A DNA stretch of 45,480 nt, from assembly GCA_016785955.1 (NCBI GenBank), contig JAEUWH010000063.1, positions 1 through 45,480 on the forward strand, read 5' to 3'. The notes beneath the pieces are model-generated. The model was given only the letters and a program-made list of their open reading frames with translations, searched no databases and was not told the origin of the DNA. The stretch's first letter is position 1; every line of letters begins with the position of its first letter. Below are positions 1 to 45,480 of the stretch, piece by piece. The stretch comes from Pseudobdellovibrionaceae bacterium. GTDB lineage: Bacteria > Bdellovibrionota > Bdellovibrionia > Bdellovibrionales > Bdellovibrionaceae. The translations under genes were made by a program, and so were the position numbers.

Positions 1-77
1 TTAAAGAAATAATTGATCATCTAACAAATTTTTGAAAAAAATTTATCCTTAGAATACCTATAACCATAGGTTGATTT

Positions 78-407
78 TTAAACTAAATTTAACTTACTTT
101 CAGAATCGGCCCGCGCCAAGCGCGGGTGGGAGTTAATAGGAATTTTGAAATTTTCAAAGAGCGGTAATACAGCATAAAGTTTCTTAGTCATTTCCTTTTG
201 CTTGTCTAGCCACAATTCGTGAATTTGTTCCGCCGTAGCAGGTTGCGGCTCGCTCATTTTTAAAGTGTTTAAATAGTTTTGATAATTCGGATAACCGGAC
301 TCAATGGACGCTTCATCAAGGGCTTGGCGTTGCGATAAGGACTTTTCCTTTTTTATCTGTCTGGCTCTTTGCTTGATAAACGATGGGGAAACGGGGGACT
401 TCTTCAT
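78..407 (-). CDS. Small hypothetical protein, accessory-element type
   Basis: This 109-residue, lysine-rich protein has no signal peptide or membrane segment. Residues about 12-47 (basic stretch, then SLSQRQALDEAS and GYPNYQNYLN) resemble a short motif found near the N-terminus of many plasmid and accessory-element hypotheticals, in which a 'lt.sqALd..A...Gy.n...' pattern occurs. The ATG is preceded by GTGAGGTTTAT, a usable ribosome site that resembles the leader of the small gene ending at 1190. A tail rich in charged residues follows. I do not recognise a function. Its position at the left edge of an ATPase/Rep-containing segment suggests it belongs to that element. Confidence 0.55.
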   Translation of the reverse strand: MKKSPVSPSFIKQRARQIKKEKSLSQRQALDEASIESGYPNYQNYLNTLKMSEPQPATAEQIHELWLDKQKEMTKKLYAVLPLFENFKIPINSHPRLARADSESKLNLV

Positions 408-627
408 ATAAACCTCACATATTGCCCATTAACGCTTTGTCGCCTGCTCCAAAACATCTATGGGGATGTTTAGTTTATTTTGAAAGAGAGAACTTAAGTT
501 CAATGACAGTACTCGATAGAAAGCTTTTAAGCGCAGGCGTAGGGCTTCTGTCCAACCTTGAGGTCATCCTATGTTTTGTATGAACGTAGTGTCACCTAAT
601 AATGCGTTGTTCCTCAGGCTGCCAAGT

Positions 628-1005
628 TTATGATGCTCTCGGCTTCTTCGTACCTATGTAATCAAGATCAAACTCCAATCGTGCGATAATTTCAGTTTTG
701 TTTTTAAGAAGGTCGTCTTGAGAAACCCAAGGAACGTCCAGCAATACGCAGGCTCTTGTGTAGTATTGGTCCATCAGCACAGTTTCTATGAAATATACAA
801 ATGCCGCACTCATACGGTTGGAAAATCCTTCGTTGTTTTTATAAAATGTGGCTGAAGACGCTCCTTCAACAATCTCAAAGAGTTCATTTTTATATTTTTT
901 AAAAATGAAGTGAACATCACCATCTTTTAAACTTCTGAATTCAACATCAAAAGACTTGTAAGATAGATTTTTGATGATGATCACAATATCAAAATTTTCT
1001 TCCAT
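628..1005 (-). CDS. Hypothetical cytoplasmic protein (125 aa)
   Basis: This acidic protein has alternating beta-like N-terminal stretches (FDIVIIIKNLSYKSFDVEF) and a helical middle with aromatic residues (FVYFIETVLMDQYYTRACVLL). There is no signal peptide, membrane segment or recognised motif. The ATG lies three bases after the TAA stop of the 50-residue gene immediately upstream (GGATAATTTATG), so the two are almost certainly cotranscribed and perhaps translationally coupled. Function is unknown; the context is the accessory segment. Confidence 0.55.
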   Translation of the reverse strand: MEENFDIVIIIKNLSYKSFDVEFRSLKDGDVHFIFKKYKNELFEIVEGASSATFYKNNEGFSNRMSAAFVYFIETVLMDQYYTRACVLLDVPWVSQDDLLKNKTEIIARLEFDLDYIGTKKPRAS

Positions 1006-1008
1006 AAA

Positions 1009-1161
1009 TTATCCCTCAATCAATTTGTAAAGGTGTCTAACTTCATCTTCACTAAACGAGATAAATACACCTGCCTCGGTTTTTAAAATCACTTTTTTAG
1101 AAGCACGACTAAAATAGGATTTTCCCCAAATAATCTTTAAAAAATTTATTTTCAAAATCAT
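1009..1161 (-). CDS. Small basic protein (50 aa)
   Basis: The reading frame begins at an ATG preceded by AAAGGTGAG, a strong ribosome site four bases upstream, and encodes a 50-residue basic protein starting MILKINFLKIIWGKSYFSRA and ending LYKLIEG. The stop lies just ahead of the ATG of the next gene (628-1005), which supports both as real coding sequences. No domain is recognised. The content is one part hydrophobic-basic and one part acidic (FISFSEDEVRHL). Confidence 0.5.
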   Translation of the reverse strand: MILKINFLKIIWGKSYFSRASKKVILKTEAGVFISFSEDEVRHLYKLIEG

Positions 1162-1189
1162 AATCTCACCTTTTGAAAAGTTGCCCCCG

Positions 1190-1372
1190 TTAGGAGGCTT
1201 TTTTCTCTGATAAAAGAATTGCTTTCACAAAATTCGGATGAAGGCTAATGCCAGTTGTGTGATTAACATACACAAGTAAATTGCCGTTTTTCGTCTTAGA
1301 AACCTTAAGTGGTTTCATAAAAACAAATTCATTTTGAACTTCCTGCTTTTTTTGTTGCTTCATTTTTTTCAT
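1190..1372 (-). CDS. Small lysine-rich protein (60 aa)
   Basis: I place the start at the ATG at 1372, which follows AGAAAGGGTTTAT; the longer frame running back to 1453 lacks a comparable ribosome site. The product has a very basic N-terminus (MKKMKQQKKQE) followed by a beta-like body (FVFMKPLKVSKTKNGNLLVYVNHTTGISLHPNFVKAILL). It might bind nucleic acid, but that is only suggested by its charge. A nine-base gap-sized leader shared in style with the 78-407 gene (GGTTTATATGAA) hints at common regulation. Confidence 0.5.
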   Translation of the reverse strand: MKKMKQQKKQEVQNEFVFMKPLKVSKTKNGNLLVYVNHTTGISLHPNFVKAILLSEKKAS

Positions 1373-1700
1373 ATAAACCCTTTCTAAAAAGTTTTGTTGT
1401 TTTTGGTTCGTTGCCTTTCGCAAGAAATGGAGGCGACAACCAAAGAAACTCAAGTCTCCTTAGTAATGAATATGGAAATGAGCAGAAATGACTGGGCTAA
1501 ATCCAATGCCAAAAGAATTTTGGAATGATTTGAGCAATAAGGAATATCGGGCCTTGAATAACTAAGGGGACCTCTCGGGAAAGGGATTATAAAATGAAGA
1601 ATAAAACAAAGTTCTTATTTTTGTTTTTACCTATCCCTCAACGGTCGGAAATAGAGAAACGATAAATATTGGAAATATCTTAAGAATATTCCCATACGCT

Positions 1701-1729
1701 TTCCTGAATTGCCTACAGCAATTCAGGAA
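1701..1729. repeat. Perfect 12-bp stem hairpin, first of a tandem pair
   Basis: TTCCTGAATTGC (1701-1712) and GCAATTCAGGAA (1718-1729) are exact reverse complements around a five-base loop (ctaca). No T run follows on the plus strand, so it is not a classical terminator in that direction. It may act as an origin hairpin or transcript stabiliser. Confidence 0.85.
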
Positions 1730-1741
1730 ATAAATGCCCTG

Positions 1742-1770
1742 AGTCTGCGCTATTACTATTAGCGCAGACT
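1742..1770. repeat. Perfect 11-bp stem hairpin, second of a tandem pair
   Basis: AGTCTGCGCTA (1742-1752) and TAGCGCAGACT (1760-1770) are exact reverse complements around a seven-base loop. It sits 12 bases after the first hairpin and is G/C-richer than its surroundings. Its sequence is unrelated to the first hairpin, so the pair is not a simple duplication. Confidence 0.85.
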
Positions 1771-1879
1771 ATAAGGAAAAATAATTTAAAAAATATCAAT
1801 AAAATCCATTTTTAGAGAATCTTCCAATCTATTTACTTCATCAGTGGGTAATTATGCTCACCAAAAAATGGAGGTCCCT

Positions 1880-2146
1880 ATGAGGATTCTAAAAGTATCA
1901 GTAATCGCAAGAACAACAGTTAAAGACCAAGACGGAAAATATAGCGCCAACTATATTGAAAATGAAGACGTTAAGAAAGTTGATGGAAGCATACACACTC
2001 AGCAAGTTATAAAAAAAATTAAGTCCCTCGTTGAGTTGCCAATCGGCGAGATTGAGGCGGAGGTAAAACCATATGCTTTCAAGAGCGAGAAAGGTGAGGT
2101 CATTTCAGGAGAAACAATTATCAAACTTCTATCATCTAAGAAATAG
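1880..2146 (+). CDS. Small element protein upstream of FtsK-like ATPase
   Basis: The start is set at the ATG at 1880 because GGAGGT lies four bases upstream; the frame can be extended to 1844 but without a comparable site. The 88-residue product (MRILKVSVIARTTVKDQDGKYSAN...) has a beta-rich N-terminal half, a charged linker and a C-terminal SGETIIKLLSSKK. No signal peptide or membrane segment is seen. Its place just ahead of an FtsK-type ATPase matches small accessory or single-strand-binding proteins in mobile elements, but no family is recognised and the role is inferred from position only. Confidence 0.5.
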   Translation: MRILKVSVIARTTVKDQDGKYSANYIENEDVKKVDGSIHTQQVIKKIKSLVELPIGEIEAEVKPYAFKSEKGEVISGETIIKLLSSKK

Positions 2147-2155
2147 TGGTAATTT

Positions 2156-3166
2156 ATGGAGTCATTATCTAAATTCATAGTAGTGGCGATAGTGGTGGTG
2201 GCTCTTATGACCACCGCTAATTACGTCATGCGGATTAAAACAAAAAATAAAAAAATTAGGGACGCTCTTTTTCAGTTAGGCCTTGGATATAAAAGATACA
2301 ATTCTGACGGAGTAGGCCAAAATCCGCAAGAATTAGAATATAAAAACGCAGGAAATAAACTACTTTTTAAAAAGTTTAACTACGGATTTTCCACACTTGA
2401 TTTTTATAAAAAGCAACAAGCACTTGAGGAACTATTCGGGACTGAATTTGCTAATTTTGAACGTGTTAACCAATTTGAAGTCATCGGCCAAAAAGCAGAT
2501 TTTAAAAGTCCGATAGTAAAAGAAATTAAGCAAAGAACCGACATTCTTATTGGATTTGACGGTATCAAAAAGCATTTCTTTGATGAGAACAGAAGTGCCT
2601 TTATTTTTGCTCCTTCAGGTACAGGGAAAACTCATTTCTTAAAAAAGTGTATTATCAGTCAATTAGAAAAATTGGATAACCAAATCCATATAATCACTTC
2701 AAAAAAATCCGACTTCGATAAGTCTTACTCGTATCATAACCCAAATGACCTTCAAGATTTCAAACAAATACTCAAAACAACAGAAGAGCAACGTCTTTGG
2801 TGGGAGGAGATGGGTTATAAAAATAAAAAATACTTAGTTTTTATTTTTGACGAGGTTCAAGAAGCAAACGACGACAAAGAAATCACAAGCGTAATAAAAT
2901 CTTGGGTCAGAGTTGGAAGAAGTCAGAACATCTGGGTTATATTAGCAAGCCAGTCAGGAACTGTCGCCTCTTTAAGAAACATTGAAGTAAACCTAATCCC
3001 TATCAAGATTGCTGTTAGGTATACGGAGTCGGTCGCATTTGCGGAAACAATATTCACGCCAGAACTGGCCTTTAAAACCCATCATATTAAGCAACCGATG
3101 GGATATGGCTATATTAAGACGTCTAGTTATACCGGCGGAAAAGTAAGGTTCTATTATGAGCCTTAA
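2156..3166 (+). CDS. Membrane-anchored FtsK/HerA-type DNA-translocating ATPase
   Basis: Residues about 5-24 form one transmembrane segment, followed by a cytoplasmic ATPase domain. Walker A is APSGTGKT (152-159) and Walker B is LVFIFDE (227-233). The later WVRVGRSQNIWVILASQS matches the 'R..gi.vilAtQ' motif of FtsK/HerA/TraG-type ATPases. At 336 residues it is far shorter than chromosomal FtsK and lacks a gamma domain, as expected of mobile-element coupling proteins. The last 11 bases overlap the start of the Rep-like gene, so the two are translationally coupled. I infer DNA pumping during transfer or packaging; a Zot-like phage assembly ATPase is the alternative. Confidence 0.6.
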   Translation: MESLSKFIVVAIVVVALMTTANYVMRIKTKNKKIRDALFQLGLGYKRYNSDGVGQNPQELEYKNAGNKLLFKKFNYGFSTLDFYKKQQALEELFGTEFANFERVNQFEVIGQKADFKSPIVKEIKQRTDILIGFDGIKKHFFDENRSAFIFAPSGTGKTHFLKKCIISQLEKLDNQIHIITSKKSDFDKSYSYHNPNDLQDFKQILKTTEEQRLWWEEMGYKNKKYLVFIFDEVQEANDDKEITSVIKSWVRVGRSQNIWVILASQSGTVASLRNIEVNLIPIKIAVRYTESVAFAETIFTPELAFKTHHIKQPMGYGYIKTSSYTGGKVRFYYEP

Positions 3167-3716
3167 AGAATTTGGAATCGTATCAATGCCAAAAGCAGAC
3201 TGGCTTGCTGGCAGCATTAAGCGCAGAAGAAAAACTCTTATCACGGCACGAGAAGACTTTTACGATGAGATGTGGGAGAAAATAGGGAAGATATTTCTAG
3301 AGGAAGAACAGAAGGAACATTTTAAATTTGCCAGATTTTTCTCTTCAAAAAAATTAGGACTATATTTCAAGAACGAGCCGACTGAAATTTATTTTCAATT
3401 TAAAGGGACCTTCTTTTTAAAGCAGGACGCCTACAACCTTATTCAAGTATTCATCAATTTTTTAAATGAGTCAGGAGTATCATTTAAAATCACCACTCTC
3501 CACATCAATGTTGACTACAAATATAGGACGCTTGTCCCATTTAAGAAAACTCCGTTTAAAAAATTTAGTAAAGGAACTGAAGAAATTCCCATCCGTAGAA
3601 AATTGAATGGTCATAATAAGCAATACAAAGTTTTTAACAGTGTTTTTGAACTCACTTTTTACAACAAGTCGCAGGAAATAAAAGATAACAAGAAAGAAGC
3701 CTTTTATCCCTGTTGA
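3156..3716 (+). pseudogene. Truncated Rep_trans-like replication initiator/relaxase
   Basis: The 186-residue product resembles replication initiation factors of plasmids and filamentous phages and the MobT relaxases of ICEs. TTLHINVDYKYRT (residues about 109-121) fits the 'tRiDia.D' strand, and FELTFYNKSQEIKDNKK (about 164-180) fits the conserved 'l.lYdK..E.k.nkk' strand. In those families a further 80-150 residues follow, yet here the frame ends at FYPC right after that motif. I therefore infer C-terminal truncation at an element boundary. The start ATG overlaps the ATPase gene. Family assignment is by motif only and is moderately confident. Confidence 0.5.
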
Positions 3717-3744
3717 TGTTAAGTCCTGAATACAAGTTGATGTT
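3712..3744 (+). repeat. Short direct repeat at the truncated Rep end
   Basis: GTTGATGTTA occurs at 3712-3721 and again at 3735-3744, 23 bases apart. The first copy overlaps the premature stop of the Rep-like gene. This may mark a deletion or integration junction. Ten bases in A/T-rich DNA can also recur by chance. Confidence 0.4.
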
Positions 3745-3822
3745 AGTCTCACCAAAAGGCAGAGGCTTTGCCAACGCGCCAGGTTAGCCGGCTTACTCAA
3801 AGAAAACAGCAGGTTAATAAAA

Positions 3823-3865
3823 TACTACAATCGTAGTTGACTAAAACTACCAACGTAGTAATTAT
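3823..3865 (+). promoter_or_regulatory. Repressor promoter with two BlaI-type operators, leaderless start
   Basis: A promoter is readable as TTGACT (3837-3842), a 17-base spacer and AATTAT (3860-3865). Two inverted repeats occupy it: TACTAC-aatc-GTAGTT (3823-3838), touching the -35, and AACTAC-caac-GTAGTA (3845-3860), filling the spacer. Their centres are 22 bases apart, two helical turns, so two dimers would bind the same face. The ATG of the repressor at 3872 lies about seven bases after the -10 and lacks a ribosome site, which suggests a leaderless mRNA. The half-sites resemble the TAC/GTA operators of the BlaI/MecI/CopY family, so autorepression is likely. Confidence 0.7.
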
Positions 3866-3871
3866 CAACCT

Positions 3872-4267
3872 ATGAGCAATAAACTTTCAAATGTCGGACC
3901 GTTGGAATTAAAAGTGCTGGGTGTTTTAAATACCGAGGGCAATATGTCTGTATCAGATATTCAGTCGGTTCTAAAAAAACAAGGACACAACCTCGCTTAT
4001 ACAACTGTAATGACGGTCTTAGTTCGTCTTTTTGATAAAGCCTTAGTTGTTCGCGAAAAAGAAGGTCGCCAGTTCTTGTACTCGCCAGCTAAGAAAAATT
4101 CTTCTCCACTTAAAATTTTTGAACGAATGAAGACCTCGCTATTCGGAAACGAAAAGTTGCGTCCAATTCTTGGACTACTTGAAGCCGACGATGGATTGTC
4201 GCGTGAAGAATTAGAGGAGCTTAAACGTGCTGTTGAAGTTCGTCTTAATAAGGAAAATAGAAAATGA
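3872..4267 (+). CDS. BlaI/MecI/CopY-family transcriptional repressor
   Basis: At 131 residues the protein has family-typical length. The N-terminal winged helix (LGPLELKVLGVLNTEGNMSVSDIQSVLKKQGHNLAYTTVMTVLVRLFDKALVVREKEGRQFLYSPA, first 75 residues) carries the 'T.....L..L..Kg.v....gr...Y.p' signature of BlaI-type repressors. The C-terminal part (about 85-131) is helical and acidic-basic, as needed for dimerisation and protease-triggered release. Its stop overlaps the start of the M56 protease gene by ATGA, the classic repressor-sensor pairing. It should bind the three matching operators at 3823, 3845 and 5423. The regulated trait need not be beta-lactam resistance, since no beta-lactamase is present. 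Confidence 0.85.
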   Translation: MSNKLSNVGPLELKVLGVLNTEGNMSVSDIQSVLKKQGHNLAYTTVMTVLVRLFDKALVVREKEGRQFLYSPAKKNSSPLKIFERMKTSLFGNEKLRPILGLLEADDGLSREELEELKRAVEVRLNKENRK

Positions 4268-5400
4268 CTTTTATTTTCTTCAACCTTTTAGTGAACTCCA
4301 TTTTGTCCCTAGCGATTGGGCTGATGTTGGTTTATTTTTTTATTTGGTTCTTTCGTGTAAATACTGGACGCTGGAAAGTTTTTCTTCTTTCGCTACCATT
4401 CGTTAAAATTATTTATGACTTCGCTCGTGGCGTCCCAGAAAAATCTGTTTTATTTTCTGGCGTAGACCCTTTTAGTCTTCCACCAAAGCATCAACTCCTA
4501 TCTATTGGAGCAGGTTTTGATGGCTGGACGCCTTACGTGAGCACGGTCTTTTCAGTCAATGCCCTTGACGGAAAAGTGTATAACTCAAGTATCGGCGACT
4601 ATCTTCTTATTTGGCTTCATCGCACGTTCGGAAATGAAATTCCCCTTGTTATCGTTTCCTCGGTTCTTTCCATATCATTGGCGTTGTTAACCATCCGAAT
4701 TGTTCAATACTATAGTTTTGAAAAAAGAAGACGAAAAGACCGAATTGCTTGTTCAACATTTAAGACAATGATGGCGGGCCGACGAACTGTTGATATTTAC
4801 ATCTCAAATCATTTTTCAGGTACGCCCTTCACTGGCGGAATCATTAAGCCCTACATTTGTTTGCCAGAAGACGCCATTCAGAAACTGACGCCTGAAGAAC
4901 TGGACGCCGTTATCGCTCATGAAATGGGACACGTACGATACTATGATTTGCTCGTTACCGTTTTTATTCAGGGATTAGGCGATTTATTTTGGTTTATTCC
5001 TGGTTATCGCTGGTTGAGCCGTAAAATTGACCGACTTCGTGAGGTTGTTGCTGATAGCTGGGCCGTATCGTCAAACGTAAAGCCCCACTTTTTAGCTTCG
5101 GCACTGTTAAAGCTAAAAGAGATACCGGAAGGCTCTGATAGATTTGTTCTCTACTCCGCATTTTTTCGGGAAAAGTCCTTATTAAAAGAACGTGTTGAAA
5201 GACTTATGGGTGACGTGAAAGAAAAGCGGCCACGCTTTGGCTGGCAGAACAGATGGGTCAGGTACGGAGTTACGATTTTTATTTCAGTCGTTGTTCTAAA
5301 TTCCGTTTTCGGAGGCAATTTTAGAAACGAAGCAGTTATGAAAGCACCTGAGTGGTTTGACAAATTACTATCAATATTTTTAGGACTATCTGTCATATGA
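4264..5400 (+). CDS. M56-family membrane metalloprotease (BlaR1/MecR1-like, sensor-less)
   Basis: The protein has several membrane segments (about 5-30, 125-148, 228-248 and a last one near 330-348). The zinc-protease motif HEMGH lies at residues 219-223 in VIAHEMGHVRYYDLL, and a distal acidic motif (LREVVADSWAV) lies about 45 residues on, as in M56 peptidases. At 378 residues it lacks the penicillin-binding sensor domain that extends BlaR1/MecR1 to about 600. It should therefore cleave the partner repressor in response to some other envelope signal, perhaps through its neighbours. The gene begins inside the repressor stop codon (ATGA), so the two are coupled. Confidence 0.85.
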   Translation: MTFIFFNLLVNSILSLAIGLMLVYFFIWFFRVNTGRWKVFLLSLPFVKIIYDFARGVPEKSVLFSGVDPFSLPPKHQLLSIGAGFDGWTPYVSTVFSVNALDGKVYNSSIGDYLLIWLHRTFGNEIPLVIVSSVLSISLALLTIRIVQYYSFEKRRRKDRIACSTFKTMMAGRRTVDIYISNHFSGTPFTGGIIKPYICLPEDAIQKLTPEELDAVIAHEMGHVRYYDLLVTVFIQGLGDLFWFIPGYRWLSRKIDRLREVVADSWAVSSNVKPHFLASALLKLKEIPEGSDRFVLYSAFFREKSLLKERVERLMGDVKEKRPRFGWQNRWVRYGVTIFISVVVLNSVFGGNFRNEAVMKAPEWFDKLLSIFLGLSVI

Positions 5401-5411
5401 GGTCCTTTTTA

Positions 5412-5452
5412 TTAACTAAAAATACTACATTAGTAGTAATTAAAAAAAGGAG
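5412..5452 (+). promoter_or_regulatory. Third BlaI-type operator and promoter for exported-protein pair
   Basis: TACTAC-atta-GTAGTA (5423-5438) is a perfect six-base inverted repeat of the same design as the two operators ahead of the repressor gene. It lies between a candidate -35 (TTAACT, 5412-5417) and -10 (AGTAAT, 5435-5440) with 17 bases between them. An AAAGGAG ribosome site follows. The placement predicts that the repressor controls the two downstream exported-protein genes separately from its own promoter. Confidence 0.7.
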
Positions 5453-5458
5453 AAAAAG

Positions 5459-5869
5459 ATGAAAATGAAGCTGTTGGTGGCGGGAGTGCTTTTGCTTTCT
5501 GCCGTTGTTCAAGCGGGCGGGAAAGTATTCCGTGCGACTGATATGGGAACCACAACGTGGTCTGACCTGGCAAAAGGCAAATTGGGTGATGTCGTTGTGG
5601 AGTTCCGCCAAGGAGACGAGGTACCCATTACGTTTGAAGCTCAAGGTGATTTAGTTGAAACAAAACAAGCCTCTGTGAACTATGTCGGAATTAAAAGAAA
5701 CTTCTGGCTACGCCTCAGTCAAAACGATATTGAAATCAGCATGGATGGAACGACATTCAAAAAGCTGAATGAAGTATTGACTGGTAGCCTTGAAGCCGGA
5801 GCAGGTTCAGCACAAAATGGCGGAGTCGCTGATGCCATTACCATCATGTTCAAAGCATTTTTAAAATAA
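5459..5869 (+). CDS. Exported hypothetical protein controlled by BlaI-type operator
   Basis: This 136-residue protein begins with a clear signal peptide (MKMKLLVAGVLLLSAVVQAGG, cleavage likely after VQA). The mature part is beta-rich: KGKLGDVVVEFRQGDEVPITFEAQGDLVE, then ASVNYVGIKRNFWLRLSQNDIEISMDGTTFKKLNEVL, and ends in a small-residue and helical tail. I recognise no family. The operator directly upstream makes it a likely target of the repressor. With the PDZ protein eleven bases downstream it may form the periplasmic effector or signal part of the system. The start is fixed by an AGGAG site. Confidence 0.7.
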   Translation: MKMKLLVAGVLLLSAVVQAGGKVFRATDMGTTTWSDLAKGKLGDVVVEFRQGDEVPITFEAQGDLVETKQASVNYVGIKRNFWLRLSQNDIEISMDGTTFKKLNEVLTGSLEAGAGSAQNGGVADAITIMFKAFLK

Positions 5870-5880
5870 TCGGGGGAACA

Positions 5881-6258
5881 GTGAGAAATCTAATTGGATT
5901 ATGTTTTTTAGTTTCTTCGCTATTTGTCTCAAGTGTTCACGCACAGGAGTCTTATAAAACTGAAACGATTGTTGGCATCGGTGCGACGCTTGGGAAATTA
6001 GCGGACGACTCAATTCAAATTATTCGCCTTATTCCAAATTCACCGGCAGAGCATTCAGGTTTAGCCAAAGACGACTTTATTATTGAGGTAAAATCTTTGC
6101 CGAATAGCCCCGTTGTCGATGTTCGCAGTCTGCCGCTAGACGATGTTGCTGCTCTTATTCGTGGGCCCGCTGGAGTGCCCGTGGAAATTTCTTTTGTCAG
6201 AGGAAGTTCTGAACCAACCGTCCTTTCAATTACAAGAACAGTCATTGAAATTGATTAA
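5881..6258 (+). CDS. Exported single-PDZ-domain protein
   Basis: The gene starts at a GTG preceded by CGGGGGAA, eleven bases after the previous stop, so it is in the same operon. A signal peptide (MRNLIGLCFLVSSLFVSSVHAQ) is followed by one PDZ domain filling the rest: GIGATLGKLADDSIQIIRL, IPNSPAEHSGLAKDDFIIEV and DVAALIRGPAGVPVEISFVRG match the binding strand, GL..GD.I element and final strand. There is no protease domain. Stand-alone periplasmic PDZ domains bind C-terminal peptides, so it may present or sense unfolded or processed envelope proteins for the M56 protease upstream. That link is inferred from the shared operator. Confidence 0.75.
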   Translation: MRNLIGLCFLVSSLFVSSVHAQESYKTETIVGIGATLGKLADDSIQIIRLIPNSPAEHSGLAKDDFIIEVKSLPNSPVVDVRSLPLDDVAALIRGPAGVPVEISFVRGSSEPTVLSITRTVIEID

Positions 6259-6570
6259 CCTTGAGCAAGGCTAGCCGGAACCCGCAGAGGTGAAGGCGTA
6301 GCCTTGCATGGAGCTTAAAAAATTGAAGAATTAGAGAGGGTGATGAAGCTCACAACTTCAGAAAATTAGGAAAATAAGGCCCGTGGATATCTAGGATAAG
6401 CAAAAGCCTATTTCGATGGATGGCAAATCTTAGAAAAACCACCAATGGCTAAATTTCTGAAACGAGAGTTTTGTTCGATAGCAAATGGAAAATTGACCAA
6501 AATATTGATACAGTCTGCATGGTTTTTCAAAACCATGCAGAGAAAAACTTTAGAACCACTTTGCTTTGAT
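6259..6570. other. Convergent intergenic region with structured RNA potential
   Basis: The region between two convergent genes has several inverted repeats. GCAAGGCTA (6265-6273) pairs with TAGCCTTGC (6299-6307). GAGCTT (6311-6316) pairs with AAGCTC (6346-6351). GTGA (6340-6343) can pair with TCAC (6350-6353), which overlaps the second pairing. No open reading frame is convincing. The order of stems after the PDZ gene could be a small RNA or a terminator array; I match it to no known family. Confidence 0.4.
6514..6541. terminator. Strong hairpin between convergent genes
   Basis: TCTGCATGGTTTT (6514-6526) pairs exactly with AAAACCATGCAGA (6529-6541), a 13-base stem that ends 29 bases from the stop of the phosphatase gene. 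A/T-rich sequence lies on both sides but there is no long T run. It probably serves as a bidirectional terminator or RNA end. Confidence 0.6.
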
Positions 6571-8010
6571 TTATGGTTTGCTGACCTCAATATCTTTTTC
6601 AAATAATGTCATGGCATTGGAGCCAACGGCGCGAACTTTTGCTTTTAATTTCAAATCGGTGACTTCGGCCTCGATAAAAACAAAATTATGCTCCTTATAG
6701 TCGACGATACGATTTGGATTCTCCCAAGACTTACCGCCGAAGATATAGCTGTGATACGGACTTGCCGTGATTTCATAGGTTGAATAGCCTAGATAAGACG
6801 CGGGAACCGCCGAGATCTCGGAAAAGTGGACGTCTCCAGAAACAAACACAACCGGGGCCGCATTTTGTTTTACATCTTTCAGAAAATTTTCAAAGTTTAC
6901 AGGATGGTCACCGAAAAATGTTTCATTCACAACTTTCTTTTTTCCCTTATCCTCAACCTCAACCAGATTCATAAAAAATTGATCACCCATGATTAACCAG
7001 GTCGGAGCCGTGTCATGCTTAAGCTCAGCGATTAGCCACTCATGTTGCTTCTTTCCCAGATGTCCATAGGGCTCGTTCTGTGTCCCCGGTGGTTGTCGGA
7101 AATATCGTCCATCCATAACTAGGAATTTTTGCCCAAACAACGAGTAGGACGAAGAAACACCCTCCCCTTGCTTGAATATGCCGTCAATATTGGGGGCATG
7201 AAACAACGCTTTGAAAATACGCTTTGCGTGTTCGCGGCCTGAAAATGTGATGTCGGAATTATTTGTTCCCATATCGTGATCATCCCAGTTGGCGATAATA
7301 GGAAATAGTTTTTTGCTGCGAAAAATTTCAAGCGTGCGAAAGCTATCCATATAGCGTCCCCAAATTTCCCACTCTTGTATTTTATGAATTTTGTCCTCAC
7401 GTTTTACAAATTCAAACGAGTCGACGTAAACCACATCGCCATTCATAATAATAAAATCTGGATTGTGCTCGACAACGCGTGACCAGATAGATTTTCGTAC
7501 GGATGCAAACCTCTCGTCGTCAGCCGAGCAAGATCCTACTACGAAACGCGCGCGAGTCATGTTTTTGTCAAAGGTTTTAAAGGTTCTAAAGTCGATAGAA
7601 TTTTTGATTTCGTCTGCCTTTTTTTCTACGACATGAAACCCGTACTCGGTATTAGGATTTAAGTTTGCGAAATGAAACTTATCGATTTTCCAAAACGAGT
7701 AGTTGGCTTGGGAAACCACTTCGTAGGGCGACACCCGCGTGATTTCGCGTCCCGAGGAATCCACAAGAATGTATGTATAATCCTTGTAACGAGGAGAAAT
7801 CAGACTAAAATTAGCTTCTGCCGAGCTGGTTGGTCCTTGAATCACCGCGAACCGGCCTAGCGCGATAGATGGATCGGCAGATGTATTCGCATTGGGAACA
7901 CGCCGTAACTCCGAGTTTGCATCCATGTAACCTTTAAGCTGAGTTTGAGCGCACGACAAAGACAACAGTACAGAACTGGCAAGTATCCATAATATTAATT
8001 TCATAGGCAT
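6571..8010 (-). CDS. PhoD-like alkaline phosphatase/phosphodiesterase, probable lipoprotein
   Basis: The 479-residue protein carries the metallophosphoesterase motifs of the PhoD family in order: GSCSADDERF (159-168), MNGDVVYVD (189-197), ANWDDHDMGTNNSD (240-253), MDGRYFRQP (299-307), GDQFFMNL (342-349) and SGDVHFSE (391-398). Residues 1-20 form a signal peptide ending LLSLSC, a loose lipobox with Cys20. An N-terminal fibronectin-like segment (about 50-145) precedes the catalytic domain, as in PhoD proteins. It should release phosphate from phosphodiesters or phosphomonoesters in the periplasm or at the outer membrane. It is transcribed alone and faces the PDZ gene. Confidence 0.85.
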   Translation of the reverse strand: MPMKLILWILASSVLLSLSCAQTQLKGYMDANSELRRVPNANTSADPSIALGRFAVIQGPTSSAEANFSLISPRYKDYTYILVDSSGREITRVSPYEVVSQANYSFWKIDKFHFANLNPNTEYGFHVVEKKADEIKNSIDFRTFKTFDKNMTRARFVVGSCSADDERFASVRKSIWSRVVEHNPDFIIMNGDVVYVDSFEFVKREDKIHKIQEWEIWGRYMDSFRTLEIFRSKKLFPIIANWDDHDMGTNNSDITFSGREHAKRIFKALFHAPNIDGIFKQGEGVSSSYSLFGQKFLVMDGRYFRQPPGTQNEPYGHLGKKQHEWLIAELKHDTAPTWLIMGDQFFMNLVEVEDKGKKKVVNETFFGDHPVNFENFLKDVKQNAAPVVFVSGDVHFSEISAVPASYLGYSTYEITASPYHSYIFGGKSWENPNRIVDYKEHNFVFIEAEVTDLKLKAKVRAVGSNAMTLFEKDIEVSKP

Positions 8011-8185
8011 TCCTTTGATGTTGATTCTATTACTTCCATTACATAGAAACGAAAAAATTGGTTAATGACAAGTGAGAAAACCGCAATGGTTAGTCAGAAC
8101 ATTGGTATTGACGAGATGGTCCCAGTAAAGGGTTGCTAAGAACTGACTATTCATATTACAATTGTGATTCAAAAAGGATTCTCTA

Positions 8186-9220
8186 TTGACAGCTGTGAAG
8201 ATATCGGCCAGCGAATTGCAAGCACAGGCAGAAATATTTCTAAATGCGCTCTTTAAAAAAATGCAAGCGCGTGATTTAAAAATTTCTGATCATTGGGACA
8301 TTGATCACCTGTGTTTTCGCGTGGAAAGTCAAAATGCGTATGAAAGTTATAAAACTACATTTTCAGATTTAGGAGTTTTGCTTACGGAAAGTCATGTCAA
8401 CGGGCGCGCGATCGCGACATTTGAACTGCACACCGCTATTCAATATAAAGACTGGCTGATTAGATTGATTGAATTGCCCGCACCTAAAAAAGGTAAAGTG
8501 ACGCGTGCGGGATTCGAGCATATCGAGGTCGTCGTTGATCTTCCTTTAGAAGAAATTATGGAAAAGCACTCCACTATTGAATGGGACACGTCGGGATTGG
8601 AAAAAATATTTAATTCCGAACTAGAGGCTAATTTTGGCGAGAGTGCTGTAAAATTTCATCACGTGTCTTTGAAGTCGGTGATTAATTTCGAACAACGACC
8701 CAAAATTGCCATCGTTGTTTCCGAATTAAAACTACTGGAGATGTTCAAAGATCATCAGCCTTTTATTGCGGGTACATTTCCTCTAGCGATTGAGACGCCA
8801 AGCGCCGATATTGATTTTCTCGTCACATTTGACGATCCCAATGAGTTTGCGAATCAGTGCAAAGAGGGCTTTGGATTGTTGCCCGAATTTGAAATATCCA
8901 CCGGGGAAATTCATAATTTGTCCTACAGCCTGTGTCGCTTTGAATACCGAGGTGTTCCGGTAGAAATTTTTTGTTCGTCTTTATCCACCTATCGACAAAA
9001 CGCATTTTTACATTTTCAAGCAGAGGAAAAGATTTTGAAATACGGTCCCGCATCGTGGTCAGAGCAAGTCATCCAATTAAAAATGCGTGGATTGAAAACA
9101 GAGCCGGCATTTGCTCACTTGCTAAACAGCGATGAAGTGAATGCTTACCAATTGATGTTGGAACTGCAAAAAAGACCGATTGCGGAATTGCGTCGGTCGA
9201 TTCGGTCAAGTTTAAACTAA
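8186..9220 (+). CDS. YecM-like (VOC fold) protein fused to a DUF4269 domain
   Basis: The start is a TTG with AAAAAGGA eight bases upstream. Residues about 8-170 resemble E. coli YecM, a metal-dependent VOC-superfamily protein of unknown reaction: DHWDIDHLCFRV, VNGRAIATFELHTAIQYKDWLIRLIELPAP and GFEHIEVVV align with its conserved blocks including the histidines. Residues about 195-335 resemble DUF4269, a nucleotidyltransferase-like domain: GTFPLAIETPSADIDFLVTF, PVEIFCSSLSTYRQNAFLHFQAEEKIL and GLKTEPAFAHLL. Such fusions join two otherwise separate proteins. The reaction is unknown. The last four bases overlap the convergent desaturase gene. Confidence 0.75.
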   Translation: MTAVKISASELQAQAEIFLNALFKKMQARDLKISDHWDIDHLCFRVESQNAYESYKTTFSDLGVLLTESHVNGRAIATFELHTAIQYKDWLIRLIELPAPKKGKVTRAGFEHIEVVVDLPLEEIMEKHSTIEWDTSGLEKIFNSELEANFGESAVKFHHVSLKSVINFEQRPKIAIVVSELKLLEMFKDHQPFIAGTFPLAIETPSADIDFLVTFDDPNEFANQCKEGFGLLPEFEISTGEIHNLSYSLCRFEYRGVPVEIFCSSLSTYRQNAFLHFQAEEKILKYGPASWSEQVIQLKMRGLKTEPAFAHLLNSDEVNAYQLMLELQKRPIAELRRSIRSSLN

Positions 9221-10341
9221 GCGAATTGTTGCGTAACGAGCTGCCACTCTTTCAGTGCAAAATTAAAATCAGATTTAGCTTTTTGGATATTCAACTTCAA
9301 TTCAGCAACTTGAATTTGTATTTCATTCCACTTTTCTTTAGATGAATTTTTCCAATCCTCTTTTCTTAACGCGTATTCTTCTTTAAATTTCTTCACTTTA
9401 ATTTGCGCTTCCAGGATTTTTACTTTTAATGCTTCTACCTTTTCTACAGAGATGCCTTTTGTTTCTAGCCATTTTGCTTCGGCATTTAATCTGGCCTTCA
9501 AAATTTCTTGCGGTGGAATGGTCCTCAGTTTTTTAGCCATACCAAAAATTTTCATTATCTGAATCGTCCATTTTGTTGGGTCCCAATGATACCATTTGAT
9601 CCCATTGCGATAGTCGATCTGGAATTGATGGTGAAAATTATGGTAACCTTCACCATGCGTTAGAACCGCAACAATAAAGCTGTCCCGAGCCGAGATCTCT
9701 TTTGAGTAAGTTTGCTCTCCCAGCGTGTGACAAAGTGAATTCACGAAAAATGTGCTTTGTTGAGTCACAAAAATTCTTAAAGAGCCTAGAATAATCAATC
9801 CTCCCAAAGGCGCTCCAAAGGCAAGACCGATCAAAGTAGGCAGGACAAAGCCTGTGGCAATAGCCCACCAAACGTAATACTTGTTTTGGTGTTGCAATAG
9901 ACGGTCTTTTTCTAAATCCGGAGCTTTAATTTCTAGATCCACCGAATCTTTGAAAAATAACCAACCGATATGCGCATACCAAAAACCTTTTTTTATCGAG
10001 TAAGGATCTTTTTCCGTATCAATATGGCTATGATGGCGGCGATGATCCGAGGCCCACTTCAACGCCGAGCCTTGGAACGCCGATGATCCAAACAGCACTA
10101 GCAAAAACTTCATAAGGCCAGTAGTTTCATAGCTACGATGGGCAAACAGGCGATGATATCCAGCCGTGATACTTAAATTTGTGACGGCCGCGAAAATCAA
10201 AAACGAGATCCACATGATCCATGAGGTATCAAAAAAATAAATATAAATAAAAAATAAAGTGATTCCAAAAATTGGATTCAATATTAGAAATAAGGCTACA
10301 GGCCAATCAATTTGTTTTTTCATATGATCTGATTGTGCCAC
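9217..10341 (-). CDS. Acyl-CoA/acyl-lipid delta-9-type fatty acid desaturase
   Basis: Three histidine boxes of membrane di-iron desaturases are present: HRLFAH (63-68), HRRHH (100-104) and HNFHH (233-237). Hydrophobic segments at about 15-35, 42-60, 75-92 and 155-195 fit the four-helix topology. Family members introduce a double bond in membrane fatty acyl chains using oxygen and electrons from cytochrome b5 or ferredoxin. Residues about 290-370 form a long charged coiled coil, unusual for this family. The start is GTG at 10341 or ATG at 10323. Only seven bases separate it from mtnP, so it is likely the last gene of the methylthioadenosine operon. Confidence 0.9.
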   Translation of the reverse strand: MAQSDHMKKQIDWPVALFLILNPIFGITLFFIYIYFFDTSWIMWISFLIFAAVTNLSITAGYHRLFAHRSYETTGLMKFLLVLFGSSAFQGSALKWASDHRRHHSHIDTEKDPYSIKKGFWYAHIGWLFFKDSVDLEIKAPDLEKDRLLQHQNKYYVWWAIATGFVLPTLIGLAFGAPLGGLIILGSLRIFVTQQSTFFVNSLCHTLGEQTYSKEISARDSFIVAVLTHGEGYHNFHHQFQIDYRNGIKWYHWDPTKWTIQIMKIFGMAKKLRTIPPQEILKARLNAEAKWLETKGISVEKVEALKVKILEAQIKVKKFKEEYALRKEDWKNSSKEKWNEIQIQVAELKLNIQKAKSDFNFALKEWQLVTQQFA

Positions 10342-10348
10342 TATTTGT

Positions 10349-11197
10349 TTAGCTCATCAATAATTTAAGCCATTCTAATTTGTTTTTCGGGACTAACTCT
10401 AGAGGCATGAACAAACCTGTTTTCAAGCCACTTTCAGGTGCCTTTGTGCCCAACCATAAGCTCTCTTTCAGTTGAGTGAGTTCCTTTAAAAGTCTAAAAG
10501 CTTTTAAATTATTGTTTTTCATCACTTTAATTACTTCAGTCACAGTAACGTGAGGAATCGTGTCATCCCAACAGTCATAGTCGGTGATCCAACAGCACGG
10601 CAGATAGGCTAGTCCAGCCTCTCGAGCTAATGCAAACTCTGGAAAGTGGGTCATTCCAATAATATCCGCACCGGCATTTATATACGATTTGGATTCGGCT
10701 TGGGTTGAGAAATAGGGTCCTTCAATACAAATGTATGTACCTGAATAGTGAGTTTGAAAGTCAAATTTGGAAGTCACTGACTTTAGTTTTTGCTCCATTA
10801 TCTCACAAGTTGGTTTTGCGAGGGAAACATGGCCGACGATGCCGTCTCCTAAAAAGGTATGTTTACGGATTCCCTTCGTGCGATCAATATATTGATTGGT
10901 AATGACCATATCACCAGGTTTGAATTCTTTCTTCAGGCTTCCCACCGCCGAAAAAGACACAATCGCTTTAGCTCCGTGTTTTTTTAAAGCATATACATTC
11001 GCACGAAAGTTCACTTCACTGGGTAGATGTTCATGATGCTTTCCATGCCGCGAAATAAACAAACACTCTTGGCCAGAAATTCGTACTTTTTTAAATCCAG
11101 AGGCACATTCGCCAAATGGCGTTTGGCGATCCAACTCTGTGATAAATTCAAACTCTTCAAAGTTTTCAAATCCGGAGCCACCGATTATTGCGAGCAT
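10349..11197 (-). CDS. mtnP: S-methyl-5'-thioadenosine phosphorylase
   Basis: The 282-residue protein shows the trimeric purine phosphorylase pattern of MTAP: N-terminal IIGGSGF phosphate loop, FISRHGKHHEHLPSEVNFRANVYALK, GTYICIEGPYFSTQAESKSY and the base-binding GADIIGMTHFPEFALAREAGL. It splits methylthioadenosine, a by-product of polyamine and autoinducer synthesis, into adenine and methylthioribose-1-phosphate. An AGGAG site precedes the ATG. The first 13 bases overlap the end of mtnA, whose enzyme uses its product, so the two act in series. Confidence 0.92.
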   Translation of the reverse strand: MLAIIGGSGFENFEEFEFITELDRQTPFGECASGFKKVRISGQECLFISRHGKHHEHLPSEVNFRANVYALKKHGAKAIVSFSAVGSLKKEFKPGDMVITNQYIDRTKGIRKHTFLGDGIVGHVSLAKPTCEIMEQKLKSVTSKFDFQTHYSGTYICIEGPYFSTQAESKSYINAGADIIGMTHFPEFALAREAGLAYLPCCWITDYDCWDDTIPHVTVTEVIKVMKNNNLKAFRLLKELTQLKESLWLGTKAPESGLKTGLFMPLELVPKNKLEWLKLLMS

Positions 11198-12198
11198 AAT
11201 TCTCCTATATTTTCATGCGTAATTATTTTGTGATCTAAAATCCATGCTGTTACGTAGGCATTTGGCGTGACATCAAAGGATGGATTGTAAACGCGAGTTG
11301 ATTCAGGAGCCCATGAAACAGATTCAAGTGAAGAATGAAACCCAATGACTTCTGCTGAGGTACGTTCCTCGATGGGAATAAGATCTCCATGAGTACACTT
11401 TGGATCTACGGTTGTGCGAGGCCCGACAACATAAAATGGAATTTTATGAAGATAGCATAGGGCCGCCACGGAATAAGTTCCAATTTTGTTGGCAAAGTCT
11501 CCGTTAACGGCGATACGGTCACATCCGACAAACGCTTTCGAAATTTTTCCCTGTTTCATCAAAAATGCGGCCATGGAATCAGTGATTAAAGTAAAGGGAA
11601 TATTTTCCTTGGCCAGCTCCCACGTGGTTAAACGCGCACCTTGCAAGAGTGGGCGCGTCTCGTCCACGTAGACATGAATTTTCTTCCCCTGCTGATGTGC
11701 TTTCTTAATGGCACCAAGTGCGGTACCCGCGCCTGCCGTCGCAAGCGATCCTGTATTACAATGTGTTAAGATACTATCGCCATCATTGATTAGTCCGGCT
11801 CCATAGTTTGACATATTTTTACACAAGGTTTGATCTTCAGTGAAAATCCGTAATGCTTCCTCGATGAGTTCCTCATGAGAATTAAAGTGTTTTAAAAGTT
11901 GATCAATATTGTTCATCAAATTGACGGCGGTCGGTCGCGCCTCTCGAACAGCCAAAGCATCTTGGCGCAGCTCTGAAAGAGACGGTCTTTTTAGCGCACG
12001 GTATGCAATAAACAAACATGCGCTGACGCCAATCAAAGGCGCTCCGCGTACACGCAAAGATTTAATTGCCTCTACCATTTGAGCCCGGGTTTCGATTTTT
12101 AGCCAAACTTCTTGTTTTGGTAATAAGGTTTGATCAAGCAACAGAAACTCTTCCGCAGTCCACCTTAATGCCAGTGTTTGCACAGACGTTACATTCAT
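11185..12198 (-). CDS. mtnA: Methylthioribose-1-phosphate isomerase
   Basis: This is an eIF2B-alpha/MtnA-type protein of expected length (337 residues). Visible signatures are VRGAPLIGVSACLFIA, THCNTGSLATAGAGTALGAI with the conserved cysteine, ETRPLLQGARLTTWEL, and FVGCDRIAVNGDFANKIGTYSVA with the catalytic aspartate. It converts methylthioribose-1-phosphate to methylthioribulose-1-phosphate. The ATG overlaps the TGA of the aldolase-like gene upstream. No mtnC, mtnD or mtnE-like gene is nearby, so the classical full methionine salvage route is not evident in this operon. Confidence 0.93.
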   Translation of the reverse strand: MNVTSVQTLALRWTAEEFLLLDQTLLPKQEVWLKIETRAQMVEAIKSLRVRGAPLIGVSACLFIAYRALKRPSLSELRQDALAVREARPTAVNLMNNIDQLLKHFNSHEELIEEALRIFTEDQTLCKNMSNYGAGLINDGDSILTHCNTGSLATAGAGTALGAIKKAHQQGKKIHVYVDETRPLLQGARLTTWELAKENIPFTLITDSMAAFLMKQGKISKAFVGCDRIAVNGDFANKIGTYSVAALCYLHKIPFYVVGPRTTVDPKCTHGDLIPIEERTSAEVIGFHSSLESVSWAPESTRVYNPSFDVTPNAYVTAWILDHKIITHENIGELCSQ

Positions 12199-12851
12199 AA
12201 ATTAAAATTTCCCATTTGCGAGCGCATTTCAAAAAGCACACTGATTTCTTCACTCGGCAGCTCATCCAGATTTATTTTTAGATTTTTCAACTCAAGTGCA
12301 AGTTTTAGAATGTAAGCAATGTGCTCGACACGCTCGAGCCCACGATAAGCTTCGTCCAAGGACTCACCCCAAGCAACAGCACCATGTTTTTGCATGATTA
12401 AAATTTTGTGCTGAGGCAAAAAAGGTAAAAGACTTGAACCCATCTCATCACTTCCCGGTCGGGCGTAAGGAACGATCGGAATTTTTCCAGTGGCGAGGAT
12501 TACTTCGGGCAGACTTTTGTAAGGAAGTTCTTTGAGTTCGCTAAATGCCAAGGACCAAGCGATGGCGTGTGGTGGATGAGCATGAACAACAGCCTTAGCC
12601 GTAGGACAGTTTTGATAAATTGCTAGATGCAGTTTGCGCTCGCTAGAGGGTCGTCCTGAAACGATTTCGTTGTCCTGAGTAAGGCATGCCAATTGGCTAT
12701 CATCCATAAAGGCTTTAGTTTGTCCCGTGGGCGTAATCCATATTTTGTTTTCATTTTCTTTAAAGCTGACATTACCATCAGCCGCCGCCAGCATATTGCG
12801 ATCATGAAGGCGACGACATATTTCTACAATTTTAGTTTTGATATTTTCCAT
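12195..12851 (-). CDS. Class II aldolase, probable methylthioribulose/5-deoxyribulose-1-phosphate aldolase (Ald2-like)
   Basis: The 218-residue protein is a class II aldolase/adducin member: AAADGNVSFKE, ITPTG, SSERKLHLAIY with the catalytic glutamate position of FucA, the zinc histidines in VVHAHPPHA, and LIMQKHGAVAWGESLDEAY. The pattern around SSERKLH is closer to fuculose-phosphate aldolase than to the dehydratase MtnB. Together with mtnA and mtnP directly downstream it fits the known DHAP shunt, in which Ald2 cleaves methylthioribulose-1-phosphate to DHAP and methylthioacetaldehyde. MtnB remains a possible alternative. It is the first gene of the operon, with ATGA overlap to mtnA. Confidence 0.75.
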   Translation of the reverse strand: MENIKTKIVEICRRLHDRNMLAAADGNVSFKENENKIWITPTGQTKAFMDDSQLACLTQDNEIVSGRPSSERKLHLAIYQNCPTAKAVVHAHPPHAIAWSLAFSELKELPYKSLPEVILATGKIPIVPYARPGSDEMGSSLLPFLPQHKILIMQKHGAVAWGESLDEAYRGLERVEHIAYILKLALELKNLKINLDELPSEEISVLFEMRSQMGNFNL

Positions 12852-12884
12852 GGAGCATCTTTACTAGCCGATTCGGCCTAAAAG

Positions 12885-13673
12885 TCAATTTTTTTGACCT
12901 TTTCGAGGGCGAACTAAACCCTGAAGGATTTGTTCAAACGCTTCAAGATGCTGAAGTTTGGGTTTCCAAAAAAAATCGATACGATTTTGATTGGCTTCCG
13001 TTAATTCATGCTCTCGTAAATACTCGGGGATTTCGAACAGTAAACGCGATAAACGTTTTTGACTGCTGAGTTCATAGGGGTGCTTGGCTTGGATTGTTTT
13101 AAAAATTTTTTCAGGATCAGTTCTGTCCGCTTTCATTTTTTTAAACAGACAGATGGAGTTTTCGGAATCTATAATACGTTCTTTGATATAACGTATTTCC
13201 TGACTGACCAATTCTTTTTGGCGATGCACATACTTTGTTTCATTCATCAGAAACTGCACATCTAGGGCTGTGGTCTTTGTGAAGTTTTTTACATCTTGAT
13301 CTAGAGAACCGATAATTCTTGATTTGTAATTCACAATAAATTGATAGACAAAGAAAAATTCTGAAAAAGAGTCTTGTAACGGCAACGAAACCAAAGCATT
13401 TACCGTTTTGATGAACCCGGCTCGGGTCAGCTTGTAGCGGGGCGGATTCTTGCGCGCCAACTTTCTTGCTAGCCCGAGCCGGGTCATATTTTCGAGACTT
13501 CTCATAATCTGTGTGTTGTGAAGGGGGAAGGGCTCGCTATTGATTTTCACAAACACCCAATTTGAAAACAGGTCCATATAAAAACGTACTTCCCGCTGCC
13601 GAAAGCCATCCGATGCAGAGATTGAGTGGGCGGCTAAAACTGAAGCATGAAAGTATCGAGAGTTCACAAACAA
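12885..13673 (-). CDS. Hypothetical protein with winged-helix-like N-terminal domain
   Basis: The frame opens at TTG (13673) or GTG (13667); the first in-frame ATG is at residue 33. Residues about 30-90 look like a winged helix: SLENMTRLGLARKLARKNPPRYKLTRAGFIKTVNAL matches recognition helix and wing of MarR/PadR-like proteins. The remainder is helical with a long charged stretch (RQKELVSQEIRYIKERI). I recognise no family name. A palindrome abuts the start and recurs 76 bases upstream, suggesting autoregulation. If that palindrome is an operator over the start, a downstream start is also possible. Confidence 0.65.
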   Translation of the reverse strand: MFVNSRYFHASVLAAHSISASDGFRQREVRFYMDLFSNWVFVKINSEPFPLHNTQIMRSLENMTRLGLARKLARKNPPRYKLTRAGFIKTVNALVSLPLQDSFSEFFFVYQFIVNYKSRIIGSLDQDVKNFTKTTALDVQFLMNETKYVHRQKELVSQEIRYIKERIIDSENSICLFKKMKADRTDPEKIFKTIQAKHPYELSSQKRLSRLLFEIPEYLREHELTEANQNRIDFFWKPKLQHLEAFEQILQGLVRPRKGQKN

Positions 13674-13674
13674 A

Positions 13675-13762
13675 TTACAATGTAACTAAAATAATAAATC
13701 AATAAATTTATTTATTTATATGTAAAATAGATATCCACATTTCCACAAAGTTACAATGTAAC
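13675..13762 (-). promoter_or_regulatory. Two copies of a TTACA-A-TGTAA palindrome ahead of the winged-helix gene
   Basis: TTACAATGTAAC occurs at 13675-13686 and 13751-13762, each an 11-base palindrome with half-site TTACA, with centres 76 bases apart. One touches the start codon of the winged-helix gene and the other lies about 40 bases from the stop of the exported gene at 13800. The DNA between them is very A/T-rich (aataaataaatt-type), as expected of a promoter. The likely ligand is the adjacent protein itself. Confidence 0.6.
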
Positions 13763-13799
13763 AAAAATTAATAATGGACCACTAGGGATTGATGTAATT

Positions 13800-14639
13800 T
13801 TATGGCAAGACTTCTTCGTACTGAACATCGATAGAGTTCAAATCCTGAAGGGCTTGATCCACGTCTGGATTTTTCAGCGATCGAGTATTTTGTGTACCTT
13901 GATCAGCGCCGGGACCCAGATCTGGGCGTTTGATCTGAAACGTTCGACTAAAGCGTGTGTCCCGAGGTGAATTCAAATTCACCCCTGACGCCACTCGAAC
14001 GCTTGTTGGAGTAAGCTCGATACGTTCAACACCAAACCCGGTCACATCGCCCAGGGCATTGGCGACAACTCTCTGTAACAAGCTCCAGGTCTCAAAATAC
14101 AAATCCACAAAAGGAATATATCGAAAGATCTTTAAGAAAAATTTTTGCACCTCACTGATACCCAATAATGAGGCAGGGACCGGTTTAACTGTGAGGGACG
14201 GTCCGCTTACCCAATCCCCTAAGAAATTGTTAATGGTCGGTGGATCAATATGATAACCACGTAAAAAATAAATAGTCAGGTGAGAGTCTTCTGGTTGTTC
14301 GGTATAGTGTGCGCAGATGTACACGACAATGCGTTCACGGCTGACATCAAAACCGAGAATAGGAATTGGTAATATGGAAAGGAAATCGTCATCGGCCGGT
14401 CTTAGAAATGCTTCATATGTTCCATAAAATTTGGTTTTTCCATTTGTACGTTCGATTTCAAATTCTGATTGGATGGGGATATAGTCTGGAAGTGAGCGTT
14501 TTTCATTACTGACGATCTTGGTAATTCCAGTGCCATAGTCATTCAGTTGATTCGGCTTATACTTGCAACCGTTTTCAAAGGCTAAAACCGTGTGGCCAAG
14601 AAGCAAGAAGGCTATACAAGGCACAAATAATTTCGTCAT
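13800..14639 (-). CDS. Exported hypothetical protein, third of an envelope trio
   Basis: A signal peptide (MTKLFVPCIAFLLLGHTVLAF) is followed by a 258-residue mature part with beta-rich N-terminal half (FEIERTNGKTKFYGTYEAFLRP, RIVVYICAHY) and a helical stretch (ISEVQKFFLKIFRYIPFVDLYFETWSLLQRVVANAL). The C-terminus is Asp/Asn/Gln-rich. No known domain is seen. The ATG overlaps the TGA of the upstream gene, so it is coupled to the other two exported proteins of this set. Confidence 0.7.
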   Translation of the reverse strand: MTKLFVPCIAFLLLGHTVLAFENGCKYKPNQLNDYGTGITKIVSNEKRSLPDYIPIQSEFEIERTNGKTKFYGTYEAFLRPADDDFLSILPIPILGFDVSRERIVVYICAHYTEQPEDSHLTIYFLRGYHIDPPTINNFLGDWVSGPSLTVKPVPASLLGISEVQKFFLKIFRYIPFVDLYFETWSLLQRVVANALGDVTGFGVERIELTPTSVRVASGVNLNSPRDTRFSRTFQIKRPDLGPGADQGTQNTRSLKNPDVDQALQDLNSIDVQYEEVLP

Positions 14640-15424
14640 GGAGTCACTCGTGTGGGCGCTACAGGTTGTTGAATATTGAAATTACCGGAAATGCAAAAAT
14701 CACGTTGGGTGATCAGATTAAAATTCGTTAAAACTGAGATCTCGATTATTTCGGCTTTATCGCTGGTGTAGGCAATTTTGGCTTTGTACGCCCGTTTCTT
14801 ATTCAAGTAAAAAGGCACCCGAACCGATAAGGACACCCTTTCTGTTCGCACGTGTTCAAGTGCCGAAACATTAAAGTATTCAGTTAGTCTCCGGCCTTTG
14901 GGAATTGTGAGCGTCAAATCGCCAATAAAATTTCCGAGGTCTCGATTCGGTATTTCAGCCACTAGACAAGTTCCCTTTTCTCTATTGGACAAGTAAATAT
15001 CTTCTTTTTTTATAAAGCGGCCTTGCAATCCTTCCAAAGCTAAAAATAGAAACTCATTGGAAAATTTCCACCAACCAGTATGGGTATTTTTCCATTCAAG
15101 CTTCAATGGGGGTAGATATTGTCCCTCTTTGTTCAACACCCAAAACAATACCGTGCTGGATTTTTTTTTCTTAAAATTATACTTAAGGGACTCAAACAGG
15201 CATTGTCCTATGCCATGATAACTTACGGCCACCGCAGAGTTTTCCAAACGACAGGCATAAACTTGAACGCCCATGTCCTTAAGGGACGAGTCAATATCAA
15301 GTGCCAAACTTAAAAGCGAGTACGAGAACGTCGCTTTTTCATAAGTATTTGGTAGGCTCTCGTCGGCCGAGAAGCTTGCCGAAGCCAATAGTAGTGTTAA
15401 TAAAATCGTTCTAAGTAAACACAC
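14636..15424 (-). CDS. Exported hypothetical protein, second of an envelope trio
   Basis: The start is GTG with GGGATCAAGA just upstream, 16 bases after the previous gene. A signal peptide (MCLLRTILLTLLLASASFSADE) leads to a mature protein with many beta strands, two aromatic-rich stretches (WKNTHTGWWKFSNEFLFLALEGL) and a Pro-rich end. Five cysteines in the mature part may form disulfides. I recognise no family. Coupling to 13800-14639 and 15441-16214 suggests a joint periplasmic or outer-membrane role. Confidence 0.7.
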   Translation of the reverse strand: MCLLRTILLTLLLASASFSADESLPNTYEKATFSYSLLSLALDIDSSLKDMGVQVYACRLENSAVAVSYHGIGQCLFESLKYNFKKKKSSTVLFWVLNKEGQYLPPLKLEWKNTHTGWWKFSNEFLFLALEGLQGRFIKKEDIYLSNREKGTCLVAEIPNRDLGNFIGDLTLTIPKGRRLTEYFNVSALEHVRTERVSLSVRVPFYLNKKRAYKAKIAYTSDKAEIIEISVLTNFNLITQRDFCISGNFNIQQPVAPTRVTP

Positions 15425-15440
15425 TCTTGATCCCTAAAAA

Positions 15441-16214
15441 CTATTGAGTTTTGGTTACGAAGCGGAATCGGTAATTAAATGTACTGTCGTTTTCAGTGTT
15501 AACGGTTTTTCCCTTAAACGAGCAATCAACCGGCTTTTGGGCGGTCTGAACCTTTTCATCAATCTCGCTTTTGGTTGCTTTACATGTACCATCAAAGGCA
15601 AAGTTGCCACCGTCAATTTTAGATGTGAAATTTATGGTGATACTTTCTAAGGCTATGCGATGGACTTCTTTGAAGTTTCCATTTCTAATGGTGACTTCCA
15701 AAGGTTTCACTTCGCAATAGTCATTTTGGATAGAATAGTTTTGGCAGAAACGCACCACTAATTGGCCGGAAGCTTTTACGCTGGCCTTGGCAACAACGCG
15801 AAGCTGGCGAGTATCAAACTCAATTACTGGAATAACTGATTTAACTTGGGAAGGGGTTTTATTTTCGTCTCCAAAACTATGTATAATCTTCTCGTTGCTA
15901 AACTGTACAAGGGCATTTACCTCCAAGAAATTAATATTAAGCGATGATGTGGTTGCCCCCGTTTTAATTTTTTTTGTGCTGCTGCCTTCAATATCCAAAC
16001 TGAAATCAAGTTTCAAAAAAGGAATTTGGCTCAATACGTTTTCTAAAGTTTTATCCAATGCCGATTTCTCTTTTGCGGCGTCTTTGGCGGTCGATGCCGC
16101 CGAAGCCGTCTTGGCTGGAGTGCTAGTTTGTGTACTTGGCTTTGATGGTTTTTGCTGTGCCGATACCGTTAGGGAAGCACACACCAGTAAATATCCAACC
16201 AAATTTTTAATCAT
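15441..16214 (-). CDS. Exported hypothetical protein, first of an envelope trio
   Basis: The start is placed at the ATG at 16214, preceded by GAAAGG, rather than the longer frame that runs to 16280. A signal peptide (MIKNLVGYLLVCASLTVSAQ) is followed by a Pro/Ser/Thr/Ala linker (residues about 20-50), a typical tether, and then a beta-rich domain with four cysteines (RFCQNYSIQNDYCEV; DGTCKAT; VDCSFKG) that may pair. The last strands FNYRFRFVTKTQ end the protein. No family is recognised. It heads a three-gene operon of exported proteins. Confidence 0.7.
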   Translation of the reverse strand: MIKNLVGYLLVCASLTVSAQQKPSKPSTQTSTPAKTASAASTAKDAAKEKSALDKTLENVLSQIPFLKLDFSLDIEGSSTKKIKTGATTSSLNINFLEVNALVQFSNEKIIHSFGDENKTPSQVKSVIPVIEFDTRQLRVVAKASVKASGQLVVRFCQNYSIQNDYCEVKPLEVTIRNGNFKEVHRIALESITINFTSKIDGGNFAFDGTCKATKSEIDEKVQTAQKPVDCSFKGKTVNTENDSTFNYRFRFVTKTQ

Positions 16215-16718
16215 AATAAAGCCTTTCAATTTTTTCAGAAAACTACATATACCAGAAAACTGACAGAGTTTGTTGAACATTTTCTTAAAATCTAAGAGAT
16301 ACTAACCTGTAAAAAAGTTCGACAATCTTTTTATGTAAAAAATTTTGTCGATTTTCAAAAAACGTCACCAGATTGGTCGGTTCAAGATTTTTTCGTTTTC
16401 TAATTGGTAATGCAGAAAATGTCCTTTTATAATATTTTCCAAATTGGTGATAAGAACCCGACTGTGTCGATAGCACGAATAAGTATATGGAATCCATTTT
16501 GCCGTTTGAAATTTAAAATTCAAATCAGGTTAGACCGCCTTAATCGAGGTATTGATAGCAGAGTCTCAACCTCCTAAAATACATTAAAGCGCTCTTATTG
16601 GCCGCTTTTAAGGTCCTCAACTTTGGTCTGAGCACCGGATGACCGGACTTAGATAAAGAAGATTTCAATTTGTGATTTCAAAATTCAAATTAGGACCCAG
16701 CGGCCTTACCATTAAAGC
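16215..16718. other. Divergent intergenic region upstream of ftsE
   Basis: About 500 bases separate the exported trio from ftsE. I see no convincing gene; a 70-codon minus-strand frame at 16285-16497 lacks a ribosome site. Two imperfect direct repeats lie at 16505 and 16669. The ftsE promoter must be in the right half. The ftsE ribosome site is weak (TTACCATTAAAG before the ATG). Confidence 0.6.
16505..16708 (+). repeat. Imperfect 40-base direct repeat upstream of ftsE
   Basis: Unit 1 (16505-16543) and unit 2 (16669-16708) share AAATTCAAAT, then AGG, a six-base gap and GCCTTA, and lie 165 bases apart. Unit 2 ends ten bases before the ftsE start codon. They could be paired regulator sites or duplicated promoter DNA. 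Confidence 0.55.
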
Positions 16719-17381
16719 ATGATAGAATTTTCGCACCTTTATAAATCTTACGATAAGAAAAATCATGCCTTGAAGGACATAAATTTAAAAATCGACTCTG
16801 GTGAGTTTGTGTTTTTGATGGGGCCCTCGGGGGCTGGGAAATCGACATTTTTTAAAATGATCACCGCGTATGATTCACCGACCTCTGGTAAAATAAAAGT
16901 TGGCAGTTTTGATCTGAATTCCATGAAAGAGAAAGACCTTGCCAGCTATCGGCGGCGATTGGGAATTGTTTTTCAGGATTTTAAACTGCTACCCGACCGA
17001 ACCGTCTATGAAAATGTCAGTTTACCGCTACGGGTGCAAAAGCACCATGAAACATTTGTTAGAAAAAGAGCGACCGAGGTTCTAGAACTTGTCGGCCTTG
17101 CCGAAAAATTTGATCAATTCCCAGAATTTCTATCCGGCGGAGAGCAACAAAGAACTGCAATTGCCCGTGCGATTATTCACCAGCCCGGGGTTTTGATTGC
17201 TGATGAACCGACCGGAAACCTGGACCCCGAGATGAGTAGTAAAATTATCGATGTCTTCGAGAAAGTCTGTGCGCAAGGAACGACGGTAGTTATCGCAACT
17301 CATGATCATGAGTTGGTTAAAAGAAAGAACAAAAAAACAATTGAGCTAAGAAATGGCTCCGTTTTTCAGATGAGTTTATGA
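16719..17381 (+). CDS. ftsE: Cell division ATP-binding protein FtsE
   Basis: This is a 220-residue ABC ATPase of FtsE length. Walker A is GPSGAGKST (35-43), the signature is LSGGEQQRTAIARA, Walker B is VLIADEPTGNLD and the H-loop is in VIATHDHELV. It forms the FtsEX complex with the membrane protein encoded next; ATP hydrolysis transmits a signal through the membrane to peptidoglycan hydrolase activators at the septum. Its stop overlaps ftsX by four bases. Context (ftsX, EnvC-like, CtpA) makes the identity firm. Confidence 0.95.
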   Translation: MIEFSHLYKSYDKKNHALKDINLKIDSGEFVFLMGPSGAGKSTFFKMITAYDSPTSGKIKVGSFDLNSMKEKDLASYRRRLGIVFQDFKLLPDRTVYENVSLPLRVQKHHETFVRKRATEVLELVGLAEKFDQFPEFLSGGEQQRTAIARAIIHQPGVLIADEPTGNLDPEMSSKIIDVFEKVCAQGTTVVIATHDHELVKRKNKKTIELRNGSVFQMSL

Positions 17382-18262
17382 AAGAATACAAACAGAAATC
17401 CATTCAGCGTGTGACAGCGGTTTCCATTATAGGGGCGACATTTTCAGTTATTCTGGGGTTTTACTTACTTTCTAAAAATATTAGCCACATACTTTCTATA
17501 TGGGGTGAAGCAAATAAAATGATCGTCTACTTGTATAGTGACGGTGATGATGAACTTAGAATCAATGTAGAGAACAGACTAAAGTCAAATATCCAAGTTG
17601 AAAAAATTGAATTTGTCTCTAAAGAACAAGCGATCAGTGATTTTAATGCGCAGATATCTGGGTATTTATCGGGACTCCAATCCGACAAAGCTTTGTTGCA
17701 AGTCATTCCACCCTATTTTGAAGTGTATTTGAAAAGCGAAGGAAGTTTGGAACAGTTAAATACGCGCGCACGTATATTGGCGGGGGAAATCAAAGAATGG
17801 TTGGGTGTGGAAGATGTTTCTACGGGCTCTCTTTGGACTGAAAAATATTCTAAATTGAGCCAGTCGGTAAATACTTTTTTTATCTTCATTGGGCTTATTC
17901 TTTTCGGTCTTTCGTTTTTCGTAGTTTCAAGTTCAATAAAATCGAACTTGTTTCAACGGGCGAAAGAAATCGAAATACTTGAAATGATCGGCGCGACGCG
18001 ATTCTATATTCAGCGTCCTATCTTTATCGAAAGTCTGGGAATTATCGCACTGGCATTTCTGCTGGCCCTGATGGCAAATTCACTGCTATTCTACTATTTC
18101 AATTCATTTTTTTCCGCCCAGCTGAGTCTATTGAATTTGAATCAAGTCTTTCAGTTTCTAAGTGTTTTAGAAATTTTAACATTGTTTTTGATTTCGATTA
18201 GTATGGGAATGATTGTGACACGTTGGACGTTTAGTCGTTTATATCGGTACCGTAATACATGA
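17378..18262 (+). CDS. ftsX: Cell division protein FtsX
   Basis: The 294-residue protein has the FtsX layout: an N-terminal membrane helix (about 15-37), a periplasmic domain (about 40-160, including EKIEFVSKEQAISDFNAQI and LQVIPPYFEVYLK), and three C-terminal helices (about 165-190, 210-235, 260-285). It couples FtsE in the cytoplasm to the coiled coil of an EnvC-type activator in the periplasm. Both ends overlap neighbours by ATGA, so ftsE, ftsX and the activator are strictly coupled. Confidence 0.95.
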   Translation: MKEYKQKSIQRVTAVSIIGATFSVILGFYLLSKNISHILSIWGEANKMIVYLYSDGDDELRINVENRLKSNIQVEKIEFVSKEQAISDFNAQISGYLSGLQSDKALLQVIPPYFEVYLKSEGSLEQLNTRARILAGEIKEWLGVEDVSTGSLWTEKYSKLSQSVNTFFIFIGLILFGLSFFVVSSSIKSNLFQRAKEIEILEMIGATRFYIQRPIFIESLGIIALAFLLALMANSLLFYYFNSFFSAQLSLLNLNQVFQFLSVLEILTLFLISISMGMIVTRWTFSRLYRYRNT

Positions 18263-19359
18263 AAATTTTCTTTATTTTCTTTATTTTTAGTCATTTTGGT
18301 TGGACTGCAAGCGAGCGAGATTTGCAAAAGCAAGTGGCTTTAAAACAAAATAAACTGTTGAATATAGAGGCTCGGCAAGAGGCCCTTTTGAAGGACCTTA
18401 TTCGAATTAACAAAAAAATGAAATCACAAGCTAACAAGCTGGGCAATATTCAACGAGAAATTGAAATTACTAATGCCGAAGTTGCAAAGCAAAAAATTGA
18501 TATCAAAGCGCTTTCCCAGCAATTAGTAGCCTCTAAAAAGAGGCTGACGACCAAAATTAAAGCGATATCAAAAATTAAATCAGGAAACCTTTTACAAGTG
18601 GCGCTGGTACATTCAAATCTAGCTGATATCGAGAGAAGTGTTAAGATGATGGGTATCGTTGCCAGTTACGATGTGCAGTACATTAACGACTATTATGAAA
18701 AAAAGCTTGTCTTGGGTCAGGACCTCAAGAAGTTAGACGCTCGTTATCAGGTCTTAAAAAAGAATGAAGCGGATATGGCCGAGCAAAAAGAGGCTTTAGA
18801 AAAAAACTCTCGTGAACGAGTCGCTTGGCTGGAGGAAGTGAAAAGAAATCGTCTTTTTACCGAAGCTGAGATTCTTAAAATCAAGAAAAATGGCAGTCAT
18901 AATTTCGACGATCTTGGTGTATTTGACGTTTTCTCTAAAGATACGATTGTAAAAAACAAGGGTCTTTTGTCGGCACCAGTTGATGGTCAGTTGTCATCAG
19001 CTTATGGGTTTAGCCCAAATAATGATTCCGTTATCGTTGGTAATTCCGGTGTCTTTGTCTCGACGGCATCGTCGCGATCTGTGAAAGCGTTGTTTAATGC
19101 TGAAGTTGTTTTTTCTGGAATTGTCGATGGATTGGGACGATTGATAATTTTGGATCACGGAGATAATTACTATTCCGTTTATGGTAATTTAAGCAGCGTG
19201 AATGTTAAAAACCGACAAATTGTTCGAACGGGAAACGTGATTGCCCAATCAGACTACAGCCCATTGTTTGGTTCGAACGGAGTCTATTTTGAAATGCGAC
19301 ATTACTCACAGTCACTTAACCCACAAGATTGGATAAGGAGTTTTCATGAAAGCAACTAA
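18259..19359 (+). CDS. EnvC-like murein hydrolase activator (degenerate M23)
   Basis: A signal peptide (about 1-17) leads into a long coiled coil (about 20-200, rich in Lys/Gln/Glu) that in EnvC docks on FtsX. The C-terminal domain (about 225-365) is an M23/LytM fold: LSSAYGF, IILDHGDNYYSVYGNL and VYFEMRH. The zinc ligands of active M23 enzymes (HxxxD and HxH) are absent, as in EnvC and NlpD activators, so it should activate a separate amidase rather than cut peptidoglycan. It overlaps ftsX by four bases and ctpA by 14. Confidence 0.9.
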   Translation: MKIFFIFFIFSHFGWTASERDLQKQVALKQNKLLNIEARQEALLKDLIRINKKMKSQANKLGNIQREIEITNAEVAKQKIDIKALSQQLVASKKRLTTKIKAISKIKSGNLLQVALVHSNLADIERSVKMMGIVASYDVQYINDYYEKKLVLGQDLKKLDARYQVLKKNEADMAEQKEALEKNSRERVAWLEEVKRNRLFTEAEILKIKKNGSHNFDDLGVFDVFSKDTIVKNKGLLSAPVDGQLSSAYGFSPNNDSVIVGNSGVFVSTASSRSVKALFNAEVVFSGIVDGLGRLIILDHGDNYYSVYGNLSSVNVKNRQIVRTGNVIAQSDYSPLFGSNGVYFEMRHYSQSLNPQDWIRSFHESN

Positions 19360-20722
19360 AACCACCATTACAAAAATAAGCTTGATCGTGATGGCCTTGT
19401 CCACGATTTATTTTTTTTCTACCGCGCAAGAGCGTTATACAGAACTGCAGAACTTTAGCAAAGTTTTGAATTTGATTCAGCAATATTATGTCGAAGAAGT
19501 GGATACAAAGAAGCTGATTCAAGGCGCGATCAAGGGCATGTTGAAAGAGTTGGATCCACATACAAGCTTTATGACTGCCGATGTTTTTAAGGAATTCGAG
19601 ACAGAAACAAGCGGTGAATTTGGCGGTCTAGGAATTGAGATGTCGATTCAAAACGGGGTCTTAACGATTATTTCTCCGATTGAAGACACACCGGCATGGA
19701 TTGCGGGAGTTAAGCCGGGTGATAAAGTCATCGCCATTGATAAGAAATCAACCAAAGGACTTAGTCTGATCGAAGCGTCTCAATTCATTCGTGGAAAGAA
19801 CGGAACGAAGGTGGTGCTCAAGATTGTACGCGAGTCGAGCCCTACTCCGATTGACATTACCATTACTCGTGGCCAGGTAAAAATTAAGTCAGTTAAGTAC
19901 ACGGACATGGAGGATGGATATGCCTATGTGCGTGTGACCAGCTTTATCGAAAATACCACCAGAGATTTGGAAAAAATTCTGGATAAGCATATTGATAAGC
20001 ATAAAAAAATTGAAGGTCTGATTATTGATTTACGTCGCAATCCGGGAGGTCTTTTAGATCAGGCCATCAAGATGAGTGACTTATTCCTCCAAGAAGGTGT
20101 GATTGTAAGTACAATTGGCAGAAACAAAAAGGAAAAAGAAGTTTCTTCTGCGACGAAAAAAGCAAAGTATAAAGATTGCCCCTTGATCGTACTGGTTAAC
20201 GAGTATTCCGCCAGCGCCAGCGAAATCGTGTCCGGAGCGTTACAAGACAACAAACGCGCTCTTATTGCCGGAGAACGTACCTTCGGCAAAGGTTCGGTGC
20301 AGTCCATCGTGAAGCTTCCAGATGGTAGCGGTTTGAAGTTGACGGTTGCTCGCTACTATACTCCCAAGGGAGTCTCTATTCAAGCCGAGGGTATTAAGCC
20401 CGATATCGAGATCGAGGACATCGAAGCAGAAGCTTTTGCAAAAGCAATTGTAAAACAAAAAGGTACACGCGAGAAAGATATTCAAGGTCATTTACGCGGA
20501 GATCGTGAGGAGCCTGAAGAGGATCAGAAAGACACCCAAAAGAATGCTCAAACAACCAAGAAACAAGATGCAAATTCAGCAATCTCTTGGTGGAACGATG
20601 TGGCTTCTAACAAAGATGAAGCCGCCACTCCGAAATTAAAACTGCTTAAAGGTGACTTTCAGATTTATCAGGCATTTAACTATTTAAAAACTTGGAAAAC
20701 ACTGAAAGTCATGACTAAATAG
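19346..20722 (+). CDS. ctpA: C-terminal processing protease CtpA (S41)
   Basis: The 458-residue protein has an N-terminal signal or anchor helix (about 8-26), the S41 N-domain (about 33-85), a PDZ domain (about 93-165) and the S41 catalytic domain. The Ser-Lys pair is visible as EYSASASE (Ser290) and TFGKGSVQ (Lys315). The C-terminal 90 residues are charged and Gln/Lys-rich. CtpA proteases cut the tails of periplasmic proteins, often peptidoglycan hydrolases or their regulators, which fits its overlap with the EnvC-like gene. The start is confirmed by GGATAAGGAG six bases upstream. Confidence 0.93.
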   Translation: MKATKTTITKISLIVMALSTIYFFSTAQERYTELQNFSKVLNLIQQYYVEEVDTKKLIQGAIKGMLKELDPHTSFMTADVFKEFETETSGEFGGLGIEMSIQNGVLTIISPIEDTPAWIAGVKPGDKVIAIDKKSTKGLSLIEASQFIRGKNGTKVVLKIVRESSPTPIDITITRGQVKIKSVKYTDMEDGYAYVRVTSFIENTTRDLEKILDKHIDKHKKIEGLIIDLRRNPGGLLDQAIKMSDLFLQEGVIVSTIGRNKKEKEVSSATKKAKYKDCPLIVLVNEYSASASEIVSGALQDNKRALIAGERTFGKGSVQSIVKLPDGSGLKLTVARYYTPKGVSIQAEGIKPDIEIEDIEAEAFAKAIVKQKGTREKDIQGHLRGDREEPEEDQKDTQKNAQTTKKQDANSAISWWNDVASNKDEAATPKLKLLKGDFQIYQAFNYLKTWKTLKVMTK

Positions 20723-20728
20723 ACTTCC

Positions 20729-21367
20729 ATGAAGTATATAGTAACTTTGATTTTTATAAGCGCTTGTTTGGCTCAATCTAAACAAGATAAACAGAATCAA
20801 AAAGATCAGAAATACACTAAGGATGCTAACGTCGTGAAAAATATAGTTGAATCCAGTAAAAGCAAAAAGAAAGACGGAGAGATTTGCGAACTTCCAAAAA
20901 ACGATGCGGAACTGCGTAAACTTCTTTCCCCCGAGCAATATAAAATTACGAAAGAAAACGGAACCGAAAAACCATTTGATAATAAATATTGGGATAATAA
21001 ACATCCGGGGATTTATGTTGATGTTATTTCGAACGAAGCCCTATTCAGCTCGAAGGATAAATTTGATTCTGGCTCGGGATGGCCAAGTTTTACTAAACCG
21101 ATCAAACAAGAACGCATTGTCGAAAAACAGGATGTTTCCCACGGTATGAGCCGAGTAGAGGTAAGATCTTCTAAGGCTGATTCACATCTGGGACATGTTT
21201 TTAACGATGGCCCCACAGGCTCGACGGGCCTGAGATATTGTATCAACTCGGCCTCACTTAAATTTATTCCGTTAGAAAAAATGGAAGAAATGGGGTTTGA
21301 CAAATTTTTGAATCTTTTTGACCAGAAAGATTGGGAAAAAGCCCACAAGAGTCCTTATAAAAATTGA
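20729..21367 (+). CDS. msrB: Peptide-methionine (R)-S-oxide reductase, lipoprotein
   Basis: Residues about 65-195 match Msr[53 protein letters not shown] and [13 protein letters not shown] with the catalytic cysteine. An N-terminal signal peptide ends in FISAC, a good lipobox, so it is an envelope lipoprotein. The two CxxC zinc pairs of most MsrBs are missing, and the resolving cysteine in SGCGWPSF is serine (SGSGWPSF). Reduction must use another cysteine, for example that in EICELPKND, or direct regeneration. It follows ctpA by six bases and probably repairs oxidised envelope methionines. Confidence 0.92.
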
Positions 21368-21837
21368 AGAATCCAAAACGCCTTCAACGAATCTATGAGT
21401 TAGCGGATGGTCCAGAGCTGTGGGATATCGGCTGCGATCATTCTCTGTTGGCTCGAATCAACGCCAAGGTAAAGAAATTCTCCATGGTTTACTGTGTTGA
21501 TAAATCCAAAGCTTCGCTAAATAAAATTCTTAATGAAGCGAAAGACTTGGACTTTCAAACGATCAAATTGGTCTGCGCGGACGGTTGTGATTTAAATTGG
21601 CCGGATGTCAGCGGCAGTGTCGTGATAGCGGGTGTTGGCGGTAATACGGTGATCAACATTGTCACCTCATGTCCGATAAAATTTCGAAAAAAAATAACTT
21701 GGATCTTGAATCCTTTTACCAGTGTCGATAAATTTGTAAAAGAAATCGAACATCTTTTTCCCAATGTAGATTTTGAGCGCATTTCGATTCAGGAAAAAAG
21801 CCGCGAATGCTTTATTTTTAAATTTTCCAAAAGCTAA
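21364..21837 (+). CDS. TrmK-like SAM-dependent tRNA methyltransferase (short)
   Basis: The gene starts at a TTG that overlaps the msrB stop. Residues about 17-60 form a SAM-binding Rossmann start ([16 protein letters not shown], then [15 protein letters not shown]), which is characteristic of TrmK, the m1A22 tRNA methyltransferase ('DIGcDH'). Later [15 protein letters not shown] and [14 protein letters not shown] also fit. At 157 residues it lacks the C-terminal coiled coil that brings TrmK to about 230. Substrate is therefore uncertain; another small methyltransferase is possible. Confidence 0.7.
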
Positions 21838-22220
21838 TTATTATGAGCAGTTTTCATGGCTAATCCATCGTCGTTGTGTTTTTGCCAATGTTCTTTGTGT
21901 TTGCCAACTGTCCGCACACACTGAGTGTCCTTACCAAACCTAGGTTATTATCTGTCCTAACCAACCTAGGTTTGGTAAGGACAGTTGGTGTTTGAAGCTT
22001 AACGAAAGAATTTATAGTGCGTATTGAAAATCTTTCGGAAAGAGACGTTTATTGTCGTGTCGTAAACCAGCCGCAGATGCTACGAAGTAGCATTAGAAGC
22101 CATCTATGATGGCCTGCTATTGAAAGACATGCTGCGTGTCCATTTCCGTCACTTTGTCTAAATATCTACAGTAGAAAAATATTTTTTACTGAAGTAGAAG
22201 ATTCTTTACGTGAGGCAAAA
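21838..22220. other. Intergenic region with long inverted repeat
   Basis: No gene is seen in about 380 bases. It holds a perfect 20-base inverted repeat (21926-21983), an alternative partner for its right arm at 21904-21913, and a second structured stretch at 22040-22140 (tacgaagtagcat, gccatctatgatggc). The 22221 gene begins at the end with GTGAGG as ribosome site. Confidence 0.6.
21904..21988. repeat. Perfect 20-bp inverted repeat with an alternative stem
   Basis: TGTCCTTACCAAACCTAGGT (21926-21945) and ACCTAGGTTTGGTAAGGACA (21964-21983) are exact reverse complements around an 18-base spacer. CCAACTGTCC (21904-21913) is also the exact complement of GGACAGTTGG (21979-21988), so the right arm can pair with either of two left partners. 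No T run follows. The arms match a motif found at 29.5, 30.8, 43.9 and 45.1 kb. Confidence 0.9.
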
Positions 22221-22625
22221 ATGAAAAATAAAATTCAAACAGTTAAATATATTTTCTTTATCCTTTTATTTATTTTAGGCTTCAATGCGTTCACTCGCCC
22301 CAATCAAGACTCTATTGACTATGATTTTGTTCAGGGAAAGCTCGAGGCCGCTCAATTGGATTCGGTGATGTATGCTGTGGACATGGCGAAGAAGGACCAT
22401 CTTGAAATGACTTTACAATTTGATGATCTGGCGTCAGAACCTGAAAGTGATCAGAGTTCAACATCACATTTGTCAGACTTGTCACAAATTATTTATATCT
22501 ACGAACAACGCCTTAGCGAAGTCGAAATGCCTAGTATCACGAGTGAACAGCGTTATGCTTTGTTGAATCAGCTAAAAAGTTTGAAGGCTGAGTTCTTGAT
22601 GGTCTTGTCGTCGCCTCGACAATAG
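22221..22625 (+). CDS. Small exported or membrane-anchored hypothetical protein
   Basis: The 134-residue protein starts with a signal or anchor helix (VKYIFFILLFILGFNAF, residues about 8-24). The rest is acidic and helical (LEAAQLDSVMYAVDMAKKDHLEMTLQFDDL and QIIYIYEQRLSEVEM), with a Ser/Glu/Asp-rich linker. The ATG follows GTGAGGCAAAA. No family is recognised. It stands alone upstream of flagellin, followed by a terminator-like stem, so functional linkage to motility is unproven. Confidence 0.6.
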   Translation: MKNKIQTVKYIFFILLFILGFNAFTRPNQDSIDYDFVQGKLEAAQLDSVMYAVDMAKKDHLEMTLQFDDLASEPESDQSSTSHLSDLSQIIYIYEQRLSEVEMPSITSEQRYALLNQLKSLKAEFLMVLSSPRQ

Positions 22626-22661
22626 CGTCACGAGTTTTATAATTTTCATTTCAAAAACCCA

Positions 22662-22711
22662 CCAGACTGGACTTCTGACTATGATCTTTGGTCTGTAGTC
22701 TGGCCCTTTTT
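22662..22711 (+). terminator. Terminator-like stem after the small exported gene
   Basis: CCAGACT (22662-22668) pairs with AGTCTGG (22697-22703) across a 28-base interval that can fold internally; CCC and five T residues follow (22704-22711). It lies 37 bases after the stop of the 22221 gene. Confidence 0.55.
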
Positions 22712-22795
22712 CTAGTATCAGGACTCTCTAAAGATCCAGGATTTTCAAGTTAAGGACTCAAGAATGGGAAAAAATTTCTTTCCCCGCCACATTTC

Positions 22796-22822
22796 TAAAC
22801 CGAAGTCTCGTTTAGCCTAGGC
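22796..22822 (+). promoter_or_regulatory. Candidate sigma-28-like promoter of flagellin
   Basis: TAAA (22796-22799), exactly 15 bases, then GCCTAGGC (22815-22822) fits the spacing of the flagellar sigma-28 pattern TAAA-N15-GCCGATAA; only GCC of the -10 matches well. An inverted repeat CTAAAC/GTTTAG spans it. Support is spacing and gene context only. Confidence 0.35.
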
Positions 22823-22878
22823 AAAAAATACCCGTATAAAGGTACACAACGCATTTCACCTTAACGGAGGGTAGAAAA

Positions 22879-23712
22879 ATGGGAATGAGAGTCTCTACAA
22901 ACATAGCGTCAGTAAACGCTCAACGACAATTATCAAACAGCCAAAAGTCGATGCAAAAATCGATGGGGCAACTGTCATCTGGTAGCCGAATTAATATCGC
23001 GGCGGACGATGCAGCGGGGCTAGCGATCTCTGAAGGCTTAAAGGCTTCAGCAAGATCAGCAGCGCAAGCAAAACGAAATGCGAACGATGGGATTTCGATG
23101 ATTCAAACTGCTGAAGGCGGCTTGAACGAAATTTCAAATATCGTCGTTCGCTTGCGAGAATTGGGAATTCAGGCATCATCTGATACAGTGGGTGACGTCG
23201 AACGTGGATTCTTAAACAAAGAAGTTGTGCAGCTTAAAAGCGAGATGGAACGTATCGCTAATGTAACAACTTGGGGGCGAACAAAACTTCTGGATGGCTC
23301 AACACCAACATTTGATTATCAAGTCGGTGTTTATAATGATCCAGAAAACAGCGTAATTTCATTTAATGCTTCTGAAAATGAAGCCACACTATCAGCACTA
23401 GAGTTAGAAGGTATCGATTTTTCAAGCAAAGAGGGGGCTCAGAATGCACTAGATTCTTTGGACTCAGCTCTGAGTAACGTAAACGGTATGCGCGCTAACC
23501 TTGGTGCTTTACAAAACAGATTGTACTCAACCGTGGATAACTTGGGCGTACAAGAAGAAAATATTTTGTCTGCCAATAGCCGTATTCGTGACACTGATGT
23601 TGCTCAAGCAACTTCGGAAATGACAAGAAATAATATCTTGTTACAAGCCAGCACAGGTACTTTGGCGCAGGCAAACAGCGTGAATCAATTAGCTTTAAAA
23701 CTTATCGGTTAA
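22879..23712 (+). CDS. fliC: Flagellin
   Basis: The 277-residue protein has both conserved flagellin ends: N-terminal MRVSTNIASVNAQRQLSNSQ...LSSGSRINIAADDAAGLAISE and C-terminal NILSANSRIRDTDVAQATSEMTRNNILLQA...NQLALKLIG, which form the D0/D1 coiled coil. The variable centre is short (about 140-190). It polymerises into the flagellar filament after export by the flagellar apparatus. Bdellovibrios carry several similar flagellin genes, so the copy number cannot be told here. GGAGGG six bases upstream marks the start. It is monocistronic with its own terminator. Confidence 0.97.
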   Translation: MGMRVSTNIASVNAQRQLSNSQKSMQKSMGQLSSGSRINIAADDAAGLAISEGLKASARSAAQAKRNANDGISMIQTAEGGLNEISNIVVRLRELGIQASSDTVGDVERGFLNKEVVQLKSEMERIANVTTWGRTKLLDGSTPTFDYQVGVYNDPENSVISFNASENEATLSALELEGIDFSSKEGAQNALDSLDSALSNVNGMRANLGALQNRLYSTVDNLGVQEENILSANSRIRDTDVAQATSEMTRNNILLQASTGTLAQANSVNQLALKLIG

Positions 23713-23727
23713 CCCATAGCCGATAAG
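23701..23727 (+). repeat. Inverted repeat across the flagellin stop codon
   Basis: CTTATCGG (23701-23708) and CCGATAAG (23720-23727) are perfect complements with an 11-base loop. The left arm covers the last codons and the stop lies in the loop, 19 bases before the main terminator stem. It may stabilise the mRNA end. Confidence 0.6.
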
Positions 23728-23745
23728 AAGTGATGAACTCCGTTG

Positions 23746-23777
23746 CCTGGCATGAGATGGTCTTGTGCCAGGTTTTT
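23746..23777 (+). terminator. Rho-independent terminator of flagellin
   Basis: CCTGGCA (23746-23752) pairs with TGCCAGG (23766-23772), followed by TTTTT (23773-23777), 34 bases after the stop codon. A further stem at 23797-23826 (AAGCTCC/GGAGCTT) lies between the two convergent genes and may serve trigger factor. Confidence 0.85.
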
Positions 23778-23838
23778 ACCGGATGTTTAGAATTTAAAGC
23801 TCCAATCTGGAAATGAATCGGAGCTTCAGAGTAAAAAA

Positions 23839-25155
23839 TTAGTTTTCTTCGTTTTTAAGATCTTTAGCGGAAACTTCTTTGATTTTGACAGTTTCCATAA
23901 TTTTTTTGATGACGTTTTCTTCGGTGATTTGATACGTCAAACGGCTTAAAGTATCTTGCTTAGAATAAAATTCGCGAATGCGAGCTTCTTCAATACCAGT
24001 TTGAGTCGCGTACTCAGAAAATTTACGATCTAAATCTTCATTCTTGCATACTAAATCATACTTTCTGGCAATGGCATCGATCAAAAAGCTAGATTGAATC
24101 ATTTCACTAGCCGTTGTTTCAAAATCTTTGTCCCATTTGCTAATGTACTCGGTCAAAGTTTGATCATCCATTTGTTGCTGAGCCATACGTTTTTTGAAAT
24201 CTTCAATTAACATATTTTTTTGGTCTTTCAACAATGATGCGGGCACATCCACGGGATTTTCTTTTACCAAATTTTTTAACAAACGATTTTTAAACGCATC
24301 TTCGACACGTTTGATTTCATTACCTTCTAAATCATTGCGAACAACTTTTCTGAATTCTTCTACCGAAGCAACACCTGAACCAGTTGATTTAACAAATTCA
24401 TCACTCAGCTCGGGCAAAACTTTCTTTTTGATTTCATTCAATTTTACCTTGAAAGAAACGGCTTTTCCTTCAAGCTCTTTTGCGTGATAAGGTGTTGGGA
24501 ATTTTAAGTTCAACGTTTTCTCATCCCCGACTTTCATTCCTACTATGCCTTCTTCAAAACCGTCGATGAAAGATTTAGAACCAAGTTCCAATTGGTGGTC
24601 TTTACCTGCGCCATTTTCAAGCGGCGCTCCGTCTACAGATCCTTCAAAATCAACAATCGCTAAGTCACCCAGTTGAGCCGCCCGAGTCTCGGTTACGGTT
24701 TCTAAAGTCGCGCGTGAATTTTGGATATTCTTTAAAACTTCGTCGATTTTCTTTTCGTCGAAATCTAGTTTTTCTTTTTCAACGGTTAGATTTTCGTATT
24801 TTTTTAAAGTCACTTCGGGGCGAATATCAAATATGGCCGTAAATTTGAATTCTTTGTCTTCAGCTAAATCGTCAAATTCAAATTCTGGGTAAGAAACGGG
24901 ATCAAGTTTGTGCTCTGACAGGGCCATGGAGTAATGCTTTTGAATCAGATCTTGGATGACATCTTGTTTGACTCGACTCTGATAAAGACTTTTAATGGTG
25001 TTCATAGGTGCTTTACCTTTACGAAAACCTTTGATGGTGACTTCTTGTTGGATGTCTCTGTAGACCTTTTCAAAGCTGGTTTGGATATCTGTGACGGGAA
25101 CGGCCACGTTAAGTTTGCGTTGTAAAGATGTCACTTTTTCCAAGTTTGATTTCAT
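23839..25155 (-). CDS. tig: Trigger factor, ribosome-associated chaperone and PPIase
   Basis: At 438 residues the protein has normal trigger-factor length and order: the N-terminal ribosome-binding domain with the GFRKGKAP signature (about 41-48), an FKBP-type PPIase domain (about 160-245, GDLAIVDFEGSVDG and FPTPYHAKELEGKAVSFKVKLNEIK), and the helical C-terminal chaperone arms. It binds L23 at the exit tunnel and shields nascent chains. It is usually followed by clpP-clpX in many bacteria, but here flagellin lies beyond its stop. AGGAG precedes the ATG. Confidence 0.96.
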   Translation of the reverse strand: MKSNLEKVTSLQRKLNVAVPVTDIQTSFEKVYRDIQQEVTIKGFRKGKAPMNTIKSLYQSRVKQDVIQDLIQKHYSMALSEHKLDPVSYPEFEFDDLAEDKEFKFTAIFDIRPEVTLKKYENLTVEKEKLDFDEKKIDEVLKNIQNSRATLETVTETRAAQLGDLAIVDFEGSVDGAPLENGAGKDHQLELGSKSFIDGFEEGIVGMKVGDEKTLNLKFPTPYHAKELEGKAVSFKVKLNEIKKKVLPELSDEFVKSTGSGVASVEEFRKVVRNDLEGNEIKRVEDAFKNRLLKNLVKENPVDVPASLLKDQKNMLIEDFKKRMAQQQMDDQTLTEYISKWDKDFETTASEMIQSSFLIDAIARKYDLVCKNEDLDRKFSEYATQTGIEEARIREFYSKQDTLSRLTYQITEENVIKKIMETVKIKEVSAKDLKNEEN

Positions 25156-25196
25156 GAAAAACTCCTGTATTTAGATAGGTGAGTTAAAACGGTCGG

Positions 25197-25225
25197 ATAC
25201 TAGGTGACAGGTCGTAGAAAATCAA
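25197..25225 (-). promoter_or_regulatory. Probable sigma-70 promoter of tig
   Basis: Read on the minus strand, TTGATT (25220-25225), 17 bases and TAGTAT (25197-25202) form a -35/-10 pair with ideal spacing, about 42 bases before the tig start codon. Each hexamer matches the consensus at four positions. Confidence 0.6.
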
Positions 25226-25260
25226 GCACTTATGCTAGTTCTTTAGAGACAGGATAATTA

Positions 25261-26112
25261 ATGCAAAAAATAGTTTTTGTGACCGGAAAAGGGGGCGTGG
25301 GAAAATCAGTCTATGCGGCTTCACTGGCTCAAAAATATTCTGAAATGGGTAAAAAGACTCTTCTCGTAGAGTTAGGTGACGAGAGTTTTTTTAAATCCTT
25401 TCTAAATTTGCCTGAAGTCAAATATATGCCTACCCGATCCAAAAATCAGTGGGACTTGGCGATTTGGTCAGGAGCTGATTGTCTGCGCGAGTACGCGCTT
25501 CATTTGTTGAAATCCGAGGCGATCTATCGTTTGTTTTTTGAAAATAAAGTTTCACGAGCCCTTATACAGATTGCGCCAGGCCTGCCAGAGTTGGCTATTT
25601 TAGGGAAAGTGACCTCGGGTCCACGCCGCCATGGCCCCTCGAGTCCACATGAGGTGATCGTCGTTGATGCGTACGCAACAGGACACTTTTTAGCTTTAAT
25701 GCGTGCGCCCAAAGGTTTATCCGAGGCCATTCACTTTGGCCCGATGGGTGAGCAAAGTCGCAGCATTTTAAAAACCATCATGGACTTGAATATTTGTGAA
25801 TATCACATTGTGTCTTTGGCCGAAGAACTGCCGATCAAAGAAACCATCGAGCTTTATGATCAGCTAAAAACTGAGTTTAATATCGACTCAAGAATTGTGT
25901 TGAATAAGACACTAGAGACCAATTTAGAATCTTCACAATTACGGCCAGAGCAGAATACTTTTGTAAAGTACGTGAAAGAAACATTAGTACGTGAACGCGA
26001 AGCTCGCCTACTGCTGAAAACTAGAAATTTAAATTTAACCGAAATCCCCCATATTTACGATCAAACCTCGTATACACTTATCGAGCGAATTGCGACGGAG
26101 ATTCTTCTATGA
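25261..26112 (+). CDS. ArsA/GET3-family ATPase, first of a pair
   Basis: The 283-residue protein starts with the deviant Walker A VTGKGGVGKS (residues 7-16), including the signature lysine of the ParA/MinD/ArsA class, and has the switch region VIVVDAYATGHFLALMRAP with the ArsA-type 'D..ptGH.L..l..P' pattern. It ends with a LVREREARLLLKT helical part and TSYTLIERIATEILL. No arsenite-binding cysteine set is visible. The following gene encodes a second ArsA-like ATPase starting within its stop codon, so a heterodimer is likely. Paired proteins of this kind occur in delta-proteobacteria and bdellovibrios and their cargo is unknown to me. Confidence 0.85.
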   Translation: MQKIVFVTGKGGVGKSVYAASLAQKYSEMGKKTLLVELGDESFFKSFLNLPEVKYMPTRSKNQWDLAIWSGADCLREYALHLLKSEAIYRLFFENKVSRALIQIAPGLPELAILGKVTSGPRRHGPSSPHEVIVVDAYATGHFLALMRAPKGLSEAIHFGPMGEQSRSILKTIMDLNICEYHIVSLAEELPIKETIELYDQLKTEFNIDSRIVLNKTLETNLESSQLRPEQNTFVKYVKETLVREREARLLLKTRNLNLTEIPHIYDQTSYTLIERIATEILL

Positions 26113-27188
26113 AGCCAACGAAATCGACGCAGGTAATTGTTTGTATTGGCTGTGGTGGTGTGGGTAAAACAACGGTTTCGGCTTCTTTGGGATATTTACT
26201 TGCCGAGCAAGGATTTAAAACACTGGTCCTGACAATTGACCCAGCCAAAAGATTGGCGACAACGTTGGGAATTGAAGGACGTACCGATATTGCCGAGGTG
26301 CCTGGGGTAAAACTTAAGGGCCAGTTATTTGCTTCGGTTATTGATCATCAGACCGTTTTCAATGATTTCATTCGCCGGGCATCAGGTGCCGGTGCTGATG
26401 TGCAAGCGATTTTCAAGAACCGCTTGTACCAACAGATGTCGACCAACCTCAGCGGTTCCCAAGAATTTACAGCGCTCGAGAAACTGTACAGTGCCTACGA
26501 CAGTGGTGAATACGATTGGATTGTTTTAGATACACCTCCGTCTAAGCATGCTATCGATTTTTTAAATGCACCTCAGAAATTAGCGGCGATATTTAATGAA
26601 AGTGTCGCGAAGTGGTTCAGAACGATGGATGGCTCTGGTGGCTGGATGTCTCAAATCATTTCTTCGGGTACTAAACAGGTGATTCAAATTTTGGAAAAAC
26701 TGACGGGGTCCGAGTTCGTTAAAGAGTTACGTTTGTTTTTTTCCTACATCCATTCTTGGCAGGACCGTTTAGAGAGCCGGATTGTTCAAGTCCACAACTT
26801 GTTGGTCAGTCCTAATACACGATTTTTTCTTGTTTCCAGTTTAGATGAAGTAAAAATGGCCGAAGCGCTGACCTTAGGTCAAGAAGTACGTAAACAAGGC
26901 TACCAATTGACCAAAGTGATTATAAACAAGGCGCAATTTGAATCGACATTCGATTTCAATTTGCATTCGTCTATGGCTGACTCGGAAGCGACATTTCAGG
27001 AATTGCAACGATTCACCAGCCGCTTTCAGAATTATCTCATGTATCGCCAAGAACTGTTACATAAATTTGAGGCGGCGATGTCTGGTAAAATCGAAATGAT
27101 CTCACTTAAAGAGTATTTGGATCCAATTTCCGATACGGAAAGTTTAAAATTGATTGCTTTTGACTTGAGTCAAAAAATAAAATTGTAG
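26109..27188 (+). CDS. ArsA-family ATPase, second of a pair
   Basis: Of 359 residues, the N-terminus reads CIGCGGVGKTTVSASLGYLLAEQG: the P-loop is complete but the signature lysine is Cys. TIDPAKRLATTLGI and DWIVLDTPPSKHAIDFLNAP are typical ArsA elements. A long insertion (about 160-215) includes a helical FVKELRLFFSYIHSW segment found in membrane-protein or lipid-associated homologues. The ATGA overlap with the first ATPase points to a stoichiometric partner. With one canonical and one lysine-less site, the pair may be asymmetric. The overlap with the downstream lipoprotein frame suggests one operon. Confidence 0.85.
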   Translation: MKPTKSTQVIVCIGCGGVGKTTVSASLGYLLAEQGFKTLVLTIDPAKRLATTLGIEGRTDIAEVPGVKLKGQLFASVIDHQTVFNDFIRRASGAGADVQAIFKNRLYQQMSTNLSGSQEFTALEKLYSAYDSGEYDWIVLDTPPSKHAIDFLNAPQKLAAIFNESVAKWFRTMDGSGGWMSQIISSGTKQVIQILEKLTGSEFVKELRLFFSYIHSWQDRLESRIVQVHNLLVSPNTRFFLVSSLDEVKMAEALTLGQEVRKQGYQLTKVIINKAQFESTFDFNLHSSMADSEATFQELQRFTSRFQNYLMYRQELLHKFEAAMSGKIEMISLKEYLDPISDTESLKLIAFDLSQKIKL

Positions 27189-27202
27189 TGGGAAGAATTA
27201 AA

Positions 27203-28288
27203 ATGAAAAAACTGCCTATCATTGGTCTTTGCATCGTGTATCTTTTGCTTTCTTTGGCCTGCACCTCTAAAGGAATCGAACCAACGTCGTCGGTGTCGTC
27301 GACCGAGGTACGGGATGCATCGCAAATAGATGTCCAAGAATTGGATAAAATTTTTCTGTTAGAAGACTATTCGCTGTTTGAAACCAAACGCGATTCATAC
27401 CTGAAAACATACCCGAATTCTAGCTATGTTCAATATGTCTATCTGCTATCCAGTAAACTGCTTTTGAAAAAGAATCTGTTAAGTGAAGCGTTGACGGTCA
27501 ATCAAGAGGTTCAAAGCAAGACATTCAATGCGAATAAGGAATTGTATTTTTTGGCACTTTTCGAAAGTGCCGATATTTATGAAGCACAAGAAAATTACGA
27601 GAAATCATTGGCGGCGTTGGTAGAGTCTGAAAAAAACAAATCCTATTTGCCCGCCAAAAAAAGGCTGTTCGAACTGCCCTTGAAATTATCGGTCGCGTAC
27701 GCTCGGCTTAATTTGACTGAGCTGACATTTAGATATTTAAAGGAAACACAACTGGGTTTAGGCGAGTATCTAAAATTGGAGGCGTTGGATAATGCGGCTT
27801 TAGCGAAATTGTACCTGGAAATGGGGGGTGGACTTTCGCAATGGCAATCGAACGATTTTGATATTGAGCTGAGAAAATTTGCTTTAACGTATAAGTTTTT
27901 GGTTTATTCAATGAACCGCAATGAAGCGGCCTTTTCCGAAAAGGCGCAAAAAAAACTCATAGCCCAGATTCAATGGATTTGGAACCTGAGCCAAACTCAG
28001 CGGGCGGCACCGGAGGCCGATCGCATCGAGGAAGAAAAAATTCAATTCTTAAAAATGACCGAGCTTTCGAAAGTATTAAATTCTATAAAAATGCTAGAGC
28101 CTCTAGATGGCCAGAAACGGTCGTTGCTGCAAAACGAGTTATTTACGTATGTGAATCAAATGCATGATGTGGTGCTGGAAAAAATTTATGCTCAATACAA
28201 ATACACGCCACCGACCCAAGAATCATTTCGACATAAAATATTTAGAGATCAGCTAACCATCGATAGTTTGGATAATCAATTCAAGTAA
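27203..28288 (+). CDS. Lipoprotein with helical, TPR-like repeats
   Basis: I start the gene at the ATG at 27203, preceded by GGGAAG; a GTG at 27188 adds five residues. MKKLPIIGLCIVYLLLSLAC is a signal peptide with a clear lipobox (LSLAC). The mature part is all-helical: YPNSSYVQYVYLLSSKLLLKKNLLSEALTVNQE and ALFESADIYEAQENYEKSLAALVESEKNKSYLPAKK look like tetratricopeptide pairs. A conserved name is not apparent. It is cotranscribed with the two ArsA ATPases and gshA, and may be the envelope partner of the ATPases. Confidence 0.75.
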   Translation: MKKLPIIGLCIVYLLLSLACTSKGIEPTSSVSSTEVRDASQIDVQELDKIFLLEDYSLFETKRDSYLKTYPNSSYVQYVYLLSSKLLLKKNLLSEALTVNQEVQSKTFNANKELYFLALFESADIYEAQENYEKSLAALVESEKNKSYLPAKKRLFELPLKLSVAYARLNLTELTFRYLKETQLGLGEYLKLEALDNAALAKLYLEMGGGLSQWQSNDFDIELRKFALTYKFLVYSMNRNEAAFSEKAQKKLIAQIQWIWNLSQTQRAAPEADRIEEEKIQFLKMTELSKVLNSIKMLEPLDGQKRSLLQNELFTYVNQMHDVVLEKIYAQYKYTPPTQESFRHKIFRDQLTIDSLDNQFK

Positions 28289-28297
28289 GGATATATT

Positions 28298-29518
28298 ATG
28301 GCCTATACACGCACGGAACTTCACCAACAGATTCTTTCGAAAAAAAACAGTGTCTGCGATTGGTTTCAGTCAAAAACAAAAAATGCATTTATTCCTATTT
28401 ATTCCAGTTATGATGTGCGAGATGCAGGTTATAAAGTGGCCAATGTAGATGCCAATATATACCCGGCCGGTTTTAATAATATCTGTCCGACCGACAAAGA
28501 AACCAGCATTGATCTTATGGTTAAATACTTGGACGAAAAGTATTCTAAAGACTTGCAGCGAATATTGCTTGTCACCGAAGAGCACACTCAAAATCCTTAT
28601 TATTGGGACAACGTGGTCACTATCAAAGATTTGATGGAAAGTGCGGGAAAGCAGGTCCGCGTAGGTTTTGGTACTAAACTCGAAAACCCGTTGACGGTAA
28701 AAAGCGCTAACGGTCATGAAGTACTAGTCGAGTCGGCATGGGGGGATTCCAAAATTTTTTCGGAGTTCAAACCGCAGCTTATCGTCAGTAATAATGATTT
28801 TTCAGAAGCTCATGAAGAATGGTCTAAGACTGTGACTGTGCCCATCAACCCGCCTCGCGAGTTAGGCTGGTATCAAAGAAAGAAAAGCGACTATTTTAAA
28901 TTTTACAATGAGCTTGTAAGTGAATTTGCAGACGTGGCGGGCGTCGATCCGTTTGTGTTTCAAGTCAAGACCGAGTATTTCCCGCATTTTGATATTAACT
29001 CGGAATCAAGTCGTGCCGATCTTGCTAAAGACGTTGACGATGTTTTAAAGTCTTTGGACGTGGAATACAAAAAACGCGGTATCGATCAAAAGCCTTTCGT
29101 GTTTGTCAAAAATAATTCAGGCACCTATGGCCTTGCCGTTATTCGTGTTCAGTCCGCCAGTGAAATTTTGGAATGGACATATAAATCACGCAAAAAAATG
29201 AAAGCGGCCAAAGGCGGTCGCGATGTGGAAGAAGTCATCATCCAAGAAGGAATACCCTCCATTGTAGAAAAAGATGGTGTTGTCGCCGAGCCAGTAATTT
29301 ATATGATCGGCGGCGATCTGGCCGGTGGTTTTTTAAGAACCCACAGCGAGAAAGACTCGACCGAAAGTTTAAATAGCCCCGGGGCAATCTATAAACGACT
29401 TTGCGTCAGCGATTTAGAAATTCGTCCAGAAGGCTGTCCGATGGAAAATGTTTACGGCTGGACTTCAAAGATTGGGTCTCTGGCTATCTCGATGGAAGCC
29501 GCTAAGCTTAAAACCTGA
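28298..29518 (+). CDS. gshA: Glutamate-cysteine ligase, proteobacterial (Acidithiobacillus) type
   Basis: The 406-residue protein matches the GshA type first defined in Acidithiobacillus, distinct from the E. coli and plant types: FIPIYSSYDVRDAGYKVANVDANIYPAGFNNIC near the N-terminus, then FVFVKNNSGTYGLAVIRVQSA and VIIQEGIPSIVEKDGVVAEPVIYMIGG, consistent with an ATP-grasp-like fold. It joins glutamate and cysteine as the first step of glutathione synthesis. No gshB is in the window. It follows the lipoprotein gene by nine bases with AAGGATAT as ribosome site. Confidence 0.9.
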   Translation: MAYTRTELHQQILSKKNSVCDWFQSKTKNAFIPIYSSYDVRDAGYKVANVDANIYPAGFNNICPTDKETSIDLMVKYLDEKYSKDLQRILLVTEEHTQNPYYWDNVVTIKDLMESAGKQVRVGFGTKLENPLTVKSANGHEVLVESAWGDSKIFSEFKPQLIVSNNDFSEAHEEWSKTVTVPINPPRELGWYQRKKSDYFKFYNELVSEFADVAGVDPFVFQVKTEYFPHFDINSESSRADLAKDVDDVLKSLDVEYKKRGIDQKPFVFVKNNSGTYGLAVIRVQSASEILEWTYKSRKKMKAAKGGRDVEEVIIQEGIPSIVEKDGVVAEPVIYMIGGDLAGGFLRTHSEKDSTESLNSPGAIYKRLCVSDLEIRPEGCPMENVYGWTSKIGSLAISMEAAKLKT

Positions 29519-29532
29519 GATTTACGATACGG

Positions 29533-29546
29533 TAGGTTGGTAATTA
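29533..29546 (+). promoter_or_regulatory. Dispersed GGTTGGTAA motif ahead of the 29685 gene
   Basis: TAGGTTGGTAATTA is a copy of the motif seen more fully at 30756 and 43963. It lies about 140 bases before the start of an exported protein gene and 15 bases after the gshA stop. The intervening 29547-29684 DNA is A/T-rich and probably holds the promoter. Confidence 0.45.
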
Positions 29547-29684
29547 GAGGGTTAAGATATTTATTGGGGTATGTATTTAAAGGCAATTTTTTGACAAAAT
29601 GTCGTGTTTTCATGCAACTGAATATGGTTAGGCATAATCAGTGACATTAGAATTTGGAATGCACTTCGCAAGTGATTCTATGTT

Positions 29685-30695
29685 ATGAAGTTGCAGTTCC
29701 CCCCTTTCCTTTTTTTTGTATTGGTCTTTAGTTTTTTTTCGCTGTTTGCCTCTGCGAATGAAAACACTGATGAGATTGAATCTGTTCGAAAAGAGGGACG
29801 TGTCTATTTTAGTGACACAGAAGCTATCACAGAAAAAGGTGATAGATACATAATTCAAGATAAGCCCAACGATCCCGAACTACTCGCACAATTTGAAGCT
29901 ATGTCGCCCACAGAGCAGGAAACATTTTATCGGCGTCGAAATGAAATTTTAGCAGGAATTATTGATAAAGCCGCCAGCGACAAACAGAAAAACTTTCTAG
30001 GAAGGTACACGATCATTAAAGACACGGTTGTCAAATTTGTTACTAGGAAAAACCAGTCTAAAAATGGAAAAATGACACCTGAAGATATTCTGCAATTAGG
30101 CAAAGATCAGGTACAAAGCTTGATTACCAATATCGAAAACGAGCTATGGCGATCGAGCAAAGTGATAGGAAATACAAATGTGAAAGGTAAGTCATTTACG
30201 ATCACAGGTGCTTTTGGCTTTGGTCTTGATCGTACAGGATTTATGCAAAATTGGGGTTTGGGTATTGGTTACTATAAAAATGAACTGACAGGAGATAAAT
30301 ACACAGAATTATTTATTATCCGTGAACGCTTTCAGAAAACATTCACCTATATGGCGGCGATGTTTGGAGGAGTTCGAGTTGGTTGGTTAGATTGGAGAAG
30401 CGAAAAATCTGTGAATTGGAATAATGAAAATGAGACAGATTGGCAGCATGGAAAAAGTCTGCGCACAAAAGGCACGGTCAATGGAACAGGTGTCAGTTTA
30501 CCTTTGATCCTTCCGTATATCTATCGGGCACAAGCTGAACTTTCTATGACAACCAGACTTGGTGTCGACCTTTTGGATATCCCTTTGCCCTGGCAAACAA
30601 TGCTTCAAGTGTATTTAACCGATACTAAGAAAAGATATCTTCGTTTTAACCGTCCGGGTCGGCAAAGTCTTTGTCGCAATTTTTATCATCAGTAA
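29685..30695 (+). CDS. Exported hypothetical protein with C-terminal CxxFY tail
   Basis: A signal peptide (MKLQFPPFLFFVLVFSFFSLFASANE) is followed by an acidic helical segment (about 30-150) and a beta-rich C-terminal half (SFTITGAFGFGLDRTGFMQNWGLGIGYYKNELTG, FTYMAAMFGGVRVGWLDW, TTRLGVDLLDI) with Gly/aromatic alternation reminiscent of outer-membrane strands. No family is recognised. The last residues are GRQSLCRNFYHQ, so a cysteine seven residues from the end starts the CxxFY tail shared by four other exported proteins of this island. No strong ribosome site precedes the ATG. Confidence 0.7.
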   Translation: MKLQFPPFLFFVLVFSFFSLFASANENTDEIESVRKEGRVYFSDTEAITEKGDRYIIQDKPNDPELLAQFEAMSPTEQETFYRRRNEILAGIIDKAASDKQKNFLGRYTIIKDTVVKFVTRKNQSKNGKMTPEDILQLGKDQVQSLITNIENELWRSSKVIGNTNVKGKSFTITGAFGFGLDRTGFMQNWGLGIGYYKNELTGDKYTELFIIRERFQKTFTYMAAMFGGVRVGWLDWRSEKSVNWNNENETDWQHGKSLRTKGTVNGTGVSLPLILPYIYRAQAELSMTTRLGVDLLDIPLPWQTMLQVYLTDTKKRYLRFNRPGRQSLCRNFYHQ

Positions 30696-30755
30696 TGGCG
30701 ATTTAGCGTCATTTTTATCGTGAAGACACTAAAGTATTTTTTGTATGACTTACCT

Positions 30756-30773
30756 AATAGGTTGGTAATGACA
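30756..30773 (+). promoter_or_regulatory. Dispersed AATAGGTTGGTAATGACA motif ahead of the 30869 gene
   Basis: This 18-base sequence occurs exactly on the other strand at 43963-43980. TTACC six bases to the left forms a short inverted repeat with the GGTAA core. It lies 95 bases before the YiiX-like gene in an otherwise gene-free 173-base gap. Confidence 0.6.
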
Positions 30774-30868
30774 CAAATGACATTGGCAGGGGCAAAAGAT
30801 TGAAAGTTATACTGTCTATTTCCCAAACACTACTGGAAAGGCCTGTAACGATTTATAGTGTTTAAACT

Positions 30869-32365
30869 ATGAACGCAAATGCTGTACGGTTTTACTTCGT
30901 TGTTATTCTTTTTTGGGTATACTCTGCTAGCGCCGCAACGGGTGTTTACGCGACGGCACCGTTGTCTCAAATTATCAACTCTGTCGAATTTAAATTGGCT
31001 GTTACTGATTTCGAGGATGTGGCATCTTTACGAAGTCATTTCCAAAAAACAACGGAGACTTTGTACACACTGAATCCTTTTCAATCGTTGAACTCTGTTT
31101 CGCAGGCGGAAATCGAAATTTTTTCGAAGAAACTAAAAAGCGTGAAAGAGGCCGTAAAACAACTAACCTATGCTTTTTCGGCACAAACCACGGATTCATT
31201 CGCCAGAGATCAGTTGGCGGATGATGCAAAATCTTTCCTTACAGCCATTCGTGTTTTTGAAGACAGAATGCTGGAATGGCGATTCTTTAAATTAAACCCC
31301 CCAAAGACAATATTTAAAAGGATCGCCCCTTTTAGAGGTCACCAGGCCATAGACCAAGTTCGTGATGGTGACACCTTTGGGCTGAGCGACTTACGCGCCG
31401 GAGACGTAATTGTTACTCGTTCGTCTAGACTTTTAAGTTCGATGATTGCGCGAATGACTGATGCGCCAATGAGTTATTCGCATATGGGTATTGTTGTCGT
31501 CGACCCTAAAGACGGGAAGAAATATATTATTGATTCTAATTTAAATGCCGGTTTCCAGAAGGTCTTGTTAGACGAAAGTTTTTACAAAGACGAGGTCCGA
31601 GTGGCTGTGTACCGTTCAAAACAGGGGTTTTTAGGGAGCTTGGCTTCGGAATATGGACGCTTTGCCTATGAGTCTAATCTGCAAAAAGGCACTCCCCTTG
31701 AGTATGATATTACGATGTCTTTAGAGCCTAACTGTAAATTCTATTGTTCTAAATTTGTTGCATGGACTTACAATTCTGTCTCTGATAAGGACTCTATACC
31801 CCAGTACCCCAGTAAGTTACAGGGTAATAATAAGAATTTTATAGCGGCACTGGGTGTTCCGTCATCCGCTCGGTATACATTTGCTCCCTCCGATATCGAA
31901 TTAGATTCTATGTTCGACATAATTTATGAATACAGAAACCCAGGGCTGACAGCTCAATCACGGTTAGAAGAATTAGTCGTAGATAAAGTCTTGTATTGGA
32001 TACGTACCGAAGGTTTGGAAATTAGTCCGAGCACTCTGACCGAGCGTGGGGCCAAGGTTGCCATTAAAGTCTATCAAATTCCTTCCATTCGTCGCGTGTT
32101 AAATAGTCTGAATATGCATTTGAATCCAAATCTGGATCCAAAATTTTTATCGGTTGGGATCACAATGAAATTACTAGTTGAAAGTATACGGGCGAAAGTC
32201 GAAAAGCTGGTAAAAAATAGCGTAACGGGTGTGTATTCAAGTCCATCCGAGATTTATCAAATGATTGATGAGGCCCGGCTAGAGACTCCAAATTTTGCAC
32301 GGCTTTTGAAACCGCGAAAGCAGAATGCGTGCATGCGATTCTATACTAGTTACAACGTTCGTTGA
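30869..32365 (+). CDS. YiiX-like permuted papain-fold hydrolase with CxxFY tail
   Basis: A signal peptide (about 1-23) precedes a helical region (about 30-150). The catalytic domain shows LRAGDVIVTRSSRLLSSMIARMTDAPMSYSHMGIVVVD, with His205, and CKFYCSKFVAWTY, with Cys293. This His-before-Cys order is typical of YiiX/YebB-like permuted NlpC/P60 enzymes, which act on amide or acyl bonds in the envelope. About 180 further helical residues follow. The end, RKQNACMRFYTSYNVR, carries the CxxFY tail. It is encoded between the 29685 gene and a convergent hydrolase gene that overlaps its last 20 bases. Confidence 0.8.
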   Translation: MNANAVRFYFVVILFWVYSASAATGVYATAPLSQIINSVEFKLAVTDFEDVASLRSHFQKTTETLYTLNPFQSLNSVSQAEIEIFSKKLKSVKEAVKQLTYAFSAQTTDSFARDQLADDAKSFLTAIRVFEDRMLEWRFFKLNPPKTIFKRIAPFRGHQAIDQVRDGDTFGLSDLRAGDVIVTRSSRLLSSMIARMTDAPMSYSHMGIVVVDPKDGKKYIIDSNLNAGFQKVLLDESFYKDEVRVAVYRSKQGFLGSLASEYGRFAYESNLQKGTPLEYDITMSLEPNCKFYCSKFVAWTYNSVSDKDSIPQYPSKLQGNNKNFIAALGVPSSARYTFAPSDIELDSMFDIIYEYRNPGLTAQSRLEELVVDKVLYWIRTEGLEISPSTLTERGAKVAIKVYQIPSIRRVLNSLNMHLNPNLDPKFLSVGITMKLLVESIRAKVEKLVKNSVTGVYSSPSEIYQMIDEARLETPNFARLLKPRKQNACMRFYTSYNVR

Positions 32366-33290
32366 TAAAGCTGACGATCGTAGTTTTTAATACCTTTGTT
32401 TGTTCTATTGATTTCCAATCAAATAAATTGTGCCCGCGTCCCATTTCTAGTATTTGTACGTTGGGGCCCGAAAGTTTTTTTCTAATTATATCAGTATCAA
32501 CAACATCATCATCGGGGGCGTGGATTACGAGGATTTGGTTTTGCAAGTTAGACCAATCTGTTGTTCTAAAGATACGCGTGATTTCTAGAAACTGATTTAT
32601 AGATGCTGAATCGATAAGTGGACTATTCATAGGATGGGTCTCAGGTGGGTACACAGTGTAAAAATCGTTAGTCCCTAGGCCAACCAAAGCCCCCAGGATA
32701 GGGTATCCCAGACGACCTGATAAAATTCCCGTCCACTTGTTTTTTAACGCAAAATTTGGAGAGACAAGAACTAAACACGCTTCCGGATCATATTTTTGAG
32801 CAATCATAAGTGAGATCCCGGCACCGGTGCTTAAGCCAATATAGATACGTTTTTTTCCAAGTTCTTTCGAGTAAGACCAAATGTCTAAGACGCTATAAAA
32901 CCAATCCGAAACGGTCACCGATTGAATTTTACCATCGAGCAATCCGTGGCCAGGCAAGCGTGCATAAAACAAGTTTGCATCGATATCATTTTGGAGTTCG
33001 GAAATAAATGGATCCATTTCGCTACGATTTCCAGTAAATCCGTGAATAAACGAAATCACTTTATCGGCAGGAATATTTTGGCGATTTTTACTCCAAATAA
33101 TTATTTGTTGGGTGCCTTCCTTTAAAGGTAATCGAGACATCTCGGGGTTCGAGAGATTGATCTTACTAGGCTGAACTTTCTCAAAGAACTCGACCGAGTT
33201 ATAGGGAGCTTCATAGATAGTAAATGCAGGAATGATGAAAATAAGCGAGCCAAAAAAAATAAACAGCAGAGACAGTATTAAGAACTTCAT
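32346..33290 (-). CDS. Alpha/beta hydrolase (serine aminopeptidase S33/lysophospholipase-like), membrane-anchored
   Basis: Residues about 3-24 are a signal anchor. The hydrolase core has the oxyanion HGFTGN (83-88), nucleophile GLSTGAG (Ser154), the acid in VIHAPDDDVVD and the histidine in MGRGHNLFDW near the end. This matches monoacylglycerol lipase or lysophospholipase-like S33 enzymes. The active site should face the periplasm. Its 3' end overlaps the convergent YiiX-like gene. It ends SFINERCN and lacks the CxxFY tail, which separates it from its plus-strand neighbours. Confidence 0.85.
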   Translation of the reverse strand: MKFLILSLLFIFFGSLIFIIPAFTIYEAPYNSVEFFEKVQPSKINLSNPEMSRLPLKEGTQQIIIWSKNRQNIPADKVISFIHGFTGNRSEMDPFISELQNDIDANLFYARLPGHGLLDGKIQSVTVSDWFYSVLDIWSYSKELGKKRIYIGLSTGAGISLMIAQKYDPEACLVLVSPNFALKNKWTGILSGRLGYPILGALVGLGTNDFYTVYPPETHPMNSPLIDSASINQFLEITRIFRTTDWSNLQNQILVIHAPDDDVVDTDIIRKKLSGPNVQILEMGRGHNLFDWKSIEQTKVLKTTIVSFINERCN

Positions 33291-33692
33291 TGAACTAGAT
33301 TAAAATTTGTAGGTGGGATTGCCAAATACTTTCTAGAGCCACCCTAGCCCTATTGACGATTTTTCGCGACCGCGAAATCTTAACCATTTTTTAAAGAGAT
33401 CTTAAAAAATCTCTACGTACGTAATTTGTTACAGGATTTGTTTTCCAAGCTGAGGTGTCATTAATTGTCGAATTTTTCAAATAACCTGCTGAGTGTAAAT
33501 ATATCCATAGCACGGCGTAAAAATATTCGACAGAGGAATAAGAAGACTGTTCAAAAAATTGACGTGAAAGTCTTTCATGTACATCGGCATACACTGGAAA
33601 ATTTACCGTGAAATAATGTAAATTTCTTCAATAAATTGATTGTGGAATCTATCGAGCACGTCCGTTCCATCCGATTTCCCAATCGAAAGAGT
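33291..33692. other. Divergent intergenic region with palindromes
   Basis: The region holds a near-perfect palindrome TTTCGCG-ac-CGCGAAA (33362-33377) and an A/T stem TTTTTTAA (33387-33394)/TTAAAAAA (33402-33409) seven bases apart. A 67-codon minus-strand frame (33391-33594, GTG start) has plausible composition but no ribosome site, so I do not call it. Promoters for both flanking genes must lie here. Confidence 0.5.
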
Positions 33693-35768
33693 ATGAAAAT
33701 GTCTGTGAAAAAACTAGCCGTATTTTTGTTCGTATGTTTTGGCTGGCTGACACCACTTACGGCGGTGGCCGATCCTCAAAAAATAGCTATTTTCTATTCG
33801 AGCATGGGAAATGGCCATAAAGGTGCTGCTGACGCCATTGAAGCTGAAATTAAAGTCAAATCCCCCGAGGCTATAGTTCAGCAAGTTAATGTCAGGGACT
33901 TTATGAATCCAAGATGGGAAAAAATTGACCGTAGACTTTATTGGGCAATGTTTAAACATTCGGCTTATTTAATCGATCGATTTTTTGAAAGCTTCATCAA
34001 AAATGGAACTAACACAGTAGACTTTAGCAAGTTTATGAATGGCCGTGATTATAATACAGTGGAAATTGCCAAATGGCTGAAAGAGTTTAAACCAGACACG
34101 ACGATTGCAACTCACTATGGTAGCGCCATTGTATTGGCAAACGCTCGCGAGCAAGCCGGCATTAAAACAAGATTAGTTTGGGTTTTTACAGATTATTTAG
34201 AGCATTTTTTCCCTCGCATATCACAACGTACTGATATGACATATGTGCCGCACTCAAGCCAGATCGAGTATTGGAAAAGCTGGGGCGTAGACGCTGACAA
34301 GGTGGATACGTCTTTGATGCCACTTGTTCTTCCTAAAGCTGATGATTCGGCAAAACCTGTCGAGCCTGGAACTTTGGTAGTGACGATGCAAGGTGGTTTA
34401 GAAGGACTCAAAGATAACGTTAAAGTTATTAAATCTATTGTTCAGAATAACCCTGGAAGAAAAATGGTTATCAACGCATTTGTTGGTAAACAGGAGAGTG
34501 AGTATAAACGCGTACAAGATTATGTGAAAACAATTCCAAGCAATGTTGAAGTCAGACTCTTTGGATTTGTGCCACGAGGACAGGTGATCGCGCACATCAT
34601 GCAAGCAGATGTTTATGTCGTAAAAGGTGGTGGCCTGTCGCCGATGGAAGGTTCAGTTTTAAATAAGCCAACTATTTTGGTTGATGAATTCGGAAGCCAT
34701 GAACGTGAGCATTCTAAATTTTTTGCTAAAAATGGCTTAGCTGAACGAACAATGGATTCAAACGAAGTCGGCAAGTTAATCGGAACACTTTTGGCAGATA
34801 AAGAAAAACTTGAACGGATGAGTGCCAATCAGAAAGAATTTTCTCAGGCTGTGGGTCTTGATAAAATTGTCGAAGCCGCATTGACGCCATTCGATCCAAA
34901 TGCCAAAGCTGAAATAGAGTTGATTCCAATGGGTAAGTTTCAAGGCAGAGAAGTCAATGGACAAGCTCAGTCATTAGAAAAATTGAATAGAGATTACCCT
35001 TCAAATTTCGAAATTTTATTGGGATATCCGGTTTCTAAGTCAGGAAGATATTTGGATATGGGTGGAAAATCAAATCCATTTGGTCACATAGGAATTCGTA
35101 TCGAAGACAAAGTGTACACGGTTAATCACCGCTCAAAAATTGGAGAAGGACAGCTGCATGAAATCTCGTCGCTGGCTCAATACTTGTATTCAACTCAGGC
35201 ACGGCCAGAGATATTTGAGGGATATGATTTTGTGGGTGTTCATGGCCAAGCATATGGTCGGGAGACAATTAGCTTGCGTATGAATTTACCGGCTGAAGAT
35301 CTTAGGAAGATGCTGACAGAGCTTGATCTAATTGAGCAAGAATTTAAACAGAAAAAAACCGGCTATGATGTTAAAGCATGTAACTGTTCTACGTTGATTG
35401 ATCGTGTTCTTGAGAAAGGAAATCTCATCGAAAGTCGACAAAAGGGAATTGCGTTTCCCATCGATGTGTTTGAGTCGGCATTGTCTCGTATCAAAGATAG
35501 AGAAATCAAGACGACAACGATTCGTTATGCGCAAATCAAAGGAGCTCAAAGTGGATATGTATCGACGGATGTTCCACTTACCTTTAAAAGATTGTTTCGG
35601 TCGGTGGCGCGAATCATGAAAAATATGGTGGCTCCAAATTCTCTTTTTTATCCAAGCAAGCCAGAAGCGCAAGTCGAATATTCGCCAGGACGAGATACTT
35701 TGTATTATGAAAATTTTAATCGAAAAGAATTAGGAAAGAGTTGTTTATGGTTTTATACAAAAAAATAA
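33693..35768 (+). CDS. Exported MGDG-synthase-like glycosyltransferase fused to papain-like domain, CxxFY tail
   Basis: I start at the ATG at 33693 (GAAAGAG upstream); the frame opens at 33636. MKMSVKKLAVFLFVCFGWLTPLTAVADP is a cleavable signal peptide. Residues about 28-385 are a GT28/monogalactosyldiacylglycerol-synthase-type glycosyltransferase: IAIFYSSMGNGHKGAADAI, VVTMQGGLEGLK and VVKGGGLSPMEGSVLNKPTILVDEFGSHEREHSKF. Residues about 440-610 look like a papain-type fold with FGHIGIR (His465) and ACNCSTLIDRVL (Cys563, Cys565), close to DUF4105. The end GKSCLWFYTKK has the CxxFY tail. An exported sugar-nucleotide enzyme has no obvious donor in the periplasm; action in a prey cell is conceivable but inferred. 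Confidence 0.75.
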   Translation: MKMSVKKLAVFLFVCFGWLTPLTAVADPQKIAIFYSSMGNGHKGAADAIEAEIKVKSPEAIVQQVNVRDFMNPRWEKIDRRLYWAMFKHSAYLIDRFFESFIKNGTNTVDFSKFMNGRDYNTVEIAKWLKEFKPDTTIATHYGSAIVLANAREQAGIKTRLVWVFTDYLEHFFPRISQRTDMTYVPHSSQIEYWKSWGVDADKVDTSLMPLVLPKADDSAKPVEPGTLVVTMQGGLEGLKDNVKVIKSIVQNNPGRKMVINAFVGKQESEYKRVQDYVKTIPSNVEVRLFGFVPRGQVIAHIMQADVYVVKGGGLSPMEGSVLNKPTILVDEFGSHEREHSKFFAKNGLAERTMDSNEVGKLIGTLLADKEKLERMSANQKEFSQAVGLDKIVEAALTPFDPNAKAEIELIPMGKFQGREVNGQAQSLEKLNRDYPSNFEILLGYPVSKSGRYLDMGGKSNPFGHIGIRIEDKVYTVNHRSKIGEGQLHEISSLAQYLYSTQARPEIFEGYDFVGVHGQAYGRETISLRMNLPAEDLRKMLTELDLIEQEFKQKKTGYDVKACNCSTLIDRVLEKGNLIESRQKGIAFPIDVFESALSRIKDREIKTTTIRYAQIKGAQSGYVSTDVPLTFKRLFRSVARIMKNMVAPNSLFYPSKPEAQVEYSPGRDTLYYENFNRKELGKSCLWFYTKK

Positions 35769-36817
35769 TATCCTTTATATTTGCTAGTCACATAGCTTGT
35801 GCAGCGATTGATGACCTTCATTTTGATCTTAAAATGCCGATGGGTCCTTTTAAAGGTGAGTCACTCGCTAGAAAAAGTGATCGTCCAGTGATCAACTTAA
35901 GAGACGAGGAACTATCCGCGCGTTCATTTGATGGCGACGTTAAGGACAGTACGGATTCTTCAAAGTCAAAAATTTTAGTGGCGAATATTTTCCACAGACC
36001 ACATTTTTATGTGGCGAAGATTGACCTGACTAAAGTTAAAAATGTGTACTATCTGTTCGAAAAATTTATGCCGTTGGCCGCACACACTATGGTGCGATTT
36101 GAAATGGAACCTGGTCATGAAATCGAACTAATAGCAAAACTACCTACACAGCAAGAGTGGAAGGGTGGCATTAAGTATCATGAGCTAGAACAACCAATCA
36201 AAATTGCTGATCTAGTTATGTCGTTTGACTCGGAATGGGTTGAAGGCACCAAGGGAGCGTTTAATCCAATAAATGGTGTACGCGGACATTATACCAGCAT
36301 GTTTCGTTTTTTCTCGGTGCAAAGCTTTATAAAGTCTTTCTATTTGAGTCGCCCCTACCCTGTTGAACAATTTCGATTGAATTTGAAAGCCGAAGAGTCT
36401 GGTGCTTATTTAAGAATGTTACTTGATCGTTCTGCTTATCATGGTGTCGACAAAGGATTCAATACGTTCTGCAACAACTGCACAACTAATCCAATCGAAG
36501 TTTTGGAAGAGTCTATTCCAAAACGCGAAAAAGCAGGTTGGGCGCGAAGAAATGTGGACCGATTGTTTTTCAATCTTTTAGAAAAACACCCTAGCATTGT
36601 GCCAAGTGTTTTATGGTCTCGAGGCTGGAGAGATAAAGGCTCGCAAATCGAAAATTTAGAACGGGATCCTAAACTGAGGGCAGATTTCGATGCGGCTTTT
36701 GATGCTGGTTTAGAGCGTCTTTCTAAAATGCCAGTCGATTCGAAGAAATACAAAAAGACCAAAGAAAGTCTGATGAAATTTTCTTCCGGCAAAGCGTGTT
36801 TGTTATTTTATTATTAA
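35747..36817 (+). CDS. Exported DUF4105/Lnb_N-like papain-fold protein with CxxFY tail
   Basis: The ATG at 35747 follows AGGAAAG and lies within the last codons of the fusion gene, so the two are coupled. A signal peptide (MVLYKKIISFIFASHIACA) precedes a beta-rich N-terminal part and a DUF4105-like domain: NGVRGHYTSMFRFFSVQ (His181) and FNTFCNNCTTNPIEVLEE (Cys242, Cys245). DUF4105 domains form the catalytic part of Lnb, a lipoprotein transacylase of gram-positives, and occur widely in proteobacteria with unknown roles. The reaction here is unknown. The end GKACLLFYY has the CxxFY tail, only six residues long. Confidence 0.75.
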   Translation: MVLYKKIISFIFASHIACAAIDDLHFDLKMPMGPFKGESLARKSDRPVINLRDEELSARSFDGDVKDSTDSSKSKILVANIFHRPHFYVAKIDLTKVKNVYYLFEKFMPLAAHTMVRFEMEPGHEIELIAKLPTQQEWKGGIKYHELEQPIKIADLVMSFDSEWVEGTKGAFNPINGVRGHYTSMFRFFSVQSFIKSFYLSRPYPVEQFRLNLKAEESGAYLRMLLDRSAYHGVDKGFNTFCNNCTTNPIEVLEESIPKREKAGWARRNVDRLFFNLLEKHPSIVPSVLWSRGWRDKGSQIENLERDPKLRADFDAAFDAGLERLSKMPVDSKKYKKTKESLMKFSSGKACLLFYY

Positions 36818-36818
36818 G

Positions 36819-37715
36819 CTATTTTACCAAGAATTGGGCCAGCGATTGTATGTCGACCATGCAATGGTCCCCAAATTGAGGATGCCACTCGATGGATAAA
36901 TTCCGACTTTTAGCTCTTTCGATAAAGGTTTCAGTGGCATCGTAAATGCCCCACTCGTCATAAAGGGCTCCGCTGATGTAGAATTGTGATTCGTATTTTA
37001 CGTCATTTCGTTCGATCAAGCGCAGGGGGGCAAAGCGATCCCATTCCTTCTCGGATGCAAAGAAATTTCGACTTAAAACGATCGCCCTTAAGATATTTAT
37101 AAGTTCAGCGCCAGAGGTCTGCATAAATGAGTAAAGCTCGCTTAAGGAAGAATAAGGCGTTTCTTTATACATTACAGGACATACTGAAGCAATTTTACTG
37201 AATAGGCGTCCATGAGTTAGACCAGTAGCCAAAGAATTCATTCCACCCATGGAGGCGCCAAACAGAATGCGATGTTTTGGGGCCCCAACCATACTTTCAA
37301 TTCGAGGAATGATTTTTTCGATGACTAAGTCCATCAGACCACTAAATTGTTTTTCTCCTTTAGGGGTGAGAACCCAAACAGGTCCAAAAGAAAGGGTGAC
37401 TATGGTCGGTGGAATAATGGCATTTTGTTGCCAGTATTTTTGTACCATGGCTCCGTATAAATATTCAAAATTCCATATCATTTCGTTTTGGTCTTTTCCA
37501 TGAAGTGCGTACGCAATGTCGCCGTTGGTCTTACCGTCCGCTGGCGAATGAATACAGTACCGAAGGCCGCCTAGATCGGAAAAACTGCCACATTCTTTTC
37601 GTGAAGGAATAAATTCAGTAACCTTTTGACGGCCCAAAGGAGTTTTAAGAACAAAATGAATTCCAAAATAGGCAACGACCAACAAAACTGAAACGAGAGG
37701 AAGGTATTTTTTCAT
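36819..37715 (-). CDS. Esterase-like alpha/beta hydrolase, membrane-anchored
   Basis: Residues about 4-22 are a signal anchor. The 298-residue protein has a nucleophile elbow FGASMGGMNSLA (Ser155), an upstream ALHGKDQNE strand-turn, and a possible catalytic histidine in FGDHCMVDIQ near the end. This is the putative-esterase pattern (esterase D/ferulic-acid-esterase-like), with unknown substrate. It converges on the 35747 gene with one base between the stops. The ATG is preceded by a weak site, ten bases from the pectin-acetylesterase-like gene, so the two minus-strand genes form an operon. Confidence 0.8.
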   Translation of the reverse strand: MKKYLPLVSVLLVVAYFGIHFVLKTPLGRQKVTEFIPSRKECGSFSDLGGLRYCIHSPADGKTNGDIAYALHGKDQNEMIWNFEYLYGAMVQKYWQQNAIIPPTIVTLSFGPVWVLTPKGEKQFSGLMDLVIEKIIPRIESMVGAPKHRILFGASMGGMNSLATGLTHGRLFSKIASVCPVMYKETPYSSLSELYSFMQTSGAELINILRAIVLSRNFFASEKEWDRFAPLRLIERNDVKYESQFYISGALYDEWGIYDATETFIERAKSRNLSIEWHPQFGDHCMVDIQSLAQFLVK

Positions 37716-37724
37716 AGTATGTTT

Positions 37725-38717
37725 CTAGTGAGACTCGCCATAAACTTGTTTTACAAATCCGATGGCTGTAGACCCTTCCATCGATTTAAGCGAGTACTTT
37801 TCTTGAAATAGCAAAAAAATATGGTCGTCAGAATCATAGAGCCACATTTTGGTGTTAGGATAGCTTTTACATGTTTCAACTAAACCTTCTTCGCTGAGCA
37901 AAAGTTTTTTATGGTCTTCTTTAGAAATTAAGCCAAAATATTCGGACATAATTTGATCTTTTTCGCCATAAAGAAAACCTATTTTCCAATTTGAAAGTCT
38001 ATTTAGAACCGGTTTTATCCTGCGGGCAACAAAGCCATCATCATAGTCTATCTTAAGACCGATATCGTTGAACGCCTTTTTGAAGCTTGTTTTAGCATCG
38101 GCACTGAATTGACTCCAAAATCTTGGTCCAAAATGTAAGCCGGGGGAATCTGCAATCAAAGTCTTTTTTGCATTTGGATGGACGAATGTTTCAATATATT
38201 TAGCGTGCAGAAGGGTGCCGATGGCCCCAGCGGAAGATCCGACTAAGGCTAAGTCGTTTACAGCTTTAAAATTAATTATACCTGTTTGGGCCAAATATTG
38301 TATAGCAAGGCGAACATTTGTATGACCCATGTGTGTTACAGGATAGAGTTTATAATTTCCAATGTAATCGCCAGCAAACACATCACCTGTGCAGTAAGGA
38401 AAATAAATATTTGTATGATCAATGAACGGGTTCTCAGGATTATCTGAGTCCGAGAGCGCACCAAATGCTTTCAGCATCGGAACGGGATAAATCCAAGCAC
38501 GGTAAAGACAGGTGGTTTGATCCCAGCAGGCTCCGCCTCCCATAAACTCAATAACTAATTTTGATGGATCTTGATCGCGTACAAAAACACTGTAAGGCGA
38601 TCCATTTCCACATTTAGCACCAGGTATTTTAATGCGCTTCCATGTTGAAGCAAAACTTGAATGGCCGACAAGCACCAATAGAAGCATCATGCTCCAAACA
38701 CTAAATCCCCTCGTCAT
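37725..38717 (-). CDS. Pectin acetylesterase/Notum-family carboxylesterase, exported
   Basis: I place the start at the ATG at 38717, preceded by GAGGGG; the longer frame runs to 38783. A signal peptide (MTRGFSVWSMMLLLVLVGHSSFAS) leads to a PAE-family core: CGNGSPYSVFVR, LVIEFMGGGACWDQTTC (61-70) with the GGGAC oxyanion, PYCTGDVFAGD, LVGSSAGAIGT (Ser162) and LIADSPG. Members remove acetyl or acyl groups from pectin, glycans or, in Notum, lipid from Wnt. The substrate here is unknown. The location next to another esterase and a GH1 enzyme suggests polymer or lipid degradation. Confidence 0.88.
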   Translation of the reverse strand: MTRGFSVWSMMLLLVLVGHSSFASTWKRIKIPGAKCGNGSPYSVFVRDQDPSKLVIEFMGGGACWDQTTCLYRAWIYPVPMLKAFGALSDSDNPENPFIDHTNIYFPYCTGDVFAGDYIGNYKLYPVTHMGHTNVRLAIQYLAQTGIINFKAVNDLALVGSSAGAIGTLLHAKYIETFVHPNAKKTLIADSPGLHFGPRFWSQFSADAKTSFKKAFNDIGLKIDYDDGFVARRIKPVLNRLSNWKIGFLYGEKDQIMSEYFGLISKEDHKKLLLSEEGLVETCKSYPNTKMWLYDSDDHIFLLFQEKYSLKSMEGSTAIGFVKQVYGESH

Positions 38718-38861
38718 AGCAGTTCCCCTCAATTTAAAAACAACTATTACTAAATTTTGAAGGCAATCAAGCTGGGGTGTCAAACCTTTGAACGGCCTAG
38801 CTAGCTTTTTCCTCCACTGGTCTAGGAATTGCTAATATTGATACTCTACGAAGAGGTCCTA

Positions 38862-39950
38862 GTGGCGTTGAGGTTGATTCACTTTCTATTTGTTTTGCTT
38901 TCTGTTAAGACTGCGTACGCTAGTCAAATTGACAGTTTTCGTCAATGCCGCGATTGTTCTGCAGCAGAATTAGACATGTTTTTTGATACGTCTTCAGCGC
39001 CTGACACATCTTTTAAGCTGATTCATGCCCAAGGCTCGCTTGGGCCGGTGATTCTATTTCATGGTTTAACCGATTCTCCCTACTACATGAAAGATATCGC
39101 TGAGGTCTATTTTAGGATGGGATACGATGTGTATTCACCTTTAATGGAAGCACATGGTGCTGCCTACGGGGAACTCAGCACTATTCAAAATACACAATGG
39201 AATCAACAGGTAGAAAAATACATTTCGTTGCTGCATGGGCGGTACAAGCGCAAAGTTATTTTAGGTGGTTTTTCAAATGGTGGCTTAGTGTCGACGATTG
39301 CCACGATCGCTGCACCCACAAAAGACAAAATACTTTCACTGCTATTAATATCGCCAGCATTGGGTTTGCCGCCTAAAGCCTGGATTGCCTACAAGTTCCT
39401 AAAGGCTTTTGATAGACTGGCTAAAAAATTTGATATTCAGTCATTGTATGAACTGCGTAGAAAAATATGGAGTATGCCGGTAAAAACGTCCGAGTACGAA
39501 GATCCTCGTGGTCGAGTGCGTTCTCCGATTATGCAGCTTAACGGTCCATTCCAAGTCGCTCGTAATATTGAAATGCTAAACAGCATGAGCAGAGATAAAT
39601 CGATTGAGATACCGGTCACGGTTGTTTTAACCTCTGATGATACGACGATATCAATTCCAAAAGTGCTAGCTAAATTTAGAAGTCTTTTGGGGACAAGAAA
39701 GCATTTGGTATGGCTACAAAGTCCCAGTGCAAAAATGCCGTCGGTGTTGCATCGTCTGCCACCCGAGGAATTAACAATTGTAAATGTAGACCGAACGCTT
39801 TCGCACAGTATTACTCTACACAAGAGTGGCTTAACAATAAATGAAGATAACCCCGAGTTTAGTAGAGTCGCTGCCGTTCTTGAACACTCGTCCGTGCGAA
39901 AAAAAAATGAATGCACTAGCTTTTATTCAAGTATAGCGATGTCGAAATAG
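38862..39950 (+). CDS. Exported alpha/beta hydrolase (lipase/carboxylesterase) with CxxFY tail
   Basis: The start is taken as GTG at 38862, preceded by AGAGG; the frame opens at 38829. MALRLIHFLFVLLSVKTAYA is a signal peptide. The hydrolase has oxyanion HGLTDSPYYM (67-76), nucleophile GGFSNGG (Ser138), an acid in VVLTSDDTTIS and a histidine in RTLSHSITL. It is close to secreted monoacylglycerol-lipase-like esterases. Mature N-terminus has a CxxC (QCRDCSAAE). The C-terminus ends KKNECTSFYSSIAMSK, another CxxFY tail. It is divergent from the pectin-acetylesterase gene. Confidence 0.82.
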   Translation: MALRLIHFLFVLLSVKTAYASQIDSFRQCRDCSAAELDMFFDTSSAPDTSFKLIHAQGSLGPVILFHGLTDSPYYMKDIAEVYFRMGYDVYSPLMEAHGAAYGELSTIQNTQWNQQVEKYISLLHGRYKRKVILGGFSNGGLVSTIATIAAPTKDKILSLLLISPALGLPPKAWIAYKFLKAFDRLAKKFDIQSLYELRRKIWSMPVKTSEYEDPRGRVRSPIMQLNGPFQVARNIEMLNSMSRDKSIEIPVTVVLTSDDTTISIPKVLAKFRSLLGTRKHLVWLQSPSAKMPSVLHRLPPEELTIVNVDRTLSHSITLHKSGLTINEDNPEFSRVAAVLEHSSVRKKNECTSFYSSIAMSK

Positions 39951-40038
39951 TAACCGTGTCGTTGGCATCTTGAATGGAAAATTTTAAAACATTTGACTAA
40001 ATCCCTTTATGCCTAAGTAATAGTGTATGGAGGGGACG

Positions 40039-41247
40039 ATGCGAGCATGGATAGTATCATTTGCGATTTTTCTGATATCTCAACTTAGTTTTTCAGAGGC
40101 ATTTTGGTGGGGTGTTTCGACATCACCTTATCAGACCGAAGACATAGCCATTTCAAAAGATGATACTCATTTTTTTAAAACCGATTGGGATTTGTTTTAC
40201 GAAGCCGGGCGGTTGAAGTATCCCAAAAATGATGCTGTTTTTAGCTTTACCGAATATAAACGAGATATTCAGAAGATGAAAGAGCTTGGGTTAACTCATT
40301 ACCGGTTTGGCATTGAGTGGGCGCGTATCGAGCCTAAGATTGGTTCCTATAATAAAGAAGCTTTATTGCATTATAAAAAAATTGCGATGGAGTTAAAGAA
40401 AAACAATATCACTCCTATCATCTGCTTGTGGCACTGGACATTTCCGTCTTGGGCGTTTGATGTGAAAGACCCAAAGACGTTTGGCTGGATGAATGAAAAT
40501 GTTAAACAGCGTTGGCCTGATTTTGTAAAACTTGTGATTGAAGAATTCAAAGACGTAACAATTTACTATGCACCTCAAAATGAGCCTAATGCACAAAGCC
40601 TTGCTGGTTTCTTTATGGGAATATTTCCTCCGGGAGAAAAGTATTCACTTAAATTGTATCGGCAACATATTGAAGATGCAGCGGATGCTTTTATTGTGGC
40701 CGCGGATCTAATTAAAAAATCGTATCCACAAGCACAAGTTATGTCTGTTCAGAACATGATTTACTGGGAAAAGGCATGGTGGGACATTACGAATTTTTTT
40801 TACAATCTAGGAGATGAATTTAACTATCGGCACCTGGAGAGAATTAAGGATCATATCGATATTGTCGGTTTTAATTATTACTATCGAGTCAAAGCCAGTC
40901 CATTTCCTAATGAACGTGTCATTGACCCAGAGGGATTAAAACTTCTTTTATTGAAATTGGCCGAGAGATACAAGAAACCACTTTTAATTACTGAAAATGG
41001 TTGGGCTGACCCAATCGGAAAAATAAAAACAGATTATCTTTTAAAACATATCGAAGTGGTTAAGGAATATCGACATAAAACAGGTCTTCTTGGATATTTT
41101 TATTGGAGTCTTATTGACAACTATGAGTGGGCTGCGGGCTACGAAGAGAAGTTTGGGTTGTTTCATTTCAATCCCGGCGATAAATCTCTTCAGCCCTACG
41201 AGGTTGTCGATGCTCTGAAAAAGATAGTTTTTGAAGATAAGCTGTAA
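40039..41247 (+). CDS. Exported GH1 glycosidase (beta-glucosidase-like)
   Basis: I use the ATG at 40039, which has GGAGGGG just upstream; an earlier ATG at 40027 overlaps that site. A signal peptide (MRAWIVSFAIFLISQLSFSEA) precedes a GH1 barrel. Motifs are WGVSTSPYQTE, HYRFGIEWARIEP, WHWTFPSWAF, APQNEP with acid/base Glu182, LITENGW with nucleophile Glu319, and GYFYWSLIDNYEWAAGY. Family members cleave beta-glycosides from chain ends. At 402 residues it is a little shorter than typical 450. Export is uncommon for bacterial GH1. It lacks the CxxFY tail. Confidence 0.92.
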   Translation: MRAWIVSFAIFLISQLSFSEAFWWGVSTSPYQTEDIAISKDDTHFFKTDWDLFYEAGRLKYPKNDAVFSFTEYKRDIQKMKELGLTHYRFGIEWARIEPKIGSYNKEALLHYKKIAMELKKNNITPIICLWHWTFPSWAFDVKDPKTFGWMNENVKQRWPDFVKLVIEEFKDVTIYYAPQNEPNAQSLAGFFMGIFPPGEKYSLKLYRQHIEDAADAFIVAADLIKKSYPQAQVMSVQNMIYWEKAWWDITNFFYNLGDEFNYRHLERIKDHIDIVGFNYYYRVKASPFPNERVIDPEGLKLLLLKLAERYKKPLLITENGWADPIGKIKTDYLLKHIEVVKEYRHKTGLLGYFYWSLIDNYEWAAGYEEKFGLFHFNPGDKSLQPYEVVDALKKIVFEDKL

Positions 41248-41498
41248 ATGTCGAAGCACTTATGAGTCACCATACAAAGTGAAATGAGGGCCCTGTTGTG
41301 ACGAAAGTGGTGGCCCCATTTGTGTTTGGTAGCCCTCGAGTGTTAGAAATTAATCAAAAAATTACGGATTTAACGGTGGTACTGGCGTCGCCCTTGATTT
41401 GATAACCTTGAAAATTCCCTATTTATTCCAATATTTGATTGCCCATTATAGAGGCCTTTGTTAATGGTCGAAGGTCCAAAAAAATCCGAGGGGGAATC

Positions 41499-43034
41499 AT
41501 GTCAGAATGGGTCGCTAAAAAGTTTAAAGGTAAAGAGTATTTTGGCCATCCGCCAGGGCTCTTTGTGTTGTTCATGGCCGAGATGTGGGAACGTATGTCC
41601 TACTACGGGATGCGCGCTCTGCTGACTCTTTATATGATCAAGTATTTGATGGCGGACCCGGAAAGAATGGCCCGTGTTCTTGGTTTTGATACTTTAAAAT
41701 TTATTTTGGAAACTGGTTTTGGGCCGCTGGAAGTGCAACCGTTTGCATCTCATATTTATGGTCTTTATACGGGCTTTGTTTATTTGTCTCCCTATTTTGG
41801 TGGAATTTTGGCCGATCGGGTTTGGGGACGTCGTAAGAGTGTTTATGTCGGAGGCGCTTTGATGGCGATTGGTCACTTTTTGATGGCCTTTGAAAATCTG
41901 TTCGTGCCGGCCCTTTTCTTTTTGATTTTGGGTAATGGCGCTTTCAAACCAAATATTTCAACTCAAGTGGGATCTTTGTATCCGGAGGGCGACAGCCGCC
42001 GTGATGGTGCTTTTACTATTTTCTATATGGGTATCAATTTAGGGGCGTTCTTTTCGCCATTCTTGTGTAAAAATTTGGCGGTGGCGATTTGTGATTGGCT
42101 AGGAATCACGGATCCTGGTCTTCCATGGCACATCGGTTTTGGCCTGGCGGGCATTGGTATGTTAGTTGGGCTGGTGATGTACCACTTGGGTCGTACATTG
42201 TTGCCACCAGAAAATCTTTCGAGCTTGGTTCCCGAGAAAGAAAGAAGTTCTGTTCTTTGGAAAACAGTCGGTGGCTTGCTGGGCGCGATGGCAGGTTTCC
42301 TGTTAATACTTATGATTCCCATGGCGTTTAAGTTAGTCCTTATCGCAGGTATCGTTATTGCCGTTATCTGGGGGATTAAGCAAGTGTCTGGAGAAATGGA
42401 CCGTAAGCGCATCGCTGCGCTGGTGACATTGTGTATGGGTACTGTTTTTTTCTGGGCTATTTTTGAGCAACAAGGAAATACATTGCAAATTTGGGCCGAT
42501 GATAAAGCCGACTGGGCACGTTTGGGATTACAGGCCGAGAACTATCAATCGTTGAATCCTCTTTATATATTCATCTTTGCTCCGTTGTTAGACATGTGGT
42601 GGAATTTCTGGGCCGCTCGCGGTAGAAAAACAAGCTCGGTCAGAAAGATGGCGGTGGGTTGTTTCCTGATTGGTTTTGCGTTCTTGACGATCCCTTTGGC
42701 GTCTAATTTTATCACGATTGACAAATCATTAACGAATTTATTTTGGTTAGCACTGGCTACATTCATCGTGACTATGGGGGAATTATATTTATCTCCGATT
42801 GGCTTGAGCTTCGTGACGAAATTAGCTCCGGCACGATTTATGTCGATGATGATGGGCATGTGGTTAGCCTCTTCATTTCTAGGTAATTATTTGGCGGGTT
42901 TATTGGGAACGTTTTACAACAGCATGTCGCAAAACGCGTTCTTCATGATGTTTGCTATTCTAGGAACATGTGTTGGGGTTTTCTTTTTGGTGGCCGAGTG
43001 GAAACTCAAAGAAGTTATTGGCAAGGACGTGTAG
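41499..43034 (+). CDS. POT-family proton-dependent oligopeptide transporter
   Basis: The start is the ATG at 41499, preceded by GAGGGGGAA; the frame opens 20 codons earlier. The 511-residue protein is polytopic with 12-14 membrane segments. The N-terminal PPGLFVLFMAEMWERMSYYGMRALL carries the ExxERFxYYG motif of POT/PTR transporters (here EMWERMSYYG), and FYMGINLGAFFSPF matches the PTR2 signature. It imports di- and tripeptides with protons, which fits a predator feeding on digested prey protein. It is transcribed alone. Confidence 0.93.
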   Translation: MSEWVAKKFKGKEYFGHPPGLFVLFMAEMWERMSYYGMRALLTLYMIKYLMADPERMARVLGFDTLKFILETGFGPLEVQPFASHIYGLYTGFVYLSPYFGGILADRVWGRRKSVYVGGALMAIGHFLMAFENLFVPALFFLILGNGAFKPNISTQVGSLYPEGDSRRDGAFTIFYMGINLGAFFSPFLCKNLAVAICDWLGITDPGLPWHIGFGLAGIGMLVGLVMYHLGRTLLPPENLSSLVPEKERSSVLWKTVGGLLGAMAGFLLILMIPMAFKLVLIAGIVIAVIWGIKQVSGEMDRKRIAALVTLCMGTVFFWAIFEQQGNTLQIWADDKADWARLGLQAENYQSLNPLYIFIFAPLLDMWWNFWAARGRKTSSVRKMAVGCFLIGFAFLTIPLASNFITIDKSLTNLFWLALATFIVTMGELYLSPIGLSFVTKLAPARFMSMMMGMWLASSFLGNYLAGLLGTFYNSMSQNAFFMMFAILGTCVGVFFLVAEWKLKEVIGKDV

Positions 43035-43041
43035 TTAAAAA

Positions 43042-43740
43042 TTAGAAAGGAAAAGACGCGTCCTGGGCTTGCCCGTTGACGAATATGGCGTTCAAAACTT
43101 CACAGCGATGTTTGTTAATGCTGGGATTGCACGCCGTTGCCTGATTTTTCAAATACGAGCTGTTGATTCGTTGAGATTCATTTGGTCGTAAAATTTTTGA
43201 AACGTACAATGAGCCTAAAGTCTTATAAGCTACTTTTCGCTCTGAGGTATGACAGGTTAAGCATGTGGACGTTGTCGATGTTTGGGAAATTTTAGCCAGG
43301 ATTGTATCCATGGTCACAGTCCCCTCAATCGGAAACTCTAGTTCGCCTTTAAAAGTCTCAATAGAGCCGTTGAGTTCGCTGAATTCTAGTAAAGTTCGAC
43401 CGATTCCGGCCGGCGCAACACTGAGAACCATTTTATCTTGAAGAATAAAAATACGCGGACTGTTTTGATCAACGGCAGGTTGGGCGCTGAAAGTGCTATT
43501 GACGGCAAAAACATTCAAGGGCGCTTTCAACGAATTTAAGAAGCATTCTAACGAGAGCGGACGAGGAAGAGCATTAATCAGATTGATGGTGTCTTCAATT
43601 GTCTTTGGGCGACCCATGGAATCGGTCACACCAGTACAACTGGTACTGGCAGAGGACTCATTGCCTTTATCGTCGGTGCAACCCGCACTGAGAAGAGTAA
43701 AAACTATCGTAATCATTATCCTTCGAAGACAAATAGTCAT
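43042..43740 (-). CDS. Lipoprotein with one c-type heme motif
   Basis: A signal peptide ends LLSAGC, giving a lipobox; the start may be the ATG at 43740 or residue 9 (GAAGGATA upstream). The mature part begins with a Ser/Thr/Asn-rich linker. TSTTSTCLTCHTSERKVAYK contains CxxCH, a covalent heme-c motif at about residue 160. The region around it (PFPIEGTVTMDTILAKISQ) and the rest are not like a classical cytochrome c. Four further cysteines (CTGV, CFLN, ACNP, HRCEV) may pair. It is probably an envelope electron carrier; the partner is not visible. Confidence 0.7.
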   Translation of the reverse strand: MTICLRRIMITIVFTLLSAGCTDDKGNESSASTSCTGVTDSMGRPKTIEDTINLINALPRPLSLECFLNSLKAPLNVFAVNSTFSAQPAVDQNSPRIFILQDKMVLSVAPAGIGRTLLEFSELNGSIETFKGELEFPIEGTVTMDTILAKISQTSTTSTCLTCHTSERKVAYKTLGSLYVSKILRPNESQRINSSYLKNQATACNPSINKHRCEVLNAIFVNGQAQDASFPF

Positions 43741-44115
43741 ACTTTATTTTAGCATTTTTTATTTTGTGATCCCACTCAATATTCCAAAAACATAAGTAAG
43801 CCGGACTCTGGTATGTTCCAATTTTCGACATAAAATCGATAAAATTTAGGACGTCCAGGAGAGGCAGAAAAGTTTGATATAAAAGGAATTTTTGCTGTCT
43901 CATTTCAAGACACCTGTCGACCGGTTTATATGTCGCTTGTCATGTCAGGTGTCCTTAACAACTGTCATTACCAACCTATTGTTATTGCCAACCTATCTAG
44001 GTCGATTAACTCAATTTTTTTGGACGTCCATTTGCAATTACTTTTATTAAGCTAATCAATGACCGTGAAGTTGCGTTTAAAACGATGTCCGATGGGATGA
44101 TGAAAAGGTGGCAGA
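43741..44115. other. Divergent intergenic region with repeat motifs
   Basis: The region contains GACACCTG (43909-43916)/CAGGTGTC (43946-43953), a perfect eight-base inverted repeat with a 29-base loop. Two motif copies follow on the minus strand: TGTCATTACCAACCTATT (43963-43980) and TTATTGCCAACCTATCTAGG (43982-44001). No gene is visible. The motif copies lie about 115-150 bases before the 44116 gene. Confidence 0.6.
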
Positions 44116-45120
44116 ATGTTCAAGAAAATTGAAGAAAGTTATATTTTTCTAGTACGTTTGGTTGTTCCCCTATGTACGTTTTTTCCTTTCATTTCTGCTG
44201 GTGTCACTGACCAATGTCATTATTTCTATATTAGAAACTCACTTATGAAAGGCACTACGAGCAATGTTTTGAATTTAAAGCGTTATAGAGCCTCTAACAT
44301 GCCAGATATGGCTTCACTGCGGAACGCACCTAAAAATGATTATTCTCAATTCGTAGAAAATGATATCAAGCGATTGGACATCGGGATTAGATTGATGTCC
44401 CAGATTCCAGGCGGACATCCTGATTTTACACAGAATCTAGTTTTTGAATTTCATAGACATTACATGATCGCCAAAGCGAACTTGGAATCGTATCGAAGTA
44501 AATCGCAATTGTTTGATCTTACGGAACTTCAAGCTTTGGAAAAAAAGTTGAATGAATTCGAAAGTATTGCGGATGCGACGAAATATTTTGAAAAACTGGA
44601 AGCGGCGGGTTTCCGCCTGGTACCCAAAAGCACAGAAATAATTAAAGCCTCACTAGAGGCCTCGGAATTACAGACATTAAGCATTTTAAGGGAATCTTGG
44701 CATAGAGGTAAACAAATCATAGGAGATAGCATATTGGCCGGTCGAGATGACATGCAGCCAATTCAACGCAGGATTGTTAACTTTAAAGAACGACATGCTA
44801 TTAATGAGGATCTAGTTAAGTTTCTGCCTTTTGTAAATTCGTTTCTAAGAGATCAAATTCTTAAAAAATACACACCCGAGAAATATGATTTAGAGGCTGT
44901 CATCAAATTTGTGGATGAGATTTCCGTTTTCTTAAAATCTGATTTTTTTCAGTCTCTCCAAAATTTCAATAAAAGCAGCATTGTTCTGGGCGTACGCAGT
45001 GATGCAAAAGAACTTGATGTTAAAATCACGGAATTTAATGTGCTGGCGAGCCGTTTAATGGCTCCGAAGTTTCGAACTAGGCTGACTGTTGTCGGTAATG
45101 ACAGTAAGGACAGGCAGTAA
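44116..45120 (+). CDS. Exported helical protein with CxxFY near mature N-terminus
   Basis: The ATG follows AAAGGTGG. Residues about 10-29 form a signal peptide (FLVRLVVPLCTFFPFISAG). The mature protein begins VTDQCHYFYIRNS, which contains CHYFY, the same C-x-x-F-Y spacing as the tails of five exported proteins upstream, now at the N-terminal side. The remainder (about 300 residues) is almost all helical and charged, with FTQNLVFEFHRHYMIAKANLESY and LTELQALEKKLNEF. No family is recognised. The last codons overlap a cluster of GTAAGGACAG-type repeats, so the C-terminus may have been changed by repeat growth. Confidence 0.65.
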   Translation: MFKKIEESYIFLVRLVVPLCTFFPFISAGVTDQCHYFYIRNSLMKGTTSNVLNLKRYRASNMPDMASLRNAPKNDYSQFVENDIKRLDIGIRLMSQIPGGHPDFTQNLVFEFHRHYMIAKANLESYRSKSQLFDLTELQALEKKLNEFESIADATKYFEKLEAAGFRLVPKSTEIIKASLEASELQTLSILRESWHRGKQIIGDSILAGRDDMQPIQRRIVNFKERHAINEDLVKFLPFVNSFLRDQILKKYTPEKYDLEAVIKFVDEISVFLKSDFFQSLQNFNKSSIVLGVRSDAKELDVKITEFNVLASRLMAPKFRTRLTVVGNDSKDRQ

Positions 45121-45134
45121 GGGCGGTAAGGATA
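45094..45134 (+). repeat. Tandem GTAAGGACAG-type repeats
   Basis: GGTAATGACA, GTAAGGACAG, GCAGTAAGGG and CGGTAAGGATA follow one another over 41 bases across the stop codon of the 44116 gene. The unit resembles the core of the dispersed motif at 21.9, 30.8 and 43.9 kb (GGTAAtGACAG). Confidence 0.6.
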
Positions 45135-45264
45135 TTAATGCAGATGCAAACATTTCGATCCAAGACAAGATCACGAATGAACACATCGACTTCAAAGGTT
45201 ATTATTAATCCCACAGGTTTAGGCAGCGTAATTATTTTTATGAAATTAAAAATTAATTTTAATG

Positions 45265-45444
45265 CTAATGCTGAGTAATGGTGGCTTTTGGTATAGGTCG
45301 GCTCGGCTTTTTGACCGCTTCGTCCATCATATATTTGTAGATACCGTTCCGATTGTGTTGGGATTTTAAATCTAGACCTGATCCACAGTAATTCCTAAAA
45401 AAGTAAGTTTGATATTCGCATTGATTCCCATTTTTTCCTGCCAT
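45265..45444 (-). CDS. Small cysteine/aromatic-rich protein or gene end (59 aa)
   Basis: The frame runs from the ATG at 45444 (GGGAAA upstream) to a TAG at 45265; an in-frame stop lies about 30 bases further upstream, so it is not merely cut by the window edge. The product has MAGKNGNQCEYQTYFFRNYC and a basic-proline end. QCEYQTYFFRN recalls the QCHYFYIRN of the neighbouring gene. It has no signal peptide, so it may be a decayed fragment of an exported protein. Function unknown. Confidence 0.35.
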   Translation of the reverse strand: MAGKNGNQCEYQTYFFRNYCGSGLDLKSQHNRNGIYKYMMDEAVKKPSRPIPKATITQH

Positions 45445-45480
45445 TGGGTTTCCCAAAAATGTTTTGTTGAGCTAAGTTGA

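Follow-up and report, generated by a model that had tools for sequence, protein, structure and literature searches.

Bdellovibrio-like bacteria form a mostly predatory group. In Plasmodium (PEXEL) and the oomycetes (RxLR), a signal peptide together with a short degenerate motif marks unrelated effectors for another cell, and some copies of these host-targeting motifs sit just past the signal peptide. The tag described here differs in being bacterial, Cys-centred, and placed at either terminus, with delivery as a proposed role and no known cleavage at the motif. The PEP-CTERM, MYXO-CTERM, and GlyGly-CTERM systems likewise rely on a short C-terminal signal that exported proteins of one lineage share without being related, always in combination with an N-terminal signal peptide, whereas our tag is followed by neither a hydrophobic helix nor a basic end, is also used at the mature N-terminus, and consists of a lone Cys and an aromatic pair. 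Lipobox lipoproteins and LnsA-Lnb acylation share with it one possibly modified Cys close to the mature N-terminus, but the tag lacks the pattern [LVI][ASTVI][GAS]C, its Cys is not at position +1, and the C-terminus is used equally. Type 9 secretion (T9SS) cargo carries a folded C-terminal domain of ~80 residues, as opposed to the 5-9 residues of the tag, which are conserved without conservation of the flanks, and the C-terminal signal of outer-membrane beta-barrels is a last strand with an aromatic end, whereas most family-matched tagged proteins are soluble enzymes and the tag is not strictly terminal. The type 6 secretion (T6SS) effector markers common to polymorphic effectors include RIX (PMC10435454) and WHIX (PMC12135965); in the available parts of these sources MIX, RIX, and WHIX are folded domains of contractile-machine effectors, whereas the tag is a short peptide at one end of Sec substrates. 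The Lipocone CapCone-2 two-gene systems of Bdellovibrionota, as covered in the accessible part of PMC12419801, comprise secreted effector candidates with alpha/beta hydrolase, acyltransferase, and barrel partners and are defined by domain, with no shared terminal tag mentioned there. Protein secretion in B. bacteriovorus has been described as largely unexplored (PMC12622784), and the cytoplasmic contents of prey are kept apart from the predator, which makes transport necessary (PMC2797640); the export of predator enzymes and their crossing of the prey inner membrane are an open question. Our literature search, with bioRxiv and most subscription papers outside its coverage, found no described signal of such a form in Bdellovibrio.

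Tagged proteins of the window

The window, by which we mean the whole 45,480-nucleotide stretch that was analysed, encodes the following tagged proteins, each listed with its tag:

29685-30695, + strand: exported protein of unknown fold, C-tagged; signal peptide MKLQFPPFLFFVLVFSFFSLFASA; no Pfam match
30672-30686, + strand: C-terminal tag CRNFY, then HQ and stop (translation)
30869-32365, + strand: exported C92/YiiX permuted papain-like protein, C-tagged (PF05708, 3.2e-11)
32330-32344, + strand: C-terminal tag CMRFY, then TSYNVR (translation)
33636-35768, + strand: exported fusion of a diacylglycerol-glycosyltransferase-like (MGDG-synthase/GT) part and an Lnb_N papain-like part, C-tagged (PF06925, PF00534, PF13387; NF010135, 8.4e-24)
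35742-35756, + strand: C-terminal tag CLWFY, then TKK (translation)
35741-36817, + strand: exported Lnb_N (former DUF4105) protein, C-tagged (PF13387, 4.6e-11)
36797-36811, + strand: C-terminal tag CLLFY, then Y (translation)
38829-39950, + strand: exported alpha/beta hydrolase, C-tagged (PF12146, 4.8e-09)
39912-39926, + strand: C-terminal tag CTSFY, then SSIAMSK (translation)
44116-45120, + strand: exported protein of unknown family, tag at the mature N-terminus (..FPFISAGVTDQ-CHYFY-IRNSL)
44215-44229, + strand: N-terminal tag CHYFY, 6 residues past the predicted cleavage site

The initial annotation had described five exported proteins of differing families that end in C-x-x-F-Y. Translation bears out the motif exactly, with 1-7 residues between CxxFY and the stop in all five; signal peptides are plausible on 5/5, and Pfam places the proteins in differing families, the first having no match. 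The GH1 protein and the minus-strand hydrolases at 32346-33290, 36819-37715, and 37725-38783 lack the tail. The description of the motif as C-terminal was accurate for these ends but too narrow, as a sixth tagged protein (44116-45120), for which searches of Pfam and NCBIfam gave no match, bears it at the mature N-terminus. In homologues of the first protein (G005, G002) the tail Cys is kept and the flanks have diverged; the C92 homologues in G001, G004, and G005 end in NSCLKFYK, and the CMRFY tail of the window's own C92 protein is the top genome-wide match to the tail profile. The Lnb_N gene starts inside the end of its upstream neighbour, GTG at 38862 is the likely start of the alpha/beta hydrolase gene, and a paralogue of this hydrolase (G000:C89, L160) ends in VKSCLLFYSK. 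For two proteins of the window, AlphaFold gave models of poor quality (mean pLDDT 40 and 42.5).

Recurrence, form, and lineage-specific spelling

Outside the window, C..[FW]Y falls within the last 20 residues of 8/1,057 ORFs across 1.19 Mb of the window's genome (seven after dropping one hydrophobic segment), all with signal peptides as called by a heuristic rather than by SignalP, against expectations of 0.67 by the interior rate and 0.60 by tail shuffling (1,000 shuffles, never more than 4). The tail motif thus exceeds expectation more than 10-fold and is enriched at the termini of proteins that have a signal peptide, in keeping with the proposal that its recurrence lies beyond chance. Permuted controls (C..YF, the reversed motif, F..CY, and S/A/K..FY) stayed near expectation. 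The positional test gave 10 occurrences against 0.15 expected at the C-terminus of signal-peptide ORFs (window included) and 6 against 0.17 at the mature N-terminus, and never found the tag at both ends of one protein. An artefact of AT-rich stop-proximal codons would draw on the readiness with which AT-rich DNA encodes FY and terminal K or N; the enrichment over shuffles and permuted motifs, on which chance was rejected, the existence of N-terminal copies, and the conservation of the tag with different spelling in homologues across genera make this origin wildly improbable. Internal copies of CNSFYGS in two proteins (L092, 13125-14525; L093, 3792-5177) lie inside a conserved family part and were excluded from the counts, and the tag catalogue of G000 is partial, having been drawn from genome stretches and profiles.

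The general form of the predicted tag is x-C-x-x-[F/L/V/I]-[Y/F/L], at the C-terminus or the mature N-terminus. A basic residue before the Cys, once put forward as a key feature, gives way to a genus consensus of N-[SAQM]-C-L-[KRS]-F-Y-[SGK]. The tail profile has 4-15 matches per genome in 6/6 genomes of the genus, those identified among them being metagenome-assembled (MAGs), and 0-3 in 54 related genomes; 14 further C-terminal tags were confirmed on signal-peptide ORFs. The tagged proteins form 58 clusters, mostly unrelated. The putative tag is present across the phylum Bdellovibrionota, and its spelling tracks the genus, with CxxFY here, RCExVF in likely Bdellovibrio, and NRCADL[LW] elsewhere. 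The end that bears it is constant within unrelated families across genera: in four families that were retrieved purely by homology (ABC1, AAA+/M41, the GT fusion, and CHAD) members from other genera carry a same-end tag, and Y at +4 occurs in 21/21 members within the genus versus 2/35 elsewhere. In G044, adjoining non-homologous genes bear an identical NRCADLLSG, one C-terminally and the other N-terminally, with 6/9 codons differing. Across 60 genomes the RCExVF DNA pattern shows a slight excess over the control, which implies a tag on few proteins outside the genus, and searching with a CADLL profile brought up no sizeable group of tagged proteins from other families. In G035 (likely B. bacteriovorus), a 400-kb sample contained few tags and no bulk enrichment; the ABC1 homologue of G035 ends in VRCEMVFN.

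No mature Cys other than that of the tag occurs in 54% of 65 tagged proteins, and other Cys reach 0.17 per 100 residues versus 1.01 in a background that contains membrane proteins. All but one of the N-tagged CHAD members have a single mature Cys, and in the otherwise unconserved AAA+/M41 tail the column of the tag Cys is invariant. N-terminal tags (e.g., NSCLRFY, SRCLRFY, and LRCEAVF) lie mostly 5-11 residues past the predicted cleavage site. The lipobox was rejected as an explanation because the Cys does not directly follow the signal peptide at +1 and the C-tags are at the wrong end; a CTERM helix, whose absence had been noted from the start, because a mere 1-10 residues separate motif and stop, and no CTERM model appears among the listed NCBIfam matches of nine tagged proteins, with E values allowed up to 1. 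The disulfide idea is disfavoured in its intramolecular form, which was rejected for want of a conserved partner Cys, the tag Cys often standing alone in the mature protein. That each tail is local to its own fold, or closes such a disulfide, would be compatible with the other Cys of a few tagged proteins and with families conserved to the end; we regard it as very improbable, given that in half of the tagged proteins the mature chain has no further Cys, that the tag recurs over dozens of unrelated clusters, and that GT fusion homologues outside the phylum end without it. The latter lack the signal peptide as well, tag and signal peptide occurring together in the GT fusion only inside the phylum, which upholds the view of the tail as independent of the folded domain.

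Candidate roles and destination of the cargo

The tag resembles an address label of an undescribed kind for exported enzymes, perhaps with prey as its destination. That the exported proteins share a signal of the sorting or secretion type whatever their fold, as the initial annotation had proposed while missing the N-terminal use, lineage versions, and phylum-wide spread, is strongly supported by the predicted sequences. We see an about even chance that the tag is a lineage version of a terminal recognition signal by which a putative receptor commits Sec-exported cargo to an exit route, likeliest into the prey cytoplasm. The N-terminal signal peptide would bring the protein across the inner membrane, where the exposed tag, with one free Cys and two hydrophobic or aromatic residues, would be bound by a putative lineage-specific receptor or enzyme, to which the Cys is perhaps chemically linked; such binding would commit the protein to a dedicated exit route, most likely ending in the cytoplasm of prey. 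Predation by this genus is assumed from its relatives. The few tags in the sample of likely B. bacteriovorus, a species that preys efficiently, count against this explanation.

The terminal Cys may instead carry a lipid or another covalent attachment (S-acyl, thioether, or glycolipid), fixing the enzymes to the predator membrane or surface rather than releasing them, which we consider rather unlikely. One conserved Cys next to hydrophobic residues, at whichever end, other Cys being rare, would suit modification, and the C92 and Lnb_N families among the tagged proteins are distantly related (weak matches) to LnsA and Lnb, enzymes of lipoprotein N-acylation; however, the Cys of N-tags falls outside any lipobox, we know of no bacterial enzyme that lipidates such a C-terminal Cys, and anchored RelA/SpoT, Fic, RlmN-like, and AAA+ enzymes would be without cofactors outside the cytosol. 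A further reading, in our estimation unlikely, has the tag dock by mixed disulfide or groove contact with a putative periplasmic scaffold or chaperone that stores or assembles enzymes in the predator envelope; the lone Cys with an aromatic pair, the either-end placement, and the coordinated change of spelling per lineage would fit a receptor groove, but docking alone does not explain the cytosol-type enzymes.

With an exit signal as the preferred reading, the tag probably routes effectors out and plausibly into the prey cytosol, and it would list the cargo, tens of effector candidates per genome of this genus plus a handful in likely B. bacteriovorus. The lineage spellings should point to the receptor through co-evolution, and an either-end sorting signal without a membrane helix would, if true, be unusual in itself. 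More tentatively, and with less than an even chance, Bdellovibrionota may possess a route into another bacterium's cytoplasm for Sec-exported effectors (AAA+ proteases, Fic, RelA/SpoT, RlmN-like proteins, UbiB-like kinases, and lipid enzymes), addressed by an either-terminus cysteine tag that evolves with a lineage-specific receptor. Delivery to prey, already suggested by the initial annotation, draws some support from the enzyme repertoire and stays a proposal. Tagged PLD, GDPD, PhoD, alpha/beta hydrolase, and C92 proteins would be able to act in the envelope or periplasm with no need to enter the cytosol. Many tagged enzymes need ATP, GTP, SAM, or activated sugars and have cytosolic targets, which makes the prey cytoplasm the likeliest destination. 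The tagged cytosol-type enzymes comprise RlmN-like, RelA/SpoT, Fic, AAA+/M41 (ClpA/FtsH-like), and UbiB-like ABC1 proteins; the tagged Fic protein keeps HPMVDGNGR intact, as the tagged AAA+/M41 protein does Walker A and HEAGH.

A short tag at the termini of exported proteins

Translation of the window confirms that five proteins end in CxxFY, their tails exactly as the initial annotation wrote them, and the same motif also occurs just past the signal peptide, mostly 5-11 residues on, in many exported proteins, one of them in the window. We refer to this terminal Cys motif, at either end, as the tag.

Tagged features of the window
30672-30686: C-terminal tag, from translation
32330-32344: C-terminal tag, from translation
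35742-35756: C-terminal tag, from translation
36797-36811: C-terminal tag, from translation
39912-39926: C-terminal tag, from translation
44116-45120: N-terminally tagged protein, ..SAGVTDQ-CHYFY-IRNS

Pfam assigns the tailed proteins to C92/YiiX, MGDG-synthase/GT plus Lnb_N, Lnb_N, and alpha/beta hydrolase, with no match for the first of the five. An untagged exported Pectinacetylesterase-family (PF03283) protein (37725-38783, minus strand) is interleaved among the tagged genes.

Beyond the window, 1.19 Mb of this genome with 1,057 ORFs was scanned. Eight ORFs have C..[FW]Y within their last 20 residues, all eight carrying what a simple heuristic calls a signal peptide and one being a hydrophobic segment with no real tag, against 0.67 expected from the interior rate and 0.60 from shuffled tails (maximum 4 in 1,000); the enrichment over shuffled tails for which the initial annotation had proposed a check is thus borne out. 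A test of motif position, which took in the window and called signal peptides by a stricter heuristic, gave 6 N-terminal motifs (0.17 expected), 10 C-terminal motifs on signal-peptide ORFs (0.15 expected) and 3 more C-terminal matches on ORFs lacking a heuristic signal peptide (0.19 expected), with permuted control motifs near expectation and no protein tagged at both ends. The ten best matches of a tail profile in this genome are ten true C-terminal tails, although these are largely among its own training rows, the informative matches being new, lower ones (stretches L144, L151, L159 and L160). Across 60 relatives, the six genomes of the window's genus yielded 4-15 matches apiece to a refined profile and the remaining 54 yielded 0-3 apiece, the latter mostly short random frames; 14 further C-terminal tags were confirmed from the genus matches, every one of them on a signal-peptide ORF. 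C-terminal tags in the window's genome number at least 18 and N-terminal ones about 12, a lower bound, with signal peptides called by heuristic throughout; outside the genus, the samples examined held few tagged proteins per genome.

Pooled N- and C-tags of the genus give the consensus N-[SAQM]-C-L-[KRS]-F-Y-[SGK], whose CxxFY residues were the selection criterion, whereas N at -2 (30/65 tags) and L at +1 (28/65), close homologues counted in, were not selected for. On contig C19 of the window's genome, a FeeM/GNAT-like ORF with the N-tag CLKLY (L042 5656-6642 and L158 1498-1683, minus strand) is followed by an overlapping-frame 61-aa stretch ending NQCVEFYKM; the break is a frameshift or an assembly error, and the two are perhaps one protein bearing both tags. 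Other YiiX/C92 paralogues (L055-L068) have Cys-less ends such as SLFHNFFHP, YRFHNFFRSAEINKE and NTFHSYFRENK, which may represent a version of the tag with His or have nothing to do with it.

Spelling by lineage and independence from folds

The tagged proteins form 58 BLAST clusters, a few of them chance matches. That each tail might belong to its own folded domain is contradicted by the glycosyltransferase-Lnb_N fusion (33636..35768, plus strand), whose homologues outside Bdellovibrionota (Zoogloea, Aromatoleum, Synergistaceae, Syntrophaceae and others) lack both signal peptide and tail; homologues inside the order have both. An intramolecular disulfide is no general explanation, since 54% of 65 tagged proteins have no other mature Cys, and other-Cys density is 0.17 per 100 residues versus 1.01 in 407 untagged predicted-signal-peptide ORFs, membrane proteins included. 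As a CTERM signal, lipobox, T9SS domain or barrel C-terminal signal, the tag fails at least one tested defining feature in each case, and T6SS markers, being folded domains, differ in kind. In logic it may be likened to the PEXEL and RxLR host-targeting motifs, with no membership claimed; neither the literature searched nor NCBIfam yielded a description of it.

Homologues in other genera, gathered by whole-protein similarity and not via the tag, keep it at the same end in a different spelling.

Tag spellings in three homologous groups
Exported ABC1/UbiB-like, C-tags: VRCEMVFN, LRCEAIFL, SCKSLF, SCQRIF
Exported ClpA-like double-AAA + M41, C-tags: RCEALFN, SCKKLFN, RCADLWS, SCADLMKR, TCADELK, others
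CHAD protein, N-tags: NSCLRFY, SRCLRFY, EICAQVF, LRCEAVF

The ClpA-like tags come from eight or more families of the phylum, and the Cys column is invariant although the rest of the tail is unconserved. In the families found by homology (ABC1, AAA+/M41, GT fusion and CHAD), Y at +4 is present in 21/21 genus members versus 2/35 elsewhere (shared ancestry uncorrected), four unrelated families having changed together. Such concerted change suggests that each lineage would have a single receptor or enzyme reading the tag; no receptor was found. A further homologous pair from two genera bears GGGRCEAVFRNAGGF (L318, G025:C112) and AAACMKFYGH (L151, G000:C72), the latter protein having no Pfam match.

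In the relative G044, ..GANRCADLLSGKL closes an AAA+/M41 gene, and ..VLSNRCADLLSGRDV follows the signal peptide of the unrelated gene that comes next, so that the identical nine residues NRCADLLSG form the C-terminus of one product and the mature N-terminus of its neighbour (L345 5134-5319, contig C6). Six of the nine codons differ, which argues for selection on the peptide and not recent DNA duplication.

Cargo and its possible destination

Tagged proteins include envelope-type hydrolases (PLD, PhoD, GDPD, alpha/beta hydrolases, C92, Lnb_N) and exported versions of enzymes requiring cytosolic cofactors or targets, among them the three listed below, ABC1 kinase-like proteins, AAA+/M41 proteases in which Walker A and HEAGH are intact, and glycolipid glycosyltransferases, to which a PlsC-like acyltransferase domain is fused in relatives.

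Selected tagged enzymes
L105 3885-5117, plus strand: RlmN/Cfr-like radical SAM rRNA methyltransferase (G000:C21; TIGR00048, 4e-23) with signal peptide and C-terminal CLHFY
L039 18349-19509, minus strand: exported RelA/SpoT synthetase-domain protein, CLYFY at the mature N-terminus
L198 5053-7797, plus strand: exported 914-aa Fic-domain protein (G001:C67), intact HPMVDGNGR, N-terminal CQSFY

The Fe-S Cys spacing of the RlmN/Cfr-like protein is C-x8-C-x2-C, unusual compared with C-x3-C-x2-C, and the RelA/SpoT-domain protein is a possible alarmone-synthesising effector. The periplasm lacks ATP, GTP and SAM, and enzymes needing such cofactors are not expected to work there; delivery into the cytoplasm of another cell would therefore, on established biochemistry, be the most economical reading. 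The named genomes of the genus are MAGs, and predation by them is assumed. The tagged C92 (30869-32365) and Lnb_N (35741-36817) proteins of the window show weak similarity to LnsA and Lnb, which N-acylate lipoproteins, and might act on Cys-linked lipids.
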